NCBI RefSeq assembly: GCF_000621545.1
Contig: NZ_JHYA01000003.1
Coordinates: 62,001 to 126,000, forward strand
DNA: 64,000 bases
Direction: 5' to 3'
DNA from: Anaerovibrio lipolyticus LB2005
Lineage (GTDB): Bacteria > Bacillota > Negativicutes > Selenomonadales > Selenomonadaceae
Shown piece by piece: positions 1-64,000 of the stretch (positions are counted from its first letter, which is position 1; every line of letters starts with the position of its first letter). A program made the position numbers and the translations under genes. A model generated the notes under the pieces. That model made no database searches. It had not been told where the DNA came from and saw nothing but the letters and a program-made list of their open reading frames with translations.

Positions 1-1
1 C

Positions 2-433
2 ATGCCGGGCTGGGAGACTACCTTGTTGGCTACTGATTTATCAAAGGACGTGCTGGAAATCGGCAAAAATGGTGTTTATTCTGCCGAATCTGTGAAGACA
101 CTGCCCGCTTTATGGCAGAACAGTTACTTCCACCGCACTATTGATGGCAAATATCAGGTGGTGGACACGCTGCGCCAAAAGGTACTGTTTCGTCGGTTTA
201 ATCTTATGACGCCTGTTTTTCCTTTTAAAAGGCCTTTTCATGTAATTTTTTGCAGAAATGTTATGATATATTTTGATACTCCGACAAGGGATAATCTGGT
301 AAGGAAATTCGCTGAATTTTTGGAACCAGGGGGTTATCTCTTTATTGGTCATTCCGAAGTTATTGACAGACATAAAAGTGATTTTGATTATGTTATGCCA
401 TCCATTTATAGAAAGAAGGGAGCGTTCACATGA
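2..433 (+). CDS. cheR: CheR-type chemotaxis protein methyltransferase, 3' part (5' end outside window)
   Basis: This is the C-terminal part of a CheR methyltransferase, which moves a methyl group from S-adenosylmethionine to glutamates of chemoreceptors. The diagnostic motif FCRNVMIYF is present, followed by the usual GGYLFIGHSE segment near the C-terminus. The reading frame is open at the window edge and the SAM-binding N-terminal half is missing, so the first methionine here is internal rather than a start. It ends with an ATGA overlap with cheB, which implies translational coupling. The three genes that follow (cheB, a PAS kinase and a receiver) appear to belong to the same operon. Confidence 0.9.
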   Translation: MPGWETTLLATDLSKDVLEIGKNGVYSAESVKTLPALWQNSYFHRTIDGKYQVVDTLRQKVLFRRFNLMTPVFPFKRPFHVIFCRNVMIYFDTPTRDNLVRKFAEFLEPGGYLFIGHSEVIDRHKSDFDYVMPSIYRKKGAFT

Positions 434-1722
434 GTGACTTAAAAATTCTGATTGTGGATGATTCCCTGTTTTTTAGGGAAGCACTGGCAAGGGGCCTGGC
501 ATCAAATATTTCAGGCACCATTGAGGTGGAAAAAGCTGAAAATCCATTTGAGGCAAGGGACAAGATTTTGTCATTTGACCCGGATGTTATGATACTTGAT
601 GTGGAAATGCCAAAGATGAACGGCATTGAATTTCTGCGGCGTCTTATTGTGCAGTACGCACTGCCTACGGTGGTGTTGAGCTCAAGGCCGGCTTATAAGA
701 ACCTTGCTCTGGAGGCGGGAGCCTTTTCCTTTATCGAAAAGCCTTCCATGACCCTGGGTAGCGGTGATTTTATGAAAAAGGTGGCTGAGGAGGTTTGTCG
801 GGCCAAAGCCCATGGGGATAAGCTAATCGCGGAAAGCCAGGAGGTTGCTTCTACATCACCGGAGCCACCAAGACAATCAGTTCAGCCAACTACTGTTGCT
901 GCTCCGCCTCCACCAAAGCCACAGCCAGCGCAGCAATTTACTGCTGCTTCGCCTTCAACGGCGCAGTCTGGTTCTCAGCAAGTGTCTGCATTCAAAAGCT
1001 ATGGCAGTCACGAACAGGTTTCACAGCACCTTAGTAGGGTTGTATCCAATATGAACGCCATGAAGGCAATTGCCCAGCAAATGAAAAGTGACAAGCCGGA
1101 GCCTCAATCGGTGCCACTTAGCTCACTGAAGACACCTGTGCCCCCAAGGAAGGTGGAGCTTATTGCCATAGGCGCTTCTACTGGTGGAACTGAGGCATTG
1201 TCCAAGATATTAAGAGATTTAAAGCCACCGCTTCCGCCTATAGTCATTGTACAGCACATCCCACCGATGTTTTCCAAGCTCTTTTCTGACCGACTGGATA
1301 AAGAGTGTGTTATTCATGTAAAGGAAGCAGAGGATGGGGACAGACTGGAGCCTAATTCCGCTTATGTTGCCCCTGGCAACAAGCAGATGCGGGTAAAAAA
1401 TGTGGGGGGCTTGATGTCTTTGGATGTCAATCCGGGGCCAAAATATGGTGGACATTGCCCTGCAGTTAATGTTCTGTTCAAGTCCGTGGCCGAAAATGTT
1501 GGTGATAGGGCCATGGGAGTTATTCTCACCGGTATGGGTGAGGATGGTGCCGAATATATGGTTAAAATGCGTGAGGCAGGCTGTGTGACACTGGGGCAGG
1601 ACGAGGCCAGCAGTGTGGTTTACGGAATGCCAAGGGTTGCCTTTGAAAAGGGTGCTGTTATGCAGCAGGTGCCATTAAACGGCATGGCCATGATGATAAC
1701 AGCTGTAGCTAATTATAAGTAA
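430..1722 (+). CDS. cheB: CheB-type protein-glutamate methylesterase/response regulator
   Basis: Two-domain CheB that removes methyl groups from chemoreceptors when phosphorylated. The N-terminal receiver (about residues 4-120) has the acidic pair D10/D11, phospho-acceptor D57 and K104. A linker rich in Pro, Gln and Ser (about 130-235) is longer than in enteric CheB. The C-terminal methylesterase (about 240-428) carries the expected Ser in GASTGGT, His in VQHIP and Asp in GMGEDGA. The start overlaps the cheR stop by 4 bp. The long linker could alter interdomain inhibition, but that is inference. CheA, CheW and CheY are not in the window. Confidence 0.93.
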   Translation: MSDLKILIVDDSLFFREALARGLASNISGTIEVEKAENPFEARDKILSFDPDVMILDVEMPKMNGIEFLRRLIVQYALPTVVLSSRPAYKNLALEAGAFSFIEKPSMTLGSGDFMKKVAEEVCRAKAHGDKLIAESQEVASTSPEPPRQSVQPTTVAAPPPPKPQPAQQFTAASPSTAQSGSQQVSAFKSYGSHEQVSQHLSRVVSNMNAMKAIAQQMKSDKPEPQSVPLSSLKTPVPPRKVELIAIGASTGGTEALSKILRDLKPPLPPIVIVQHIPPMFSKLFSDRLDKECVIHVKEAEDGDRLEPNSAYVAPGNKQMRVKNVGGLMSLDVNPGPKYGGHCPAVNVLFKSVAENVGDRAMGVILTGMGEDGAEYMVKMREAGCVTLGQDEASSVVYGMPRVAFEKGAVMQQVPLNGMAMMITAVANYK

Positions 1723-1736
1723 GGGGGGAGACCATT

Positions 1737-3461
1737 ATGGAAAAATCAGATATGGTAATCGATTATGGCTCTCTCCAAAATTTGCTTGGTGGTCTTGGTG
1801 ACAGTGTGATTATGACTGATGTAAAGGGTATGATCATATTTATGAACAAGGCCGCAGAGGAGCTTTTTGAATACAGCTATAACAGCGATGAGCCTGTCAG
1901 TGTCAGCGATGTTATGAGACTGGAAAATGTCGACACAAGGGAAAAAATTATAAGCCCTGTTATTAGGGCCATGCGCTCTAAAAAGACCATGGGCCTTTCC
2001 AAAAATATCGGCTTTACCCGTTCAGATGGTGCAGTGTACTTGTCTGCCACATGTTCACCGATTTTGGACAGCAATGGTGCTGTAAAGGGCTGTACGGCCA
2101 TTATACGAGATGTTACCAGAATCCGTACTCTGGAGCGCAAGGTGGAAACGGACCACTATTATATGCGGTCTGTATTCGAGGCAGCAAAAATAGGTATCAT
2201 TACCCTTAATGTCCGGGGAGAAATAATGGACATCAATGACCCTGCCCTGGAAACCCTAAATGAAGATTATATAGATATAATGGGAAAGCAGTTTGGGGAT
2301 GCCATTCATTGTATCAACAGCATTGAGGGTGGCTGCGGCAAATCGGACAACTGCAAGTTTTGTGTTGTTCGTAATAATATTGAGTCAGCCATTTTGGATG
2401 ACACTTTTACGGTGGATTTTGTGGTGGCTGTTCAGATTCAGGGGGTTAAGGAGCCAGTATGGCTTCAGATGTTTATTACCCAGCTATGGAACGGAAAACA
2501 AAAGCAGATAGTGCTTACAATGCTGAACATTTCCAAGCGGAAGCAGAAGGAGCACGAGCTTCAGGAGGCCCGCCGACATGCGGAGGTGGCCAGCACTACC
2601 AAAACTCAATTCCTGGCCAATATGAGCCATGAAATCCGAACTCCGATAAATGGTATGTCCGGTATGATTGATCTTACCCTAAAGACATCTCTCACTGATG
2701 AGCAGCGGGAGAATCTTACTGCCGCCAAGCAATGTTCCGAGGATCTTTTGAGGATTATCAACGATATTCTGGATTATGCCAAATTGGAAAATGGCAAGAT
2801 GCGTCTGGAAAATATTGATTTGGATTTGCACGAGCTTCTTGACAGGGTATGTAATCTCCATGGGCAGACAGCAGAAAATAAGGGGCTTACCTTTACCCGA
2901 CCAAATGTTGATGGCTTGCCGAGATTTGTTCGGGGAGATCCTCTCCGTATACGGCAGATACTCCATAATTTGCTTACCAATGCCTTGAAGTTTACCATGG
3001 AAGGCGGTATTACACTGGGGGCTTATGTTTATGACAGAGGGCAACAGCCATATTTGGAATTTTATGTTGAGGATACGGGTATCGGCATGACCATGGAGGA
3101 ACAGGCTAAGCTGTTCAAGCCTTTCAGCCAGGTGGATGGTTCCACTACACGCCGGTTTGGCGGTACTGGTCTGGGGCTGATGATAGTAAAGGAGCTTGTT
3201 TCCAGTATGGGAGGCGAAATTGGTGTCAGCTCAAAACAAAACAACGGAAGCCGGTTTACGGTGCTGATTCCGCTGGTATTGGCTAAAAAGGCTGATATGG
3301 AGTTAAAAGATCAAACAGTGTTTATGAATCCTTATTCACCATCAACAACCAAGGACAGTAAGGAAGATGAAGAAGAAGCTTTACTGCCGGGGCTTGGCAA
3401 TGATGATGAAGATGATATCAGCGAGCTTCTTAAATACTGTGAAGATAAATTGAATGACTAG
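1737..3461 (+). CDS. Cytosolic PAS-PAS sensor histidine kinase with a four-cysteine PAS cluster
   Basis: A 574-residue histidine kinase with no membrane segment, so probably cytosolic. Two PAS-like domains occupy about residues 10-130 and 140-265. The second contains C192, C200, C206 and C209 (pattern C-x7-C-x5-C-x2-C, including GGCGKSDNC), which could bind a metal or iron-sulfur cluster or sense redox. The kinase core follows: H298 in MSHEIRTP, an N-box with NLLTNALKF, DTGIGM and GGTGLGL. The C-terminal tail is very acidic. A strong GGGGGGAG ribosome site precedes the ATG. It sits between cheB and a lone receiver, so it probably phosphorylates that receiver and may feed receptor adaptation; this is inferred from order only. 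Confidence 0.88.
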   Translation: MEKSDMVIDYGSLQNLLGGLGDSVIMTDVKGMIIFMNKAAEELFEYSYNSDEPVSVSDVMRLENVDTREKIISPVIRAMRSKKTMGLSKNIGFTRSDGAVYLSATCSPILDSNGAVKGCTAIIRDVTRIRTLERKVETDHYYMRSVFEAAKIGIITLNVRGEIMDINDPALETLNEDYIDIMGKQFGDAIHCINSIEGGCGKSDNCKFCVVRNNIESAILDDTFTVDFVVAVQIQGVKEPVWLQMFITQLWNGKQKQIVLTMLNISKRKQKEHELQEARRHAEVASTTKTQFLANMSHEIRTPINGMSGMIDLTLKTSLTDEQRENLTAAKQCSEDLLRIINDILDYAKLENGKMRLENIDLDLHELLDRVCNLHGQTAENKGLTFTRPNVDGLPRFVRGDPLRIRQILHNLLTNALKFTMEGGITLGAYVYDRGQQPYLEFYVEDTGIGMTMEEQAKLFKPFSQVDGSTTRRFGGTGLGLMIVKELVSSMGGEIGVSSKQNNGSRFTVLIPLVLAKKADMELKDQTVFMNPYSPSTTKDSKEDEEEALLPGLGNDDEDDISELLKYCEDKLND

Positions 3462-3473
3462 GGGGGTATATAT

Positions 3474-3884
3474 ATGAGGATATTAATTGCGGAAGATGAC
3501 AGAATCAGTCGTTCTTTTTTACAGAAATTCATGGTCACCTATGGTGAGGTTGAGGTTGCCGTGGATGGTATGGATGCCATTGACATTTACATGGATGCTA
3601 TCAAGGAGGGCAAGCCATTTGATCTTCTTTGCCTGGATATTATGATGCCGAAGGTAGATGGTCTTAAGGTTCTGAAGGTAATTCGTCAGCTGGAGAATCA
3701 GAATGAAAAGGCTTCTAACAAGAAAATTAAGATTATTATGATGACAGCCCTAGCTGATATCGGCTATGTGGATGAAGCCTTCCGCCTTGGCTGTGATGCG
3801 TATGCTTCCAAGCCTGTAGATACAGAAAAGGTGGAGGAAGCCATGAGAAATCTGGGACTTATTACAGATGAAAAAAGTGAGTAA
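3474..3884 (+). CDS. Single-domain response regulator (CheY-like receiver)
   Basis: A 136-residue stand-alone receiver. The acidic pair lies in IAEDDRIS, the phospho-acceptor Asp in LCLDIMMPK, the conserved Thr in MMTAL and the Lys in SKPVD. There is no output domain, so it would act by protein contact or as a phosphate shuttle. It starts 12 bp after the PAS kinase with a GGGGGG ribosome site and is very likely its partner. Its position at the end of a cheR-cheB-kinase operon suggests a chemotaxis-like or motility pathway. Confidence 0.9.
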   Translation: MRILIAEDDRISRSFLQKFMVTYGEVEVAVDGMDAIDIYMDAIKEGKPFDLLCLDIMMPKVDGLKVLKVIRQLENQNEKASNKKIKIIMMTALADIGYVDEAFRLGCDAYASKPVDTEKVEEAMRNLGLITDEKSE

Positions 3885-3920
3885 GTCTGAGCAAGTTTTA
3901 TGTTGGGAGTTTGTAAGTTT

Positions 3921-5009
3921 ATGCGTATTGTGACCGTTGAATTAGGAGAAAATAGCTACGATATTTATATAGGTAATGATTTACATTTAGAGATTGTGGA
4001 GTTTTGCAAAAAAAGTAGCTTTTCCCGTCAGGGGCTAATTATTACCGATACCAATGTAGGTCCAATTTATGGCAGGAGATTGAAGGATATGCTGGCTGAA
4101 GGCGGTCTGGAAGCCGATATATATGAGATCCCTGCTGGGGAAAGCTCCAAATCATTAAAGCAATTTGAGGCAATTATGACCCGTTGTATAGAGCTGGGCC
4201 TTGACAGAAAATCTCCTATATTTGCCCTGGGTGGCGGTGTGGTAGGTGATTTGGCAGGCTTTGCAGCAGCATCATATATGCGGGGGGTACCATTTGTACA
4301 GGTTCCTACCAGTCTTTTGGCACAGGTGGATTCCAGCGTAGGGGGCAAGGTCGCCGTCAATCACCCGTTGGGCAAGAACCTCATTGGTGCCTTTTATCAG
4401 CCAAAGGCGGTATTTATGGACCTTGACTGGCTCAGGACTCTTCCAAAGCGGGAGATTTATACCGGCCTTGGAGAAATCATCAAATATGGAATTATATATG
4501 ATAGGGGATTTTTTAAATTCCTCAAAGAAAATACCAATGATATCCTCAATTTAAAGGATGAGGAGACAGCTTATATGATTGCCCGTTCCTGTGAAATTAA
4601 GGCAGCGGTGGTAAGCGAGGATGAAAAGGAATCTGGTCTGCGGGCTATTTTAAATTTCGGCCACACCATGGCCCATGCCATTGAGAAGAATACTGGCTAC
4701 ACCCGGTATAATCATGGGGAGGCAGTGGCTATTGGCATGGTTTGTGCGGCTCACATTAGCAGATCCATGGGACTTATAGATGAGGAATCCTTTGCTGAAG
4801 TAGAAAATTTAATTAGAATAATGCAGCTTCCGGTTAAAGCCCAGGGCTGTGATATAGATACATTGTATGAAGCCATTTTCCATGACAAGAAAACAGTTAA
4901 CGGTCAAGTTAAATGGGTTTTGATGGATGGGGAAATCGGCAAAGTCAGAATTTCCAAAGAGGTTTCTGAGGAAGATGTGAAAAATGCCATGAAGTATTGT
5001 TTGGCATAA
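3921..5009 (+). CDS. aroB: 3-dehydroquinate synthase
   Basis: Second step of the shikimate pathway: DAHP to 3-dehydroquinate, using NAD and a divalent metal. The protein has the glycine-rich LGGGVVGDLAGF motif, the VPTSLLAQVDSSVGGK segment and the metal ligands in GEIIKYG, NFGHTMAHAIE and NHGEAVAIGM. The 362-residue length from the chosen ATG is normal. An ATG at 3900 is in frame, but a TTGGGAG ribosome site lies about 12 bases before 3921, and the protein from there begins MRIVTVELG as expected for AroB. It follows the receiver gene closely, so it may be read from the same transcript although unrelated in function. Confidence 0.95.
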   Translation: MRIVTVELGENSYDIYIGNDLHLEIVEFCKKSSFSRQGLIITDTNVGPIYGRRLKDMLAEGGLEADIYEIPAGESSKSLKQFEAIMTRCIELGLDRKSPIFALGGGVVGDLAGFAAASYMRGVPFVQVPTSLLAQVDSSVGGKVAVNHPLGKNLIGAFYQPKAVFMDLDWLRTLPKREIYTGLGEIIKYGIIYDRGFFKFLKENTNDILNLKDEETAYMIARSCEIKAAVVSEDEKESGLRAILNFGHTMAHAIEKNTGYTRYNHGEAVAIGMVCAAHISRSMGLIDEESFAEVENLIRIMQLPVKAQGCDIDTLYEAIFHDKKTVNGQVKWVLMDGEIGKVRISKEVSEEDVKNAMKYCLA

Positions 5010-5028
5010 AAAAAGTGTTATTTTTTCC

Positions 5029-5057
5029 TTGCTTTTTGAAAAATAACATGATATTAT
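5029..5057 (+). promoter_or_regulatory. Possible sigma-70 promoter for rplS
   Basis: TTGCTT and TATTAT lie 17 bp apart in the AT-rich gap between aroB and rplS. Match is moderate. Confidence 0.35.
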
Positions 5058-5060
5058 ATT

Positions 5061-5142
5061 CGGGTATCTGAGTGGTCCTCTGGACAAGGCTATATTAGAA
5101 TTCAACACTTGCCAAGAACACTTGAATAGAGGAGGATATACA
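5061..5142 (+). other. rplS 5' leader with weak inverted repeat; possible L19 leader
   Basis: About 80 bases of untranslated leader separate the proposed promoter from rplS. TTCAA (5101) and TTGAA (5122) flank a segment containing CTTGCCAAG. L19 autoregulatory leaders are known in Firmicutes, but I could not match this to the family by eye, so the assignment is tentative. Confidence 0.25.
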
Positions 5143-5484
5143 ATGAACATTATTCAGGAATTAGAGAAAGAACAGCTCAGAAATGACATCCCAGCATTCC
5201 AGCAGGGTGACACTGTACGTTGCCATGTAAAGGTTGTCGAGGGTTCCCGTGAGCGTATCCAGGTATTCGAGGGCGTTGTTATTGCACGTTCCGGTTCTGG
5301 CGTTCGTGAGACTTTCACCGTTCGTCGTATCGCTAGCGGTGTTGGTGTAGAGCGTACATTCCCAGTACACTCCCCAAGACTCGATAAGATCGAAGTTAAG
5401 CGTCGCGGTGTTGTTCGTCGCGCTAAGCTGTACTATCTCCGTAACCTCACTGGTAAGGCTGCTCGTATCCGCGAGAAGCGCTAA
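5143..5484 (+). CDS. rplS: 50S ribosomal protein L19
   Basis: A 113-residue L19, the large-subunit protein at the 30S-50S interface. Family hallmarks include the [24 protein letters not shown] region (abbreviated here by its first and last parts), [10 protein letters not shown] and the RRAKLYYLR end. The ATG at 5143 is preceded by GAGGAGG at 6-8 bases; an upstream in-frame ATG at 5122 overlaps that ribosome site and is rejected. Codon use is more biased than in neighbours, as expected for a highly expressed gene. It has its own probable promoter and a strong terminator. Upstream trmD and rimM, frequent L19 neighbours, are absent; aroB is there instead. Confidence 0.97.
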
Positions 5485-5494
5485 TGCAAGAATT

Positions 5495-5527
5495 AAAAAG
5501 GGACTGTTTTTTCAGTCCCTTTTTTTC
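5495..5527 (+). terminator. Rho-independent terminator of rplS
   Basis: Stem AGGGACTG/CAGTCCCT, loop of T residues, then a run of seven T. Confidence 0.9.
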
Positions 5528-5563
5528 TTCTCCCAGTAGAGAACTAATAAGAGGTGATTTATC

Positions 5564-6085
5564 ATGGGTCAGTTGGGTACTGAAATTAGAGATTGGGTTA
5601 TTTCCATAGCTGTTGCCGTGGCATTGGCTATGTTTATTCGTACATTTGTGGTGGAATTGTATCTTGTGGATGGTCCGTCAATGATGCCAACCCTGGAGCA
5701 TCAGCAGCGCCTTGTAGTAAATAAATTCATTTACAAGATGCGTGCTCCTGAGCGTGGTGAGATACTTATATTCCAATATCCTAGAGATAAAAGCCGTGAC
5801 TTTATCAAGCGTGTTATTGCTGTTCCTGGCGATACCATTGAGATTAAGGATCACAATGTTTATGTAAACGGTGAGCTGCAGAATGAGGATTACATTCTGG
5901 CTAAGAGCCGTATGGATTATCCTAAGACTACTATCCCAGAGGGACATGTCTTTGTTATGGGAGATAATCGTAACAATTCCGAGGATAGTCGCTTCCCAGA
6001 TGTGGGCTTCGTGCCATACGAGCTGTTGAAGGGGAAGGCAATGCTGGTATTCTGGCCGTTATCTGCTTGGAAAACACTGCCTTAA
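5564..6085 (+). CDS. lepB: Type I signal peptidase
   Basis: A 173-residue signal peptidase I that cleaves signal peptides outside the inner membrane. One N-terminal membrane segment (about residues 12-32) precedes the catalytic Ser39 in GPSMMPTL; the general-base Lys82 lies in FIKRVIAVPGD; the GDNRNNSEDSR box follows. The short single-span form is the Gram-positive type. The gene starts after an AGAGGTGATT ribosome site, follows the rplS terminator and has its own terminator, so it is probably monocistronic or readthrough from rplS. The order rplS-lepB is common in Firmicutes. Confidence 0.95.
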   Translation: MGQLGTEIRDWVISIAVAVALAMFIRTFVVELYLVDGPSMMPTLEHQQRLVVNKFIYKMRAPERGEILIFQYPRDKSRDFIKRVIAVPGDTIEIKDHNVYVNGELQNEDYILAKSRMDYPKTTIPEGHVFVMGDNRNNSEDSRFPDVGFVPYELLKGKAMLVFWPLSAWKTLP

Positions 6086-6107
6086 TGGGGAATTTTATAC
6101 GGGATTG

Positions 6108-6137
6108 ATACACCAGGCTTTCCCTGGTGTATTTTTT
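6108..6137 (+). terminator. Rho-independent terminator of lepB
   Basis: Perfect 10-bp stem ATACACCAGG/CCTGGTGTAT with a 5-base loop, then TTTTTATT. Confidence 0.85.
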
Positions 6138-6263
6138 ATTAAACTTGAATTTAGGACTATAAGACTAGATTTTATTGTGTTAATTAACAATGATTTTTGA
6201 TAAAATATCGTTGTCGATAAAAGACTAATATACATGTGTACATATCTGTGGAGGGAAAAGGGT

Positions 6264-8009
6264 ATGCATGATGCACAGGAGATGCGTCAACTCTTTGTAA
6301 AGAGAATTCTGGGGAGCTGTTATAATAAGGTCGTACATGTTAATTTGCGAAAAGATAGTTTTCATATTATAAAGCTTGATGATTTTGAGCGTGAATATAC
6401 GACAATTGACCTAAAAAAAGCAACATTAAGTGAATGGTTTAATGATTTCGTAAACAGTGGAATGTGTCACGAAAGCGTTCGTCAACGATTCGTGGATTTT
6501 GCCAATCCTTCTAATTTAAAAAAGCTTTGTAAAAGATGTGAAAATGGCTCGGTGCAGATTGTTTACCTTCGCCTGATTGGCAGGGAGGGAAATTATCAGC
6601 CAGCTATTATGGAATTCTTCCCTGATGCGGATGATCGTTTTTCAGGGTTTGTTACAGTGCGTTCTTTTGTAGCCAATTCTTCCATTGGTCAGAGCAATAC
6701 TCTGGAGGCAATAGAGGAAAGGATGAATGGTGATGATTCCCAAATTGATTGTCTTACAGGTCTTTTGAATCGTCGCGCTTTTTGTGAAAAGGCTGACCAG
6801 ATTATGGCGGCCAACCCTGAGAAAAAATACGATATTGTAGTGTCTGACGTGGTGGATTTTAAGCTGGTTAATGAGCATTTTGGTTATGAGACCGGTGATA
6901 AGATTATTACTGAGATTAGTGAGTGGTTGCAGTGCAGTACAGGAAGCGACTTCCTTTTGGGGCGCTATGGAGGAGATCAGTTTGTAACCCTTATGGAGCA
7001 TACCGGGATTCTCACTGACGAATTTATTCGCTATGTTCATCAGTCTGCCAAGGAAGTAATTTCCATAAAGGATCTTGTTTTCCGATTGGGCATTTATGAA
7101 AATATTGACAGCTCCATTTCAACTGCCATTGCCTGTGACCGTGCTATTATGGCACTGCAGCCTATTAAGCACAAGTATGGTAAACTTTACGCCTTCTATG
7201 AGGATAAGATGCTGGAGGAGCTGGAGCGTTATCGCCGCATGGAAAATGATATGCGTGAGTCTCTCCGTACGGGAGAATTTTATCTTGTTTTCCAGCCTAA
7301 GCATAATGCCTTTACAGGGGAGCTGGTAGGGGCAGAAACCCTTCTTCGATGGAATCATTCAGAGCTTGGGAGCCTGTATCCATCCGAATTTATTCCAATT
7401 ATGGAGAACAGTGGCTTTATTGTGGAAGTGGATATGTATGTGTGGGAGGGAACCTGCAAGTGCATCAAGCGTTGGGAAACATTAGGAATAAAGCCATTCC
7501 CAATATCAGTGAATTTTTCCCGCTTGAATTTCCGCCAGCCGGATTTTGTCAAGAAAATATTAAGTATAACTAATAAATACAGAGTGGACCGTTCCTTGCT
7601 TCATCTGGAGGTTACGGAAAACATTTTTGAGTCAAGCCTTACGGAGATGCAGCATACCCTGCAGGAGTGCCAGAAGTATGGCTTCAAGATTGAGCTGGAC
7701 GATTTTGGCTCCGGATATTCTTCCCTTAATATTTTAGGGGATTTACCACTTGATATTATTAAGCTGGATAAGTCCTTTATGAATGAAATCAGTGATAGGA
7801 AGCGCAGCAGTATTCTTCACGGCTGTATCAACCTTGCCAACAGTCTGGAGTTAAATACTGTGGTTGAGGGTGTTGAGTCAAAGGAACAGCTGGATGTTCT
7901 CAGAAAATATGGTGCTGACATGATTCAGGGATATTATTTTTCAGAACCTATAAAAGAAGAGGATTTTGTAAAGTACATACTGGATAACGGTTACTGCTCC
8001 AATATTTAA
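6264..8009 (+). CDS. GGDEF/EAL-domain c-di-GMP protein with degenerate GGDQF
   Basis: A 581-residue cytosolic protein with an N-terminal sensor-like region (about 1-150, type not recognised), a GGDEF domain and an EAL domain. The cyclase signature reads GGDQF (about residue 236): the second acidic residue is Gln, which predicts weak or no cyclase activity. The phosphodiesterase signature reads ETL instead of EAL (about residue 358), but its Glu is kept, and SVNFSRLNF, EVTENIFE, ELDDFGSGYSS, IKLDKSF, VVEGVES and QGYYFSEP are intact. It is therefore most likely a c-di-GMP phosphodiesterase. The ATG at 6264 is preferred over 6234 because GGAGGG lies just upstream. Confidence 0.9.
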   Translation: MHDAQEMRQLFVKRILGSCYNKVVHVNLRKDSFHIIKLDDFEREYTTIDLKKATLSEWFNDFVNSGMCHESVRQRFVDFANPSNLKKLCKRCENGSVQIVYLRLIGREGNYQPAIMEFFPDADDRFSGFVTVRSFVANSSIGQSNTLEAIEERMNGDDSQIDCLTGLLNRRAFCEKADQIMAANPEKKYDIVVSDVVDFKLVNEHFGYETGDKIITEISEWLQCSTGSDFLLGRYGGDQFVTLMEHTGILTDEFIRYVHQSAKEVISIKDLVFRLGIYENIDSSISTAIACDRAIMALQPIKHKYGKLYAFYEDKMLEELERYRRMENDMRESLRTGEFYLVFQPKHNAFTGELVGAETLLRWNHSELGSLYPSEFIPIMENSGFIVEVDMYVWEGTCKCIKRWETLGIKPFPISVNFSRLNFRQPDFVKKILSITNKYRVDRSLLHLEVTENIFESSLTEMQHTLQECQKYGFKIELDDFGSGYSSLNILGDLPLDIIKLDKSFMNEISDRKRSSILHGCINLANSLELNTVVEGVESKEQLDVLRKYGADMIQGYYFSEPIKEEDFVKYILDNGYCSNI

Positions 8010-8049
8010 CAGTACATTGGTTAATTTTGGAATTTTTAGACATATTGAG

Positions 8050-8094
8050 CCCTATGCTGCTGGTTATTAAATAGCAACCCGGCATAGGGTTTTC
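8050..8094 (+). terminator. Terminator after the GGDEF/EAL gene
   Basis: CCCTATGC pairs with GCATAGGG, with an inner GGTT/AACC stem, followed by TTTTCTT. Confidence 0.75.
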
Positions 8095-8176
8095 TTATAC
8101 ACATTTAATGAAGATAATTTCCATATATGGTATAATGTTTGACGTGTTAAAAGGATTTTTCAGAGGAGGTATTTTT

Positions 8177-8911
8177 ATGCTGAGCAAGAAATTTTACACA
8201 TTGATGCTGTGTTTTATGCTGTGTCTGGGTATTGCAGCTGTAGCCAGTGCTGCTCCGGTTGGACAGTATGCAGAGCCTTCTGTTATTTCCGTAAGTGGCC
8301 AAGGAAAGGTTGTCACCAGCCCAGATGTGGTAGATATCCGTATAGGTATTGAAACCACAGCCAGGGATGCCAAGGCAGCTCAAATGGAAAATGGCAATAA
8401 AATGTCCTCTGTGTTGACAGCTATAAAAGAGTTGGGGGTAAAGGAAAGTGATATTAAGACAGCCTTTTTTGACTTAACTCCAATATATAATTATCCTGAG
8501 GGAAAACCTGCTGAGATGGTAGGCTGTACCGCCACTAACTATATAGCAGTACGGGTAGATGAGGTGGTTAAGGCAGGCAATGTTATTGAAGCAGCGTTAA
8601 ATAATGGTGCCAATCGCATTGACAGCCTCAGCTTTGATGTGAAGGAGCCTGAGTCCCTGCGCCGGGCAGCCTTAAAGGAGGCTGTAAGGGATGCCAGAAA
8701 CAAGGCTGATATTCTGGCTGGAGCCCTTGGGGTGCGTATTACCGGTATTAAGCTAGTAACGGAAAATGTCGGTTCTGTTACCTCTAGAGATAATACCAGA
8801 CTGGGAAAAAATGCTATGGATATGGTGGCCGTCAGTGCAATGGTTGCTCCTTTGGAGGCAGGTACCATAGATGTCAGCGCCACTGTTCATGTAGATTATA
8901 TTGTAGAATAA
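8177..8911 (+). CDS. Exported SIMPL-domain (DUF541) protein
   Basis: A 244-residue secreted protein of the SIMPL/DUF541 family. A signal peptide (MLSKKFYTLMLCF, then a hydrophobic stretch ending VASAAP) is followed by the typical opening ISVSGQGKVVTSPDVV and the repeated helix-strand fold. Members are usually periplasmic or envelope-associated and linked to stress or outer-membrane proteins, but their biochemical role is not settled. The ATG at 8177 has a GAGGAGG site; an upstream in-frame ATG at 8108 would put a charged stretch before the signal peptide. The next gene begins 23 bases downstream, suggesting cotranscription. Confidence 0.88.
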   Translation: MLSKKFYTLMLCFMLCLGIAAVASAAPVGQYAEPSVISVSGQGKVVTSPDVVDIRIGIETTARDAKAAQMENGNKMSSVLTAIKELGVKESDIKTAFFDLTPIYNYPEGKPAEMVGCTATNYIAVRVDEVVKAGNVIEAALNNGANRIDSLSFDVKEPESLRRAALKEAVRDARNKADILAGALGVRITGIKLVTENVGSVTSRDNTRLGKNAMDMVAVSAMVAPLEAGTIDVSATVHVDYIVE

Positions 8912-8933
8912 ATAATAATTTGGGAGTTTTTTG

Positions 8934-10070
8934 ATGAAAAAGCCACGTTTAGAGGCCATAGAATTTATTCGGGGTATCTCCATGCTGGGAGTTATCGGTA
9001 TCCATATTGGCTCAGCTTATTTGGGACAGCACCTGACACCGGAAGCACCGGGCAATGCCCATTTGGTGGCATTGCTGGAGATATTTACCAGATTCAGCGT
9101 ACCTATTTTCTTCTTTATTTCTGCCTTTGGGCTGTTTTATAACATGGACATGACCAAGCCTTTTGTATATAAGGACTTCTTAAAGCGCCGCTACAAGGCT
9201 GTGGTTGTACCTTATGTGGTATGGTCCCTGTTTTATATCCTTCATTACTGTGTTTTGTGGAAGGATTACAGCCCGCTAAAGCCAATTACAATACTGTATG
9301 ATTTGTTTTTTGGCCTTGCCAATTATCAGCTGTATTTCATGGTTCTACTAATCTGGTTCTATTTGCTGATGCCTCTTTGGGTGTGGGCAGTTAAGCGGTT
9401 GAATATCTCGAAGCTGGCTTTACTGCTGGTATTCCAGATAGCCGTTAACTATTATCTGTGCTTTATGTGGAATGCCTGGGCTGTTGATAATCCTTATCTC
9501 AGGCCATTTGCCATGTACCATTTGAATTATTGGGTGATTCACTATGTATTTATCTTCCTTTTGGGAGGGTATCTGGCAGTAAATATGGATAAATTCATGG
9601 GCTTTATGGTTAAGTACCGCAGCTCTATTGTGGCCTTTTTCTGGCTATCATTGGCGGCTCATTTAAGCTACTATTATTATTTGTTGCACAGCAAGGGCTA
9701 TACACCGCTGGAGGGAGTAAATACAGCCCATCAGCTTTGCCCAACGGGAATAATTTATACGTTGGGAGCCTGCCTGTTTTTCTTTACGATTTTCACCATC
9801 TGGAGATTGCCGGATAAATTAAAGCCGGTGCTTTCCCTTTTGGGCAAGCATTCCTATTTTATGTATTTGGCCCATCCTGTGGCTATAACCTATATTTCAC
9901 TATTTTATGAGAAAATTGATCTGAAGATTAACGCGGTGCCTGCCATAATCATGTATTTTGAAGTGGTTCTGGTGACCTTGGTGGTTGCTGTTGTTATGCG
10001 CCGACTTGGTGATATTTTACCATTTATTAATAAGGGAACTATTGGGGTATATCCAAAGAAAACACTGTGA
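8934..10070 (+). CDS. Integral membrane acyltransferase (acyltransferase 3 family)
   Basis: A 378-residue polytopic membrane protein of the acyltransferase-3 (OafA/YrhL/WecH-like) family, which transfers acyl groups, often acetyl, onto envelope sugars or lipids. The N-terminal RGISMLGVIGIHIG has the conserved Arg and His of the family, and about ten hydrophobic spans follow. The ATG at 8934 has GGGAG at 7 bases; a TTG at 8931 is less likely. The acceptor cannot be read from sequence. It appears cotranscribed with the SIMPL gene and ends at a hairpin. Confidence 0.87.
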   Translation: MKKPRLEAIEFIRGISMLGVIGIHIGSAYLGQHLTPEAPGNAHLVALLEIFTRFSVPIFFFISAFGLFYNMDMTKPFVYKDFLKRRYKAVVVPYVVWSLFYILHYCVLWKDYSPLKPITILYDLFFGLANYQLYFMVLLIWFYLLMPLWVWAVKRLNISKLALLLVFQIAVNYYLCFMWNAWAVDNPYLRPFAMYHLNYWVIHYVFIFLLGGYLAVNMDKFMGFMVKYRSSIVAFFWLSLAAHLSYYYYLLHSKGYTPLEGVNTAHQLCPTGIIYTLGACLFFFTIFTIWRLPDKLKPVLSLLGKHSYFMYLAHPVAITYISLFYEKIDLKINAVPAIIMYFEVVLVTLVVAVVMRRLGDILPFINKGTIGVYPKKTL

Positions 10071-10075
10071 CACAT

Positions 10076-10097
10076 GGCTCCCTGCGGGGAGCCTTTT
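10076..10097 (+). terminator. Hairpin terminator before rmuC
   Basis: GGCTCC/GGAGCC stem with a 6-base loop, followed by TTTT. Short, possibly leaky. Confidence 0.65.
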
Positions 10098-10123
10098 ATG
10101 TGGAGATTTTGAGGTAGAAATTT

Positions 10124-11287
10124 ATGGAGAATTCATATATTATAATAGTGCTTTTGGTTATTATTATTGCCATGCTGGCAGTATTAATTATGAAAAAGCC
10201 TGATAATTCCAGGGCTGAACAGGTATTGTGGAATATGCAGAAGGCTCTTGGAGATGGCCAGCAGATGACCAAGGATGACATTTGCCGTAATATTATGCAG
10301 ATGGACAATGCCAACAGCCAAAGCCTGAAGGAAATAAAGGATAGTGTGAATCAGGGGCTGGTATCGGTTCGTCATGAAACGGAAAAAGGCATTGCTGATT
10401 TGCGGGGAGAGCTGGATAAAAATCTAAAGGAAATAAAAGGGGCAGTGGATGAGCAGCTACAGACCGCTTTGGAAAAGCGCATTACGGCTTCCTTTAAGGC
10501 TGTAAGTTCCCAGCTGGAGCAGGTATATAAGGGGCTGGGGGAAATGCAGGCTCTGGCCAATGATGTAGGTAGTCTGAAGCAGGTTCTCAGTGGAGTGAAA
10601 ACCCGTGGCGTGCTGGGAGAATACCAGCTGAAAAATATTCTGGTGGATATTTTAACAGCTGATCAGTTTGATGAAAATGTGGAGACGGTACCTGAAAGTG
10701 GGAAACGTGTAGAATTTGCTATTAAGATGCCGGGCATGGATGGGGATACGATATATCTTCCAATTGATGCAAAGTTTCCCATGGATTCCTACAACCATTT
10801 GCTGGATGCGCAAGCCGCCGGCGATAAGGCGCTTATTGAACAGGCACAGCGGGAGCTGGAAAAGCGTTTGGACAGTGAGGCCAAGGATATCGCAACAAAA
10901 TATCTGAAGCCACCTTATACTACTAGCTTTGCCATTATGTTCCTGCCAACAGAGGGACTGTATGCTCATGCAGTGGACAGCGGTATGGTGGAGGGACTTC
11001 AGCATAAATACAAGGTTAATATTGCTGGTCCTAGCACTATGGCGGCCCTGCTGAACAGCCTGCAGATGGGCTTTAGAACCTTGGCAATTCAGAAGCGTTC
11101 CAACGAGGTCTGGAAAACACTTGGAGAGGTCAAGAGCGAGCTGATAAAATATAATGAGGCCATGGAGGCTATTTACAAGCAGTTTGGACAGGTTAGCAAT
11201 AAATTTGAGGCTCTTGTTAATACCCGTACTAATGTGCTTATGCGAAAATTCCGTGATGTGGAAGCATTGCCGGAGCAGGAGGATTAA
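10124..11287 (+). CDS. rmuC: RmuC-family DNA recombination protein
   Basis: A 387-residue RmuC homologue. RmuC limits inversions at short inverted repeats in E. coli and has a restriction-endonuclease-like core. An N-terminal membrane anchor (about residues 3-22) is followed by a long coiled coil (about 25-150) and then the core, with TRGVLGEYQL, PIDAKFPMDSY and the FLPTEGLYAHA region. A GAGGT ribosome site precedes the ATG. The PrsW-like gene starts 6 bases after the stop, so the two are cotranscribed. Confidence 0.92.
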   Translation: MENSYIIIVLLVIIIAMLAVLIMKKPDNSRAEQVLWNMQKALGDGQQMTKDDICRNIMQMDNANSQSLKEIKDSVNQGLVSVRHETEKGIADLRGELDKNLKEIKGAVDEQLQTALEKRITASFKAVSSQLEQVYKGLGEMQALANDVGSLKQVLSGVKTRGVLGEYQLKNILVDILTADQFDENVETVPESGKRVEFAIKMPGMDGDTIYLPIDAKFPMDSYNHLLDAQAAGDKALIEQAQRELEKRLDSEAKDIATKYLKPPYTTSFAIMFLPTEGLYAHAVDSGMVEGLQHKYKVNIAGPSTMAALLNSLQMGFRTLAIQKRSNEVWKTLGEVKSELIKYNEAMEAIYKQFGQVSNKFEALVNTRTNVLMRKFRDVEALPEQED

Positions 11288-11293
11288 TACTAT

Positions 11294-11992
11294 ATGTACG
11301 ATATATTGGTAAATCTGGCCATAGTGCCTGGATTGGCATTCTTGTACTATATTTATACTTTGGATAAGATAGAGAAGGAACCACCGGAGCTTCTAATGAA
11401 GCTCGTTGGCTTTGGTGCTATTTGCTGTTTTCCTGCTGTATTATTGGAGTTTATTGCAGGAGGTATATTAGACCAGTTTCTTTATTCCGGTACTGTAGAG
11501 TATGCCTTTTTCGAAGCTCTGCTGGGGGTGGCCCTTATGGAGGAGGGCTGCAAGCTATTTGTACTGAAAAAATTGACATGGACCCATCCAAAGTTTAACT
11601 ATCGGTTTGATGCTATTTTATATGCTGTATGTGTCAGCATGGGCTTTGCTATTTTGGAAAATATTATGTATGTGCTGGATGGGGGCATTGAAACTGCCGT
11701 TGGACGTGCTTTTACATCCATTCCGGGGCACGGAGTATTTGCCATATTCATGGGTATTTACTATGGGCAGGCCAAGGAATATCTTCATCGCATGGATAGG
11801 AAGGTAAAGGACAGGAGCCTGAAGCTGGCCCTGTTTATTCCAACAGTGTTGCATGGTTTCTACGATTTCTGCCTGCTTACTGAGGATGATATGATGGTAG
11901 TGGTGTTCTTTATCTTTATTTTGGCCCTGTATGCCCATGCTTTTTTCAAGGTTAGAAAGATGTCCAGGGAAGACCATCGAATTTATTATTAA
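11294..11992 (+). CDS. PrsW-like intramembrane metalloprotease
   Basis: A 232-residue membrane protein with about eight hydrophobic spans. It shows the PrsW/CPBP-type motifs: EEGCK in a membrane helix, then GFAILEN, PGHGVFAIFMG and a final LHGFYDF, supplying the Glu and His residues of the proposed active site. B. subtilis PrsW cuts an anti-sigma factor, but no sigma/anti-sigma pair is nearby, so the substrate is unknown. It follows rmuC by 6 bases and is closed by a strong terminator. Confidence 0.88.
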   Translation: MYDILVNLAIVPGLAFLYYIYTLDKIEKEPPELLMKLVGFGAICCFPAVLLEFIAGGILDQFLYSGTVEYAFFEALLGVALMEEGCKLFVLKKLTWTHPKFNYRFDAILYAVCVSMGFAILENIMYVLDGGIETAVGRAFTSIPGHGVFAIFMGIYYGQAKEYLHRMDRKVKDRSLKLALFIPTVLHGFYDFCLLTEDDMMVVVFFIFILALYAHAFFKVRKMSREDHRIYY

Positions 11993-12004
11993 TATATATA
12001 AAGG

Positions 12005-12044
12005 GCAGGTAACTGTTGTATAGTGCAGTTACCTGCTTTTTTTA
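12005..12044 (+). terminator. Terminator of the rmuC-prsW transcript
   Basis: Perfect 11-bp stem GCAGGTAACTG/CAGTTACCTGC, 10-base loop, then seven T. Confidence 0.9.
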
Positions 12045-12059
12045 TATAAAAAAACAGTA

Positions 12060-12089
12060 TTGTGTATATATGGGCTGGGATGTTATACT
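12060..12089 (+). promoter_or_regulatory. Possible extended -10 promoter for the recombinase-like gene
   Basis: TTGTGT and TATACT are 18 bp apart, with TG one base before the -10 hexamer. The -10 lies on the left edge of the 48-bp palindrome, so anything bound there would block transcription. Confidence 0.4.
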
Positions 12090-12130
12090 TTAACTGTAGG
12101 TAATTATAATTACCTACAGTTAAAGTATAA
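12083..12130. repeat. Perfect 48-bp palindrome upstream of recombinase-like gene
   Basis: Two 24-base arms are exact reverse complements with no spacer; the centre is between 12106 and 12107. Within it GTAGGTA (12096-12102) and TACCTAC (12111-12117) are separated by 8 bp, and a third TACCTAC follows at 12132-12138. It is not followed by a T-run, so it is not a normal terminator. It begins 106 bp after a real terminator and ends 58 bp before the gene at 12189. It could be an operator, a recombination site or a strong RNA hairpin. Confidence 0.95.
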
Positions 12131-12188
12131 CTACCTACTCGAAATACATAACCATTAATACTTTACATACACACTAGGAGATCTCACC

Positions 12189-13139
12189 ATGATAACTGAA
12201 GCAGAATTCATCCAAAACATTGAGCAATATATCATCCCATGCATTGCCAAAGGAAATCCCAGTCCGGATACCCTGGAATCCTATATGAAGCATATACGCA
12301 TTTTTTTAAAATGGTGCCATAAAAATAACCGTCAGCCCTTGAAGATGACGGAGCAGCAAATTAGGATTTATTATCAGGAATTGCTGGACAATGGCTACAA
12401 GCCTTTGACCATTCATATAAAGATCTCAGCCCTAAAGGCTTTTTATAGGGCTGCCATTTATCAACACCTCATATTTGATAATCCATGCAGCAGCATACAA
12501 ACCCAGGGTGGAAATCCGCCAACCCTGCGTTACTATCTGGATATGAACCAGCTGCAGGTGGTATGTAATGCCTATAATGATGAACCGGATGACTTTGTAC
12601 GAAATCGCAACACATTAATATTATATCTTTTCAGCGTAGAGGGACTGCGCCCTGTTGATATATTCAGGCTTAACATGCAGGACATCAATTGGGAAAATTA
12701 TACAATCGAAATTAGCTCATCTGATGTTAGTGATGTGACCCAGACGCAGCAGATTTATCCCTGCCAGGAAACTATTAATGTACTGATGGATTACATTAAC
12801 AGTATTCCTGCGTCTATAGTTGATGAACTGATAGGCAAGCTGGCACCCTTAATTATTTCCAACTCCAAGAATAATTTTGCCGGCAGGCTTTCCAGAAACG
12901 GCATGCGGCTTATTATAAACAATGCCCTTGATAAAGCCGGATTAAAGGTTTCCGGATCATCAGCAAATCTTTTAAGAAACAGCTGCGGAACTAATCTTTT
13001 TAAGGCCACTAATGATATTAAGCTAGTGCAGCAAACCCTCAGACAGCAAAACATAATATCAGCCATGAAATATATGGAAGATAACCCGGTACTTAGCAAA
13101 CGGGCAACAAATATTATAGCCCCAAAACGAAGCAAATGA
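12189..13139 (+). CDS. Tyrosine-recombinase-like protein with degenerate catalytic set
   Basis: A 316-residue protein with the two-part layout of phage-type integrases: an N-terminal SAM-like DNA-binding domain (about 5-100; SYMKHIRIFLKWC, then LSALKAFY-like helices) and a C-terminal catalytic-like domain (about 115-305). Arg154 in EGLRPVD, Arg263 in LLRNS and Tyr295 match the catalytic Arg, Arg and Tyr. The beta-hairpin Lys is not apparent, the first box-II His is Asn260 and the LGH/LGW position is Gln. It may be inactive or strongly diverged. An AGGAG ribosome site precedes the ATG. No prophage genes surround it. A 48-bp palindrome lies just upstream and a 14-bp hairpin just downstream. Confidence 0.8.
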   Translation: MITEAEFIQNIEQYIIPCIAKGNPSPDTLESYMKHIRIFLKWCHKNNRQPLKMTEQQIRIYYQELLDNGYKPLTIHIKISALKAFYRAAIYQHLIFDNPCSSIQTQGGNPPTLRYYLDMNQLQVVCNAYNDEPDDFVRNRNTLILYLFSVEGLRPVDIFRLNMQDINWENYTIEISSSDVSDVTQTQQIYPCQETINVLMDYINSIPASIVDELIGKLAPLIISNSKNNFAGRLSRNGMRLIINNALDKAGLKVSGSSANLLRNSCGTNLFKATNDIKLVQQTLRQQNIISAMKYMEDNPVLSKRATNIIAPKRSK

Positions 13140-13171
13140 ACCCCATATATCCCCAAAATATATTGCGAAAA

Positions 13172-13206
13172 TTTACTTCCGATAAATTTTAGTTATCGGA
13201 AGTAAA
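13172..13206. terminator. Hairpin after the recombinase-like gene
   Basis: Perfect 14-bp stem starting TTTACTTCCG with a 7-base loop. It is followed by A-rich rather than T-rich sequence on the + strand, so termination may be weak; it is also a candidate protein-binding site. Confidence 0.6.
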
Positions 13207-13343
13207 AATCAAAATAATAGCCTACTCCACAATGCAGGAAAAACATATATCAAGGTCGAATAATCACAAGAAGGAATTATTTGCCTATAAATTATTTGTT
13301 TGACGAGAATTATCTTTCTGTTTTTCACAGGGAGTGGTTATAT

Positions 13344-16300
13344 ATGAAATTCTATAATTTCAAATATATAAGAAAATCATTTCTCATTATAACAAGCCTT
13401 CTTTTGGTGGCTGTGCAGCTACTTTCCTATTGGATAATGCCTGCTTATGCCAACCAGGGAGAAGATAATAACCAGCGTAAGACCGTTAGGGTTGCGGCCT
13501 ACGATGCTGATGAGCTTTTCATCTTAAATGACGGCAATGACAGAAAGAACGGCTATGCCTACGAATATATTGAAACCATTGCCCGATATTCTGGCTGGGA
13601 TCTGGAATATAAAATCTATCCTGGCTTTACAGCCTGTATCAACGCAGTAAGAGATGGCGAGGCAGATTTGGCCTACGATGTAAGCTATACTGAAGAACGG
13701 GCCAAGTATGTGGCATTCCCTAATGAAGCAATGGGAGTAGAAAATTATTATCTCTATTTTCTGGACCATAACAAAGAGATTGTTTCTGGCAATCTTGATA
13801 CACTCCAGCACAAGAAAATAGGCGTCTCCAAGGGTACAAAGCAAATTGGTCTTTTAAAGGAATGGCTGGCCAAAAATAATGTGGATGCTGAAATTGTAGA
13901 ATACCCTAACAGTGCTGCCCGCCGGGCTGCTCTATGGTCCGGAGAAGTGGACCTGAATCTTATTGCCAACAGATACAATAAACCGCATTTTATCGCCTTT
14001 GGCAGTATAGGAGAAGACAACTTTTACCTTGTAGTAAATAAAGCCCGCCCTGATATTTTGAAGGAGCTTAATGATGCCCACCGCCTGATGATGTCCATCA
14101 ATCCTTATTTTATTACTGACATCAGTAAACGGCACTTTGCCTATGCTTCCATCAGAAAGAGTCTGTCCACTTCGGAGATGCAATGGCTTGCCCAACATCC
14201 GGTTATTCATGTTGGTTGCCTAGCTAATGACCCTCCATTCATTTACCGCGATCCTAAAACCAATGAATTAAAAGGTGCTTCTATTGATACTATGAACCGC
14301 ATATTTAAGGTTCTATATATCGATGACGTACAATTGGAATTTTCCATGTTCGACAGCCGGGAGGATATGCTGGAAGCGTTACGCAATGATGAAATAGACC
14401 TTATACAGTATTTCTTTGATTATGACCGGGCCGCTCGTGACAATGTTATTATTTCAACGGATATATATGATGTACAGCTTGGTCTGGTTAGAAAGGCTGG
14501 CACGTCCTACAATGATGCTTTTGAAAATCTTGCCTATCTAAAAAAATTAAATGTAAAAAACTATACCTTTAACAATAATAATATTAACAATTATGTACCT
14601 TGCAATAACCTCTCTGAATGTATGGAGGCAGTTCATAATGGTAAGGCCACAGGTGCCATTGGCTTAGGCTCCACCCTGGCCATCTATTCCCAGGCCTATC
14701 CTGACCTGGAATACACACCAATGATGGTAACTGTTCCCCTTTGCTTTGCCACCACCAAGGATAATGTTCCTTTAATTTCCATGATTGATAAGGGACGTGG
14801 ACTAGTAAATAATGGTGAAATTGATGCCATGATAGGGGCTCACCAGCCAATAGCTCCATTTTCTATTAATAAATTCATTTCTACAAATCTGGCGACTTGT
14901 ATTCTTGGTCTGGTGCTGGTAATGTCGGTAATACTTGTTGTTCTCTTTATGACCATTACAAACCGTCGCCTTAAGGCAAAGAATCAGCTTATTGATGAGC
15001 AAAATACTGCCTTGAAGGAATATCAGGGAAAGCTGACCCAATCACTGATAGATGTGAGAAAAGCCGATAAAGCAAAAACCTCCTTCCTTTTCAACATGTC
15101 CCATGACATAAGAACACCTATGAACGCCATTATCGGTTTTACCACCCTGCTGGAAAAAAATATCGATAATAAGGAGCTTGCCCTTAGTTATATTGAAAAA
15201 ATCCAGTCCTCTAATAAATTCCTGCTTTCCTTAATAAATAACGTACTGGAAATGGCCCGTATTGAAAGTGGCAAGGCGACAGTAGAAGAATCCTGCATTA
15301 ATCTGGAAAAAATAGTGCCGGAGGTTTATGCTGTTTTTGAGGCACAGATGAAGGAAAAGGGGCTGAATTTCACCTACTCACTTAATGTGGAACATAACCA
15401 TATTATGGCTGATGCCACCAAAATCAGAGAAATATTGTTAAATCTCATAAGCAACGCCCTAAAATATACCCCTTCCGGCGGCAGTGTATCCTTCCATGTT
15501 TCCGAGGAATCTTCAGATAGTCCTGACACAAGCATCTTTAGGGTTGTTATTGCCGATACTGGTATTGGCATGCCAAAGGATTTCTTGGATACCATATTTG
15601 ATGCCTTTACCCGAGAAAAAAATACCACCCAAAGTGGTATTATCGGTACCGGGCTGGGTATGCATATTGTAAAAAAATTAGTGGATCTATTGGGAGGCAG
15701 TATTACCGTAGAAAGTGAGCCTGGAAAGGGAACCAGCTTTACGCTCCTCATGCCAAACAAAATTGCGCCGGAACATCTGCACCACAGCTTGGATGATGAT
15801 AAAAAGGAGATTGATACCTCAAAGTTCCATGGTATGCGAATCCTTCTGGCTGAGGATAACGAACTGAATGCCGAGATTGCCCAAACAGTTTTGGAGGCAC
15901 AGGGCTTTAAGGTTGAACATGCAAAAAATGGTGTCGAAGCTGTAAATATGCTGGCTAATTCTGATCCCGGGTATTATAATTTGGTCCTGATGGATGTGCA
16001 AATGCCACAAATGGACGGCTACAAGGCCACCATCACCATTCGCGGTATGCAGGAGCCTGCCCACTCCGGCATACCTATTATTGCCATGACGGCCAACGCC
16101 TTTGACGAGGACAAACGCGCTGCCCTTTTGGCTGGAATGAATGCCCATATTCCAAAGCCTTTCGATATTCATAAGCTCTTTGGCACCATTGAAATGGTAA
16201 TGGAACATAAGGATTATTACATCCGCAGCAACATAATGGACAGCTTTAAGGAAAAATATAAACGCATGGGGCTGGAATGCGGCTACTATATCTTCCGACC

Positions 16301-16613
16301 AAGCAAAAAGGCTGAAACCCTATACGCTGACGAAAAAGTCTTGGATATTCTTGGCTGTGACACCTTTGATCACTTCGCAGCCTTCTCCGATGGGTCCATT
16401 AAGAATATCGTTATCGTTAAGGAACGGGAAGATGTAGCCAGCAAGGTTGAGGACATGAACGCCAGCTCCTCCTATATTGGTTCCTTCAAATTCAGCATTA
16501 CCCGTCGGGACGGTGAAACCCGTCATCTGGATTCCATTGGTTGCAGAGCCTATAACGGCGAAGAAGTCGTCTGCTTTGTATACGTCGTGGACATAACCGA
16601 CATAATTGAGTAG
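13344..16613 (+). CDS. BvgS-like hybrid histidine kinase with two periplasmic solute-binding domains, receiver and C-terminal PAS
   Basis: A 1089-residue membrane sensor. After an N-terminal signal-anchor come two tandem SBP_bac_3 (amino-acid-binding-like) domains (about 40-280 and 285-505), a membrane segment (about 512-540), a HisKA domain with H587 in MSHDIRTP, an ATPase domain (DTGIGM, GTGLGM), a receiver (about 833-950, Asp in LMDVQMPQMDG) and a C-terminal PAS-like domain. No Hpt domain is present, so phosphotransfer would need a partner. The ATG at 13344 has GGGAG at 9 bases and sits directly before the signal segment; a TTG at 13281 is in frame but less likely. It converges with a paralogous kinase at a shared terminator. 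Confidence 0.9.
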   Translation: MKFYNFKYIRKSFLIITSLLLVAVQLLSYWIMPAYANQGEDNNQRKTVRVAAYDADELFILNDGNDRKNGYAYEYIETIARYSGWDLEYKIYPGFTACINAVRDGEADLAYDVSYTEERAKYVAFPNEAMGVENYYLYFLDHNKEIVSGNLDTLQHKKIGVSKGTKQIGLLKEWLAKNNVDAEIVEYPNSAARRAALWSGEVDLNLIANRYNKPHFIAFGSIGEDNFYLVVNKARPDILKELNDAHRLMMSINPYFITDISKRHFAYASIRKSLSTSEMQWLAQHPVIHVGCLANDPPFIYRDPKTNELKGASIDTMNRIFKVLYIDDVQLEFSMFDSREDMLEALRNDEIDLIQYFFDYDRAARDNVIISTDIYDVQLGLVRKAGTSYNDAFENLAYLKKLNVKNYTFNNNNINNYVPCNNLSECMEAVHNGKATGAIGLGSTLAIYSQAYPDLEYTPMMVTVPLCFATTKDNVPLISMIDKGRGLVNNGEIDAMIGAHQPIAPFSINKFISTNLATCILGLVLVMSVILVVLFMTITNRRLKAKNQLIDEQNTALKEYQGKLTQSLIDVRKADKAKTSFLFNMSHDIRTPMNAIIGFTTLLEKNIDNKELALSYIEKIQSSNKFLLSLINNVLEMARIESGKATVEESCINLEKIVPEVYAVFEAQMKEKGLNFTYSLNVEHNHIMADATKIREILLNLISNALKYTPSGGSVSFHVSEESSDSPDTSIFRVVIADTGIGMPKDFLDTIFDAFTREKNTTQSGIIGTGLGMHIVKKLVDLLGGSITVESEPGKGTSFTLLMPNKIAPEHLHHSLDDDKKEIDTSKFHGMRILLAEDNELNAEIAQTVLEAQGFKVEHAKNGVEAVNMLANSDPGYYNLVLMDVQMPQMDGYKATITIRGMQEPAHSGIPIIAMTANAFDEDKRAALLAGMNAHIPKPFDIHKLFGTIEMVMEHKDYYIRSNIMDSFKEKYKRMGLECGYYIFRPSKKAETLYADEKVLDILGCDTFDHFAAFSDGSIKNIVIVKEREDVASKVEDMNASSSYIGSFKFSITRRDGETRHLDSIGCRAYNGEEVVCFVYVVDITDIIE

Positions 16614-16628
16614 AGTTCTAAGCAAAAT

Positions 16629-16670
16629 AAAGGCATATACCCTTCATCAAACTGGGTATATGCCTTTTCT
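16629..16670. terminator. Bidirectional terminator between convergent hybrid kinases
   Basis: Perfect 14-bp stem AAAGGCATATACCC with its complement, 11-base loop, and A/T tracts on both sides so it can serve both strands. Confidence 0.85.
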
Positions 16671-16690
16671 GTTGGTAAGCTTAAGTCTGC

Positions 16691-19600
16691 TTAATCAGCA
16701 AGAATGGATTTTAAGGTGGTAAACAATTCACGAGTATCAATAGGCTTGGATACATGACCATTCATACCTGCGTTCATAGCCTTCAGCTTATCCTCTGCAA
16801 ATACATTTGCCGTCATAGCTATAATAGGTACTTTCTTGCAGTAATCATTGTCAAGTGCCCTTATTGCCTCAGTAGCCTCATAGCCATCCATTACTGGCAT
16901 CTGAATATCCATAAGGATAACATCATATTGGCCATCCTTAGCTTGCTTTATCTTTTCCAATGCCTCGGAGCCATTGCCTGCTACATCCACCTTAAAGTTG
17001 ACTCCCTCCAGCAGAGCGGTGGCAATTTCCTGATTTATCATATTATCCTCTACCAGGAGCACCGACTTGCCTGTAAAGTCATAATTATCCTTGGTCCTGA
17101 CAGTGACATCCACATCCTGATGCATAATAGTCTTAAACTCTACAGAAACTATAAATTTAGTTCCTTTATTAGGCTCACTATCAACGGTAATGGTACCTCC
17201 CATAATATCCACAATACTCTTGGTAATGGACATGCCCAAGCCAGTTCCCTGAATACCGCTTACTGTACTATTACGGGCCCTTTCAAATGGAACAAAGAGT
17301 CTGTCAATAAAGTCCTTGTCAATGCCGATGCCTGTATCCTCCACATGGAACTCAAAGATTGAGCGATTAGCATCACTGGCAGGCTTCTGAAACAGCTTAA
17401 TGGAAACCAGACCACCTACCGGAGTGAATTTCACCGCATTACTGAGAAGATTAAGGAGAACCTGCTTCAGACGCAGGCGGTCACAAAGTACAGTATCGTC
17501 CATAATTCCATTGGTATCCACCTGAAATTGCAGCTTTTTCGCTTCCACATCGGACTGGAGAATGGATTTAAGCTCATCAACAAGAGAAATCAAATTAGTA
17601 GGCTGCGGCTCCAGCTCAATACGTCCACTTTCAATCCGACTCATATCCAAAACGTCATTTATAAGACTAAGGAGATGCTTGCTTACCAGCTTAATTTTCT
17701 CCAGATATGTCTTTACCTCAGCCTCATTACTTATATTTTCCTCAGCCAGAGCTGTATACCCCATGATACCATTCATTGGAGTACGAATATCGTGTGACAT
17801 ATTATTAAGGAATATACTCTTGGCCTGATTTGCCTGCTGGGCCTTTAAAAGTGCCTCATCCTTCTGGGATATCATATCCTTGTATTCCGTAATATCCTGC
17901 AATACGCCATACAATCTCAGAGGCGTGCCATCACTTCGTCTGGACAGACGGGCATAGGCCCGGAACCACACATAATCCCTGTCCTTTGTCTTTATTCTTA
18001 TTTCATGGTCAACAATATTAACGTCATTGTCATAGCCATGCAAAACTTCCCATAAATACTTGCCACCCTCCAGACGATCTTCCGGATGAATGAGACTAAC
18101 CACAGCCTCCAGTGCATCAGGAAAATCATTAACATCCTTATATCCTAAAATATGACGCAAACCGTCACTCCAATTGACATTATCCACATTGCCAACCGGA
18201 TCAAAATCAATAATCCAGTTAGCGGATTTCAAGGCCTCATGATTGTGTTCAATAATAGAAATAGCCTTACGCTGCTTATCCAACAGCTCCTTTACCTCAT
18301 CATTTCTGGCCAGCAGCTCCTCATTGGCATACGCCTGATGCTCATTTGCCATCATCAGCTCGTCATTGGCTACCTTTAGCTGATCCGTCTGAACTCTCAG
18401 AACCTGATTTACCTTGGAAATACGCTTACGACTACGGTTCAAAATGTACATATTAATCAGAATCAGCAGGAATACAACGCCCAGAATAACCAAAATCCAC
18501 CAATAATCCTGCAATAAATCATGCACATTGGAACGAACACTGGAGAAAACATTGGCTGAAAGCTCTTTTTCTATCTCGCGCTGATCAAGGTTGACAATAC
18601 CCCTCTCGAAAATAGATAGCATGTGAGTATTGTTGCGATTTACAGACAAGCACACCCCTGCATCAGAAAAGGTATCCACCTCTTTCAGACCGCTATACAC
18701 CTTATTCTTCTGAAGGAATTTTCGGGCCACATATTCATTGGATATGGTCGCATCCACTTTTCCCTGTTTTACCGCCTCATAACAGTCGGATACGGAATTA
18801 TAATATACATATTCGTAATTTCCATTAAAAATTCCCGCCAACATAAGGGAGGTCGGAGTTGGCTTATTCTTGGCAATGGCAATCCTCTTGGCATTATTAA
18901 CGTCAAAGTCATCCCTTATAATCATTCTGAGACCAACGGTAAAAATATCGTTAGTCTGGGATAGCCCCACCTTTTCTGCCCACCACAAATCCTTGTAGAA
19001 GCCAAAGGCAGCATCCACATCTCCCCAAATCAAAGCGTTTTTAAGACTATCGCTGTCATCAAAAGGTACATAGGTAATAATAGAAGGATCCACTTCAATA
19101 TTCTTGCAAATGGCATTCATTACAGCAGTAATAACACCATCCGGAGTTTCACCGTTGGCACCTTTATCACACAACGGCAAATGATTGTTAAAATAACCAA
19201 TACGAAGGTACTTCTTGTTATTCAGCCATTCCCTGTCATCAGGGGAAAGTCTTGGGTCCACCATGGCATCCTTGAAATACTTATATTCCATATCATTCCA
19301 AAAATAAGGATGAGATGCCATAATTTTAGGCTGAACAAGATTTAGCTCATCCAAAAGGTCCGTGCGTTTTTTGGAAGTGGCAAGATAATAATCGGAATCC
19401 CCCAACATCACAATATTGGATATTCCATTTACCTTCCCCCGGAAATGGGTTCTGACAAGTGCGTCAATCTTTCCCTCCATCAGAGCCTTGATTTTATTAT
19501 CCGTTCCACTGCCCATAGGGACAATTTCGCAGTCAAGATTGTTATCTCTTATCCAATCTTCCAGGTACTTTATCTGAATGGATCTTTCCTCTACACCAAT

Positions 19601-20074
19601 TTTCTTCCCATTAAAAGTGCTTAAATTCGTACCATCTATCTGATTATTGTCCGTTTTTACGGCAATATAATAGATTTCACGGCCCATGCCATCTTTAGGA
19701 TAATTAATTAGCCCGGCCCGTTCCGGAGTATAGGAAACGTCAGTCATAAGGTCTATCTCACCGGAAAGGAGCTTCTTATATAACTCCGACCAGCTACCAT
19801 AAACATACTCATAGCGCCATCCCGTATAATTTGACACCGCCTGAAGATATTCATAACCATAGCCGGATTTTACTGCACCCTGGGAGGCTCCACTCATAAA
19901 ATTGCCATCATTAAAGTAACCCACCTTTACTACCTTGCCCGTTAAAGGTGCGCTACTGTCCATATCTGCTGGAGAAACTTCTACTGGCTGAGGACTACAA
20001 CCGGTGAAAACACTCAACAGCAAAAAAACACATATTAAAAGAAGGTGTTTCATCATTTCTATCACCTTTATCAT
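16691..20074 (-). CDS. BvgS-like hybrid histidine kinase with two solute-binding domains, PAS and receiver
   Basis: A 1127-residue sensor with a lipoprotein-like signal (hydrophobic stretch, then SVFTGC), two SBP_bac_3 domains (about 45-275 and 290-510), a membrane segment (about 517-545), a long coiled coil, a PAS/PAC domain ending DITEYKD, HisKA with H761 in MSHDIRTP, an ATPase domain (DTGIGID, GTGLGM) and a C-terminal receiver with Asp in LMDIQMPVMDG. The first ATG overlaps the upstream stop (ATGA). An internal ATG at 20056 has a better AAAGGTGAT ribosome site and gives a more ordinary signal peptide. It resembles the convergent kinase at 13344 but keeps PAS before, not after, the kinase core. 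Confidence 0.9.
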   Translation of the reverse strand: MIKVIEMMKHLLLICVFLLLSVFTGCSPQPVEVSPADMDSSAPLTGKVVKVGYFNDGNFMSGASQGAVKSGYGYEYLQAVSNYTGWRYEYVYGSWSELYKKLLSGEIDLMTDVSYTPERAGLINYPKDGMGREIYYIAVKTDNNQIDGTNLSTFNGKKIGVEERSIQIKYLEDWIRDNNLDCEIVPMGSGTDNKIKALMEGKIDALVRTHFRGKVNGISNIVMLGDSDYYLATSKKRTDLLDELNLVQPKIMASHPYFWNDMEYKYFKDAMVDPRLSPDDREWLNNKKYLRIGYFNNHLPLCDKGANGETPDGVITAVMNAICKNIEVDPSIITYVPFDDSDSLKNALIWGDVDAAFGFYKDLWWAEKVGLSQTNDIFTVGLRMIIRDDFDVNNAKRIAIAKNKPTPTSLMLAGIFNGNYEYVYYNSVSDCYEAVKQGKVDATISNEYVARKFLQKNKVYSGLKEVDTFSDAGVCLSVNRNNTHMLSIFERGIVNLDQREIEKELSANVFSSVRSNVHDLLQDYWWILVILGVVFLLILINMYILNRSRKRISKVNQVLRVQTDQLKVANDELMMANEHQAYANEELLARNDEVKELLDKQRKAISIIEHNHEALKSANWIIDFDPVGNVDNVNWSDGLRHILGYKDVNDFPDALEAVVSLIHPEDRLEGGKYLWEVLHGYDNDVNIVDHEIRIKTKDRDYVWFRAYARLSRRSDGTPLRLYGVLQDITEYKDMISQKDEALLKAQQANQAKSIFLNNMSHDIRTPMNGIMGYTALAEENISNEAEVKTYLEKIKLVSKHLLSLINDVLDMSRIESGRIELEPQPTNLISLVDELKSILQSDVEAKKLQFQVDTNGIMDDTVLCDRLRLKQVLLNLLSNAVKFTPVGGLVSIKLFQKPASDANRSIFEFHVEDTGIGIDKDFIDRLFVPFERARNSTVSGIQGTGLGMSITKSIVDIMGGTITVDSEPNKGTKFIVSVEFKTIMHQDVDVTVRTKDNYDFTGKSVLLVEDNMINQEIATALLEGVNFKVDVAGNGSEALEKIKQAKDGQYDVILMDIQMPVMDGYEATEAIRALDNDYCKKVPIIAMTANVFAEDKLKAMNAGMNGHVSKPIDTRELFTTLKSILAD

Positions 20075-20454
20075 TGCAGCAATCCCTCTGGCTTTACGTT
20101 CATGAGGATTTCCTTAACCAGTTCCTCCTCCAGTTTGTTTTGGAATTCTGCCATGGCCTTTTCCTCTTCTGCCTTAAATTCCTTGCGTCCAATGACATTG
20201 CCATCCTTCAGCCCCTCATCGTAGCCACTGTTATAGCCCATAGAAAAACAGTCCTCCGCTACAGAACGTATAACATCCTTTAGACTAGCGCGAAAGACTT
20301 GCTGAAATTCGGCATCCACCTTGTTGTGCACGAAAAGACTGGAAAGCATCTTTGCCACCAGCTCCTGCTTACCCATGGTGTCCTCGGACAAAAGCTCCTT
20401 TAATGAAACCTTTTTAACATTCTTGGTCTTTACAATCTTTGATTTAGCAACCAT
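20071..20454 (-). CDS. Unknown 127-residue charged helical protein
   Basis: I do not recognise this protein. It has a basic N-terminus (MVAKSKIVKTK), no membrane segment, and a C-terminal half rich in Glu and Lys that looks helical, with GYNSGYDEGLKDGN in the middle. An AGGGATT ribosome site precedes the ATG. Its stop overlaps the start of the hybrid kinase by 4 bp, so the two are translationally coupled and it may be a partner or regulator of that kinase; this is inference from arrangement only. Confidence 0.7.
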   Translation of the reverse strand: MVAKSKIVKTKNVKKVSLKELLSEDTMGKQELVAKMLSSLFVHNKVDAEFQQVFRASLKDVIRSVAEDCFSMGYNSGYDEGLKDGNVIGRKEFKAEEEKAMAEFQNKLEEELVKEILMNVKPEGLLQ

Positions 20455-20568
20455 AATAATCCCTCAATTCTGTGTGTACGGGTTGCCTTTCTCTACTATT
20501 CTTTTCCTATCTTCCTTAATGTGGTATAGTTTCGACACGAGGGCCCTTTTTTCCTGCAAAAATTGTAT

Positions 20569-20598
20569 TTGTAAACTTGTATACCTATATGTTAAAAT
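20569..20598 (+). promoter_or_regulatory. Possible promoter for the NSS transporter
   Basis: TTGTAA and TAAAAT, 18 bp apart, in the AT-rich gap between divergent genes. Modest match. Confidence 0.3.
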
Positions 20599-20638
20599 AT
20601 TCAAGTATGATTGAATTTTTGTAGGGGGTCTTTGACTA

Positions 20639-21997
20639 ATGGAGAGAGAATCCTTCCAGTCCAGACTGGGATTCCTGCTGGTAAGTGCTGGATGCGCTAT
20701 CGGCATTGGTAATGTATGGCGTTTTCCATACATCTGTGGTGAGTACGGCGGCGGATTGTTTGTACTTATCTACTTATTATTCTTATTAATCATGGGTGTG
20801 CCTGTACTGGCTATGGAGCTGTCAGTAGGACGTGCAAGTCAGAAGTCTGCATACCTTGGCTTTAAGAAGCTGGAGCCTGAGGGCACCAAATGGCATATTC
20901 ACGGTCTTACCAGTATCGTGGGTAACTATATCCTGATGATGTTTTATACTGTAGTTTCCGGCTGGATGCTGGACTACTTCTTTAAGTTCATCCGCGGTGA
21001 ATTTACACCGGGTATGAGCACTGAACAGATTGGCAACGTATTTGGCAATATGCTGGCGGATCCTGTGGAGCTTGTTTTTTGGATGCTCCTTGAGGTTGCC
21101 CTCTGCTTTATTATCTTAAGTGCCGGTATTCAAGGCGGTCTTGAAAAGGTAACCAAGATTATGATGGGGGCTCTGCTGATTCTTATTATCGTTCTTGGAC
21201 TTCACAGCTTGGTGCTGCCTGGCGGTATGGAGGGTCTTTCCTTCCTGCTCTTGCCAAGTCTTGACGGTATTCATCAGCATGGTTGGTGGACCGTTATCTC
21301 TGCTGCCATGAATCAGGCCTTCTTTACCCTTAGTGTTGGTATGGGTTCTATGGAAATCTTCGGCAGCTACATTGACAAGCACCATTCCCTGCCTGGTGAA
21401 TCCGTTCGAATTGCAGCTTTAGATACTATCGTGGCTATTATGGCTGGTATGATTATCTTCCCTGCCTGCTTTGCGTACGGTCTTAGACCAGATGCTGGGC
21501 CTTCCCTGTTGTTTGTTACCCTGCCTAACGTATTTATGGATATGACCGGCGGTCTTATCTGGGGAGCCCTGTTCTTTCTCTTTATGACCTTTGCCAGCTT
21601 CTCCACTGTACTGGCAGTTTGCGAAAATATTATTTCCTTCTGCATGGATACCTTCAAATGGGGCCGAAAGAAGGCCGCTATTATCAACGGCTTCATGGTG
21701 GGCCTTTTGAGTATCCCATGTGCTTTGGGCTTTAACGTATGGGAGAACCTTACCATTATTGGCAATCGTGGTGTGCTGGATACTGAGGACTTCCTGGTAA
21801 GTAATCTGATTCTGCCAATCGGTTCCCTTATCTTCCTGCTATTCTGCGTTACCAAATACGGCTGGGGCTTCAAGAACTTCTTTGAAGAGGTGAACACCGG
21901 TGACGGCATGAAGTTCCCTACCTGGGTAAAGGGCTATTTCCAGTGGATTCTGCCAATTATGCTCTTTGTTATTATCGTACAGGGATTAATACAGTAA
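20639..21997 (+). CDS. Sodium-dependent transporter, NSS/SNF family
   Basis: A 452-residue inner-membrane symporter of the neurotransmitter:sodium symporter family (LeuT-like), which imports amino acids or related compounds with sodium. The N-terminal AGCAIGIGNVWRFPY is the family signature forming the Na+ and substrate sites, and EYGGGLFVLIYL follows. About eleven hydrophobic spans are seen, as in many bacterial members. GGGGG lies upstream of the ATG. The substrate cannot be read from sequence. A second paralogue lies at 37322. Confidence 0.93.
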   Translation: MERESFQSRLGFLLVSAGCAIGIGNVWRFPYICGEYGGGLFVLIYLLFLLIMGVPVLAMELSVGRASQKSAYLGFKKLEPEGTKWHIHGLTSIVGNYILMMFYTVVSGWMLDYFFKFIRGEFTPGMSTEQIGNVFGNMLADPVELVFWMLLEVALCFIILSAGIQGGLEKVTKIMMGALLILIIVLGLHSLVLPGGMEGLSFLLLPSLDGIHQHGWWTVISAAMNQAFFTLSVGMGSMEIFGSYIDKHHSLPGESVRIAALDTIVAIMAGMIIFPACFAYGLRPDAGPSLLFVTLPNVFMDMTGGLIWGALFFLFMTFASFSTVLAVCENIISFCMDTFKWGRKKAAIINGFMVGLLSIPCALGFNVWENLTIIGNRGVLDTEDFLVSNLILPIGSLIFLLFCVTKYGWGFKNFFEEVNTGDGMKFPTWVKGYFQWILPIMLFVIIVQGLIQ

Positions 21998-22008
21998 ATA
22001 AAATGAAA

Positions 22009-22052
22009 ACCTCGAAACCTTTTACTATGAAGATTTCGAGGTCTTTCTTTTT
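22009..22052 (+). terminator. Terminator of the NSS transporter gene
   Basis: ACCTCGAAA/TTTCGAGGT stem with a 16-base loop, followed by CTTTCTTTTTTT. Confidence 0.85.
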
Positions 22053-22096
22053 TTAAAGTATTCTTTTTTAAATTATTATAAGCGAGGTGTACCCCC

Positions 22097-22279
22097 ATGA
22101 ACAGAAACAAGGAAGCCTGTCATTGTAAAAATGTGACCTATGGCATGATTGAGGATGCTATAAAGGACGGCTGCACAAGCTATAAGGACCTTCAGGAGAA
22201 GCTGCGGTTTGGCACCTCCTGCGGCAAATGCAAGGAATTTATCCAGCATCTGATTAAAGAGCTAAGTGCCAAATCATAG
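22097..22279 (+). CDS. BFD-like [2Fe-2S]-binding protein
   Basis: A 60-residue protein that is nearly all one BFD-like domain. Four cysteines, C8, C10, C42 and C45 (C-x-C and C-x2-C), match the [2Fe-2S] ligands of bacterioferritin-associated ferredoxin and of similar domains in NirB and copper chaperone proteins. A GAGGTG ribosome site precedes the ATG. No bacterioferritin gene is nearby, so a role in iron release is not supported here; a general electron-transfer or cluster-carrier role is possible. Confidence 0.85.
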   Translation: MNRNKEACHCKNVTYGMIEDAIKDGCTSYKDLQEKLRFGTSCGKCKEFIQHLIKELSAKS

Positions 22280-22476
22280 GCTATTTAGTTCCTTGGGTCT
22301 GTCTTTTGTTACAATTATTTTCATGGTTGTATCAATTTGAGAATATTTTGTTTAATTAAATTCATTAATTTCAGTTTTAAGTTCATCGCTCTGCTTATGC
22401 ACCTTTGGTTAACACATTATACTTAAATTCCTTTTGAAGCTCGTTATTGCCTTGAGAGAAACCGAAAAAAGGATTT
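22280..22476. other. AT-rich non-coding gap, possible gene remnant on minus strand
   Basis: About 200 bases without a convincing gene. On the minus strand, a 24-codon open stretch ends at a TAA at 22395-22397 and reads FFGFSQGNNELQKEF and onward, which resembles the C-terminus of a solute-binding protein. It is bounded upstream by the repeat at 22477, so it might be a fragment cut by that insertion, or chance. Confidence 0.3.
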
Positions 22477-22577
22477 TATAACGCCATTGTTCAAATTTTT
22501 CTTCTTTAGAAGAAAAATCTTCCAATTAGCGTTTCAACGAGCAGGGAGAGGAAGTGGACATCTTAAAGCTCGTTATA
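22477..22577 (-). mobile_element. MITE-like structured repeat, copy 1 (101 bp)
   Basis: Begins TATAACG and ends CGTTATA, 7-bp terminal inverted repeats. It holds an internal stem ATTTTTCTTCT/AGAAGAAAAAT with a 2-base loop and a second stem AACGAGC/GCTCGTT. Read on the minus strand, its first 22 and last 66 bases are identical to copy 2 at 50381-50523; 13 bases in the middle replace 55 bases of copy 2. No coding capacity. Hairpins near the ends recall IS200/IS605 ends, but no transposase is present. Confidence 0.75.
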
Positions 22578-22629
22578 TTTTTTTATAGAAGGTATATGTG
22601 CGTTAAGATTTGTCATGGAGGTGGATAGT

Positions 22630-23445
22630 TTGAATGTGGAAATATTTTTCTGTGTTGTTTTGCTATTATGGTTTATGTTTCCAACTACAGTGAAGGCTTC
22701 CGCCTCTGTTATGCTCCAAGGGGCCATGGCCTGCGAAACCGATAAAATGATTTCTTCCCTTAGAAATCCAAAAGAGGAGAAGATTGGTTCTTGGCGATTT
22801 ATCAGTGGTGACTATCAAGGGGTCCCCCTGATAGTCGCCGTTACCCATGCAGGTGTTAGCTATGCTGCCGCTGCAACTGCTGTAGGTATTGAGCATTTTA
22901 ATCCTGCTGCAGTTATTAACCAAGGAACCGGTGGAGGCCACGCCCCATCCATGCATACCTTTGATCTGGTGATTGGAGCTGATTCCTTTGATGCAAGTGC
23001 CTGGATCAGTAAAATCGAAAAAGATGGTGCCGACTGGCGGCATATACGCTTTTATGCCGTTAAGGACGATTATTATTTAACCGATGGTTATAGAATTTCA
23101 GCCGATGCCAATTTGTTGATGGTGGCGAAGGATATGTCCAAAGACTATCATAAAGGCAACACTGCCGTGGGCACTATTTCCACATCCAATAACTGGAACC
23201 GCCAAAAGGAAAGAATACTTTTTCTTAATAAGGAATACGGCTCATTGTGTGAGGACATGGAAACCCATGCCGTAGCTCAGATTTGCCGAAGCTATGGTGT
23301 ACCATTTATAGGACTTCGGGTTTTGTCAAATACAGAGCTCCACGATGAAAAATTCAATCCTGAGGCTGGACACACCTGTCAGGAGTTTTCCCTTTCAGTA
23401 GCAAAGGCATATTATGAGAAATACTTGAAATTTATGGTAGAATAA
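22630..23445 (+). CDS. Exported nucleoside phosphorylase/nucleosidase-like protein (PNP_UDP family)
   Basis: A 271-residue protein with an N-terminal hydrophobic signal (about 1-24, ending VKASA) followed by a PNP/MTAN-type fold. Typical features are GTGGG after the central strand, the VTHAGVSYAAAATA opening and CEDMETHAVAQ, corresponding to the MEGAA Glu motif. The position that is Asp in MTA/SAH nucleosidases (SD) is Asn here (LSNTE), which is closer to phosphorylases. Export is unusual for this family, whose best-known members are cytosolic. A TTG start at 22630 is chosen because GGAGGTGG lies 6-8 bases upstream; the ATG at 22615 precedes that site. Confidence 0.82.
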   Translation: MNVEIFFCVVLLLWFMFPTTVKASASVMLQGAMACETDKMISSLRNPKEEKIGSWRFISGDYQGVPLIVAVTHAGVSYAAAATAVGIEHFNPAAVINQGTGGGHAPSMHTFDLVIGADSFDASAWISKIEKDGADWRHIRFYAVKDDYYLTDGYRISADANLLMVAKDMSKDYHKGNTAVGTISTSNNWNRQKERILFLNKEYGSLCEDMETHAVAQICRSYGVPFIGLRVLSNTELHDEKFNPEAGHTCQEFSLSVAKAYYEKYLKFMVE

Positions 23446-23484
23446 CCAACTTATTAGAATAATTACCTTTTTACTTAAAACAAA

Positions 23485-23517
23485 GCCGACCACACTAATG
23501 GTCGGCATCCATTTTTT
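23485..23517. terminator. Terminator between convergent genes
   Basis: Stem GCCGACCA/TGGTCGGC, 6-base loop, then ATCCATTTTTT on the + strand and A-rich sequence on the other side. Confidence 0.75.
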
Positions 23518-23534
23518 AAGAGCTGATATTCCCT

Positions 23535-24314
23535 TTATTTCCCCTTAAACACCGGGGCACGTTTTTCTGAGAAGGCCTTTATACCCTCCTGGAAATCCTC
23601 TGTGCCCAGCAGCATGGCCATAGCCATGGCTTCGTAGGTCAGGGTTTCATCCAGTGAAGCCCCGTAGTTGTTTATTTCCTTTTTCATCATGGCCAGGGCC
23701 AATGGGGCTGCCCCTGCAATCTGCTTGGCTACAGCCATGGTTTTTTCACGTAATTCCTCCGGAGAAAATACATCATTGACCAATCCCAGAGAATGGGCTT
23801 CATCAGCCAACAATGGACGGGCCGTAAACATTAATTCCTTTGCCTTTGCCATTCCCACAGTTTTAGCCAGAAAATAATAACCGCCACAATCCGGAGCCAG
23901 TCCTATATTGGCAAAGCTCTGAATAAATTTTACCCCCTGAGCCGCATAACACAAATCACAGGCAATAGCAATATTGAACCCAGCCCCTGCAGCTACACCA
24001 TTAACCATAGCTATAACAGGCTTTGACATACTGCTGATGAGCTTAACCACCATTCCCGCCTGGGCCACGAAATTACGCCGCTCCTCAGTGGTCTTTAAAT
24101 TATCAAGGGAAGGCAAATCACCGCCAGCACAGAAGCCTCGCCCTTCACCTGTTATTACCACCACCCGCACATCCGGGTCATGCTCAGCAAAATGCAGCTT
24201 CGCCAGCCACCCGTTAATCAGCTCCAAGCTCATGGAGTTCAGGCTTTTTGGGCGGTTTAAGGTTAAAATTGCTACCCCATCACTCTTTTCATACTTTACG
24301 ACGTCCTCTGACAC
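23535..24314 (-). CDS. Enoyl-CoA hydratase/isomerase family protein
   Basis: A 259-residue crotonase-fold protein. Oxyanion-hole segments are present in GRGFCAGGDL and NGVAAGAGFNIAIACDL. At the second catalytic position it has GLAPDCGG with Asp, like PaaG-type isomerases, rather than the Glu of classical hydratases, so isomerase activity is possible. The GTG at 24314 is chosen because GGGAGGGG lies about 5 bases upstream and the protein then starts at the usual place; an upstream in-frame ATG adds 15 residues. No fatty-acid or phenylacetate genes surround it, so its pathway is unclear. Confidence 0.85.
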   Translation of the reverse strand: MSEDVVKYEKSDGVAILTLNRPKSLNSMSLELINGWLAKLHFAEHDPDVRVVVITGEGRGFCAGGDLPSLDNLKTTEERRNFVAQAGMVVKLISSMSKPVIAMVNGVAAGAGFNIAIACDLCYAAQGVKFIQSFANIGLAPDCGGYYFLAKTVGMAKAKELMFTARPLLADEAHSLGLVNDVFSPEELREKTMAVAKQIAGAAPLALAMMKKEINNYGASLDETLTYEAMAMAMLLGTEDFQEGIKAFSEKRAPVFKGK

Positions 24315-24375
24315 ATATACCCCTCCCATCAATGTATTGACAGTAAATATATCTGCCAATAAAAATATCTAATCT

Positions 24376-25326
24376 TTAAAATTTCTTCAATGCCGCACCG
24401 TTGAGATAATCACAGCAATCCCCCTGCTTAAAGCCCTGCTCCTCCATCTGCCGAATAATGCCGTCACGGATTTTGAACCAGCCCGTAGACCAGTTGCTGA
24501 ATAGGGTATTTTCTGCCGGAGCACGGCCTATTACACGCTGTAAAACAATATTCGGGGATAAATGACGTAAAAATAGAATTACCCGCTTTTGGTATTCATC
24601 CCTGCCAATAAGCTCCAGTTCCCCCTTTTCGTACTGCTCCGCCATGACTGTACCCTTTACAATATAAAGGGCATGGAGCTTCACCTGATCCAGCTGGAGA
24701 GCAGACATTATATGGGCCGCCTCAATGGCATCCCTGTCCGTATCCCAAGGTAGATTTAAAATCAAATGGGCACAGGTTTGGAGCCCATATTTTTTTACCC
24801 TTAAAATAGCGTCAATAAATTCTGCCAGACTATGCCCCCGATTAATTTTATCCAAAGTATGGTAATTCACTGTCTGAAGCCCCAACTCCACACAAATATC
24901 TATACGATATTTTTTGGCTATATCCTGCATGGACTGCAAATAATCATCCCGAATACAGTCTGGTCGGGTGGCAATATATACCGCCACTACCCCCTCAGCC
25001 CTGGCTGCTTCTTCAAGATAGGCTGTAAATCTGTCCAAGGGCATATAGGTGTTGCTGAAATTCTGAAGATAGGGAATAAATTTTGTTGCCTTGTACTTGG
25101 GAACGATATGGGCCTTGTTGGCCACAATCTGCTCTGTTACGGTCATGTCAGCCGGCAAATTCTCATAGCCAGTACCAATTTCCCCACAAAATGTACAGCC
25201 ATCTATTCCACAAGAACCATCCCTGTTTGGGCAGCTGACCGGAAGTGCAACAGGCAGCTTGTAGGTCTTCTCCCCATAGCGATTTATCAAGTATTCGGAA
25301 AATGTATTGTATACTGAGTTAGTCAT
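24376..25326 (-). CDS. TIGR01212/YhcC-type radical SAM protein
   Basis: A 316-residue radical SAM enzyme. The cluster cysteines appear as C32, C39, C44 and C47; the C-x2-C pair in GCTFCG is the SAM-cluster end, and the longer spacing is typical of the TIGR01212 (YhcC) group rather than CX3CX2C. ICVELGLQT and DRDAIEAA are also group-like. Its reaction is not established. It begins 3 bases after the LytS-like gene stop, so the two are translationally linked. Confidence 0.88.
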   Translation of the reverse strand: MTNSVYNTFSEYLINRYGEKTYKLPVALPVSCPNRDGSCGIDGCTFCGEIGTGYENLPADMTVTEQIVANKAHIVPKYKATKFIPYLQNFSNTYMPLDRFTAYLEEAARAEGVVAVYIATRPDCIRDDYLQSMQDIAKKYRIDICVELGLQTVNYHTLDKINRGHSLAEFIDAILRVKKYGLQTCAHLILNLPWDTDRDAIEAAHIMSALQLDQVKLHALYIVKGTVMAEQYEKGELELIGRDEYQKRVILFLRHLSPNIVLQRVIGRAPAENTLFSNWSTGWFKIRDGIIRQMEEQGFKQGDCCDYLNGAALKKF

Positions 25327-25329
25327 AGG

Positions 25330-26994
25330 TTATTTTCTCTCCAAAGGAATTTTATAAATGACTTCGGTGCCTTCACCCTGCTTGGAGTTGAGCTCCAGAA
25401 GTCCCCTGCCTGAATACAGGTTGGCAATGCGTTGACGGACATTGGACAGACCGATACCACCAGTCTGCTCCCGCATCAGCTTTTCACATTCATCTGCCGT
25501 CATACCAATACCATTATCAGCCACCCGAACTACAAGCTTGTCATCCTCCGCCTTAATGCTGATATCCAGCTGACAATCTGCTGGTTTGGAAAACAGGCCA
25601 TGAAGCAGGGCATTCTCTACTATGGGCTGCAGAGAAAAGGTTGGCAGCAAATACGAGTCGAGAGCCGGATTCACGTCAAGATTTACTGATAAGCGAGAGC
25701 CAAAGCGAACCTTTAAAATTTCAATATACGCAGCCACGCTGGAGAACTCTTCCTCCACCGTCACCTTGTCCTCATGCTTGGCAAAGCTGAAATGGAGCAT
25801 TTCCGACAGCTCCTCCAGCAGCATCCTAGCTGTATCCGGAGCTGTGCGGCAAAAAGACATAATATTAGATAAAGTGTTAAACAAAAAATGAGGATTTATC
25901 TGGGCCCGCAAAGCCTTTAATTCTGCCCGTTCCGCCAGAGTCTGCTGCTGATCCAGCTCATGAATGGCCAACTGACGGGACAGAAGCTGTGCCAAATCCT
26001 TTACCAGCTGCACCTCAGATACTGAAAGACTGTTTTTGTGGCTCCGATACAGCTTTAAGGTACCCACAGCCTTATCCTTGGGCATTAAGGGTGCCACCAC
26101 CCCACATACCAACGGACAATGTGGCTCCGGACATTGGGCCCCATCCTGAAATACCACAATTTCCCCTGTAGTAAGGGCTTCCGTGGTAGCTGACGATAAA
26201 ATTTCCCCTCCTGGCAAATGATGGTCACTGCCTACGCCCACAAAGGCCAAAATTTTCTTGTCATCTGTTATGGAAACGGCATCTACCTTGGTCAAACGGT
26301 AAATCAGCTCCACCACCCTTTGGGCACTGTCCGTTGATAGTCCTGCCCGTAACCATTTTAATGTCTGCCCAGCTATAGTCAGGGCCAAATGAGCTGAACG
26401 GGCTCCACTCAGCTCGGATTGGAGCTGCATATCCTTTAAAATCATTACAAACAGGGTGGTTCCTACTATTGTTACCATGGTTGTGGGAATTGCAGCGGTT
26501 TTCTCAAAGGCCAGGGCAGCCTCAAAGGGCTTGGCAAAGGCCAAGGTCAGCCCCTTTTGAATAAGCTCTGCCATTAAAGCCATCCCTGCTGCCATACGCC
26601 AATCCAGACGATGAAATCCTACCTTCTGGCGTAGCAATCCGGCCAGGATACCCACCATAAAGGTAGCTACAGCACATGATGAGGCCGTAAAGCCCCCCAG
26701 ACTGTAACGATGCAGGGCACCAATCAACCCCACGCTGGCTCCTACCCAAGGTCCGCCTATAATGCCTCCCATAAGGGTACCCACTATGCGGGTACTGGCC
26801 AGGGCTCCCTCCAGACGAGTACCATAATACGATGAAATAATTGATAACAGAGAAAATACTGCTGTGAATACCGCCCAGGACTTCCACGTCACTGGCGCCA
26901 TGGCCATGGTCATGGCCTTGCGGTTGCGTCCCAATAAATAGGCAACTACCGTGGAAATGCACACATCCCCCAGCAAGTCAAACAACAACTCCAT
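25330..26994 (-). CDS. LytS-type sensor histidine kinase
   Basis: A 554-residue membrane kinase. The N-terminal 5TM-5TMR_LYT region (about 1-190) contains glycine-rich helices (GTLMGGIIGGPWVG), then a GAF-like domain (about 220-350), a His_kinase domain with the phospho-acceptor His in INPHFLFNTL, and an ATPase domain with DNGIGM and TGGIGLSNV. It pairs with the LytTR regulator encoded 33 bases upstream in the same operon. Related systems sense pyruvate, dicarboxylates or envelope state; the adjacent DASS anion transporter supports a carboxylate signal, by context only. Confidence 0.92.
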   Translation of the reverse strand: MELLFDLLGDVCISTVVAYLLGRNRKAMTMAMAPVTWKSWAVFTAVFSLLSIISSYYGTRLEGALASTRIVGTLMGGIIGGPWVGASVGLIGALHRYSLGGFTASSCAVATFMVGILAGLLRQKVGFHRLDWRMAAGMALMAELIQKGLTLAFAKPFEAALAFEKTAAIPTTMVTIVGTTLFVMILKDMQLQSELSGARSAHLALTIAGQTLKWLRAGLSTDSAQRVVELIYRLTKVDAVSITDDKKILAFVGVGSDHHLPGGEILSSATTEALTTGEIVVFQDGAQCPEPHCPLVCGVVAPLMPKDKAVGTLKLYRSHKNSLSVSEVQLVKDLAQLLSRQLAIHELDQQQTLAERAELKALRAQINPHFLFNTLSNIMSFCRTAPDTARMLLEELSEMLHFSFAKHEDKVTVEEEFSSVAAYIEILKVRFGSRLSVNLDVNPALDSYLLPTFSLQPIVENALLHGLFSKPADCQLDISIKAEDDKLVVRVADNGIGMTADECEKLMREQTGGIGLSNVRQRIANLYSGRGLLELNSKQGEGTEVIYKIPLERK

Positions 26995-27027
26995 TATATC
27001 ACTTCCAATCCCCCGGGAATTTCAATC

Positions 27028-27783
27028 TCACTTGATTCCCAAGACCTGTCGTACCTCTGATATATGCTTGCGACTAACTGGTATTTCCGTACCAGCTCCA
27101 TCCCTCATGTTCAGAACGTAAGAGCCGTGGAACCACGGAATTACCTTGGCTATAGCCTCAGTGTTCACTATATATTGCCGATGCACCCGCAAAAACAGCT
27201 CAGGATCCAGTAGCTCCTCCAATTCCGCCAAGGTCATGGAAAGCTGAAAATCACCATCCTTGGTTCGCAGGAAAACCAGTTTTTCCTTAACATAGGCCAG
27301 CAGAATATCCCGCTGCTGAACAGGAATCAATGCCTCACCCTTTTGAACACTTATGGGGTGATAGTGATGTGCCTCTACTGCGGGCACGATCCTCCCCGTT
27401 GATTCATTATTTTCCACCAAAGAAAACAGAGACCTCACCTTTTTTAGGGCTTTGGTGAGCCTTGCCTGTCCCAGTGGCTTGGTAAGATAGGCCACTGCAG
27501 AGGTTTCAAAGGCCGGTAGGGCATATTCCTCATAAGCCGTAACAAAAATAATCATAACATTTAATTTTAAGGTGCTCAAACACTCGGCAAATTCCAAGCC
27601 GCTCATGCCCGGCATTTTTATATCCAAAAACAGGAGATCACAGGGATTTTGCTGCAGATAGGCCAAAGCCTGCTGGCTTTGCTGAAATGTGGCCACCACC
27701 TCAATATCCGGATGTGCCTCCAGCAAATACGCAATATCATCGCAAATAGGCTGCTCGTCATCAACTATCACTGTACGTAGCAT
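27028..27783 (-). CDS. LytTR-family response regulator
   Basis: A 251-residue regulator: receiver (about 1-120) with D-pair in VDDEQ, phospho-acceptor Asp in LFLDIKMPGMSG and Lys in LTKPLG, followed by a LytTR DNA-binding domain (about 145-248; LFLRVHRQYIVN and WFHGSYVL). The start has a GTGAGGAT site. It lies just upstream of the LytS-like kinase and downstream of the DASS transporter on the same strand, so it probably controls that transporter; binding sites were not identified. Confidence 0.93.
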   Translation of the reverse strand: MLRTVIVDDEQPICDDIAYLLEAHPDIEVVATFQQSQQALAYLQQNPCDLLFLDIKMPGMSGLEFAECLSTLKLNVMIIFVTAYEEYALPAFETSAVAYLTKPLGQARLTKALKKVRSLFSLVENNESTGRIVPAVEAHHYHPISVQKGEALIPVQQRDILLAYVKEKLVFLRTKDGDFQLSMTLAELEELLDPELFLRVHRQYIVNTEAIAKVIPWFHGSYVLNMRDGAGTEIPVSRKHISEVRQVLGIK

Positions 27784-27866
27784 CTATCCTCACCCTTTCC
27801 TGTACAAAAAAACTACCTTTGCACCCACTTCCATTCTATCACCTGACACAGTGCAATTCAATTAAC

Positions 27867-27897
27867 TAAAGGGAGAAAGCCTAGCTTCCTCCCTTTA
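27867..27897 (-). terminator. Hairpin between the DASS transporter and lytT-like gene
   Basis: TAAAGGGAG/CTCCCTTTA stem with a second inner AGC/GCT pairing. Weak T tract on the minus strand, so it may attenuate rather than stop transcription. Confidence 0.5.
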
Positions 27898-27939
27898 AAA
27901 ATAAAACGTATTTTATCTTTATTTTGTATTGAATACCTA

Positions 27940-29448
27940 TCAGAATATCCCCAAGAACTTCCAATAGGTCTGTGAAAACAGCAACAGCAGCAGGTAACCA
28001 ATAATAGTAATTGGCAAACCTACCTTTATGCAATCCTTGGCCGTAAAGGTCTCAGTGGCAAAGGCCAGAATACCCTGTGGCGAATTAACCGGCAAAATAA
28101 ATCCGAAGCTTACTACAAACTGCAGGACCATGGTAATGCCCACAATGTTCAACAGAGGATTATCCAATCCCTGCAGCACTGCAATCATTATTGGAATCAT
28201 AGAGGAGGCTACAGCTGTGGCGCTGGCAAAGCCTATATGTACAACAATAAGGAATAGGGCCAAAATAGCAAATACCATAAATACACTCATACCGGCCAGA
28301 CCAAAGCCCATGGAAAGCTGATTAGCCAACCAGGAGGCTGCCTGGGTTGATAGCAGAGCTGACCCCATGCTGATACCAATACCGAACAATACCAATGTGC
28401 CCCAGGAAATACGGGACTGTGCTTCCTTCCAGGTCATAATACCGATTCCCGGCATAAACATCAATGTAATGGCAATTACTGTGGATGTGGTGGTGTCCAA
28501 CGGATGGACAATTTTTTCTGTTACCCAGAGGAACAGCAAACCGATGGAAATCAGCATCAGCTTCTTCTCTGAGGTCTTCATTGGACCCAATTCCTTCCGT
28601 GCTTCCTTAACTGTGGCATCCCCGCCAGCCACCTCGTTCATCTCCGGTGGTAAAATCTTCCAGCAAAGGAAATACAGAACCACTGACATAATAGCGGCAT
28701 AAGGGGCCGCTGCTATGAACCACTCAGTCCAGGTGATATTAGCACCCAACTGCTTGTCGATAAAGCCAAGAGCTACCATGTTCTGGGCCGCCGCTGTCTT
28801 AATACCTATATTCCAGATACTGGCCGCGTGCACTGTGGCAATCATCAAAAGTGCTGCAAAGCGGCTGTTACGTTCCATCTTAAAGGCTGCGATTATGCCG
28901 AGAACGATTGGAACTATACACCCTACACGAGCTGTGGTACTTGGAACAAAAAATGCCAGGACAAAGCCTACAAAAATCATACCTGCTAAAATTCTGTTGG
29001 TTTTCGCTCCCACCTTGGACAAAACAAACAAGGCTATCCGCTTATCAAGTCCCGTGTGCATCATACCAGCTGCCAAGAACAGCGCCGCACCTACCAGAAC
29101 CGTTCCACTGGCACTAATTCCTGTAAAAGCTGTCTTGATTGCATTAGAGGTCCCCATAAGAGTTGCTGGATCCTGAGGATTCGGTGACAAGCCCAAGCAC
29201 AGAATCATTAACGTGGCAATAATAGTGGCACTAACTGGATATGATACCGTTTCTGTAATCCAGATAATAACCGCAAAAACCAATATACCCAGCATACGAT
29301 GTCCCGCTGTAGTAAGATCTGCTGGTGTTGGCATCATAAATATACCGGCCATTGCCAAAAAGCCAATTAGCAGACCATACTTTTTAAATATTGATGACAT
29401 AGAAACTGGCTGAAATGCCATCCCTCTCATTTCATGGGATAATTCCAT
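27940..29448 (-). CDS. DASS-family (SLC13) divalent anion:sodium or dicarboxylate transporter
   Basis: A 502-residue inner-membrane transporter with about twelve hydrophobic segments. Family signs include the PVSATIIATLMILC region, long conserved helices with VPSTTARVG and the late VNSPQGILAFATE segment. Substrates in this family are citrate, succinate, malate, tartrate or sulfate; none can be chosen from sequence. The ATG at 29448 has GGAGG at 8 bases; an in-frame GTG at 29457 directly abuts that site and is rejected. The LytT/LytS pair downstream probably regulates it. Confidence 0.9.
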   Translation of the reverse strand: MELSHEMRGMAFQPVSMSSIFKKYGLLIGFLAMAGIFMMPTPADLTTAGHRMLGILVFAVIIWITETVSYPVSATIIATLMILCLGLSPNPQDPATLMGTSNAIKTAFTGISASGTVLVGAALFLAAGMMHTGLDKRIALFVLSKVGAKTNRILAGMIFVGFVLAFFVPSTTARVGCIVPIVLGIIAAFKMERNSRFAALLMIATVHAASIWNIGIKTAAAQNMVALGFIDKQLGANITWTEWFIAAAPYAAIMSVVLYFLCWKILPPEMNEVAGGDATVKEARKELGPMKTSEKKLMLISIGLLFLWVTEKIVHPLDTTTSTVIAITLMFMPGIGIMTWKEAQSRISWGTLVLFGIGISMGSALLSTQAASWLANQLSMGFGLAGMSVFMVFAILALFLIVVHIGFASATAVASSMIPIMIAVLQGLDNPLLNIVGITMVLQFVVSFGFILPVNSPQGILAFATETFTAKDCIKVGLPITIIGYLLLLLFSQTYWKFLGIF

Positions 29449-29581
29449 ACTACACACCTCCTAAACATAATTTAATTGATTCATTTCATAAATCAGTGCA
29501 CTTTTCTTATGGTTAGTATAATATTCCGGTATAGCAGAAACGATAAATTTTCGCTCATTGGTCCAAATTCGCCCCTGAATA

Positions 29582-29616
29582 ACAAAAAAGAGGTGCTGAA
29601 TTTTCAGCAACCTCTT
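29582..29616 (-). terminator. Terminator of the B12-radical SAM gene
   Basis: On the minus strand a GAGGTTGCTGA/TCAGCACCTC stem with one bulged base is followed by TTTTTTGTT. Confidence 0.8.
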
Positions 29617-29643
29617 CAAAAATCCAATTATTAAGTTTGAAAA

Positions 29644-31536
29644 CTAATCCGTTTTCTTGACTTGTAACTTCAAATTAATCTCCACTACCCTGTCAAATAC
29701 CCTGTGTTCATACATAAACAATAGGGCCTGTTGATGGCACACAGCACTCAGTCCATCAGCCGGAACATCAACTACCACATCAAAGACCTCTATGTGATAC
29801 TTTTTATTAAGCTCACGCCAGTTGGTGAATTTAAACCCATTAATGACATCAGATGCGCCTTGGCCGGCTGGCAGCTTATCCCGCCAAAAGGCCGCTGTCT
29901 GCTCCTGATACTTTTCCTTGTTCCAATTAAGAAATTCAGGCCTGTTCTGGCCACTATCCGCAGTAAGGGCATCATAGCGCATCAAATTATCCATAATGAG
30001 GCGGTGATTCTCTGCCGACCTATCCATTACATCATCCCTTGGACCATTGTCCACATTGGCATTTAAAACCATTTTAAAGAAATCCCACAAATATCCATAG
30101 AGATTTTTGGCACTGATGGCCCGCCTGTGGTTACCAAGCTTTTCCCAATAGTCAGTAAAGCGTGAATAAAACTCAAAGGCGTTACCACCAAAGAATTTTT
30201 CAATCATATACTCCATGGACTTCAGACAGCGTCCAGCGTTGTGATAAAGCTCAAACACCTGCTCAAAAATATGGAGCCAGCGAATCTCACCATAGTCCAT
30301 CACATCATTGGACAATACCTCATAGGGGCCAATATCCATGTATTCATAATTATACCTCTCCACCATATCCATCATGGCAGAACCCTTTAAGAATTTCAAA
30401 AAGCCCAGCTGCAGCATATCGGTATGGAGAGCGTACAAATCATTAAAGGACTGGCCAAAGGAGTCCAAATCCTCTCCAGGTAGGCCAATAATCAAATCCG
30501 TGTGGATATGCATATTATGGTTTTTCTGCAGTGCCTTTATATTTCTGCAGATATCCTCCCAATGATTTACCCGGGAAATTCGCTTCAAAACCTCTTTATT
30601 GGTGGTCTGAACCCCTATTTCCAGCTGGACCCTGCCCTTTGGCATGGATTGCAGTACCTCTATGGTTTCCTCATCAAGATAATCCACTGCCACCTCAAAA
30701 TGGAAATTGGTGCGACAGACCGCTGGCAAATCCCTAATATATTCAATTATTGGTAAAAAATGGGATTTTTTAGCGTTAAATGTACGGTCCACGAATTTCA
30801 CCTGCCGCACATCATGGGAAACAAAGAAATACAGCTCTTTAAACACCTCCTCCAAGGGACGATAACGAACCCCGGCGGTGGCACAGGAAAGACAGTAGGC
30901 ACAGGAAAAGGGACATCCACGGGAGGTTTCATAATAGAGAATCTTCTCCTTAATATCCTCCATTTCCTCATCAACATAAGGAAATGGCAGCTTCAATTTA
31001 GAAGGCTCCAGCCGATTCATAACCGTTACAGCCTTACCTGCGTGAATTACATCCTCATCTACAGCCTCCAATGTCCCTCCCCGCCAGGCAATTCCGGGAT
31101 TTTGGGGCTCAACGATGAGCTTTCTTTCATTATTAACTGCCCGCCGATTAATAATAAGGTCCAGAAGCTCCATAACTGCTTCCTCTCCCTCACCCCGAAC
31201 CACGAAATCCACAGCTGGATTGATCCTCATAAAATCAGTTACTTCATAGGAAACCTCCGGACCGCCGCAAATAATCAGTGTATTAGGCAAAACCTTCCTC
31301 ACTAGTGGGAGAGTATGTTTTATTAATTCAATGTTCCATATATAGCAGGAAATGCCAATAATATCCGGCTTGTGCTCATATATTTCACTGAGAATATCCG
31401 GCACATAATTATTTATGGTAAGCTCCAAAATATCCGATTCAATATTAAGCTTCGCCGCCGCCTGACGCAGATAGCGAACTGTCAGGGATGTATGGGAAAA
31501 TTTGGCATTGAATGCCAGCCAAAGAATTTTTTTCAT
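29644..31536 (-). CDS. B12-binding-domain radical SAM protein (DUF4080-like C-terminus)
   Basis: A 630-residue class B-type radical SAM enzyme. The N-terminal B12-binding-like fold (about 1-140; ILELTINNYVPDIL, then IIGISCYIW) precedes the radical SAM core with CX3CX2C in TSRGCPFSCAYCLS. The C-terminal third resembles DUF4080. Related enzymes often methylate or rearrange unactivated carbons, but the substrate here is unknown. The ATG at 31536 has GGAG at 8 bases and begins MKKILWLAFN; an upstream in-frame start adds 19 residues without a better site. A small Nif11-like gene is divergent from it. Confidence 0.88.
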   Translation of the reverse strand: MKKILWLAFNAKFSHTSLTVRYLRQAAAKLNIESDILELTINNYVPDILSEIYEHKPDIIGISCYIWNIELIKHTLPLVRKVLPNTLIICGGPEVSYEVTDFMRINPAVDFVVRGEGEEAVMELLDLIINRRAVNNERKLIVEPQNPGIAWRGGTLEAVDEDVIHAGKAVTVMNRLEPSKLKLPFPYVDEEMEDIKEKILYYETSRGCPFSCAYCLSCATAGVRYRPLEEVFKELYFFVSHDVRQVKFVDRTFNAKKSHFLPIIEYIRDLPAVCRTNFHFEVAVDYLDEETIEVLQSMPKGRVQLEIGVQTTNKEVLKRISRVNHWEDICRNIKALQKNHNMHIHTDLIIGLPGEDLDSFGQSFNDLYALHTDMLQLGFLKFLKGSAMMDMVERYNYEYMDIGPYEVLSNDVMDYGEIRWLHIFEQVFELYHNAGRCLKSMEYMIEKFFGGNAFEFYSRFTDYWEKLGNHRRAISAKNLYGYLWDFFKMVLNANVDNGPRDDVMDRSAENHRLIMDNLMRYDALTADSGQNRPEFLNWNKEKYQEQTAAFWRDKLPAGQGASDVINGFKFTNWRELNKKYHIEVFDVVVDVPADGLSAVCHQQALLFMYEHRVFDRVVEINLKLQVKKTD

Positions 31537-31677
31537 AATCTTACTCCATTGGAAAAGCCCATCAGAAAAATTTTGCCTATAGCATATTTTCACCAGTTGG
31601 GTTATAATGTGAAAGGATATGTACCGTTGTGAACGAATACATACGACGGAATATGATAAAAAGGAATGTGATTAATA

Positions 31678-31950
31678 ATGATACCTGAAAAGTTTATGCA
31701 GATTGGTGCTGCAATTATGCAGAACCCTGAGATGCTCCAGAAGCTCAGCGAGGCAAAGAGCCCTCAGGAGGCTTATGAAATCGTAAAGGGCCTGTTGGAC
31801 GGCATGACCATGGAGGAATTCATGGCTACCGCTGCAACCCTGGCTCCACTTATCCCAGCTGACCTCACCGATGAGCAGCTGGCTGCTATGCCTGCCGGCA
31901 ACATCATTAAGGCCTTCAAGGGCTGGGTAAAGGATTTGCCAACAGCATAA
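31678..31950 (+). CDS. Small Nif11-like protein, function unknown
   Basis: A 90-residue soluble protein. The segment IMQNPEMLQKLSEAKSPQEA followed by YEIVKG and MTMEEFMATA has the spacing of Nif11-type domains, which occur in nitrogen-fixation loci and as leader peptides of some RiPP precursors. The C-terminal half lacks Cys and has few Ser/Thr, so a modified core peptide is not obvious. Codon use looks like that of well-expressed genes. It has its own terminator and is divergent from a B12-radical SAM gene. AAGGA lies about 12 bases before the ATG. Confidence 0.75.
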   Translation: MIPEKFMQIGAAIMQNPEMLQKLSEAKSPQEAYEIVKGLLDGMTMEEFMATAATLAPLIPADLTDEQLAAMPAGNIIKAFKGWVKDLPTA

Positions 31951-31978
31951 TCCAATTGTAATTTTATCTGTCTATACT

Positions 31979-32005
31979 AAAGGGACTGCCTAAGCAGTCC
32001 CTTTT
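31979..32005. terminator. Bidirectional terminator between convergent genes
   Basis: AAAGGGACTGC/GCAGTCCCTTT stem with a 4-base loop, T-rich on the + strand side and A-rich on the other. Confidence 0.85.
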
Positions 32006-32010
32006 ATTTT

Positions 32011-33435
32011 TTATTCCTTACCAGTCCAGCAATAGGTGCAGACCTTGTCTTTATCAATGCCGATGGCTTCAAGAGTGCCTTCCAACGACTGATAGCCCAG
32101 AGAATCAAACTTGAACATTTCACAGATACGCTTCAGCATACACTGCCCACGCTCTGTGTTGGCATCTGCATATTCATCAATATGCTTAACACCCTCATCC
32201 CCCTCCAGATCCTGGATAACCCGGCGGGCTAACAGCTCATGCTCCCCCTTGCTGGAGGAGAAGTTAAGATACTTACAGCCGTACATAATTGGTGGACAGG
32301 CACTGCGCATGTGTACCTCCTTGGCTCCGCTCTTATAAAGGAAATCTACAGTTTCCCGAAGCTGAGTTCCCCGCACAATGGAATCATCCACAAAGAGCAG
32401 CTTCTTTCCCTTAATAAGCTCGGGAACAGGAATCTGCTTCATCTTGGCCACCTGATTGCGAATCTTCTGGGTAGTTGGCATAAAGGAACGGGACCAGGTA
32501 GGAGTGTATTTTATAAAGGGACGGGCAAATTCATTGCCACTTTCGTTGGCATAGCCAATGGCATGGGGAATACCAGAATCCGGAACGCCAGCCACATAAT
32601 CAAGTTCTGGCAATTTGCCCCGCTTTCTTTCCTCACGGGCCATAATTTTGCCATTATTTACACGCATAACCTCAACGTTCTTGCCCTCATAGGAGGAAGT
32701 AGGATAGCCATAATAGGTCCATAGGAAGGCACAAACCTTCATATCCTTGGATGCAGGCGAAATGGTGCCAATACCACAGGAATTCATGCGAACAATTTCC
32801 CTTGGCCCCAGCTCATAGAACTTGTCATAGCCCATTTTCTGGAAGGCGAAATCCTCAAAGGACACGCAATACCCATCATTGTTCTTGCCCAAAATAACTG
32901 GCAGACGCCCCACCTTGTCACGGGCAGCAATAATCTCACCATCCTCAGTGAGAATCAATATGGTTATGGAGCCCTCAATAATATCCTGGGCATGAAGAAT
33001 GCCGGATACAATATCATCCTTTTCGTTAATAAGGGCCGCCACCAGCTCAGTGGAATTAATCTTTCCGGAGCTCATGGCCATAAACTGGTGATTCTTATCC
33101 TTGAAATAATGCTTCAAAATAGCATCCGTATTATTAATAATACCTACAGTGGTTATACCATAAAGGCCAATATGGGAGCGCACCAAAAGCGGCTGGGGAT
33201 CCGTATCACTTATGCAGCCAATACCGCTGGTGCCATTAAAGGAGGAAAGTTCCTTTTCAAATTTGGTTCTAAAAGGAGTCTTGTCAATGGAATGAATCTG
33301 ACGCTGGAAGCCCTTAACGGCATCATGAATTACCATACCACCACATTTTGTTCCCAAATGTGAATGATAATCCAGACCAAAGAAAAGGTCCACCACACAA
33401 TCCCTATGGGACACTACACCAAAAAATCCACCCAT
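32011..33435 (-). CDS. PurF-like amidophosphoribosyltransferase homologue lacking the N-terminal nucleophile Cys
   Basis: A 474-residue protein with the PurF two-domain layout: N-terminal Ntn glutaminase-like half (about 1-235) and C-terminal phosphoribosyltransferase half with the PRPP loop LLFVDDSIVRGTQ. True PurF begins (M)CGVFG, where Cys becomes the N-terminal nucleophile; this one begins MGGFFGV, so that Cys is Gly. The usual HRGQ(D/E)SAG segment is replaced by DYHSHLGTKCGGM. It may use ammonia, another substrate, or act in regulation. A GGAAGGAG site precedes the ATG. No purine genes adjoin it, unlike ordinary purF. Confidence 0.85.
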   Translation of the reverse strand: MGGFFGVVSHRDCVVDLFFGLDYHSHLGTKCGGMVIHDAVKGFQRQIHSIDKTPFRTKFEKELSSFNGTSGIGCISDTDPQPLLVRSHIGLYGITTVGIINNTDAILKHYFKDKNHQFMAMSSGKINSTELVAALINEKDDIVSGILHAQDIIEGSITILILTEDGEIIAARDKVGRLPVILGKNNDGYCVSFEDFAFQKMGYDKFYELGPREIVRMNSCGIGTISPASKDMKVCAFLWTYYGYPTSSYEGKNVEVMRVNNGKIMAREERKRGKLPELDYVAGVPDSGIPHAIGYANESGNEFARPFIKYTPTWSRSFMPTTQKIRNQVAKMKQIPVPELIKGKKLLFVDDSIVRGTQLRETVDFLYKSGAKEVHMRSACPPIMYGCKYLNFSSSKGEHELLARRVIQDLEGDEGVKHIDEYADANTERGQCMLKRICEMFKFDSLGYQSLEGTLEAIGIDKDKVCTYCWTGKE

Positions 33436-33488
33436 CGATAACTCTCCTTCCGATGTAAAAAGCTAGACTATTTAGTTCTGGTCAAGAC

Positions 33489-34358
33489 TTAATAAAAAAT
33501 ATCCAGAACCTGAGGTACAGTTTCTATTTTCAAAGGCAGCTTAGGCCCCACCTCACCATCAATATCGCTGGTAAGCTCCTCAGAGCACTCCACCTCAAAG
33601 GTAGAGGCCTGACGATAAATAACCTCCTTGCGCTGGGAAATATCCTTTCCCGCCAAAAGCTCTGTGGTAACAATCATCAAATCCGCCACGTTGCACTGCT
33701 TCATAATGATAAGATCCAGCACACCATCCTGGACACTGGCCTGTACAGCCGCATTTTTGAAGCTGGCTACCACACTGGAATTAACCACCAAAAAGAGAAA
33801 AGCCTTCTCGTTAAATTCTTCCTTTTCCGTACGTACCGTAAGGTCAAAGGCCCTAAACTGAGGCAGAGTTTTCAACCCATGCACATAATAGGCCATTTTA
33901 CCAAAGGCATTTTTCAATCGTGTATCCACCTCATGGGCAATGGAAGTAACCATACCCGCACTGGCTACATTAATAAAGTAAGTATCTCCCACCTTGCCCA
34001 GATCTATTTTCATGGTCTTCCCGGAAGCAATACGGTCAAAGTATTCATCTGTGTCAAGGTGCAGGAAGGTGGCAAAATCGTTGGAGGTACCCGTGCCGAT
34101 AATTCCCATAGGAATGTTCAGCTTCTCCCTCATTATGAGGTTCACAATCTCATGAACAGTACCATCTCCGCCGGCAGCTATAATACCATCTGGCGCCGCC
34201 AGCCTTATAAAATCAACTAAATCTGCATTTTCCGGGGTGGTTCTGTAAGGAATCACCATACAGCCACGGCTCTGGAGCTTATATATTATTTCATCAAGGC
34301 GCTTCTTGAAAACGGCCTTGCCGGAAACCGGATTATATACCAAAACCAGTTTTTTCAT
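33489..34358 (-). CDS. Diacylglycerol kinase-family lipid kinase (YegS/BmrU-like)
   Basis: A 289-residue cytosolic or membrane-peripheral lipid kinase. Motifs NPVSGK, GGDGTVHEIVN and IGTGTSNDFA, forming the ATP site of the DAG kinase catalytic domain, lie in the first 110 residues; the C-terminal half has the beta-sandwich typical of YegS/DgkB. It probably phosphorylates a lipid such as diacylglycerol. The ATG at 34358 gives MKKLVLVYNP as in relatives; the upstream TTG is poor. It sits between the PurF-like gene and a flippase gene on the same strand. Confidence 0.9.
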   Translation of the reverse strand: MKKLVLVYNPVSGKAVFKKRLDEIIYKLQSRGCMVIPYRTTPENADLVDFIRLAAPDGIIAAGGDGTVHEIVNLIMREKLNIPMGIIGTGTSNDFATFLHLDTDEYFDRIASGKTMKIDLGKVGDTYFINVASAGMVTSIAHEVDTRLKNAFGKMAYYVHGLKTLPQFRAFDLTVRTEKEEFNEKAFLFLVVNSSVVASFKNAAVQASVQDGVLDLIIMKQCNVADLMIVTTELLAGKDISQRKEVIYRQASTFEVECSEELTSDIDGEVGPKLPLKIETVPQVLDIFY

Positions 34359-34406
34359 TATCTTAAACTCGGCCTTTCTATTCAAAACAAAAATTCGTCA
34401 AATTAA

Positions 34407-36098
34407 TCAGCCCTTATATACACCCAGCTTGTGCATGGCCTTGATGCCAAAACGGCCAATCATCGGAATACGGGCCATATCCTCCTCCATCATACCGCCA
34501 ATAAGGAGCAATACCGCCAAATAAACCACACAACCCAGCAAACAAGCACCAAAGGTGGAAATCACATTGCTGCCCCAGGCCGCCAGGGTATAATCGTAGA
34601 AATACCACACAGAAGCCGCCATAAACACAGAGGCCACAATGGTCTTTAAAAGCTGAGGAATTTCCATACGATAGCCTATGTATTTATATATAAAGAACAT
34701 ATTTATAACAGCCGCCACACCCATGTCGGCAGCAGTTGCCCAGGCTGCACCCATAATTCCCAGCCAAGGCTTGGCAACAAGTGTCCAGTTAAGAATAACC
34801 TTGGCCACAGCCGCCACAATCATATTAACCATTGGGATAGACGGATGGCCCAGCCCCTGAAGCACCGCAGTGGAAACCTGATGAAGGCCCAACAAAACAA
34901 TGCTTACAGCGGAAACCATAATAGCTGGTCCCGCATTTGGTGCATTATAAATTAATGAAGCAATTGGAGTAGCCAGAACAAATACCACCACAAAGGCAGG
35001 GAAACAAACCGCATTGGAAATACGGATACCAGATGCAGTCTGACTAAATACCAGCTTGGCATCCTGGAGGGCCCTTGCCTTGGAAATGGCCGGCACAAGA
35101 CTTACTGCCAGAGAAGCTGTGATAATAGTAGCCAAATTAACAAGCGGCACCGCCATACCAGTGAGATAACCGAACAGCTCTGTGGCTTCATTGACGCTGT
35201 AGCCTGCCACCTCAAGTCGCTGTGGCACAATGGCCAGATCCAGATTGGATACTACAGGCAGCATGATGCTGGCGGCAGATACAGGCAAGGACAGTGCGAA
35301 AATACGCTTGATGATTCCCCAGTTGGAGGTCTTTTCAGTATCCGGAAGTGGCTTCAGCTCATGGCCAAATTCACTTACAATATCCTTCTCCAGCTTCCAA
35401 TGGAAATATACCAGCACGATAAGTCCCGTCACAGCACCGGCAAAGGCACCCAGACTGGCACCAGCCGCTGCATAATCCAAACCGTAAGGCAGGAACAGGC
35501 TGGCAAACATTATCATGGTAACTACGCGGAATATCTGCTCCACAATCTGGGATACAGCCGTTGGCGTCATGCGCTGCCAACCCTGTAAATAGCCACGGGA
35601 GCTGGCCAGCAGGGTTACGAAGAAAATAGCAGGCGCCAGTGCCACAACTGACCAGTAAGCACGGGCATCACGAATGAAATGGAAATCAATGAGCCACTGG
35701 GCGCCGAAATACGTCAGCAACGAGAACAAAATACCCGTTACAAACATCAATGACATGGATACCTTAAATACCCGCTTGGCCCCCAATATATCCTTTAGAG
35801 CTACTCTTTCAGCTGTAATGATTGAAATAGCCACCGGAACACCGGCTGTAGATACACTTAAGGCGAAAAAATAAATTGGGAAGGCCATCTGATAAAGTCC
35901 GATACCTTCACCGCCCAAAATTCGGGAAACGAAAATCCAGTTAAGGGAACCAATGACCTTTACCACAATACCGGCAACAGTCAAAATCAAGGTACCCTTA
36001 AGTAAAGATTCCCCTTTATTATTTTTATTGTTTTCAGAAGCTTCCTGATTACTAATCTTGCTCACACCCTCATAGGTTATAAAATAGTTGTATGCCAC
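34407..36098 (-). CDS. SpoVB/MurJ-like MOP-superfamily flippase
   Basis: A membrane protein of about 560 residues with about fourteen hydrophobic segments, in the polysaccharide biosynthesis/SpoVB branch of the MOP exporter superfamily. KGTLILTVAGIVVKVIGSL near the start and RILGGEGIGLYQM are branch-like. Such proteins flip lipid-linked oligosaccharides, for example lipid II or wall-polymer precursors. The start is uncertain: GTG at 36098 and GTG at 36065 are in frame and neither has a well-spaced ribosome site. It lies 48 bases upstream of the lipid kinase on the same strand. Confidence 0.88.
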   Translation of the reverse strand: MAYNYFITYEGVSKISNQEASENNKNNKGESLLKGTLILTVAGIVVKVIGSLNWIFVSRILGGEGIGLYQMAFPIYFFALSVSTAGVPVAISIITAERVALKDILGAKRVFKVSMSLMFVTGILFSLLTYFGAQWLIDFHFIRDARAYWSVVALAPAIFFVTLLASSRGYLQGWQRMTPTAVSQIVEQIFRVVTMIMFASLFLPYGLDYAAAGASLGAFAGAVTGLIVLVYFHWKLEKDIVSEFGHELKPLPDTEKTSNWGIIKRIFALSLPVSAASIMLPVVSNLDLAIVPQRLEVAGYSVNEATELFGYLTGMAVPLVNLATIITASLAVSLVPAISKARALQDAKLVFSQTASGIRISNAVCFPAFVVVFVLATPIASLIYNAPNAGPAIMVSAVSIVLLGLHQVSTAVLQGLGHPSIPMVNMIVAAVAKVILNWTLVAKPWLGIMGAAWATAADMGVAAVINMFFIYKYIGYRMEIPQLLKTIVASVFMAASVWYFYDYTLAAWGSNVISTFGACLLGCVVYLAVLLLIGGMMEEDMARIPMIGRFGIKAMHKLGVYKG

Positions 36099-36220
36099 CC
36101 TAAAATTATGCTTTAATATTAGGTGTAGCTGTTTAATTCTTATGTTATGGCATAATAAGCCATGCTAAAAAATTATATCACTTACAGTCATAGACTGCAA
36201 GCACGCGAGGAGTCTATAAC

Positions 36221-37054
36221 ATGGAGATAAATATCATTAATTTCAACACAACCATAGGGGTAAAAAAACCGCGGACCATTCAGGGTATGGCCAATACCAG
36301 CGACTGCCCTTTCTGTGATGTAGAGCACCTGGTGGGTATTATCGAAACAGATGACAACATTATATTATTGAAGAATAAATATAATGTCATGGAGCCCTCA
36401 GACCAGCTGGTGCTTATTGAAACCGACCAATGTAAATCAGACATACCTGATTACTCCAGGGAGCAGATGCGCCGTGTTATACACATGGGCGTAAAGCACT
36501 GGATCAAAATGCTGAACTGCGGTAAATACCGCTCCGTTATTTTCTTTAAAAATTTTGGTCCCATGTCGGGAGGCACAATTCAGCATCCCCACATGCAGCT
36601 GGTGGGTTACCCGGAGCTTGATCCGGACCTGATGTTTGACCCAGTGGAATTTGAAGGTCTGAAAATCTTTGAAGACAAGGGCGTGGAGCTTAACACCTCT
36701 ACGAATCCGCGCATTGGCTTTTCTGAGTACAATCTAGTGCTTCACCATGAGGCCTACACCGATAAGGACACTACTAATGCCGTAGCCCTTATGCCCAAGG
36801 ATGAGAGCCTTAATTTGTTAGCTGACCTTATAAAAGAAACCGTTACCTTTATGAAGGGGTACTTTAAGCGACCAAATTTCAGCTATAACCTTTTCTTTTA
36901 TAATGTTGAAAAAAAGATGCGGGTTAAGATTATGCCAAGATTTGCCACCCCGCCAATGTATGTAGGCTACAACATTCACCTGCGCCCCACCTCCATTCCT
37001 GACTTTGCTGAAAACTTGAGAGCACATCTGGAAAACCAGGGATACATAAAATAA
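36221..37054 (+). CDS. GalT/HIT-like protein (DUF4931)
   Basis: A 277-residue protein resembling the HIT/galactose-1-phosphate uridylyltransferase superfamily. CPFC near residue 28 and GGTIQHPHMQL near residue 128 match the zinc and active-site motifs; HPHMQ carries the nucleotidyl-accepting His in GalT. Length and surrounding sequence fit DUF4931, whose substrate is not established. A GAGGAG ribosome site precedes the ATG. It is divergent from the flippase gene and has its own terminator. Confidence 0.8.
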   Translation: MEINIINFNTTIGVKKPRTIQGMANTSDCPFCDVEHLVGIIETDDNIILLKNKYNVMEPSDQLVLIETDQCKSDIPDYSREQMRRVIHMGVKHWIKMLNCGKYRSVIFFKNFGPMSGGTIQHPHMQLVGYPELDPDLMFDPVEFEGLKIFEDKGVELNTSTNPRIGFSEYNLVLHHEAYTDKDTTNAVALMPKDESLNLLADLIKETVTFMKGYFKRPNFSYNLFFYNVEKKMRVKIMPRFATPPMYVGYNIHLRPTSIPDFAENLRAHLENQGYIK

Positions 37055-37111
37055 TTAAAGGCTAAATGTCTATTCGTATTAATCTAATGTCCACAATTCG
37101 CAATATATATT

Positions 37112-37150
37112 AAGATGGAACATATACATTTTTGTTCCATCTTTTTTATT
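37112..37150 (+). terminator. Terminator of the DUF4931 gene
   Basis: Perfect 11-bp stem AAGATGGAACA/TGTTCCATCTT, 10-base loop, then TTTTATTTTT. Confidence 0.9.
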
Positions 37151-37276
37151 TTTGCCCTAACTCGATTCATAAAATGCTGATAAATACTAGCTATTTTTAA
37201 ATTGTTTGCTGTTTTAATTCATGTTACAAGTTTACACATTTTTATAGCAAAATGTCTTTCCTTTTTATTTTTTATG

Positions 37277-37285
37277 TGTTATAAT
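37277..37285 (+). promoter_or_regulatory. Extended -10 promoter for the second NSS transporter
   Basis: TGTTATAAT is a full extended -10 element, 36 bases before the ATG at 37322. The -35 region (TTTCCT) is poor, as is common with extended -10 promoters. Confidence 0.5.
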
Positions 37286-37321
37286 TACGCTCGTATACTA
37301 AAAAGAAAAGAGGTTTTCATT

Positions 37322-38716
37322 ATGGAATCAAGAAAATCCTTTGGCGGATCCTTTGGTTTTGTTCTGGCTGCCGCCGGATCTGCTGTAGGCCTTGGAAATA
37401 TCTGGAGATTCCCTTATCTTGCTGCCAAGGACGGTGGCGGGCTGTTCCTGCTTATTTATCTTATTTTGCTGCTGACCTTCGGTTTTGCGTTGCTGACCAC
37501 AGAAATTGCCATTGGTCGTAAGACAAAGCAGGGTCCTCTCACAGCATACTCCCGTATATGCAAGAAATGGCGCTGGCTTGGTCTTTTGGCCTGCTTAATT
37601 CCAGCCATCATCATGCCTTACTACAGTGCTATTGGAGGCTGGGTAATCAAATATTTCCTGGCGTTTACCACCGGAAGCTACGTGGAAGCAGCTCAGGATG
37701 GTTATTTTGTAGGCTTTATTACTGCCCAGCATGAGCCACTGGTTTATATGTTCCTGTTTTTAATGGCTTGTACAGCAATTATTCTTTTAGGCGTAAACAA
37801 GGGTATTGAGGCATCCTCAAAGATTATTATGCCAGCCTTGATTATACTTATTATCGCCATCGCTATTTATTCTCTGACCATCACCCATACTGATGCCAAT
37901 GGTGTTACCAGAAGCGGTATGGATGGTCTGCTGATTTATCTTATTCCAAACTTTGAGGGTCTTACCTTCAGCCATTTTATGAGTGTATTGGTGGATGCCA
38001 TGGGCCAGCTGTTCTTCTCACTGTCTGTTGCAATGGGTATTATGGTTGCCTACGGCTCCTACGTTAGTGATAAGGCTGATGCCGTCGCTTCCGTAAACCG
38101 CATTGAGTTCTTTGATACCCTGGTATCCTTCCTTGCAGGTCTGTTGATTATCCCTGCTGTATTTACCTTCATGGGCAGCGAGGGCTTATCTGCTTCCGGC
38201 CCGGGCCTCATGTTCATATCCCTGCCAAAGGTTTTTGAAAGCATGGGCACCGCCGGTATTATCGTGGGCATTATGTTCTTCCTGATGGTTCTTTTCGCAG
38301 CGGTAACCTCTGCTGTGTCCATTATGGAAGCAGTTGTATCCAGCTTTATGGACTACTTCCACATTACCCGTGTGAAGGCTGCTCTTGCTGAGTTTGCAAT
38401 TGCACTGGTATTTGGTACTATCGTATGTCTTGGCTACAATGTATTCTACTTTGAGCTTCCATTGCCAACTGGCAGCACCGGTCAGGTCCTGGATGTTATG
38501 GATTACATTTCCAACAGTATTTTCATGCCAATTATTTCCATCGGAACCTGTATTATGATTGGCTGGGTTGTTGGTCCACAGGTTATTATTGACGAAATGG
38601 AAAAGAATGGCGAAACCTTCAGCCGTAAGTATATCTACATTGCAATGATTAAGTTCATTGCTCCTGTACTGCTGTTCATCCTGTTCCTGAAATCTTCCGG
38701 CATGATCAGCTTCTAA
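37322..38716 (+). CDS. Sodium-dependent transporter, NSS/SNF family
   Basis: A 464-residue paralogue of the NSS transporter at 20639. AAGSAVGLGNIWRFPY is the sodium/substrate-site signature, followed by KDGGGLFLLIYL. About eleven to twelve hydrophobic spans are present. GAGG lies about 8 bases before the ATG at 37322; the reading frame is open 120 bases upstream but that part overlaps the promoter and has no ribosome site. Substrate unknown. It is monocistronic, with its own promoter and terminator. Confidence 0.93.
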   Translation: MESRKSFGGSFGFVLAAAGSAVGLGNIWRFPYLAAKDGGGLFLLIYLILLLTFGFALLTTEIAIGRKTKQGPLTAYSRICKKWRWLGLLACLIPAIIMPYYSAIGGWVIKYFLAFTTGSYVEAAQDGYFVGFITAQHEPLVYMFLFLMACTAIILLGVNKGIEASSKIIMPALIILIIAIAIYSLTITHTDANGVTRSGMDGLLIYLIPNFEGLTFSHFMSVLVDAMGQLFFSLSVAMGIMVAYGSYVSDKADAVASVNRIEFFDTLVSFLAGLLIIPAVFTFMGSEGLSASGPGLMFISLPKVFESMGTAGIIVGIMFFLMVLFAAVTSAVSIMEAVVSSFMDYFHITRVKAALAEFAIALVFGTIVCLGYNVFYFELPLPTGSTGQVLDVMDYISNSIFMPIISIGTCIMIGWVVGPQVIIDEMEKNGETFSRKYIYIAMIKFIAPVLLFILFLKSSGMISF

Positions 38717-38742
38717 ACTAAATATAAATAGTAGCGTAACTT

Positions 38743-38779
38743 AAAACACCGTCTGTCATTACTGGCAGGCGGTGTTTTT
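38743..38779 (+). terminator. Terminator of the second NSS gene
   Basis: AACACCG...CGGTGTT stem with two G-U pairs in the middle, 4-base loop, then TTTTT. Confidence 0.85.
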
Positions 38780-38799
38780 GCATTCATAGCATAAGCTCG

Positions 38800-40803
38800 T
38801 TATTTTTCTTCCTTCAAAATTTCCGATACCTTCTCAAAATCAAAATTGTCTATAGCCTGGGACAAAGCTGATATTTTCTCCTGTTCCACCTCCGGCAACC
38901 GGTAATTATTTAGCTCCCCAAGCACCTCTTCAATGCCAAAGCTGTCACAGCCAAGGGCATATTGCTCAATTTTCCCATAAGCCTTAGAAAGTACGGCCTC
39001 ATCTATCATAGCCTTATCCTCGCCGACAGTCTCAGTGGTATTTTCCAGCAACGGATGCAGCTGTTCCCCCAATTTTCCACAGCGTTCCAATAATCCATCC
39101 ACTTCTTTTTCCAGGGTATCCATGTCTCCGGCCTTGCCGGCAGTTTCCAAGGCCAATGCCTTTTCCCCAATGCTTTCTGCACCAATAATACGCGATGTAC
39201 TCTTAAGAGCATGAATTTTGATAGTGGCATTTTCAATGTCCTTGTTCTGCATATATTGGGTGATTTCATCTATGTATGTACCAACCATAGAGGCATATAC
39301 CTTCAAAGCCTCCAAATAAGATTCCTCATCTCCATTATTCTTAATGCCGGCTTCCACATTAACTTCTGGTAATTCGTAAATGAAGCGAGGCAGATGGAAA
39401 TCCTCATCTGCAATAGCAGGTGCAGCTATATCTCCAATTTTGCCTATAGGAGTCCAGTCTTCCACCTTTTGCTCCAGTGCAAAATAGAAATTTGAACCCA
39501 ATTTATAGACACTTTCCACCTCCAGATTTGAACCCATTAATCCCAGCAAACGCTGGGTAATGGTTACTCCTAAGCCTGTACCACCAACAGTTGGGCTTCT
39601 GCCCTCCTCAACCCGTTCAAATTCTACAAAGAGCCGCGTTTTATCCTCGTCTTTTATCCCCTGGCCTGTATCCTTTACTGAAACATGCAGCCCTATGTGC
39701 TCATCATCCAGCTTCTCTGAACTTATTGCCAATATTACCCGTCCCTTTGCAGTATATTTCACTGCGTTTGTTAGCAGGTTAATGAATATTTGCTTTATGC
39801 GGATATCATCACCGAACAGGATTTTAGGAATATTGCCATCGATATCCAAGACGAATGACAGCTTTTTCTCCTCTGCCTGTGGCCTTATCATTGCCACCAG
39901 CTCACTCAGCAATTCACGAAAATCGTACTCCCTTGGCATTATTTCTATCTTTCCGGCTTCAATATTGGAAAAATCAAGTATATCGTTGATTCTTCCCAAA
40001 AGGTCTACACTGGCATCCCGTATACTTTCCGAATAACGGACAGTTTGTGGCTCCTGAGTTTCCGCAAGAATCATTGAGTTAATGCCCAGTACAGCATCAA
40101 TAGGTGCCCGCAATTCATTGGAAATAGTGGACAAAAAAGCCGTTTTGGCATTATTTGCCGCCGCCACTCTGTTGGAAACATCAATTAAAGCATCCCTTTG
40201 CTGTCTTTCTTCCGAAATATCCTCCAATATCCACAGGAAGGTGGCTACTTTTCCCGCCTGCGTCTGCTGGCATCTGACAACACGGGCCCGCAGCCACTTC
40301 CCCTGCTTGGTCATAAAGGTGGTAGTAGCAGCCACCCGATATTCCAACATAAGCCCAAGTATAGAAAAGTCAACGAATTCTTTCATTTGAAGGGTGAAGT
40401 GTTCCTCCACCTCTTCGTTTACATAATCCCAAAAATGCTGCTGGGCGTCAGCACCATCATCAACCTTTAATTCCCCATCATCATCCTCCCGGTCTATAAC
40501 GGATCTGATGGTATTATTTATTATATCTACTTCCTTAAATTCATAGTATATCTGTGTAGCAGCCGCCAGCCGCTCATTGAGGCTCCGGGATTTCATCTCT
40601 TTTACCTCATACTTGTCCAGTAATTTTAGTAGTATAAAAAAAATGAACATTATAATAAAAAAGCACAAGGCAAGATTAAGGACAATTATCGTGGTATCAT
40701 CCGTAATTGCTGAATTTAAGCCCAATACAGAAATCAGGGCAACCAGCACAATACAAAGGATAGCCCCGATAAATGATGTTCTGTTATCGCCCATTATACG
40801 CAT
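38800..40803 (-). CDS. Degenerate hybrid-like histidine kinase (no phospho-His) with C-terminal Hpt domain
   Basis: A 667-residue protein with two N-terminal membrane spans (about 11-31 and 40-60), a PAS-like region (about 75-200), a HisKA-like helix pair, an ATPase domain and a C-terminal Hpt domain. In the H-box the usual SHE(I/L)RTP reads SNELRAP, so the phospho-acceptor is Asn229. The N-box (NLLTNAVKY), DTGQGI and GGTGLGV are kept, so ATP binding is plausible. The Hpt histidine is His531 in KIHALKSTSR. It lacks a receiver. It resembles the next gene upstream from the PAS region through the kinase core and looks like a tandem duplicate specialised as a phosphotransfer module. Confidence 0.88.
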   Translation of the reverse strand: MRIMGDNRTSFIGAILCIVLVALISVLGLNSAITDDTTIIVLNLALCFFIIMFIFFILLKLLDKYEVKEMKSRSLNERLAAATQIYYEFKEVDIINNTIRSVIDREDDDGELKVDDGADAQQHFWDYVNEEVEEHFTLQMKEFVDFSILGLMLEYRVAATTTFMTKQGKWLRARVVRCQQTQAGKVATFLWILEDISEERQQRDALIDVSNRVAAANNAKTAFLSTISNELRAPIDAVLGINSMILAETQEPQTVRYSESIRDASVDLLGRINDILDFSNIEAGKIEIMPREYDFRELLSELVAMIRPQAEEKKLSFVLDIDGNIPKILFGDDIRIKQIFINLLTNAVKYTAKGRVILAISSEKLDDEHIGLHVSVKDTGQGIKDEDKTRLFVEFERVEEGRSPTVGGTGLGVTITQRLLGLMGSNLEVESVYKLGSNFYFALEQKVEDWTPIGKIGDIAAPAIADEDFHLPRFIYELPEVNVEAGIKNNGDEESYLEALKVYASMVGTYIDEITQYMQNKDIENATIKIHALKSTSRIIGAESIGEKALALETAGKAGDMDTLEKEVDGLLERCGKLGEQLHPLLENTTETVGEDKAMIDEAVLSKAYGKIEQYALGCDSFGIEEVLGELNNYRLPEVEQEKISALSQAIDNFDFEKVSEILKEEK

Positions 40804-40826
40804 AGCAATTCCCTGTCCCTTCGCCC

Positions 40827-42557
40827 CTAATCTATTCGATGAATTTTTCCAGTCGGGAGGTATTTCATTACCATTTGTTCCAGCTTGACAAAGTCTATAG
40901 GCTTTGTGAGATAGTCATCAAAGCCTTCATTTTTATACAGATCCCAAGCTCCTGATACTGCGTTGGCAGTGAAGCAAATAACCGGTGTTTCCCTGTTCAT
41001 GCCCTTTTTCTGCTCCTTCATCTCATGGAGAGTAACAATACCATCCTTTTTAGGCATCATGTGATCCAGGAAAACTATATCATACTTTTTCTTATCAGTC
41101 AGAGCCAGAGCTTCATCGCCACTTTCAGCAGTATCAATCCTTACCTTGGTTTTCTTTAGCAGATTCCTGAATACCACCAGATTCATGGCTGTATCATCCA
41201 CCACCAGCACCTCAGCCTCCGGAGCTGTAAACTGCTCATGATACTGATGAACAGCCGAAGTATTGGCAACAAGCACTTCATCCATATTTCCCAATGGCTC
41301 CCAATCCACAACCTCCTGCTCCAGAGTAAAGTAAAAGCGGGAACCCACTCCATAAATACTGCCAACCTCCAGCTTCGAACCCATCATACCAAGCAGGCGG
41401 GTGGTGATAGAGAGGCCAAGGCCAGTACCCTCAATGTGACGATTTTTCTCCTCACCGATTCTGTCAAACTTGGAAAATAGCTTGTCCATGTCCTCCTTCT
41501 TTATACCGCTTCCTGTATCCTTGACAGCCACCGTAAGCAGGACATGCTTTTCATCCTTTTTTTCGAAGTCAATACTAAATACCACACTGCCCTCTTTGGT
41601 ATATTTCACCGCATTTGTAAGCAAATTGGTAATAATCTGTTTTAGGCGAATATCATCACCCCAAAGGCGTTTAGGTGTCTCCGGATCTACCTCCAATGAA
41701 AACTCCAGGCCCTTTTCTTCCGCCCGATACGAAATCATGTGAACCAAATCATTAATCACAGAAGACAAATCATATTCGGCTGGAATGATTTCCATTTTCC
41801 CTGCCTCAATCTTGGAAAAATCCAAAATATCATTTACCAGAGCCAATAGGGTATGCCCCGCCGCATCAATATTTTCCGCGTAGGAAAGTATGGGGCTGTC
41901 CTGACTGCATTCCCGCAAAATCATTTCATTCATGCCCAGTATGGCATTTATTGGCGTTCTTATTTCATGGGACATGTTCGACAAAAAAGCAGACTTGGCC
42001 TCACTTGCCGCCATCGCCCTATCGGAAATATCCCGCAGAGCCTCTCTGGCTTTTCTTTCCTCGTCAATTTCCTCCACCAGCCACAAAACTCTGGAAACCT
42101 TCCCCAATGAAGTACGCTGGGAAACGATGAAGCGGCAGCGGCACCAGATACCTTCACTGTTTAAAAACTCCATAGTGATGGCATTGCGGTCCCCCAGCCG
42201 TTCAGCCAGAGTGGAAAAATTCAAAAAATCCATTACCTGATTTTCCCAGGAAGGGTCTAGATGCTCCTTCATACGAAAAATCAAGGCCGCCTGGGCGCCA
42301 CTATGTTCAGTTACCTTCGTGTCACTGGCATTTTCTTCATCCACTTCAATATCAATGTAGGTATCGTTGATAATATCAAATTCCTGCACGAAAACATACA
42401 GCTTGGTGGTGGCACTAAGCTGATGATACAGCTGCCTTGATACCTGATCCTTGCGTTTACTATATCTTATAGCCACATAGGATACAGCAATAATAGTCGC
42501 AATAATCAGCAAGAACGCTACAATGGTCAAATATGGCAAAATATCACCCCATATCAC
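40827..42557 (-). CDS. Hybrid sensor histidine kinase with C-terminal receiver
   Basis: A 576-residue kinase with one N-terminal membrane span (about 8-30), a PAS-like region (about 45-170), HisKA with H197 in MSHEIRTP, an ATPase domain (DTGSGI, GTGLGL) and a C-terminal receiver with the D-pair in VVDDTAMN, Asp in FLDHMMPKKDG and Lys in LTKPID. It has no Hpt domain; the neighbour downstream supplies one. The GTG start overlaps the stop of the upstream tandem-receiver gene by 4 bp (GTGA), so translation is coupled. Confidence 0.9.
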   Translation of the reverse strand: MIWGDILPYLTIVAFLLIIATIIAVSYVAIRYSKRKDQVSRQLYHQLSATTKLYVFVQEFDIINDTYIDIEVDEENASDTKVTEHSGAQAALIFRMKEHLDPSWENQVMDFLNFSTLAERLGDRNAITMEFLNSEGIWCRCRFIVSQRTSLGKVSRVLWLVEEIDEERKAREALRDISDRAMAASEAKSAFLSNMSHEIRTPINAILGMNEMILRECSQDSPILSYAENIDAAGHTLLALVNDILDFSKIEAGKMEIIPAEYDLSSVINDLVHMISYRAEEKGLEFSLEVDPETPKRLWGDDIRLKQIITNLLTNAVKYTKEGSVVFSIDFEKKDEKHVLLTVAVKDTGSGIKKEDMDKLFSKFDRIGEEKNRHIEGTGLGLSITTRLLGMMGSKLEVGSIYGVGSRFYFTLEQEVVDWEPLGNMDEVLVANTSAVHQYHEQFTAPEAEVLVVDDTAMNLVVFRNLLKKTKVRIDTAESGDEALALTDKKKYDIVFLDHMMPKKDGIVTLHEMKEQKKGMNRETPVICFTANAVSGAWDLYKNEGFDDYLTKPIDFVKLEQMVMKYLPTGKIHRID

Positions 42558-43342
42558 GCCTGAGAAGGATTAGCCCTCAATACATCGTCAATTTTACTTA
42601 TCAAAGCCTCTTTAGTGGCCGACTTTAAAATATAGCCCTGAGGTTTAAGGGCAAGCACCTGACTAATGGATTCCTTGTTATCAATACCCGTAAGGAATGC
42701 CACTGGAATTTTTTTAGTCTCCTCATTGGAGCGCAACGCCTTCAGCACCTCAGGACCAGGCATCTCCGGCATATTATAATCAAGCAGCACAAGATCCACT
42801 TTATTTTGATGCAAAAATGTAATTGCCTGCTTACCAGAGGTTACAACACTCACCTGGAAGATTTCCATTAAATGGCTGCGAATCATCTTGCAAAATGCCG
42901 GGTCATCATCCACTACCAATATTTTTTCCTTTACATTTTTTTGTTCGTCAAAGGCCTCTACAACCCTTTCAAATTTATCCATATTTACCGGCTTATCAAA
43001 CCATGGATAGGAGCCCAGCTCAGGCAAGAATTCCACCACATCATGATGAAAGGTTATTTCACCAACAATAATAATTTTACGCCGCTTTGCCCGCAGGTTT
43101 TTAACGATGTTTATCAATTCCTCCTGTTTACGTTCGCTGAACAGCACTCCCTCACCCAAATGGAGCACAAACACCGACGAGTCATTTATATACTGATACA
43201 TATTCCAAGAGCCGGCTACTGCCGAATTTACAGTATAGCCCATATTCTCCAGACCCTGAATAATTGCCTGCACAGTGATGGTTTGACCAAAATCGAATAA
43301 TACTATTTCCTTTTTAACTGCAGGTTGTACTTTTTTCATCAT
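42554..43342 (-). CDS. Tandem-receiver response regulator (first receiver degenerate)
   Basis: A 262-residue protein with two receiver-like domains. The N-terminal one (about 8-120) lacks a clear acidic pair and phospho-Asp and ends near WFDKPVN. The C-terminal one is complete: D-pair in VVDDDPA, Asp in LLDYNMPEMPG, Thr in FLTGID and Lys in LKSAT. There is no DNA-binding domain. The ATG at 43342 has GGAGG at 6 bases; upstream in-frame starts lie before that site. It is the first gene of a three-gene unit and is the likely final or intermediate receiver for the two kinases that follow. Confidence 0.88.
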   Translation of the reverse strand: MMKKVQPAVKKEIVLFDFGQTITVQAIIQGLENMGYTVNSAVAGSWNMYQYINDSSVFVLHLGEGVLFSERKQEELINIVKNLRAKRRKIIIVGEITFHHDVVEFLPELGSYPWFDKPVNMDKFERVVEAFDEQKNVKEKILVVDDDPAFCKMIRSHLMEIFQVSVVTSGKQAITFLHQNKVDLVLLDYNMPEMPGPEVLKALRSNEETKKIPVAFLTGIDNKESISQVLALKPQGYILKSATKEALISKIDDVLRANPSQA

Positions 43343-43453
43343 ACTACACCTCCCCATGGGACACTGCACCACGGACCCATATTACTCAGCTATTCTATGA
43401 TAGTATTCCACGTTTGAGGTGTCATTCCTGCTTTACGAGAATAATTATGCCCA

Positions 43454-43485
43454 ACAAAAAAACTGCCGACCCTTCAGCCGACAGC
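43454..43485 (-). terminator. Terminator of the 66-residue hypothetical gene
   Basis: On the minus strand CTGTCGGC/GTCGGCAG with two G-U pairs and a 6-base loop, then seven T. Confidence 0.75.
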
Positions 43486-43490
43486 TTTAC

Positions 43491-43691
43491 TTACTCATCG
43501 TTTCCTGCTTCAAAAACATCTATACAATCATGATAATCACAGGCTGCTCCCTTTACGGACACGCGGTTGCCGTCCTCAAAAAAATGCTCCAGCCATACAT
43601 AGAACATTTCTGTGGATCCAAATTCCCAGGATTTTGACTCCAGCCATTCACGAAGTCTGTGATTGCTGGTAAAGCTCTTTTCTATGCGCAT
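43491..43691 (-). CDS. Unknown 66-residue protein
   Basis: I do not recognise this protein. It is acidic at the C-terminus, has aromatic-rich stretches (EMFYVWLEHFF) and two cysteines in CDYHDC. The ATG at 43691 has GGAGG at 8 bases, and a terminator follows directly, so it is probably a real gene. It lies upstream of the tandem-receiver gene on the same strand but is separated by its own terminator. Confidence 0.65.
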   Translation of the reverse strand: MRIEKSFTSNHRLREWLESKSWEFGSTEMFYVWLEHFFEDGNRVSVKGAACDYHDCIDVFEAGNDE

Positions 43692-43864
43692 CCTCATCAC
43701 CTCCAGATAAATGCTTCACTTTCGTTGTTTATGTTTTCTACCATTTTACCAAAAATCCTGCCTAAAATGCAAAAACTAATACCATTTCACGTTATTTTAA
43801 TCCTTGCACTAAGGGCATCTGCTTGTTAATATTAGTTTATCTAATATTAAAGGAGTCACTGTTT

Positions 43865-44998
43865 ATGAATAAAGAAAGGGTTATCTCCATAGATGTTTTT
43901 CGTGGACTGACCATTTTTATAATGATTCTGGGAAATTTATCACCAGATTCCCAGTACACCTATCCAACCCTGCTTCACAGTGGCTGGACTGGGGTTAATA
44001 TCATTGATTTTGCCTTCCCTGGCTTTATCTTTATCATGGGTGTATCCACTGTTTTCGCCCATTCTCTAAAATATACTGACTGGTTAGGAAAAGTTATAAA
44101 GCGCACTATTATTTTGTTTGTATTGGGGCTGCTGGTGAATCATTTGCCAATAGTGTTTACTGCCATTTTTTCTTCTGATTATACTTTTGCCCAGGCTGGC
44201 AATGATTTTCTGACTTATTTCCGCCCCTTTGGCGTATTGCAGCGCATTGCTTTAGTATACCTTATAGGTACTGTGATTTTTCAGGGTGTATCCCGTCCAT
44301 GGCCACTTTTTGCTATTTCCCTGTTTCTGATGAGTATTTCCTCTTTGGGGTATTACCTTTATAACCCAGCAGAGCCCTACAGCGAGGTAAATAATATTAG
44401 CCTATATATAGACCAGCACCTTCAAGGAATCTCCCACAATTATATACAGGCCTTGTATGACCCTGAAGGACTTTATGGCACCATCAATGCTACTGCCACA
44501 ATGCTCCTGGGGTGCTTTGCAGGGCAAACACTAAATTCCCGGCAGAGCTTCAGCCTTGCCGACACCAAGAATACCAAAGCTCTGTTTTCCTACGGCATTG
44601 TTTTGCTTCTTATATCCTGGGGCTGGTCCCAGTGGGAAATCATCAGCAAGCCCCTTTGGACTGCCCCTTATGTCCTTTCCATGGCAGGTATTGGCATGAT
44701 AGTGCTGTCCTTACTTGATGGTCTGTCTCATAGTATTTTTTTCAGATTCATCCTTCATCCATTAAAAGCCTTGGGACAAAACCCTATTTTCGTCTATCTG
44801 TTATCAGAGTGGGGCCTAGCCCTGCTATTTGCCGTCCCACATAACGGGGAGCCACTATACCTCTGGCTCTACCACACCTATTTCTTCGCAGATACCTCGC
44901 CATTCACATCGACCTTTACCTACACTCTGCTATGGGATCTGGCCTTTGTGGTACTGGCAGAGGTACTGTATTGGAAGAATATTGTTATAAAGATATAA
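43865..44998 (+). CDS. COG4299-type membrane acyltransferase (HGSNAT-like)
   Basis: A 377-residue polytopic membrane protein that starts with SIDVFRGLTIFIMILGN, the hallmark of the COG4299/DUF1624 group related to heparan-alpha-glucosaminide N-acetyltransferase. HSGWTG and DFAFPGFIFIMG follow. It likely transfers an acetyl or other acyl group across the membrane to an envelope sugar; the acceptor is unknown. The ATG at 43865 has AAGGAG at 9 bases; an upstream start adds 14 hydrophobic residues without a ribosome site. Confidence 0.87.
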   Translation: MNKERVISIDVFRGLTIFIMILGNLSPDSQYTYPTLLHSGWTGVNIIDFAFPGFIFIMGVSTVFAHSLKYTDWLGKVIKRTIILFVLGLLVNHLPIVFTAIFSSDYTFAQAGNDFLTYFRPFGVLQRIALVYLIGTVIFQGVSRPWPLFAISLFLMSISSLGYYLYNPAEPYSEVNNISLYIDQHLQGISHNYIQALYDPEGLYGTINATATMLLGCFAGQTLNSRQSFSLADTKNTKALFSYGIVLLLISWGWSQWEIISKPLWTAPYVLSMAGIGMIVLSLLDGLSHSIFFRFILHPLKALGQNPIFVYLLSEWGLALLFAVPHNGEPLYLWLYHTYFFADTSPFTSTFTYTLLWDLAFVVLAEVLYWKNIVIKI

Positions 44999-45029
44999 AA
45001 AAAATATTATGCCCAGTTAGACGAAAAAA

Positions 45030-45064
45030 TCCTCATCCCATAAAAGAGATGAGGACTTTTTTAT
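45030..45064. terminator. Bidirectional terminator between convergent genes
   Basis: TCCTCATC/GATGAGGA stem with 10-base loop, then CTTTTTTATTT; A-rich on the opposite side. Confidence 0.85.
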
Positions 45065-45919
45065 TTACAGAATTTCTACCAGTTCAATCTGGAAATTCAG
45101 TTCCTTACCTGCCAGCTCGTGGTTGGCATCAAAGGTAATTTCAGTATCTGTCTTTTCGGTTACAGTAACAGGGAAAGGCTGTCCCATTGGGTTTGTAAGG
45201 TAAACCCGCTGGCCCTTTTCCAGATTCTCGGCTCCTGGAACCTGGTTAATTTCCACGGTCATGATAGCATTAGGGTCTGTCTCACCATAGGCATCCTTTG
45301 GCTCCATGTGGGCATCCTTAATTTCGCCCACCTTCATATCAGCCACAGCCACATCAAAGCCGCGAATCATCATACCAGCACCGCATACGAATTCCAGTGG
45401 TTCGCCGCGATCATAGGAAGAATCAAACTGAGTTCCGTCATTAAGGGTACCCTTGTAATGAACACGAACCTTCTTGCCTACATTTGGTCCCTCAATTCCT
45501 GGTACAGTATGGGAACCACAACCACCGCAGCCCTCGTGGCCGCCACAGCCACCTTCCTCATGATGGCCGCAGTCATGACCCTCGCCATGATGATGATCAC
45601 AATTAACACCGGAGTTTACCAGCTCACCAGCAAGATATGCCTCTACAGCTGCATCCACATCCCCGGAAGCACCGGCACACAGCTCAATACCAGCATTAGC
45701 CAATGCCTGCTGGGCACCGCCACCAATACCGCCACAAATAAGCACATCAATGGATTTATCAGCCAAAAGGCCAGCCAACGCACCATGGCCGCTGCCGTTT
45801 GACCCAATAATTTCACTGGATACTACCTTATTATCCTCAACCTCAAAAACCTTAAAATTCTCCGTTTTGCCAAAATGCTGGAAAACATTGCCATTATCAT
45901 AGGTTACAGCAATTTTCAT
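45065..45919 (-). CDS. NifX/NifB-like domain fused through a Cys/His-rich linker to a SlyD-type FKBP prolyl isomerase
   Basis: A 284-residue fusion. Residues 1-104 are a dinitrogenase iron-molybdenum cofactor-type (NifX/NifB C-terminal) domain, with the [11 protein letters not shown] loop. Residues 107-137 form a linker with many His and Cys (CDHHH, HDCGHH, CGGCGSH), well suited to binding nickel, zinc or iron clusters. Residues 145-284 form a SlyD-like FKBP domain: [25 protein letters not shown]-like GMMIRGFDV and the inserted flap (about 225-265). E. coli SlyD has a similar metal tail but at the C-terminus. No nif genes are nearby, so nitrogenase is not implied. AGAGGTG precedes the ATG. 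Confidence 0.87.
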
Positions 45920-46038
45920 CTATTAAAGCACCTCTTTTTAAACTATCTAAGTAATCACATCTTTCCATATGATAATATAGGTGCTCTAAAAAGTCAATAA
46001 GTCAAATTTCTGAGTATTCTGATAATGATTCGCTGTTC

Positions 46039-46464
46039 CTATCCTTCCACCGTCTTCACAACAACCATTTTTGCATATCCCTCGGCGCTGATGGTGCCAT
46101 CCTCCAGAATAATCTCCGACTTCATTTCCACCACGTTGCGCTTGCGGTTTTCCACCCAGCCACGGATAGTGATAGGCATTCCCACAGGTGTAGGCTTGCG
46201 ATAACGGACTTCCAGCTTTCCCGTAAAGGCCGGCTCACCAGTTCTAAAAAGATAGCCACCCATGGCCTCATCCAGCATAGTGGAAATAATACCGCCATGG
46301 ACTACCCCACCAAAGCTCTGGTAATTCTTGTCCACCGTGGTTTTAGCAATATATTGATTGGAAATAATCTTAAAATCCAGCTTCATTCCAATAGGATTAT
46401 TCTGACCACAGGCAAAGCAGTTGCCCGTATCTTCCATTTTTCTAATTTCCTCATCTGTTGGCAT
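46039..46464 (-). CDS. PaaI/YigI-like hotdog thioesterase
   Basis: A 141-residue single hotdog-fold protein. GVVHGGIISTMLDEAMGG is the central helix with the conserved HGG and catalytic Asp region of the PaaI family, which hydrolyse acyl-CoA thioesters. CFACGQNNPIGM near the N-terminus is a pattern seen in a subset of such proteins. GGAGG lies 7 bases before the ATG. The acyl substrate cannot be read from sequence. Confidence 0.85.
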   Translation of the reverse strand: MPTDEEIRKMEDTGNCFACGQNNPIGMKLDFKIISNQYIAKTTVDKNYQSFGGVVHGGIISTMLDEAMGGYLFRTGEPAFTGKLEVRYRKPTPVGMPITIRGWVENRKRNVVEMKSEIILEDGTISAEGYAKMVVVKTVEG

Positions 46465-46540
46465 TACAGTACCTCCGTAAGTTCTAAATTGGTTTTACCC
46501 CACCCCTATAAACTATAGATTACACAAGGTATTGTCAACT

Positions 46541-46578
46541 TTTTCCGGCGAGTTGGACGATTTTTTTCGGCGAGTTGG
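46541..46578. repeat. Two 22-bp-spaced direct repeats
   Basis: CGGCGAGTTGG occurs at 46546-46556 and 46568-46578, each preceded by a T-run. The 22-bp period equals about two helical turns. Function unknown; it lies between a terminator and the thioesterase gene promoter region. Confidence 0.6.
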
Positions 46579-46588
46579 CATAACGACG

Positions 46589-46624
46589 AAAAAGCCGTCG
46601 GGCAAATGAAACCCGACGGCTTTT
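46589..46624. terminator. Terminator of metY (minus strand), possibly bidirectional
   Basis: GCCGTCGGG/CCCGACGGC stem, 9-base loop, with T-runs on both strands. Confidence 0.85.
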
Positions 46625-46717
46625 CTTTGTGTGTATGTATGGGGAGTTATATCTTAAGGAGAGTTACAGATGGGTAACCTTATATTCAATTTGATGTTAT
46701 GTGTGCAAAATTTGAAA

Positions 46718-47998
46718 TTACACTGCTGCAAAGGCCTGATCCAGGTCAGCGATGATATCATCAATATGCTCAGTACCGATGGAGAGGCGAATGGTGCTGC
46801 GACTGATACCTACATCAGCCAACTCCTCATCAGTGAGCTGGGAATGGGTGGTGGTAGCTGGATGAATAACCAGAGACTTCACATCAGCAACATTTGCAAG
46901 GAGGGAGAAAATCTTCAGATTATCAATGAACCTGAAGGCCTCCTCCTGGCCGCCCTTAATCTCAAATGTAAAGATAGAGCCGCCACCATTAGGGAAGTAC
47001 TTCTGATAGAGAGCATGATCCGGATGCTCTGGCAGGCTTGGATGATTAACCTTCGTTACCTTAGGATTCTTTACGAGGTAATCAATAACCTTTTTGGTGT
47101 TTTCCGCGTGACGCTCCAGGCGGAGAGACAGAGTCTCAGTGCCCTGCAACAGCAAAAATGCTGCAAAAGGAGAGATAGTTGCGCCCTGATCACGGAGCAA
47201 AATAGCGCGAATGTAGATAGCGAATGCAGCCTTGCCGGCAGCCTCAGTAAACTTTACGCCGTGGTAACTAGGATTTGCCTCGGAAATCCAAGGATACTTA
47301 CCACTCTTTGCCCAGTCAAAGTTACCGCTGTCCACGATAACACCGCCAAGAGTTGTACCATGACCGCCAATAAACTTGGTAGCAGAATGAACAACAATAT
47401 CTGCGCCATGCTCAATAGGGCGGATAAGGTATGGAGTGCCGAAGGTGTTATCAATTACCAGAGGCAGGCCGTGCTTGTGAGCCAGCTTGGCAATGGCATC
47501 AATATCCGGAATATCGGAGTTTGGATTGCCCAGAGTCTCAATGTAGATAGCCTTGGTGTTTTCCTGAATAGCGCCCTCAATTTCCTTTAAATTATGAGCA
47601 TCCACAAAGGTGGTCTCGATACCGTACAGTGGCAGGGTATGTGCCAGAAGGTTAGCGGAACCGCCGTAAATGGTCTTCTGGGCTACAATGTGCTCACCGG
47701 CCTTTGCCAGAGCCTGAATTGTATAGGTGATAGCCGCTGCGCCAGAAGCCAGAGCCAGACCAGCCACACCACCCTCCAATGCAGCGATTCTTTCCTCAAA
47801 AACGCCCTGAGTGGAATTGGTAAGGCGGCCATATATATTTCCTGCATCAGCAAGGCCGAAGCGATCAGCTGCGTGCTGGGAATTACGGAATACATAAGAG
47901 GTAGTTGCGTAAATTGGTACTGCTCTTGCATCAGATGCTGGATCTGGGTTCTCCTGACCTACGTGAAGCTGAAGTGTTTCAAATTTGTAGTTGCTCAT
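46718..47998 (-). CDS. metY: O-acetylhomoserine aminocarboxypropyltransferase/cysteine synthase
   Basis: A 426-residue pyridoxal-phosphate enzyme of the Cys/Met metabolism family that makes homocysteine from O-acetylhomoserine and sulfide. Family segments include LQLHVGQENPDP, YGRLTNSTQ, ALEGGVAGLALASGAAA, the PLP Lys in HSATKFIGGHG and the C-terminal HPATTTHSQL. The ATG at 47998 has AAAGGAG at 8 bases; the frame stays open into the leader but that part has no ribosome site. It has a long leader of about 285 bases with a Cys-rich small ORF and a terminator, and a divergent Rrf2 gene, so sulfur-responsive control is likely. Confidence 0.95.
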   Translation of the reverse strand: MSNYKFETLQLHVGQENPDPASDARAVPIYATTSYVFRNSQHAADRFGLADAGNIYGRLTNSTQGVFEERIAALEGGVAGLALASGAAAITYTIQALAKAGEHIVAQKTIYGGSANLLAHTLPLYGIETTFVDAHNLKEIEGAIQENTKAIYIETLGNPNSDIPDIDAIAKLAHKHGLPLVIDNTFGTPYLIRPIEHGADIVVHSATKFIGGHGTTLGGVIVDSGNFDWAKSGKYPWISEANPSYHGVKFTEAAGKAAFAIYIRAILLRDQGATISPFAAFLLLQGTETLSLRLERHAENTKKVIDYLVKNPKVTKVNHPSLPEHPDHALYQKYFPNGGGSIFTFEIKGGQEEAFRFIDNLKIFSLLANVADVKSLVIHPATTTHSQLTDEELADVGISRSTIRLSIGTEHIDDIIADLDQAFAAV

Positions 47999-48075
47999 AA
48001 TAATTTCTCCTTTTGCTATAAAATCTTGAAATAATTTCTTACTTAATTTAATGAAGCGAAATCTGAGCCAGAAAT

Positions 48076-48105
48076 AAAAAACCGGGGCTTTATCCAAGCT
48101 CCCGG
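48076..48105 (-). terminator. Attenuator terminator in the metY leader
   Basis: On the minus strand CCGGGAGCTT pairs with AAGCCCCGG (one bulged A), 5-base loop, followed by six T. It lies 77 bases upstream of the metY start, so it would stop transcription before the gene. Confidence 0.8.
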
Positions 48106-48176
48106 GCAAATGGCAACACAATCAGCTGCAACTCAAAGAAGACGAATGCAACTGGCCATAATTACATGCCCGGGAG
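48099..48176 (-). promoter_or_regulatory. Candidate antiterminator of the metY leader
   Basis: CTCCCGGGC (48168-48176, inside the leader ORF) is fully complementary to GCCCGGGAG (48099-48107). The second segment shares most of its bases with the 5' arm of the terminator (48096-48105), so the two structures exclude each other. A further ATGGC/GCCAT pair can extend the helix. Confidence 0.6.
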
Positions 48177-48232
48177 TTACACATTCGACAAACCCATGCT
48201 GCTGTCTTACAAGTGTTGTTTACTCCATACAT
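48122..48232 (-). CDS. Candidate 36-residue Cys-rich leader peptide of metY
   Basis: A short ORF beginning MYGVNNTCKTAAW and ending LSCS contains five Cys codons (residues 8, 15, 18, 23 and 35) out of 36. An AGGAG site lies 9 bases before the ATG; an in-frame ATG at 48241 overlaps it. The ORF ends 17 bases before the terminator region and covers one arm of the antiterminator. This matches ribosome-mediated attenuation by cysteine supply, since the downstream enzyme uses sulfide and belongs to cysteine/methionine metabolism. Translation is inferred only. Confidence 0.55.
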   Translation of the reverse strand: MYGVNNTCKTAAWVCRMCNSRACNYGQLHSSSLSCS

Positions 48233-48288
48233 AGCATTCATCTCCTTTCTTGAATCCTTAACTTTGTTTGCTCAATTTCGATGTCTAT

Positions 48289-48317
48289 ATATTAAACCTA
48301 TATGCCTACTATGTCAA
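48289..48317 (-). promoter_or_regulatory. Sigma-70 promoter of the metY leader
   Basis: A perfect TTGACA and TAATAT are separated by 17 bp on the minus strand. Transcription would start near 48282, giving a leader of about 285 bases before metY. Confidence 0.7.
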
Positions 48318-48355
48318 TAGGTAAAATAAAAAATTATTTGAAATTCATTTTATAT

Positions 48356-48385
48356 TTGAAAATGCCATTTACCTTGGGGTAAAAT
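48356..48385 (+). promoter_or_regulatory. Rrf2 gene promoter containing a palindromic operator candidate
   Basis: TTGAAA and TAAAAT are 18 bp apart. The spacer holds TTTACC-TTGG-GGTAAA (48368-48383), an inverted repeat overlapping the -10, well placed for self-repression. The same half-site GGTAAA occurs at about 48320, near the metY promoter. Confidence 0.5.
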
Positions 48386-48406
48386 AGGTTTAAAGGAGGT
48401 TATCTT

Positions 48407-48823
48407 ATGATTTCAACAAAAGGAAGATATGCCGTTCGCTTTATGATAGACATGGCCCAGCAGCCTGATGACAAACCCGTTACCCTTGATGAGGTTGCCC
48501 AGCGCCAGGAGGTTTCCAAGAAATATATGGAACGCGTAGTTAAAATGCTGGTCAGTGCCGGACTGGTGAAGGGAACCAGTGGCAAGGGCGGTGGTTATCG
48601 CCTCCTGCGCAAGCCCGAGGAATATAACGTTATGGAAATCCTTCAGGTCACCGAAGGCCGTCTCACCTCTGTTGCCTGTCTGCAGGAAGGCGCTGAGGAA
48701 TGCCCACGGGAAGCAAAATGTCTCACCCTGCCAATGTGGAAGCTCTTTGATGAAATGGTGAAGGATTTTTTCACCAACATCACCATTGCTGACCTTCTCA
48801 AAGGGCACGAGCAAAACTTATAA
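48407..48823 (+). CDS. Rrf2-family transcriptional regulator
   Basis: A 138-residue Rrf2 protein with an N-terminal winged helix (MISTKGRYAVRFMIDMAQ, EVSKKYMERVVKML, KGGGYRLLRKPEEYNV) and a C-terminal part with three cysteines in ACLQEGAEECPREAKC, the spacing used by IscR-like members to bind an iron-sulfur cluster. CymR, the cysteine repressor, is in the same family but lacks them. Being divergent from metY, it probably controls sulfur assimilation and senses cluster or sulfur status; this is inference. GGAGG lies 7 bases before the ATG. Confidence 0.92.
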   Translation: MISTKGRYAVRFMIDMAQQPDDKPVTLDEVAQRQEVSKKYMERVVKMLVSAGLVKGTSGKGGGYRLLRKPEEYNVMEILQVTEGRLTSVACLQEGAEECPREAKCLTLPMWKLFDEMVKDFFTNITIADLLKGHEQNL

Positions 48824-48830
48824 GCAAAAG

Positions 48831-48867
48831 AAAAGCAGAAACCGCAATCAAGCGATTTCTGCTTTTT
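48831..48867. terminator. Bidirectional terminator between convergent genes
   Basis: AAAAGCAGAAA...TTTCTGCTTTT stem with an inner CGC/GCG pair; T-run on + and A-run on the other side. Confidence 0.85.
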
Positions 48868-48870
48868 ATA

Positions 48871-50355
48871 TTACTTTTTCTTTGAAGCCTGATACTCTGG
48901 AATAATCCTGTTCTTGGCGATTTTTCCTGTGGAAGTTCTAGGCAGTGCCTCCACCTCATGGAATTCACGAGGAATCTTGTAAAGGGCCAGATTTTTCTGG
49001 AGATACTTCTTCAGCTCCCGATGATTAACACTTTCACCCTCATTTACAGCATAGAAGCAAGCTCCTGCATTGCCACGGAGCTTATCCGGAACCCCCACCA
49101 CTGCACATTCAGTGATGCCGGGATAATGATAAACAAGCTCCTCTATCTCGCGGGGATACACATTTTCACCCATGGAAATAATAATATCCTTTATGCGATC
49201 CACTACATAGAGGAAGCCCTCCTCATCTTCACGCACCACATCACCGGTATGGAACCAGCCATCATGCAGGGCAGCTCCAGTTGCCTCAGGAAGATTCCAG
49301 TAGCCCAGCATTACATTGTCGCCCTTGACCACCAGCTCTCCGGCTTCACCCTTGGCTACCTCCTGGTTCTCTCCGCTCATTATCTTATATTCAATGCCCT
49401 GAACCACAGGACCAATGGAGCCAATCTTGGCTGTTGCAGGAGAATTCATGGTAACCACTGGAGATGTTTCAGAAAGGCCATAGCCCTCACAAAGGGTAAT
49501 GCCAAAATTGTTCTTGAAATCCTCGGCAATCTTTAATGGCAATGTGGTACCACCACTGACCACCATACGCAGGCTCTTCATGTCCTCAGGCTTGGCCAGC
49601 TTATTTAAAAGGGCACAAATACTTGGAACCACATGGGTGTCAGTTATGCCATATTCACGTATTGTTTCAATGGTTTCCTTTGGCGTAAACTTATCCAAAA
49701 TAACCATTTTGCCGCCCACATACAGCGGATACATAACTGACAGGGTCCAGCCAAAGCAATGATACATGGGCAATACGCAAAGCTCCACCAAATCACTGGT
49801 ACCGTGGGCCACCTCGTGATACTGCTCATCATTGGCAATAATATTTCTGTGGCAAAGCACCGCTCCCTTTGGATTACCAGTGGTACCAGAGGTGTAAATA
49901 ATTACACAAGGTTCAGTGTCCTTAAAATCATCAGGCAGCTTGGGAGCATCCGGACAGCTCTGCTCCTGATAGCAGTATCTGAGATCATGCTGCTGCACAT
50001 TTTCCGTAAAATGCAATTCATCAAGAGCCTCTGCAATATCCAATTCCTTATATGTAAGTACATGGATAATGCCTGCATCCTTTACAATATATGCTATCTC
50101 ACGATTGCTGAGCTGAAAATTGATAGGCACTGCCAAAGCACCCAGAGAAACAATGGCCATATATGCAAGGAGAATATCTGAGTTGTTCCGTGAAAAAATA
50201 CCTACCCGATCTCCCCGGCGAACACCTATATTGTATAGGTAGTTTCGGTATTCCTTTACAGAATTCTGCAAATCCTTATATGTAAATGTACGTTCTTTGT
50301 CGATAACAGCAACTGCATCGTCTTTACCACGATAAACCAAATCATGTATTAACAT
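48871..50355 (-). CDS. AMP-dependent acyl-CoA synthetase/ligase (FadD-like)
   Basis: A 494-residue ANL-superfamily enzyme that activates a carboxylate with ATP to an acyl-AMP and then loads it on CoA. Core motifs: IIYTSGTTGNPKGAVL (P-loop), GYGLSETSP, GWFHTGDVVREDEEG and the C-terminal KDIIISMGENVYP and PRTSTGKIAKN with the catalytic Lys. Length fits medium/long-chain ligases, but the acyl substrate is unassigned. AAGGAT lies well upstream of the ATG. A MITE-like repeat begins 25 bases upstream of its start. Confidence 0.9.
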   Translation of the reverse strand: MLIHDLVYRGKDDAVAVIDKERTFTYKDLQNSVKEYRNYLYNIGVRRGDRVGIFSRNNSDILLAYMAIVSLGALAVPINFQLSNREIAYIVKDAGIIHVLTYKELDIAEALDELHFTENVQQHDLRYCYQEQSCPDAPKLPDDFKDTEPCVIIYTSGTTGNPKGAVLCHRNIIANDEQYHEVAHGTSDLVELCVLPMYHCFGWTLSVMYPLYVGGKMVILDKFTPKETIETIREYGITDTHVVPSICALLNKLAKPEDMKSLRMVVSGGTTLPLKIAEDFKNNFGITLCEGYGLSETSPVVTMNSPATAKIGSIGPVVQGIEYKIMSGENQEVAKGEAGELVVKGDNVMLGYWNLPEATGAALHDGWFHTGDVVREDEEGFLYVVDRIKDIIISMGENVYPREIEELVYHYPGITECAVVGVPDKLRGNAGACFYAVNEGESVNHRELKKYLQKNLALYKIPREFHEVEALPRTSTGKIAKNRIIPEYQASKKK

Positions 50356-50380
50356 ATAGCTTTTACACTCATCCTTCTAC

Positions 50381-50523
50381 TATAACGAGCTTTAAGATGT
50401 CCCCCACCTCTTTAGGTGGGGAAAACAAACTACAACAGCTGGCGAGCATATCTCCCAGCTCGTTGAAACGCTAATTGGAAGATTTTTCTTCTAAAGAAGA
50501 AAAATTTGAACAATGGCGTTATA
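50381..50523 (+). mobile_element. MITE-like structured repeat, copy 2 (143 bp)
   Basis: Ends TATAACG/CGTTATA. It has three stems: CCCCACCT/AGGTGGGG with a CTTT loop (50402-50421), AACGAGCT/AGCTCGTT, and an 11-bp stem in the TTTTTCTTCT region. It shares 22 bases at the start and 66 at the end exactly with copy 1, in opposite orientation on the chromosome. The 55-base middle part, including the first hairpin, is missing in copy 1. Hairpins resemble IS200/IS605 ends; no ORF inside. Confidence 0.75.
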
Positions 50524-50682
50524 ATCACTCATTATCTCTTTTTGTCTAACTGATATAGTATAACAGAATTTCATCACATTGCAAATTAATTCATATCAAA
50601 TATGAATGACAATTTCAAACATCAAAATAAAAAAATCCATAAAAATTATTAGCTACAAACGATAATAAAACAGCATAGATTG

Positions 50683-50691
50683 TGATATAAT
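50683..50691 (+). promoter_or_regulatory. Extended -10 promoter for the chemoreceptor-SBP operon
   Basis: TGATATAAT lies 25 bases before the TTG start. A weak sigma-28-like TAAA/CGATAA pair 40 bases upstream is an alternative. Confidence 0.45.
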
Positions 50692-50715
50692 ACTATAGAA
50701 AAAGGAGGGTTTTAT

Positions 50716-52413
50716 TTGAATGATTTAACTATTCGCCAAAAGCTATATATGGTATTTGGTTTGTTGCTGCTTATTATCACTGCAACCAACCTCTTTTCCG
50801 GGTATAGTTTAAACAGCATTAACAATGGTGCCATGCGAATTGCTACAGAACATCTTAATGGTGTTATGGCTGCATCCAATAGTAACCAGACCTTGACCGA
50901 CTACCGTCAGGGTGAATATGGCATTTTCACAGCAACTACTCTGCCAAATAGGATTTATGCCATGCAGCAGACCAAAAAACTGGGGGATCAGCTGGACATT
51001 GCCTTTAAGGATATTGAACCAACCCTTACTGGTGATAATGCAGCCCGCTTTCAGACCATTGTCAGCAACTGGCAGACCTATCGGAAAAACTCCGAAGCTA
51101 TGATTAATCTGATTTCAGAGGGCAAGCAGGCTGAAGCTGCTGTTATGCTGGATAAATCAAAGCAGGACTATCAGGTTATCAGCAACGACCTTACAACTCT
51201 TCTGGATGCACAGAAGGATTTTATCCACGCTGAAACAGCAGATGCAGAAGCTAAGTATGCTGCTACCAGAAATACTTTAATCTTTACTTTCATAATAATC
51301 CTTGTTCTGTCCGCATTTATGGGCTGGTATCTCAGCTCCACTATTCAGAAGTCTATCACCTATCTGATGAATATCTCCAGGGAGATTGCTGGTGGTAATC
51401 TGACAGTGGATGTTTCTGCCAAAACCAACGACGAATTCGGTGAGCTGACAAATTCCTATAAGGATACAGTTCATAATCTCCGTACCCTTATTGGACATAT
51501 TCATAAAACAGCGCAGGACGTTTCCGGATTTGCCAAGCAGCTTACGGAAAATGCTGAACAGTCTGCCCAGGCAACCAATCAGGTGGCTATGTCCATCACC
51601 AATGTGGCAGCCAATGCCAACATGCAGGAAAGTGCCGTAACCAATTCCTCAAATGATATTAACCTACTGGCTGAAAATCTTGAGGGCTTTGCAAATAAGG
51701 CTTCTGCCTCCAACGAGGCTGCCCATAATGTGCAGGACATTGCCAGCCATGGTGCAGAATCCATTGCCGACGCAGTCCGCCAGATGGAAGAAATCTCTGA
51801 GGCAGTTATCAAATCTGCTGAAGTTATCAAACAGCTGGCTGAACGCTCCAACGAAATTGGCACCATCAGTGATACCATTGCCAGTATTGCGTCCCAGACA
51901 AATCTGCTGGCTCTGAATGCTGCTATCGAGGCAGCTCGTGCCGGTGAAGCTGGCCGTGGCTTTGCGGTAGTAGCTGAGGAGGTTCGCAAGCTGGCTGAGG
52001 AATCCAACACCGCCGCTTTGCGTATAGCAGACCTGATTTCCGATATCCAGAAGGATACAGATCATGCTGTTAACCGTATGAATCGTGGCACCGAGGTTGT
52101 TAAGGCTGGTCAGGAGGTTGTCACCAACGCCGGTGATGCCTTCAATCAGATTGTCAGCGCTGTTGAGAACCTGGCAGAGCATTCCCGTGATATTCTTAAC
52201 GAGGCCACCAGCTCCTCCTCCAACGCCGCTAACCTTGTTAGCAACATGGCTGCACTGGAAAAGACTGGCAGGGAAGTGGCCACTGAAACCGAATCCGTAT
52301 CTGCAGCTACTGAAGAACAGGCAGCTTCTATGGACGAAATCGCCAATGCCAGCCGCAAGATGGCAGAGCTCTCTGTTGACCTGCAGAATGCTACTGACAA
52401 ATTTAAGATTTGA
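50716..52413 (+). CDS. Methyl-accepting chemotaxis protein (4HB-type sensor)
   Basis: A 565-residue receptor: N-terminal membrane span (about 10-30), a periplasmic four-helix-bundle sensor (about 31-190), a second span (about 190-210), HAMP (about 212-265) and a cytoplasmic signalling domain with the hairpin-tip sequence [24 protein letters not shown] start with AGGAGGG at 6 bases. A sugar-binding lipoprotein starts 23 bases downstream, so this receptor may detect sugars through it. Confidence 0.92.
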
Positions 52414-52436
52414 TTGTCAAAAGGAGAGAATATTAA

Positions 52437-53453
52437 GTGAAAAAAATAATCGCTTTAGCATCACTTTTACTTCTTGTAGCAGCCTTTCTGGTTAGCGGAT
52501 GCGGTTCTGACAACGGTTCCAACAAGAAAGTTGCTATAAGCTTTGCCAATTCATCTGCCAGCTGGCAGAAAAACGGCAACAATGTTAAGGAAGATCTGGA
52601 AAAAGAGGGCTTTCAGGTAGATTTGCAGTTTGCTGATACAGAGGATCAGCAGATTGAACAGATTAAAAAGATGATTCAGGACCATCCTGGCTGCCTCGTT
52701 ATTGGCGCAGTAAATGGTGAAAAGCTCACCGAGGTTTTAAAAGACGCAAAGGCTGAAAACATTCCTGTCATTGCCTATGACCGCCTGATTATGAACACTG
52801 ATGCCGTATCCTACTATGCTTCCTTCGATAATGAGGCTGTTGGTAAAGCCATGAGTGAATATCTGGTGGCAGCCCTTAACCTCAAATCCGGTGCTGGTCC
52901 TTACAATATTGAGGTATTTGCCGGCGATCCAAAGGATAACAATGCTCACATGTTCTTTACCGGTTCCATGGAGGTGCTTAAGCCATACTTCGATAATGGT
53001 CAGCTTGTGAGCCGCAGTAATGAAACCAGCTTCGAGCAGGCTGCCACCAAGGATTGGGACGGCAAGAATGCTCAGGCCCGCATGGACAAGCTCATCAGCA
53101 CCTACTACTCCGATGGTAATCTGGCAGCTGTACTTGCTCCAAATGACGGCTGTGCCGCTGGCATCCGTGCTTCCTTACAGGCAAATTTCCATGGTGCATG
53201 GCCACTTATCACTGGACAGGATGCCGAAGCCAGTGCCATTGAGGCCATCCGCTCCGGTACCCAGGCTATTACCATTTATAAATCCTCAGATGACCTTAAT
53301 ACCAAGTGTATCCGCATGATTAAGGCCGTAGTTGAGGGAACTCAGCCTGCCATCAACGACAAAACCACCTACAATAATGGTGTTATGACGGTTCCGGCTT
53401 ATTTGTGTATTCCAATGATAATCGATAAGGACAACACAAATCTCGTAAAATAA
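52437..53453 (+). CDS. Sugar-binding lipoprotein (periplasmic binding protein, ChvE/XylF-like)
   Basis: A 338-residue lipoprotein. A lipobox (LVSGC, Cys22) ends the signal peptide, followed by a type-I periplasmic binding fold: AISFANSSASWQKN, ADTEDQQIEQIKKM, VIAYDRLI and PNDGCAAGIRASL, with ITGQDAEASAI near the end, all typical of the xylose/multiple-sugar binding group. It is cotranscribed with the chemoreceptor; no ABC ATPase or permease is adjacent, so chemosensing rather than uptake may be its main role. A strong terminator follows. Confidence 0.9.
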   Translation: MKKIIALASLLLLVAAFLVSGCGSDNGSNKKVAISFANSSASWQKNGNNVKEDLEKEGFQVDLQFADTEDQQIEQIKKMIQDHPGCLVIGAVNGEKLTEVLKDAKAENIPVIAYDRLIMNTDAVSYYASFDNEAVGKAMSEYLVAALNLKSGAGPYNIEVFAGDPKDNNAHMFFTGSMEVLKPYFDNGQLVSRSNETSFEQAATKDWDGKNAQARMDKLISTYYSDGNLAAVLAPNDGCAAGIRASLQANFHGAWPLITGQDAEASAIEAIRSGTQAITIYKSSDDLNTKCIRMIKAVVEGTQPAINDKTTYNNGVMTVPAYLCIPMIIDKDNTNLVK

Positions 53454-53472
53454 TAATCTGTTTTGTACGTAG

Positions 53473-53515
53473 AAAACGCCTTGACTCAAGTTTTGATATT
53501 GAGTCAAGGCGTTTT
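53473..53515. terminator. Bidirectional terminator
   Basis: Perfect 17-bp stem AAAACGCCTTGACTCAA with its complement and a 9-base loop, A/T tracts on both ends. Serves the SBP gene and mgsA. Confidence 0.9.
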
Positions 53516-53544
53516 AAGTTTGTCATTGCTGTTTATTTTTGGAA

Positions 53545-53934
53545 TCAGTCGCTGGCAACAGTATTTTCAATAGCCACATACTTCAACATGATATGACCGC
53601 TGGTTCTGTTGGTAGCCAATGGTACATTGTGAACATCACAAAGTCTGAGCAGAGCGTTAATATCAGGCTCGTGAGGCTGAGAGGTAAGCGGATCGCGAAG
53701 GAAGATTACATAATCAACCTCGCCAGTTGCAACCTTTGCACCAATCTGCTGGTCACCGCCCAGAGGACCAGACATCATGGTCTCAACATCTATACCAAAC
53801 TTTTCCTTGATTCTGGTACCAGTGGTATTGGTAGCAATCAAGTGGCAGCCCTTCAGTAAATCAATATGCTGCTCTACAAATTCCAGCATTTCTTCCTTTT
53901 TCTTATCATGAGCAATCAGTGCAATAGTCTGCAT
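53545..53934 (-). CDS. mgsA: Methylglyoxal synthase
   Basis: A 129-residue MgsA that converts dihydroxyacetone phosphate to methylglyoxal and phosphate, a bypass of lower glycolysis. [35 protein letters not shown] (with the catalytic Asp region) and [15 protein letters not shown] are all family motifs. GAGG lies upstream of the ATG. It is monocistronic, convergent with the sugar-binding lipoprotein gene. Confidence 0.95.
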
Positions 53935-54082
53935 TAAAATCGACCTCTTTTCTTTTTTCTTTTCCTATTATCGTACATCATGAAATATACCATTAATGAG
54001 TGAAAAAAACCTGTAAAAGTCAGATTTTATTCCCAACTTTGATTATACATCAGTTACAGCCTATTTAACACTGTTTTTTAAC

Positions 54083-55867
54083 TCAATTCATCTTGAAATT
54101 CTCAACAGACTTCAGCATATCCTTGGCCATTTCAGCAAGTACACCACTGGAGCTTTCAATCTCGCTCATGGTAGCAGTCAGCTCTTCACTGGCAGCAGAT
54201 ACGCTCTCCGCCTCGGAGGAAACTGAGGAGCTCTTTACAGCCACTGACTGGATAGCTTCACCAATGGTTTTGGTATTTTCATTCAGGGCATTAACAATAT
54301 TGTTCATTTCCTGAGACTCTTCCACTACCTTGCGAACCATTTCTGCAATTTCATTAAAGCTGGCACCGGAATCCTGTACCACCTTGGTACCAGATTCTAC
54401 CCGATCTACACCCTCCTGCATTACAGCAACAGCCTTCTGGCTCTTGTCCTGAATGGAGGTAATCAGACCAGCAATTTCACCAGCGGACTCACTGGACTGC
54501 TCTGCCAGCTTTCTAACTTCATCAGCTACAACGGCAAAGCCACGACCATGCTCTCCTGCACGGGCCGCCTCAATAGCTGCATTAAGTGCCAGCAAATTGG
54601 TCTGGGCAGCAATGGAGGAAATAGTATCAACAATCTTGCCAATGCGATCAGATTCCTCACCCAATTCGGTGATTACATCTGCAGACTGCATTACAGAGGT
54701 CTGAATCAGCTTCATTTGCTCTACTGCCCCGTCAACTGTCTTTGCCTCAGCCACAGCCTTGTCCTGGGTGACCTTGACAACCTCACTGGAATGCTGAATG
54801 GTATTTACAAAGTTCATCATGTGTCTTCCCAAGGTCTCCACCTGACCGTTGGCAGTCTCAATTTCAGTAAACTGCTCTGAACAGTTGCCTGCCACATTTA
54901 CCATGGAATTGGCCACAGAATTGGAAACCTCTGCAGACTGGCTGGCATTGGTATTAAGCTGTCCGGCGGAATCAGTAACCTGCTGGGCAGTGGCCATAAC
55001 CTTTTTCATCATATTACTGATGTTGGACTGCAAAGTACGCATAGCCTGACGCATTTCACCGATCTCATCATTGGAATCATAGCGTGCATCATCACTGCTA
55101 TCAGTGCGGAAATCACCGGTAGCAAAAACCTTCAGTCTATCAGTAACGCTAATGATAGGCTGGATAATTTTATTTGCGAATACATAACCTATAAAGATGA
55201 ACAGGATCTGCAATACAAGTACGAAGGCGCCCATCTTGATAAGGCCGGACCATAATGCAGCATTAGCTTCTTCTTCCTGATGAGCCACCATGGAATCGAT
55301 ATAATCAATCCATACACCAGTACCCAAAACCCACTGATAAGGAGCAAAGGCTACAGTATAGTTACGCTTTGGAAGCGGAGTGTCCTCACCTGGCTTGGCA
55401 AACATCAGGTCAGTAAAGCCGCCACCTTCCTTGCGGCCATTTTTAATCATTTCCTCAATAAAGCGGGTACCATTTGGATCTACGGAATTTATACGGCTCT
55501 TTCCTTCGGTTGGACGGCCCAAAAGAACCACGTTAACACCTTCATAGGTATCAATCCAGAAATAGCCTGCACCATTATCATAGCGCATAGCTCTCACCCG
55601 ATCCGCAGCCTCCTTTTTGGCCTGCTCTTCAGTAAGGGTTCCGTTCTGCTGAAGACTATATACATAATTAATAACAGAAACAGCACTTTCAGTCTGATCC
55701 TTAAGCTGTTTCTCAATATCCCGGGTCAGGGTCTCCCTATAGGTTTCTACCTGTCGCTTGGATTCATCCACCATACTATAGACCATCATAACGCCAATAC
55801 ATAAAGTAGTCAGCAATGATATGGCCACTACGACAAAAATCACTTTGTTTTTTAGTGACATCTTCAT
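54083..55867 (-). CDS. Methyl-accepting chemotaxis protein with sCache sensor
   Basis: A 594-residue receptor: N-terminal membrane span (about 9-31), a periplasmic sCache_2-type domain (about 40-195; [19 protein letters not shown], then [13 protein letters not shown]), a second span (about 210-232), HAMP, and a signalling domain with [21 protein letters not shown] at the tip. sCache_2 domains often bind small carboxylates; the ligand here is unknown. GGGGGAAG precedes the ATG. Confidence 0.92.
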
Positions 55868-56250
55868 AAGACTTCCCCCTCTTGCATTTCCATAGGAATA
55901 CTCATCCTACATCACAAAATAATCGCAATCTCTTATAATGACTTATGTTTTCTACATTCCCCGTGAAAATCCTTCTTTTTTATTTATAATTTCACACTTT
56001 TCCTATAATTTTTATTGATTATTCATAAAATATCATCCTGTCTGTTGTTTGACAAATTATTCGGAATACATCAATTGAACAAACTCTCAAGCCAATATGA
56101 AAACTTTGCCTCAGCCGATAAAATAAGCAAATTAGAGATAATATTTGCAAAATTGTGTAGATTTATTGTATCAAATTTTATATAATGGTCTTATAAATTT
56201 AACGAATTTTTACAGGCGACTAAAATTTAACAGCGAGGAGAATTAGTGTT
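55868..56250. other. 383-bp AT-rich intergenic region between divergent genes
   Basis: Carries promoters for the Cache receptor (-) and the FadR-type regulator (+). A TATAAT at 56181 is a fair -10 for the regulator; its -35 is poor. No ORF, repeat or stable hairpin was found. A GCCGATAA at 56114 lacks a well-placed TAAA partner. Confidence 0.5.
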
Positions 56251-56976
56251 ATGGATGATATAAAGGAGGACAGCGGAAAAACGCTGGTCGAACTCACAAC
56301 GGACAGGATTATTGACTATATCACTTCCAGACAGCTGAAGCCTGGTGACAAGGTTCCCACCGAAGCAGAGTTTCTTGACAGGTTTGCTGTAAGCCGTGGC
56401 ACTTTGCGCGAGGCATTTAAGGTTTTGATTGCCCGCAACATCCTGGAAAGCCGTCAAGGGGCCGGCACCTTCATTTCCGAAAAGCAGGGTATTCCAGATG
56501 ATCCACTAGGGCTCACCTTCATTTATGATGATCAGATGCTGGCATTGGATATGATTGACCTTCGACTGATGATTGAGCCAAAGGCCGCTCAGCTGGCTGC
56601 TGTAAATGCTACTGAGGAACAGAAGCAGGCTCTTATTGATATGATGAAGGTCCTTGAGGACCGCATCAGCAGGGGTGAATCTTATGTGGCCGAGGACGGC
56701 AAATTTCATCAGCTTATTGCTGAATCCACCGGAAACAGGATTATTGGAAACCTTACCTATATTCTCTTTTCTTCCATTGAAAAGAATATTGCACTGACAC
56801 TTAACAATCTCAGTGTATCCAATACTCTCTATTATCATCGTCGCATTTTAAAGGCTATTCTGGAAGGCAAGATTTTCGACGCATACAACGCCATGACCAA
56901 CCATCTTAGCCTGATTCGCGAATATATGTTAAAAGCCAGCGAGGAAGCACAAAATAAAGCAGAGGAGCAGAGCTAA
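56251..56976 (+). CDS. GntR-family regulator, FadR/FCD subfamily
   Basis: A 241-residue repressor-like protein: winged helix (about 10-75; KVPTEAEFLDRFAVSRGTLREA, with SRQGAGTFIS at the wing) and an all-helical FCD ligand-binding domain (about 95-225) with FHQLIAESTGN and a C-terminal MTNHL. FCD proteins usually bind small carboxylates, often through a metal held by Asp/His. Targets are not identifiable here. GAGGAG precedes the ATG. Confidence 0.9.
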   Translation: MDDIKEDSGKTLVELTTDRIIDYITSRQLKPGDKVPTEAEFLDRFAVSRGTLREAFKVLIARNILESRQGAGTFISEKQGIPDDPLGLTFIYDDQMLALDMIDLRLMIEPKAAQLAAVNATEEQKQALIDMMKVLEDRISRGESYVAEDGKFHQLIAESTGNRIIGNLTYILFSSIEKNIALTLNNLSVSNTLYYHRRILKAILEGKIFDAYNAMTNHLSLIREYMLKASEEAQNKAEEQS

Positions 56977-56987
56977 GCTCAATCTAT

Positions 56988-57557
56988 ATGACTTTCCAAA
57001 TTCCATTTAATTTCAACAACGTTATATTCGCACAAAATATTATCACCGGCATAGGTTATATGCCGGTGAATTTCCACTTTCCAGGGGTGAATCCCCATAC
57101 GGATAGCTGTATCAGCTTTGGTGTAAAAAAATTCAACAGCTTCTCTGCCATAGAAGAACAGGTCATCCTTTTCTATGACGATGGAGATATGAAAGCCCCT
57201 AATAAAGGCTTTCTCCTTACTACCAAAGGCATGCACATCCTTGGCTACCCTTGGTTTATTCCCATGGAACGATTAATTGGCAGCAATATTCAGCTTACCA
57301 AGTCCCAGTTTGGCTTTGATTTGACAATGTATTATCCTGAGGGAGTCTCTCCGGTATCAGATACCTATAAGATATATGTGCCAAACGATATGCTGATTCC
57401 TGTACTGCGCATGGTAATGAAACAATTAGCGTCTGATGAGCCCATGGCTCCCGTGTTCAAGGAAAGACGCATAAAAAAATTCTGTACCAGCTGCGGCACC
57501 AAGCTGCTTCCAGGAGCGAAATTCTGCCAAAACTGTGGTATCAAGCTGTACGAATAA
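56988..57557 (+). CDS. Unknown protein with C-terminal zinc ribbon
   Basis: A 189-residue protein. The N-terminal 150 residues are mostly beta-like and not recognised. The C-terminus has two CX2C knuckles (CTSCG and CQNCG, residues about 165-185), a zinc-ribbon as in many small bacterial proteins. It follows the GntR gene by 11 bases, probably in one operon, though its ribosome site is weak and an internal ATG at 57060 is possible. Confidence 0.65.
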   Translation: MTFQIPFNFNNVIFAQNIITGIGYMPVNFHFPGVNPHTDSCISFGVKKFNSFSAIEEQVILFYDDGDMKAPNKGFLLTTKGMHILGYPWFIPMERLIGSNIQLTKSQFGFDLTMYYPEGVSPVSDTYKIYVPNDMLIPVLRMVMKQLASDEPMAPVFKERRIKKFCTSCGTKLLPGAKFCQNCGIKLYE

Positions 57558-57575
57558 TAAAAACAGTAAAAAATT

Positions 57576-57612
57576 AAGAGGTCGGCTACAATGATACGCC
57601 AACCTCTTTTTT
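57576..57612. terminator. Terminator between convergent genes
   Basis: AAGAGGT...ACCTCTT stem with one mismatch, continued by GGC/GCC, then TTTTTT on the + strand. Confidence 0.75.
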
Positions 57613-57628
57613 AGTTTGTCTATTTTTA

Positions 57629-58552
57629 TTAACCTATTTGTACTTTCCCCACCAGCTCGGATACATGGCTGAGGTTATGTTTTTCCAGATATGCGTTGAT
57701 GCCTTCGGCTACGCGGACTACTGCGTCTGGATGAACGAAGTTTTCGGCACCTACGGCAACGGTTGATGCACCAGCCAACAGGAACTCGATGGCATCCTCA
57801 GCAGTGGCAATACCGCCCAAGCCTAAAATAGGGATATTCACCGCCTGGGCCACCTGATAAACCATGCGTACAGCAATGGGCTTAACTGCAGGGCCTGAAA
57901 GTCCCCCGGTTACATTGCCCAAAAGTGGCTTCCATGTATTGATATCAATCACCATGCCAGTAAGGGTATTAATCAAAGCCAAGGCATCTGCACCGGCTTC
58001 CTCAACGGCCTTGGCCATAACGGTGATATCAGTAACATTAGGTGACAGTTTAACAATAACGGGCTTGCTGGTATGGGTCTTCACCTCTTTGGTTACAGCC
58101 GCCGCAGCCTTGGGATCTGTGCCAAAGACTATTCCACCTTCCTTAACATTCGGGCAGGAAATATTGACCTCAATACCATCAACACCATCCACATCCAGCT
58201 TCTCAGCCATTATGCCATAGTCCTCCACGGAGCTGCCGGAGAAATTGGCAATAAAGGCAGTGTTAGGGGCTTCCTTTCGTACCTTTGGAAGGATATCCCT
58301 TAAAAATACATCAATACCGGGATTTTCCAGCCCGATACAATTCAGCATACCAGATGGAGTTTCTGCAATACGCACCCCTTCATTACCAGCCCTTGGCAAT
58401 GGGGTCAGTCCCTTGGAAATGATGGCACCCACCTGATCCAAATCTAGGAAATCGCTGTATTCAACGCCAAAGCCGAAGGTTCCGGAGGCTCCCATAACAG
58501 GGGTAGCCATTCTGATACCGGCAAAATCAGTTGCCAATCTTGTTAAATTCAT
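57629..58552 (-). CDS. pyrD: Dihydroorotate dehydrogenase, type 1B catalytic subunit
   Basis: A 307-residue FMN enzyme oxidising dihydroorotate to orotate in pyrimidine synthesis. Type 1B features: the catalytic base is Cys in NISCPNVKEGG, and it lies beside a PyrK electron-transfer gene, which passes electrons to NAD. FMN-phosphate motifs GLGGIATAEDA and the LLAGASTVAVG end are intact. Its ATG shares one base with the PyrK stop (ATGA-type overlap), so the two are translationally coupled. Confidence 0.95.
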   Translation of the reverse strand: MNLTRLATDFAGIRMATPVMGASGTFGFGVEYSDFLDLDQVGAIISKGLTPLPRAGNEGVRIAETPSGMLNCIGLENPGIDVFLRDILPKVRKEAPNTAFIANFSGSSVEDYGIMAEKLDVDGVDGIEVNISCPNVKEGGIVFGTDPKAAAAVTKEVKTHTSKPVIVKLSPNVTDITVMAKAVEEAGADALALINTLTGMVIDINTWKPLLGNVTGGLSGPAVKPIAVRMVYQVAQAVNIPILGLGGIATAEDAIEFLLAGASTVAVGAENFVHPDAVVRVAEGINAYLEKHNLSHVSELVGKVQIG

Positions 58553-59343
58553 CAGCCAAATACCTCCTCTGCATCAAACACAGGCCCATCACCGCATACC
58601 TTCCAGCGCTTGCCGCTCTTACCCTCAAAGGTACAGCCAAGACACACCCCAAAGCCACAGGCCATGCGTTTTTCCAGAGAAACCTCACATTCAATGCCCT
58701 GCTTTATTGCCAGCTCAGCAATGCCCTTCATCATAATGGTAGGACCACAAACCTTGATATGCTTAATGTCCGGGTATTCCTTCAGTATGTCGGGAATGGC
58801 ATCAATGGCAAAGCCCTTGCGGCCGTAAGAGCCATCATCTGTGGTATATACCAGCTTTTCAGCAAAATTCTCTACGAAATCGCTCCAAAACAGCTCCTTG
58901 TGATTGCGTACTCCCAAAAGAATAACAGGCTTAGGGCCATCCAGCTCCTTGCTCAAATGACGGGCAGTATAAATAATAGGGGCAATGCCTACGCCCCCGC
59001 CAATAAGGAGAGTTCTGCCTTCATTTTTAAAGGAAAATCCGTTGCCCAAAGGGCCCTCCACACTGATAGGTGCCCCGTCATCCAGCTGAGCCAGCTCCTG
59101 GGTTCCCTTACCAGCCTTACGGTATATAAGAAGCAACAGCCCCTGCTCTTTGTCCACATCGGCTACACCAAAGGGACGGCGCAGATAGGTACTGCCCATT
59201 TCATTTTTTATCATAACGAACTGGCCTGGCTTTGCCACAGATACAATATCTGGACACTCCAGTACCAGGGCATTAACATCGGCGGATAATTCCCAGTTGG
59301 AAACAATATTGCCTATTTCCACCAGTTTTTTGGTTTCATTCAT
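58552..59343 (-). CDS. pyrK: Dihydroorotate dehydrogenase electron-transfer subunit
   Basis: A 263-residue FAD and [2Fe-2S] protein that links PyrD to NAD+. The FAD domain has RRPFGVAD; the NAD domain GGGVGIAPI; the C-terminal cluster ligands are in MACGFGVCLGCTFEGK with a further Cys in WKVCGDGP. GAGGTGATT precedes the ATG. Other pyr genes are not in the window. Confidence 0.95.
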   Translation of the reverse strand: MNETKKLVEIGNIVSNWELSADVNALVLECPDIVSVAKPGQFVMIKNEMGSTYLRRPFGVADVDKEQGLLLLIYRKAGKGTQELAQLDDGAPISVEGPLGNGFSFKNEGRTLLIGGGVGIAPIIYTARHLSKELDGPKPVILLGVRNHKELFWSDFVENFAEKLVYTTDDGSYGRKGFAIDAIPDILKEYPDIKHIKVCGPTIMMKGIAELAIKQGIECEVSLEKRMACGFGVCLGCTFEGKSGKRWKVCGDGPVFDAEEVFG

Positions 59344-59433
59344 TTCGCAATCACCTCATCTAATTATTAAACCATATTACCAGCTATTTTGCCACCTTAT
59401 ATAATACCTTCTGCAATAAGTCATCTTTAAAGG

Positions 59434-59461
59434 AAAAGCTGCCCGGAAATGAGCAGCTTTT
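59434..59461. terminator. Hairpin between pyrK and the TonB receptor gene
   Basis: AAAAGCTGC/GCAGCTTTT stem with a 10-base loop. On the minus strand it ends in TTTTCCTTT, so it can end the receptor transcript. Confidence 0.7.
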
Positions 59462-59501
59462 ATAGTGTAAAATAACCTTATTTTAACATTGTTTAATTAT
59501 A

Positions 59502-61367
59502 TTAGAACTTGATGTTGGCGCCAACAAGGAAGGTACGGCCCTGATTTGGATAGAAATTATTGTATGCGCCTCTAGGTATAGTTAAATATCTCTGATTAGT
59601 CAGATTATTTACCTTAAAGTAAATATCAACATTTTCTGTTGCCGCATAGGAAGTGTTGAAATCCCAAATTGCATAGCCACGACTATCATATCCCTGAGCA
59701 CTATCATCGAGGCCACTACCAAAACGCCCCATAAGATTGGCCTTCCAACGGTCACAGTTATAATGAATTCCCAAACGGTAGCCATTTGGCTCATAGTAAG
59801 CAAATTTAATATCATTTGTCTCGCTAGCAATATATGAATATCCTACTTCATAGGACCACCGATCAGACAAAGCACCATTTAAAGAGATATTAATTCCGTG
59901 CTTCTTTTCTCTATCAAGATTGCGAGCAGCCCAAGTCTTTGGTGCAATTTGAGGCCACGCAATAACATTACTCAAATTACTCCAAAAATAATTTATATCA
60001 AGAACCGCTTTTTCAGAAAACTCATGGGTAACGCCAACAGTTTCCACATGACCAGATTCTGGTTTTAAATCTGGATTACCCTGCATAACAAATCCCCATT
60101 CATCCTCCGTATAATAGAACAAATCATCAGCAGTAGGAGCCTTAAATACACGGCCCCAAGAAGCGTACATTCTAGTTTGTTTAGTTGGCTGATAGTTAAG
60201 AGCTGCCTTAGGTGACCAATGGGTTCCAAACATACTGTGGTGATCCATACGAACCCCTGGTATAAATGTCCACTTATCATCTAGCTTTATTGTATCCTGC
60301 ACAAACAGAGCCTGTGTTGTTATATTCTTTCCCTCATAATTTTTTGCCGTATTACTTGAAGAACTCTGATGCCACTCTGCACCAGCTACTACCTTATGAT
60401 TCTTGCCTAACTGCCAACCATTCTGATATTCCAAACTATGACTATGGGTATCAAATTCTCCACCCCAGTCAACAGTTTTATAGTTAACAGCATAGCGCAA
60501 GAAACCCGGCACAGGCTGATCTTCCTTAAAATTGTAGGTTAATGAACCATAATTATAATTATATTTTTGACGGCCTGGAGCATTGTTCAGTACCCCCATA
60601 TCCTCTTGCTTATGATTGTACATCAATTGCAAGGAATTATTAGAATCGAACGACTTACCAACCTTAAATGAAAAGCTATTATTACTATAATCACTATTGC
60701 CCATACGGGTGCTAACGCCATCGTTACCTCTGTATTTAAAATAGCTGCGCTTCTGAAGGCCAGCAGTTACAAACCAGTTCCAATCCCCATCACTACCCTG
60801 ATTAGTCAGCTCATAGTTATGGGTACCAAAAGAACCAGTATTGATATCTAAAGTAGTTTCCAGCTTACTGCCCTTCTTGGTGATAATGTTTACCACACCA
60901 CCTACAGCATCACTGCCGTAAAGGGCAGAACCTGCGCCCTTTACCACTTCAATGCGCTCAATATTCTTTACGGAAGGAATCATCCCCAAGTCTACACTGG
61001 CACGGCCCATGGAACCCTGATCATTATTAAGACGCTGACCATCAATCATAACTACAACTCGCTGATCGCCATTTATAACGACCTCCTGATTCCCATTAGA
61101 ACCTCCATTATTTACAACTACACCATTAACATGCTGTAAAGCCTCAGCCACATCGCTATAATGATTGTCCTCAATCTGCTGGGCAGTTATTACAGTCACA
61201 TCTGCAGGAGTGCTCATAATAGATGATGGCATACGCTCCGCCGTAACTACCACATCCACAATATCATCATCCTGGGCCACAGCTTCAGCCTGGCACACTG
61301 CCGTACCAGAGTACAGCATACCCAAAGCCAAAGAGGCCAACACCAGTTTCTTCAAATCCCTTTGCAT
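59502..61367 (-). CDS. TonB-dependent outer-membrane receptor (BtuB-like)
   Basis: A 621-residue beta-barrel importer driven by TonB. A signal peptide (about 1-28) is followed by a TonB-box-like DIVDVVVTAER, a plug domain (about 48-160; GSALYGSDAVGGVVNIITK) and a barrel ending in Phe, the usual outer-membrane sorting residue. Control by a cobalamin riboswitch together with the BtuF-like gene upstream makes cobalamin a likely substrate, although the plug also resembles siderophore receptors. Its presence shows the cell has an outer membrane, as in Negativicutes. GGAGGAA precedes the ATG. Confidence 0.92.
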   Translation of the reverse strand: MQRDLKKLVLASLALGMLYSGTAVCQAEAVAQDDDIVDVVVTAERMPSSIMSTPADVTVITAQQIEDNHYSDVAEALQHVNGVVVNNGGSNGNQEVVINGDQRVVVMIDGQRLNNDQGSMGRASVDLGMIPSVKNIERIEVVKGAGSALYGSDAVGGVVNIITKKGSKLETTLDINTGSFGTHNYELTNQGSDGDWNWFVTAGLQKRSYFKYRGNDGVSTRMGNSDYSNNSFSFKVGKSFDSNNSLQLMYNHKQEDMGVLNNAPGRQKYNYNYGSLTYNFKEDQPVPGFLRYAVNYKTVDWGGEFDTHSHSLEYQNGWQLGKNHKVVAGAEWHQSSSSNTAKNYEGKNITTQALFVQDTIKLDDKWTFIPGVRMDHHSMFGTHWSPKAALNYQPTKQTRMYASWGRVFKAPTADDLFYYTEDEWGFVMQGNPDLKPESGHVETVGVTHEFSEKAVLDINYFWSNLSNVIAWPQIAPKTWAARNLDREKKHGINISLNGALSDRWSYEVGYSYIASETNDIKFAYYEPNGYRLGIHYNCDRWKANLMGRFGSGLDDSAQGYDSRGYAIWDFNTSYAATENVDIYFKVNNLTNQRYLTIPRGAYNNFYPNQGRTFLVGANIKF

Positions 61368-61382
61368 TACATATTCCTCCTA

Positions 61383-62375
61383 TTACCTCTCAACAGCAGA
61401 CAGATGTTGTTGTGGCTCCAGCTTAAACTTGTCACCATATACCCGATAGGCAATCTCCTGAACCGCAAAAACAAAATCCTGTGAGCAATTATATATATAA
61501 CCCTCATCTGGCATCAGCAGGGCACCATTTTTAATGGCTTTCATCCCCTGTAGCCCCGGGTCATTTATGTATTCAGACCGGATACGGTTGATATCCACCT
61601 CTCCATGATTGTTATAGGATGGCAGAAACAAAAAATCCGGATTTATAGCCACCATTTTTTCCTTGGTCATCACCTGTCCATTTTGGATACCCGCAGCAGC
61701 AGCACCATTTACTACCCCCGCCAGCTGACAGGCCTCATCAAAGGCACAGCCCGCACCGCCGTAATCCTTCATAAGGGATATGAGCAATACGCTTTTTCGC
61801 TCTGACTGAGGAATTTCTGCCACCTTGGCCTTGATTTCCCCCAGCTTTTCATCCATCTTCTTTAGCAAAATATCTCCGCGTTGGGATTCCCCCACCGCCT
61901 GAGCCAGTAAGGTAATGGTTTCCTTTATATCCTGCAAATTCTTTGGGCCCTTGCAGACCACAACCGGAATTCCAAGATCCCGCAGGGCTGCTACTCTGGA
62001 CAAATCTCCCCAATCCGGTTCTATTACCAAATCCGGCTGAAGAGCAGCTATCTCCTCAACAGATGGATATTTTATCTTAGTAGGCACTTGCTTTCCCAAC
62101 TCCACCATATTGGAGCTGGATGGGTCATCCAGCAGGCTATTAACTGCCACCATGCGCTCTGGCTCCACCAGACCAAGCATCATTTCATCGGTGCTCATGG
62201 ACATGGTTAATATTCTCTTAGGCTTGGCAGGAACGGTAACAGTAGTGCCCTGAATATCTGTTACTGTATAGGACCCCGAAATATCAGCTTTTTCTCCCTC
62301 TGGCTTACAGCCTACTAAAGAAATAAGTACCAGCAATAAAATAAATATATAATTCCATCTGACAAATTTGCCCAT
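61383..62375 (-). CDS. BtuF-like vitamin B12/metal-chelate ABC substrate-binding lipoprotein
   Basis: A 330-residue lipoprotein (LISLVGC lipobox) of the BtuF/FepB-type periplasmic-binding family: AKPKRILTMSMSTDEMMLGL, PDLVIEPDW and FLPSYNNHGEVD, with a single long central helix. It delivers a corrinoid or iron chelate to a BtuCD-like pump that is not in this window. The ATG at 62375 has GGGAGAG; a start 5 codons upstream precedes that site. It follows a cobalamin riboswitch and is followed by the TonB receptor gene. Confidence 0.9.
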   Translation of the reverse strand: MGKFVRWNYIFILLLVLISLVGCKPEGEKADISGSYTVTDIQGTTVTVPAKPKRILTMSMSTDEMMLGLVEPERMVAVNSLLDDPSSSNMVELGKQVPTKIKYPSVEEIAALQPDLVIEPDWGDLSRVAALRDLGIPVVVCKGPKNLQDIKETITLLAQAVGESQRGDILLKKMDEKLGEIKAKVAEIPQSERKSVLLISLMKDYGGAGCAFDEACQLAGVVNGAAAAGIQNGQVMTKEKMVAINPDFLFLPSYNNHGEVDINRIRSEYINDPGLQGMKAIKNGALLMPDEGYIYNCSQDFVFAVQEIAYRVYGDKFKLEPQQHLSAVER

Positions 62376-62396
62376 TATAATCTCTCCCAAAGCAAT

Positions 62397-62427
62397 ATAA
62401 AAACCGCCCCAATGAAAAAAGGACGGC
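62397..62427 (-). terminator. Regulated terminator of the cobalamin riboswitch
   Basis: On the minus strand CCGTCC/GGGCGG (one G-U) with an 11-base loop, then TTTTTATA, directly before the ribosome site of the BtuF-like gene. Confidence 0.7.
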
Positions 62428-62459
62428 TAAAAATCTTGCTAATCCCCTTCCCATCTCTC

Positions 62460-62640
62460 GTAGGTCAAACGGTGATTGTTAATTAGGCAGTTCTCCTGGC
62501 TCCGGATCATGGCTCCTCTGCTCCTTCCCAGGTTTCCCCAGTGGCATTAACTGCAGATTCGCTTCCCGATACAGTGGCGTGACCGCGCCGGCATCTAACC
62601 GGCTTTTCTATTAAGTCTTGCGACACCTAACCCTTTATTC
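62460..62640 (-). promoter_or_regulatory. Cobalamin (AdoCbl) riboswitch
   Basis: On the minus strand the region contains the classical elements: GGTGTCGCAAGAC near the 5' end, GCCGGTTAGATGCCGGCGCG followed by GTCACGCCACTGTAT, and the B12 box AGCCAGGAGAACTGCC (62486-62501). Together with the downstream terminator it would switch off the BtuF-like and TonB-receptor genes when cobalamin is abundant. Confidence 0.9.
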
Positions 62641-62758
62641 TGTTGTTTTCAAATACATTCCTCATGGTATCATCAGACGAATTTATTGTCAATGCAAAAT
62701 ATAATTAACAATTATATATCATAAAATATTATTTTATTTTGGTACAAAGGTCCCGTAA

Positions 62759-62805
62759 TAAAAACAGAGCTATGATAAGATGTAAATTCATCTTATCATA
62801 GCTCT
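62759..62805 (-). terminator. Terminator of the truncated chemoreceptor gene
   Basis: Perfect 17-bp stem AGAGCTATGATAAGATG with a 6-base loop; on the minus strand it is followed by GTTTTTATT. Confidence 0.9.
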
Positions 62806-62856
62806 TTAATTAACTATCTAACTCATTTAAGTACAAATTCCCACTTAAACTGCCAG

Positions 62857-64000
62857 TTATACCCTAAACTTACCCATGGCAGTCTGCAAATCAGTAGCCA
62901 GGCTGGACAGGGCATTGGCGGCGGCAGCAATTTCTTCACTGGAGGCGGACTGTTCCTCAGCTGCAGCGGAAATAGTCTGGGTCTCCTCAGAGGTATCACG
63001 GCAAACCTTGTCAATATTGTCCATGGAACCTACTACATTCTGCATTCCATTGGAAACGGTCTGAACAGCGGAATTAATTTCTTCCATTTCAGTCTTGATG
63101 GAGGATACACGGGCTGTAATATCCTTAAACTGCTCACCCACATCACGGATAGCCTGTGTACCCATAGCAACCTCCTGGGTACCGGATTCCATAGCATCCA
63201 CAGCTTCCTTGGTATCACCTTGAATAACGGAAATACGGTTCTTGATTTGCTCAGCAGACTCCTGGGACTGCTCTGCCAGCTTGCGAACCTCCTCAGCTAC
63301 TACTGCAAAGCCACGACCGGCTTCACCAGCACGGGCTGCCTCGATAGCTGCATTAAGGGCCAGCAAATTGGTCTGGTCAGCAATGGAGGAAATACTGTCA
63401 ACGATTTCACCGATCTGTGCGGAGTTCTCGCCCAGTTTTTTGACTACCTCAGCAGAATTAGCAACGCTCTTTTCGATATTGTTAATCTTTTCCATGGCGT
63501 TCTGCATCAGCTGAGCACCAGTATCTGCAGCTCCGGCCATCTGCTCTGTATTCTCCGTAACACTACCAGCCTTATCAGTCATTACACTAATATCTCCAAA
63601 GGCAGAATCTATACTATGTTTAGCCTCATCCATGCTGGACAGCTGCTTTTCCATACCTCCGGCCACGTCTACAACGGACTGTGCCACATGGGTTGCTGCC
63701 TCTGCTGCCTGCTGGGAGCTGGCTGTCAGCTCCTCACTGGATGCGGCCACCTGCTCTGCGGTATTCATGGTCTGAGTTATTATACCCTTCAAATTATGAA
63801 GCATGGTATTAAAGCCTTCTGCCATCTGCCCCAATTCATCCTTGGAATCTACATGCAAAGGATTCAGACGCAAATTACCCTTGGCCATTTCACTCATATT
63901 GGCACCGAGTGCATCGATTCTGGAAACCATGTTGTTTGCCTGATATACAATACTGCCTACGCAGAGAGCAATCATAACAACACAAACGAAAATCATAATT
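62857..64000 (-). CDS. Methyl-accepting chemotaxis protein, 3' part (5' end outside window)
   Basis: The C-terminal 380 or so residues of a chemoreceptor: a membrane span at the window edge ([17 protein letters not shown]), HAMP, and a signalling domain with [21 protein letters not shown]. The frame is open at 64000, so the sensor domain is missing and the first Met here is internal. It has a perfect terminator. It is the third receptor in the window. Confidence 0.92.

Follow-up and report, generated by a model that had tools for sequence, protein, structure and literature searches.

A candidate ribosome-mediated attenuator with Cys and Met sensor codons ahead of metY and other sulfur genes in Anaerovibrio and Clostridia

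Introduction

How is metY controlled in Anaerovibrio lipolyticus LB2005, where the gene is preceded by a leader that holds a Cys-rich reading frame and a terminator? We addressed this question in a 64,000-nucleotide stretch of contig NZ_JHYA01000003.1 (hereafter the window). The original prediction was of a sulfur-responsive attenuator based on a leader peptide and not on a riboswitch, and this is still the best reading of the sequence; the regulatory response is what we infer from it. Leader-peptide attenuation is usually linked to Proteobacteria and Actinobacteria. According to a 2010 study, no amino-acid leader peptides were known beyond these two groups before its own hisS case (PMC2965389). 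In Clostridium, cysteine T-boxes give rise to premature termination when cysteine is ample (PMC2940859).

Results

All features described below lie on the minus strand of the window unless stated otherwise. The downstream gene (46718..47998) is of the metY type and encodes an O-acetylhomoserine aminocarboxypropyltransferase (TIGR01326, 624.7 bits against a cut-off of 495.1). Upstream of the leader, a sigma-70-type promoter (48289..48317) is present as predicted, with TTGACA (48317-48312) separated by a 17-nt spacer from TAATAT (48294-48289). The leader-peptide ORF MYGVNNTCKTAAWVCRMCNSRACNYGQLHSSSLSCS (48122..48232) has 36 codons, five of them for Cys, and the ribosome site AAAGGAG upstream. 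An intrinsic terminator (48076..48105), comprising a hairpin (48105-48082, dG -14.3 kcal/mol) and a T6 tract (48081-48076), is located 77 nt before the metY ATG (47998), again in agreement with the prediction.

The proposed switch depended on a stretch of the ORF, CTCCCGGGCA (48167..48176), that was said to be complementary to TGCCCGGGAG (48099..48108), which overlaps the 5' arm of the terminator. The two strands are indeed fully complementary over 10 bp, and when the 202-nt leader was shuffled 300 times with its dinucleotides preserved, only 2 shuffles contained a perfect 10-bp inverted repeat. This helix, P1, has its 5' strand at a fixed position after a CGA codon and covaries in relatives. 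Two additional antiterminator helices had been overlooked: P2, formed by ATGGC (48155..48159) and GCCAT (48110..48114), and the hairpin P3, formed by GTTGCA (48147..48152) and TGCAGC (48125..48130), the latter immediately ahead of the stop codon. Both covary in relatives; P2, for example, is replaced by ATGAC:GTCAT or TTGGC:GCCAA. Antiterminator and terminator share the strand 48105-48099 and both structures covary, which bears out the view that they are mutually exclusive.

Relatives were collected by a pattern scan of about 85,000 genomes, after which a covariance model, R1, was built for the element. The scan returned 31 loci, 21 of which were judged real and have the full layout, many being clostridial and located ahead of metY or genes for amino-acid ABC transporters; the other 10 were rejected as chance matches that lack a promoter, SD or terminator or lie within large unrelated genes. 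A looser pattern search in the family gave mainly chance matches inside genes. The covariance model produced 103 matches in all, the weakest few being doubtful (L206, L213 and L225 among them), and scan and model together gave some 100 different leaders with this arrangement, from Anaerovibrio, Schwartzia and many Clostridia. In an alignment of 100 distinct sequences, 92.8% of the antiterminator cells pair and 19 of the 21 pairs are changed on both sides. Cells changed on both sides number 171, compared with 49.3 +/- 6.3 in shuffles (0/500 reaching this value) and 15-52 in slid controls. This alignment was fitted to the structure; an unfitted MAFFT alignment of 18 sequences gave the same outcome on a smaller scale (16 doubly changed cells versus 6.0, 0/500). 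The interior of the antiterminator varies in length and sequence, and a terminator with a T-tract is present in 83/85 relatives. Both the ORF and the alternative pairing are conserved far outside the genus. Together with the lack of an Rfam match (below), this means that neither of the outcomes named beforehand as refuting the original prediction was seen.

Several features of the ORF indicate that it is a translated-looking frame. An SD and an ATG occur in the reading frame of a CGA-ATG codon pair in 80/85 leaders (8 and 0 for the other frames), the start lying mostly 15 or 16 codons ahead of CGA, and among five Anaerovibrio leaders the sole differences in the 14 codons before CGA are three synonymous codons. 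The CGA-ATG pair itself (48182..48187) is near-invariant, CGAATG being present in 85/100 leaders. The codon directly before it, TGT in the window (48188..48190), encodes Cys in 57/85 relatives, and the codon one further ahead does so in 56/85. Cys occurs somewhere in the five codons preceding CGA in 68/85 leaders; a set of 15 leaders, referred to here as class 2, falls outside this control-codon pattern. The window leader, which belongs to class 1, has a single Cys at the sensor position, and CC or CCC is common in its relatives. The predicted stall at a Cys codon is kept, with the site moved: it had been placed at the first Cys codon (48211-48209), and the conserved sensor is the codon at 48190-48188. 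Cys codons also make up only part of the proposed sensor, as the run in relatives mixes Cys and Met. Met is the next commonest residue after Cys at the sensor positions in class 1, and a leader before a MetQ-type gene (L182) has Met-Met-Met, using Met codons alone as its sensor run.

The Arg before ATG is encoded by CGA in 85 of 88 Arg cases, a share somewhat inflated because sequences with CGAATG had served to build the search model; in the downstream genes CGA makes up 3% of Arg codons. Our guess is that CGA acts as a pause codon that holds ribosome and polymerase in step. We also considered a conserved hairpin in which CGAATG, as segment 1, would pair with a downstream CATTCG. A perfect CATTCG is located 28-75 nt downstream in 14/85 leaders (0.8 expected), or in 32/85 with G-U pairs allowed (11.5 expected). 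This candidate was set aside, as the matches come mostly from one subgroup and ensemble folding revealed no conserved family-wide partner for CGAATG. A classical anti-antiterminator, or 1:2 pairing, was not found as a conserved element among the family leaders; in Anaerovibrio, a pairing of the ribosome site with a downstream segment (see Discussion) is a candidate for such a part. NCBIfam has no model for the leader peptides.

The geometry of these elements is notably constant in the family. P1 starts 11 nt past the C of CGA in 83/85 leaders. If the A site holds the codon that precedes CGA, the edge of a standard ribosome footprint falls right before P1. Folding was then limited to RNA that a ribosome has not yet reached. 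For a stall at the sensor codon this favoured the antiterminator in 83/83 leaders of classes 1 and 2. For a ribosome that has arrived at the stop codon it gave the terminator in 80/83, a result that is nearly trivial because P1 is then behind the ribosome. Folding of the ribosome-free leader gave the antiterminator in 54/85 and the terminator in 34/85.

From the ORF, the sensor codons at a fixed distance from the antiterminator and the terminator sharing the P1 3' strand, we consider it highly likely that the element is a ribosome-mediated transcription attenuator, through which metY would be transcribed when charged tRNA-Cys runs short, or, for other members of the family, tRNA-Met as well. 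In this scheme, a shortage of Cys-tRNA would stall the ribosome when its A site holds the Cys codon that precedes CGA. The front of the ribosome would lie just ahead of CTCCCGGGCA, allowing P1-P2-P3 to fold once TGCCCGGGAG has been made, and the folded antiterminator would block the terminator and permit transcription of metY. When Cys-tRNA is plentiful, the ribosome would pass P1 and P2 and reach the stop codon behind P3, where it would occupy the strands of the antiterminator, or hold them apart, as the terminator arm appears; the terminator could then form and transcription would end before metY.

The original prediction held that a ribosome at the stop codon covers one arm of the switch, and here it needs correction. 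The stop codon is always upstream of the 3' strands (median 24 nt), and the ribosome at this position would therefore act by opening P3 and moving the strands apart. The ribosome at the window's stop codon extends to about 48112, covering P3 and the edge of P2 and neither of the main arms. Since the P1 strands are left uncovered, exclusion of P1 would depend on steric separation.

Could a different kind of regulator explain the same conservation? An extensive conserved RNA fold with invariant nucleotides is seen here, as is an expression platform, and both would suit a metabolite-binding riboswitch with an incidental ORF. However, the reading frame, SD and sensor codons are conserved, the antiterminator interior is variable in length and sequence, and Rfam provides no match. 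In particular, no T-box or SAM riboswitch model matches the window leader at the gathering score, or seven related loci when E values of up to 1 were allowed, nor does any other Rfam family, in line with the earlier remark that T-box and S-box features are missing. We regard a riboswitch as very improbable. (The only Rfam match in the window is a cobalamin riboswitch elsewhere, at 62469-62645.) The conserved core CRMCxSRA and a terminator directly after the ORF might instead point to a functional Cys-rich small protein, followed by an ordinary terminator and a fortuitous repeat. Against this, the peptide is hardly conserved outside the core and most relatives have lost the Cys that follows Met; moreover, the complementarity covaries and the leader is nearly always in cis to sulfur genes. 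We give this explanation next to no credence.

A third alternative is nascent-peptide arrest, in which the peptide rather than a tRNA shortage would sense a sulfur metabolite (through R-M, or NFR[C/F]GRM in class 2) and the position of arrest would set the fold. The class 2 leaders (L132:970-1105, L142, L143, L144, L189, L191-L195, L197, L199, L200, L202 and L222) are found mainly before metY and have the same antiterminator, with the peptide LLRxNFR[C/F]GRM and without a Cys or Met run. Their wobble bases vary freely while the residues stay fixed. In this, class 2 fits the conservation independent of codons that a TnaC-type arrest peptide would show, which class 1, including the window, does not clearly do; class 2 may possibly be an arrest peptide. 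For the family as a whole, the nearly invariant R-M of both classes and the retention of LLRxNFR[C/F]GRM in class 2 favour arrest. On the other hand, class 1 residues ahead of R-M are free except for being Cys or Met, as codon sensing predicts, and it is CGA rather than Arg that is conserved, which suggests a role for the codon or the RNA. Overall, arrest throughout the family appears improbable to us. A combined reading, in which a single switch with the same CGA-ATG and P1-P2-P3 takes interchangeable sensors (tRNA supply via Cys/Met codons in class 1, nascent-peptide arrest by a sulfur metabolite in class 2), is a tentative option to which we give perhaps one chance in a few. If it is true, CGA-ATG would be a built-in ribosome-positioning element for both classes.

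The element is unevenly distributed. Matches to the covariance model were obtained in 39/299 genomes of the family of Clostridium fessum, in 23/250 and 5/58 genomes of two further clostridial families, and in 11/156 genomes of the order of C. fessum. Only 6/260 Negativicutes genomes have it, and in a phylum-wide sample the single match (1/169) is the genome on which the sample was centred. Among the Negativicutes, where the comparison of metY upstream regions had been proposed, most such regions lack the switch; the relatives are mainly Clostridia. Judged by these occurrences, the element belongs to the Clostridia and is scattered among Negativicutes, where it is likely to have arrived by horizontal transfer. 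The leader is nearly identical among several Anaerovibrio genomes. A diverged version (...MMCCRMCSSRAF...) that also ends in a terminator of its own occurs in other species of the genus (L102, L113, L114). Further ones encode short Cys peptides of another kind, with no terminator behind them, or lack such a peptide. One Anaerotignum genome contains four copies of the leader.

Genes behind the leaders are mostly sulfur-related, with a metY-like cluster in 53/97 cases, amino-acid/Met ABC transporter subunits in 27, cysK in 3 and cysE in 1; cystine/methionine transporter genes are included. In Schwartzia-type genomes, the same layout precedes a DUF1847 gene and CTCCCAGGCA faces TGCCTGGGAG, a compensated change. 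The DUF1847 gene shares both leader and operator (L103, L115; also L016, L021), a hint that it may function in sulfur metabolism. Genes for a glycyl-radical enzyme and for glutathione-transferase-like and cyclase-like proteins are also found behind the leader (L173, L210, L212, L207) and are candidates for new sulfur functions. Separately, other metY leaders in the family have short Cys peptides (FVMCRK, SCRMCCCTYSYC, RMCCCSMAA) without a terminator (L034-L036, L029, L046), perhaps reflecting Rho-dependent or translational control.

The leader promoter probably has a second, Rrf2-type layer of control beneath attenuation. The -35 block CCTATTGAC is kept in most class 1 relatives, and CYTATTGAC is present at the -35 position in 52/68 class 1 leaders, as CCTATTGACATAGTAGG or a close variant. 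In the window, CCTATTGACATAGTAGG (48305..48321) spans the -35 element and is likely to be the operator of a presumed Rrf2/CymR-type repressor. A divergent gene on the plus strand (48407..48823) encodes an Rrf2-family regulator (PF02082, 1.8e-36), a candidate partner for the promoter, which scores below the IscR and CymR equivalog cut-offs. Analogy with CymR suggests repression under ample cysteine. Relatives also have a similar Rrf2/CymR-like DNA motif ahead of cysK, of an iscS-like gene and of a pair of peptidase and permease genes (L020, L015, L012, L017, L019).

Discussion

The element described here would work like trp-type attenuators and other Cys-codon leaders, and differs from them in its sequence, gene set, mixed Cys/Met sensing and fixed CGA-ATG ruler. 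It shares with trp- and his-type attenuators the control codons and an antiterminator and terminator with a common arm; here, however, no conserved 1:2 pairing was found and a near-invariant CGA-ATG follows the control codons. Compared with the cysteine T-boxes, the genes are similar and the predicted outcome is the same, but T-boxes lack an ORF and bind the tRNA itself, and none was detected here. A close description is that of uORFC-8-2 before cysS in Rhodobacterales, a predicted ribosome-mediated attenuator with tandem Cys near codons 14-15 and an intrinsic terminator (PMC8632094). Both are predicted Cys-codon attenuators with an intrinsic terminator, and in our leaders CGA comes mostly after 15-16 codons. 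By its description, uORFC-8-2 is set apart by its phylum, its restriction to cysS and the lack of any reported CGA-ATG, Met codons or P1-P2-P3.

Short Cys-codon ORFs acting as cysteine-responsive attenuators of sulfur genes are also known from mycobacteria (polycysteine short ORFs; Canestrari et al. 2020, cited in PMC9094748) and from actinobacterial cys leaders (PMC1262725). The mycobacterial ORFs are reported to be leaderless; their Cys run lies close to the stop codon, and a terminator was not found there, whereas the metY leader is SD-led and has an intrinsic terminator. The window ORF does not look leaderless, as its start codon follows an SD and is separated from the -10 box by >50 nt. 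In Rfam and the literature searched, mostly papers available without subscription, we encountered related ideas and no description of this element.

If correct, the attenuator would provide cysteine/methionine control of a whole sulfur regulon without a T-box or SAM riboswitch in gut and rumen Clostridia and some Negativicutes. It would tie DUF1847, a glutathione-transferase-like protein and a glycyl-radical enzyme to sulfur metabolism, and its spacing offers a tight natural ruler for the required position of the stalled ribosome. A further pairing was observed in Anaerovibrio, where the ribosome site AAAGGAGATGAATGC (48248-48234) can pair with GCATTCGTCTTCTTT inside the ORF (48149-48135). Such a pairing would make the ribosome site inaccessible and tie up the P1 arm. 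In L089 both partners are altered in a matching way, GGATGC facing GCGTCC.
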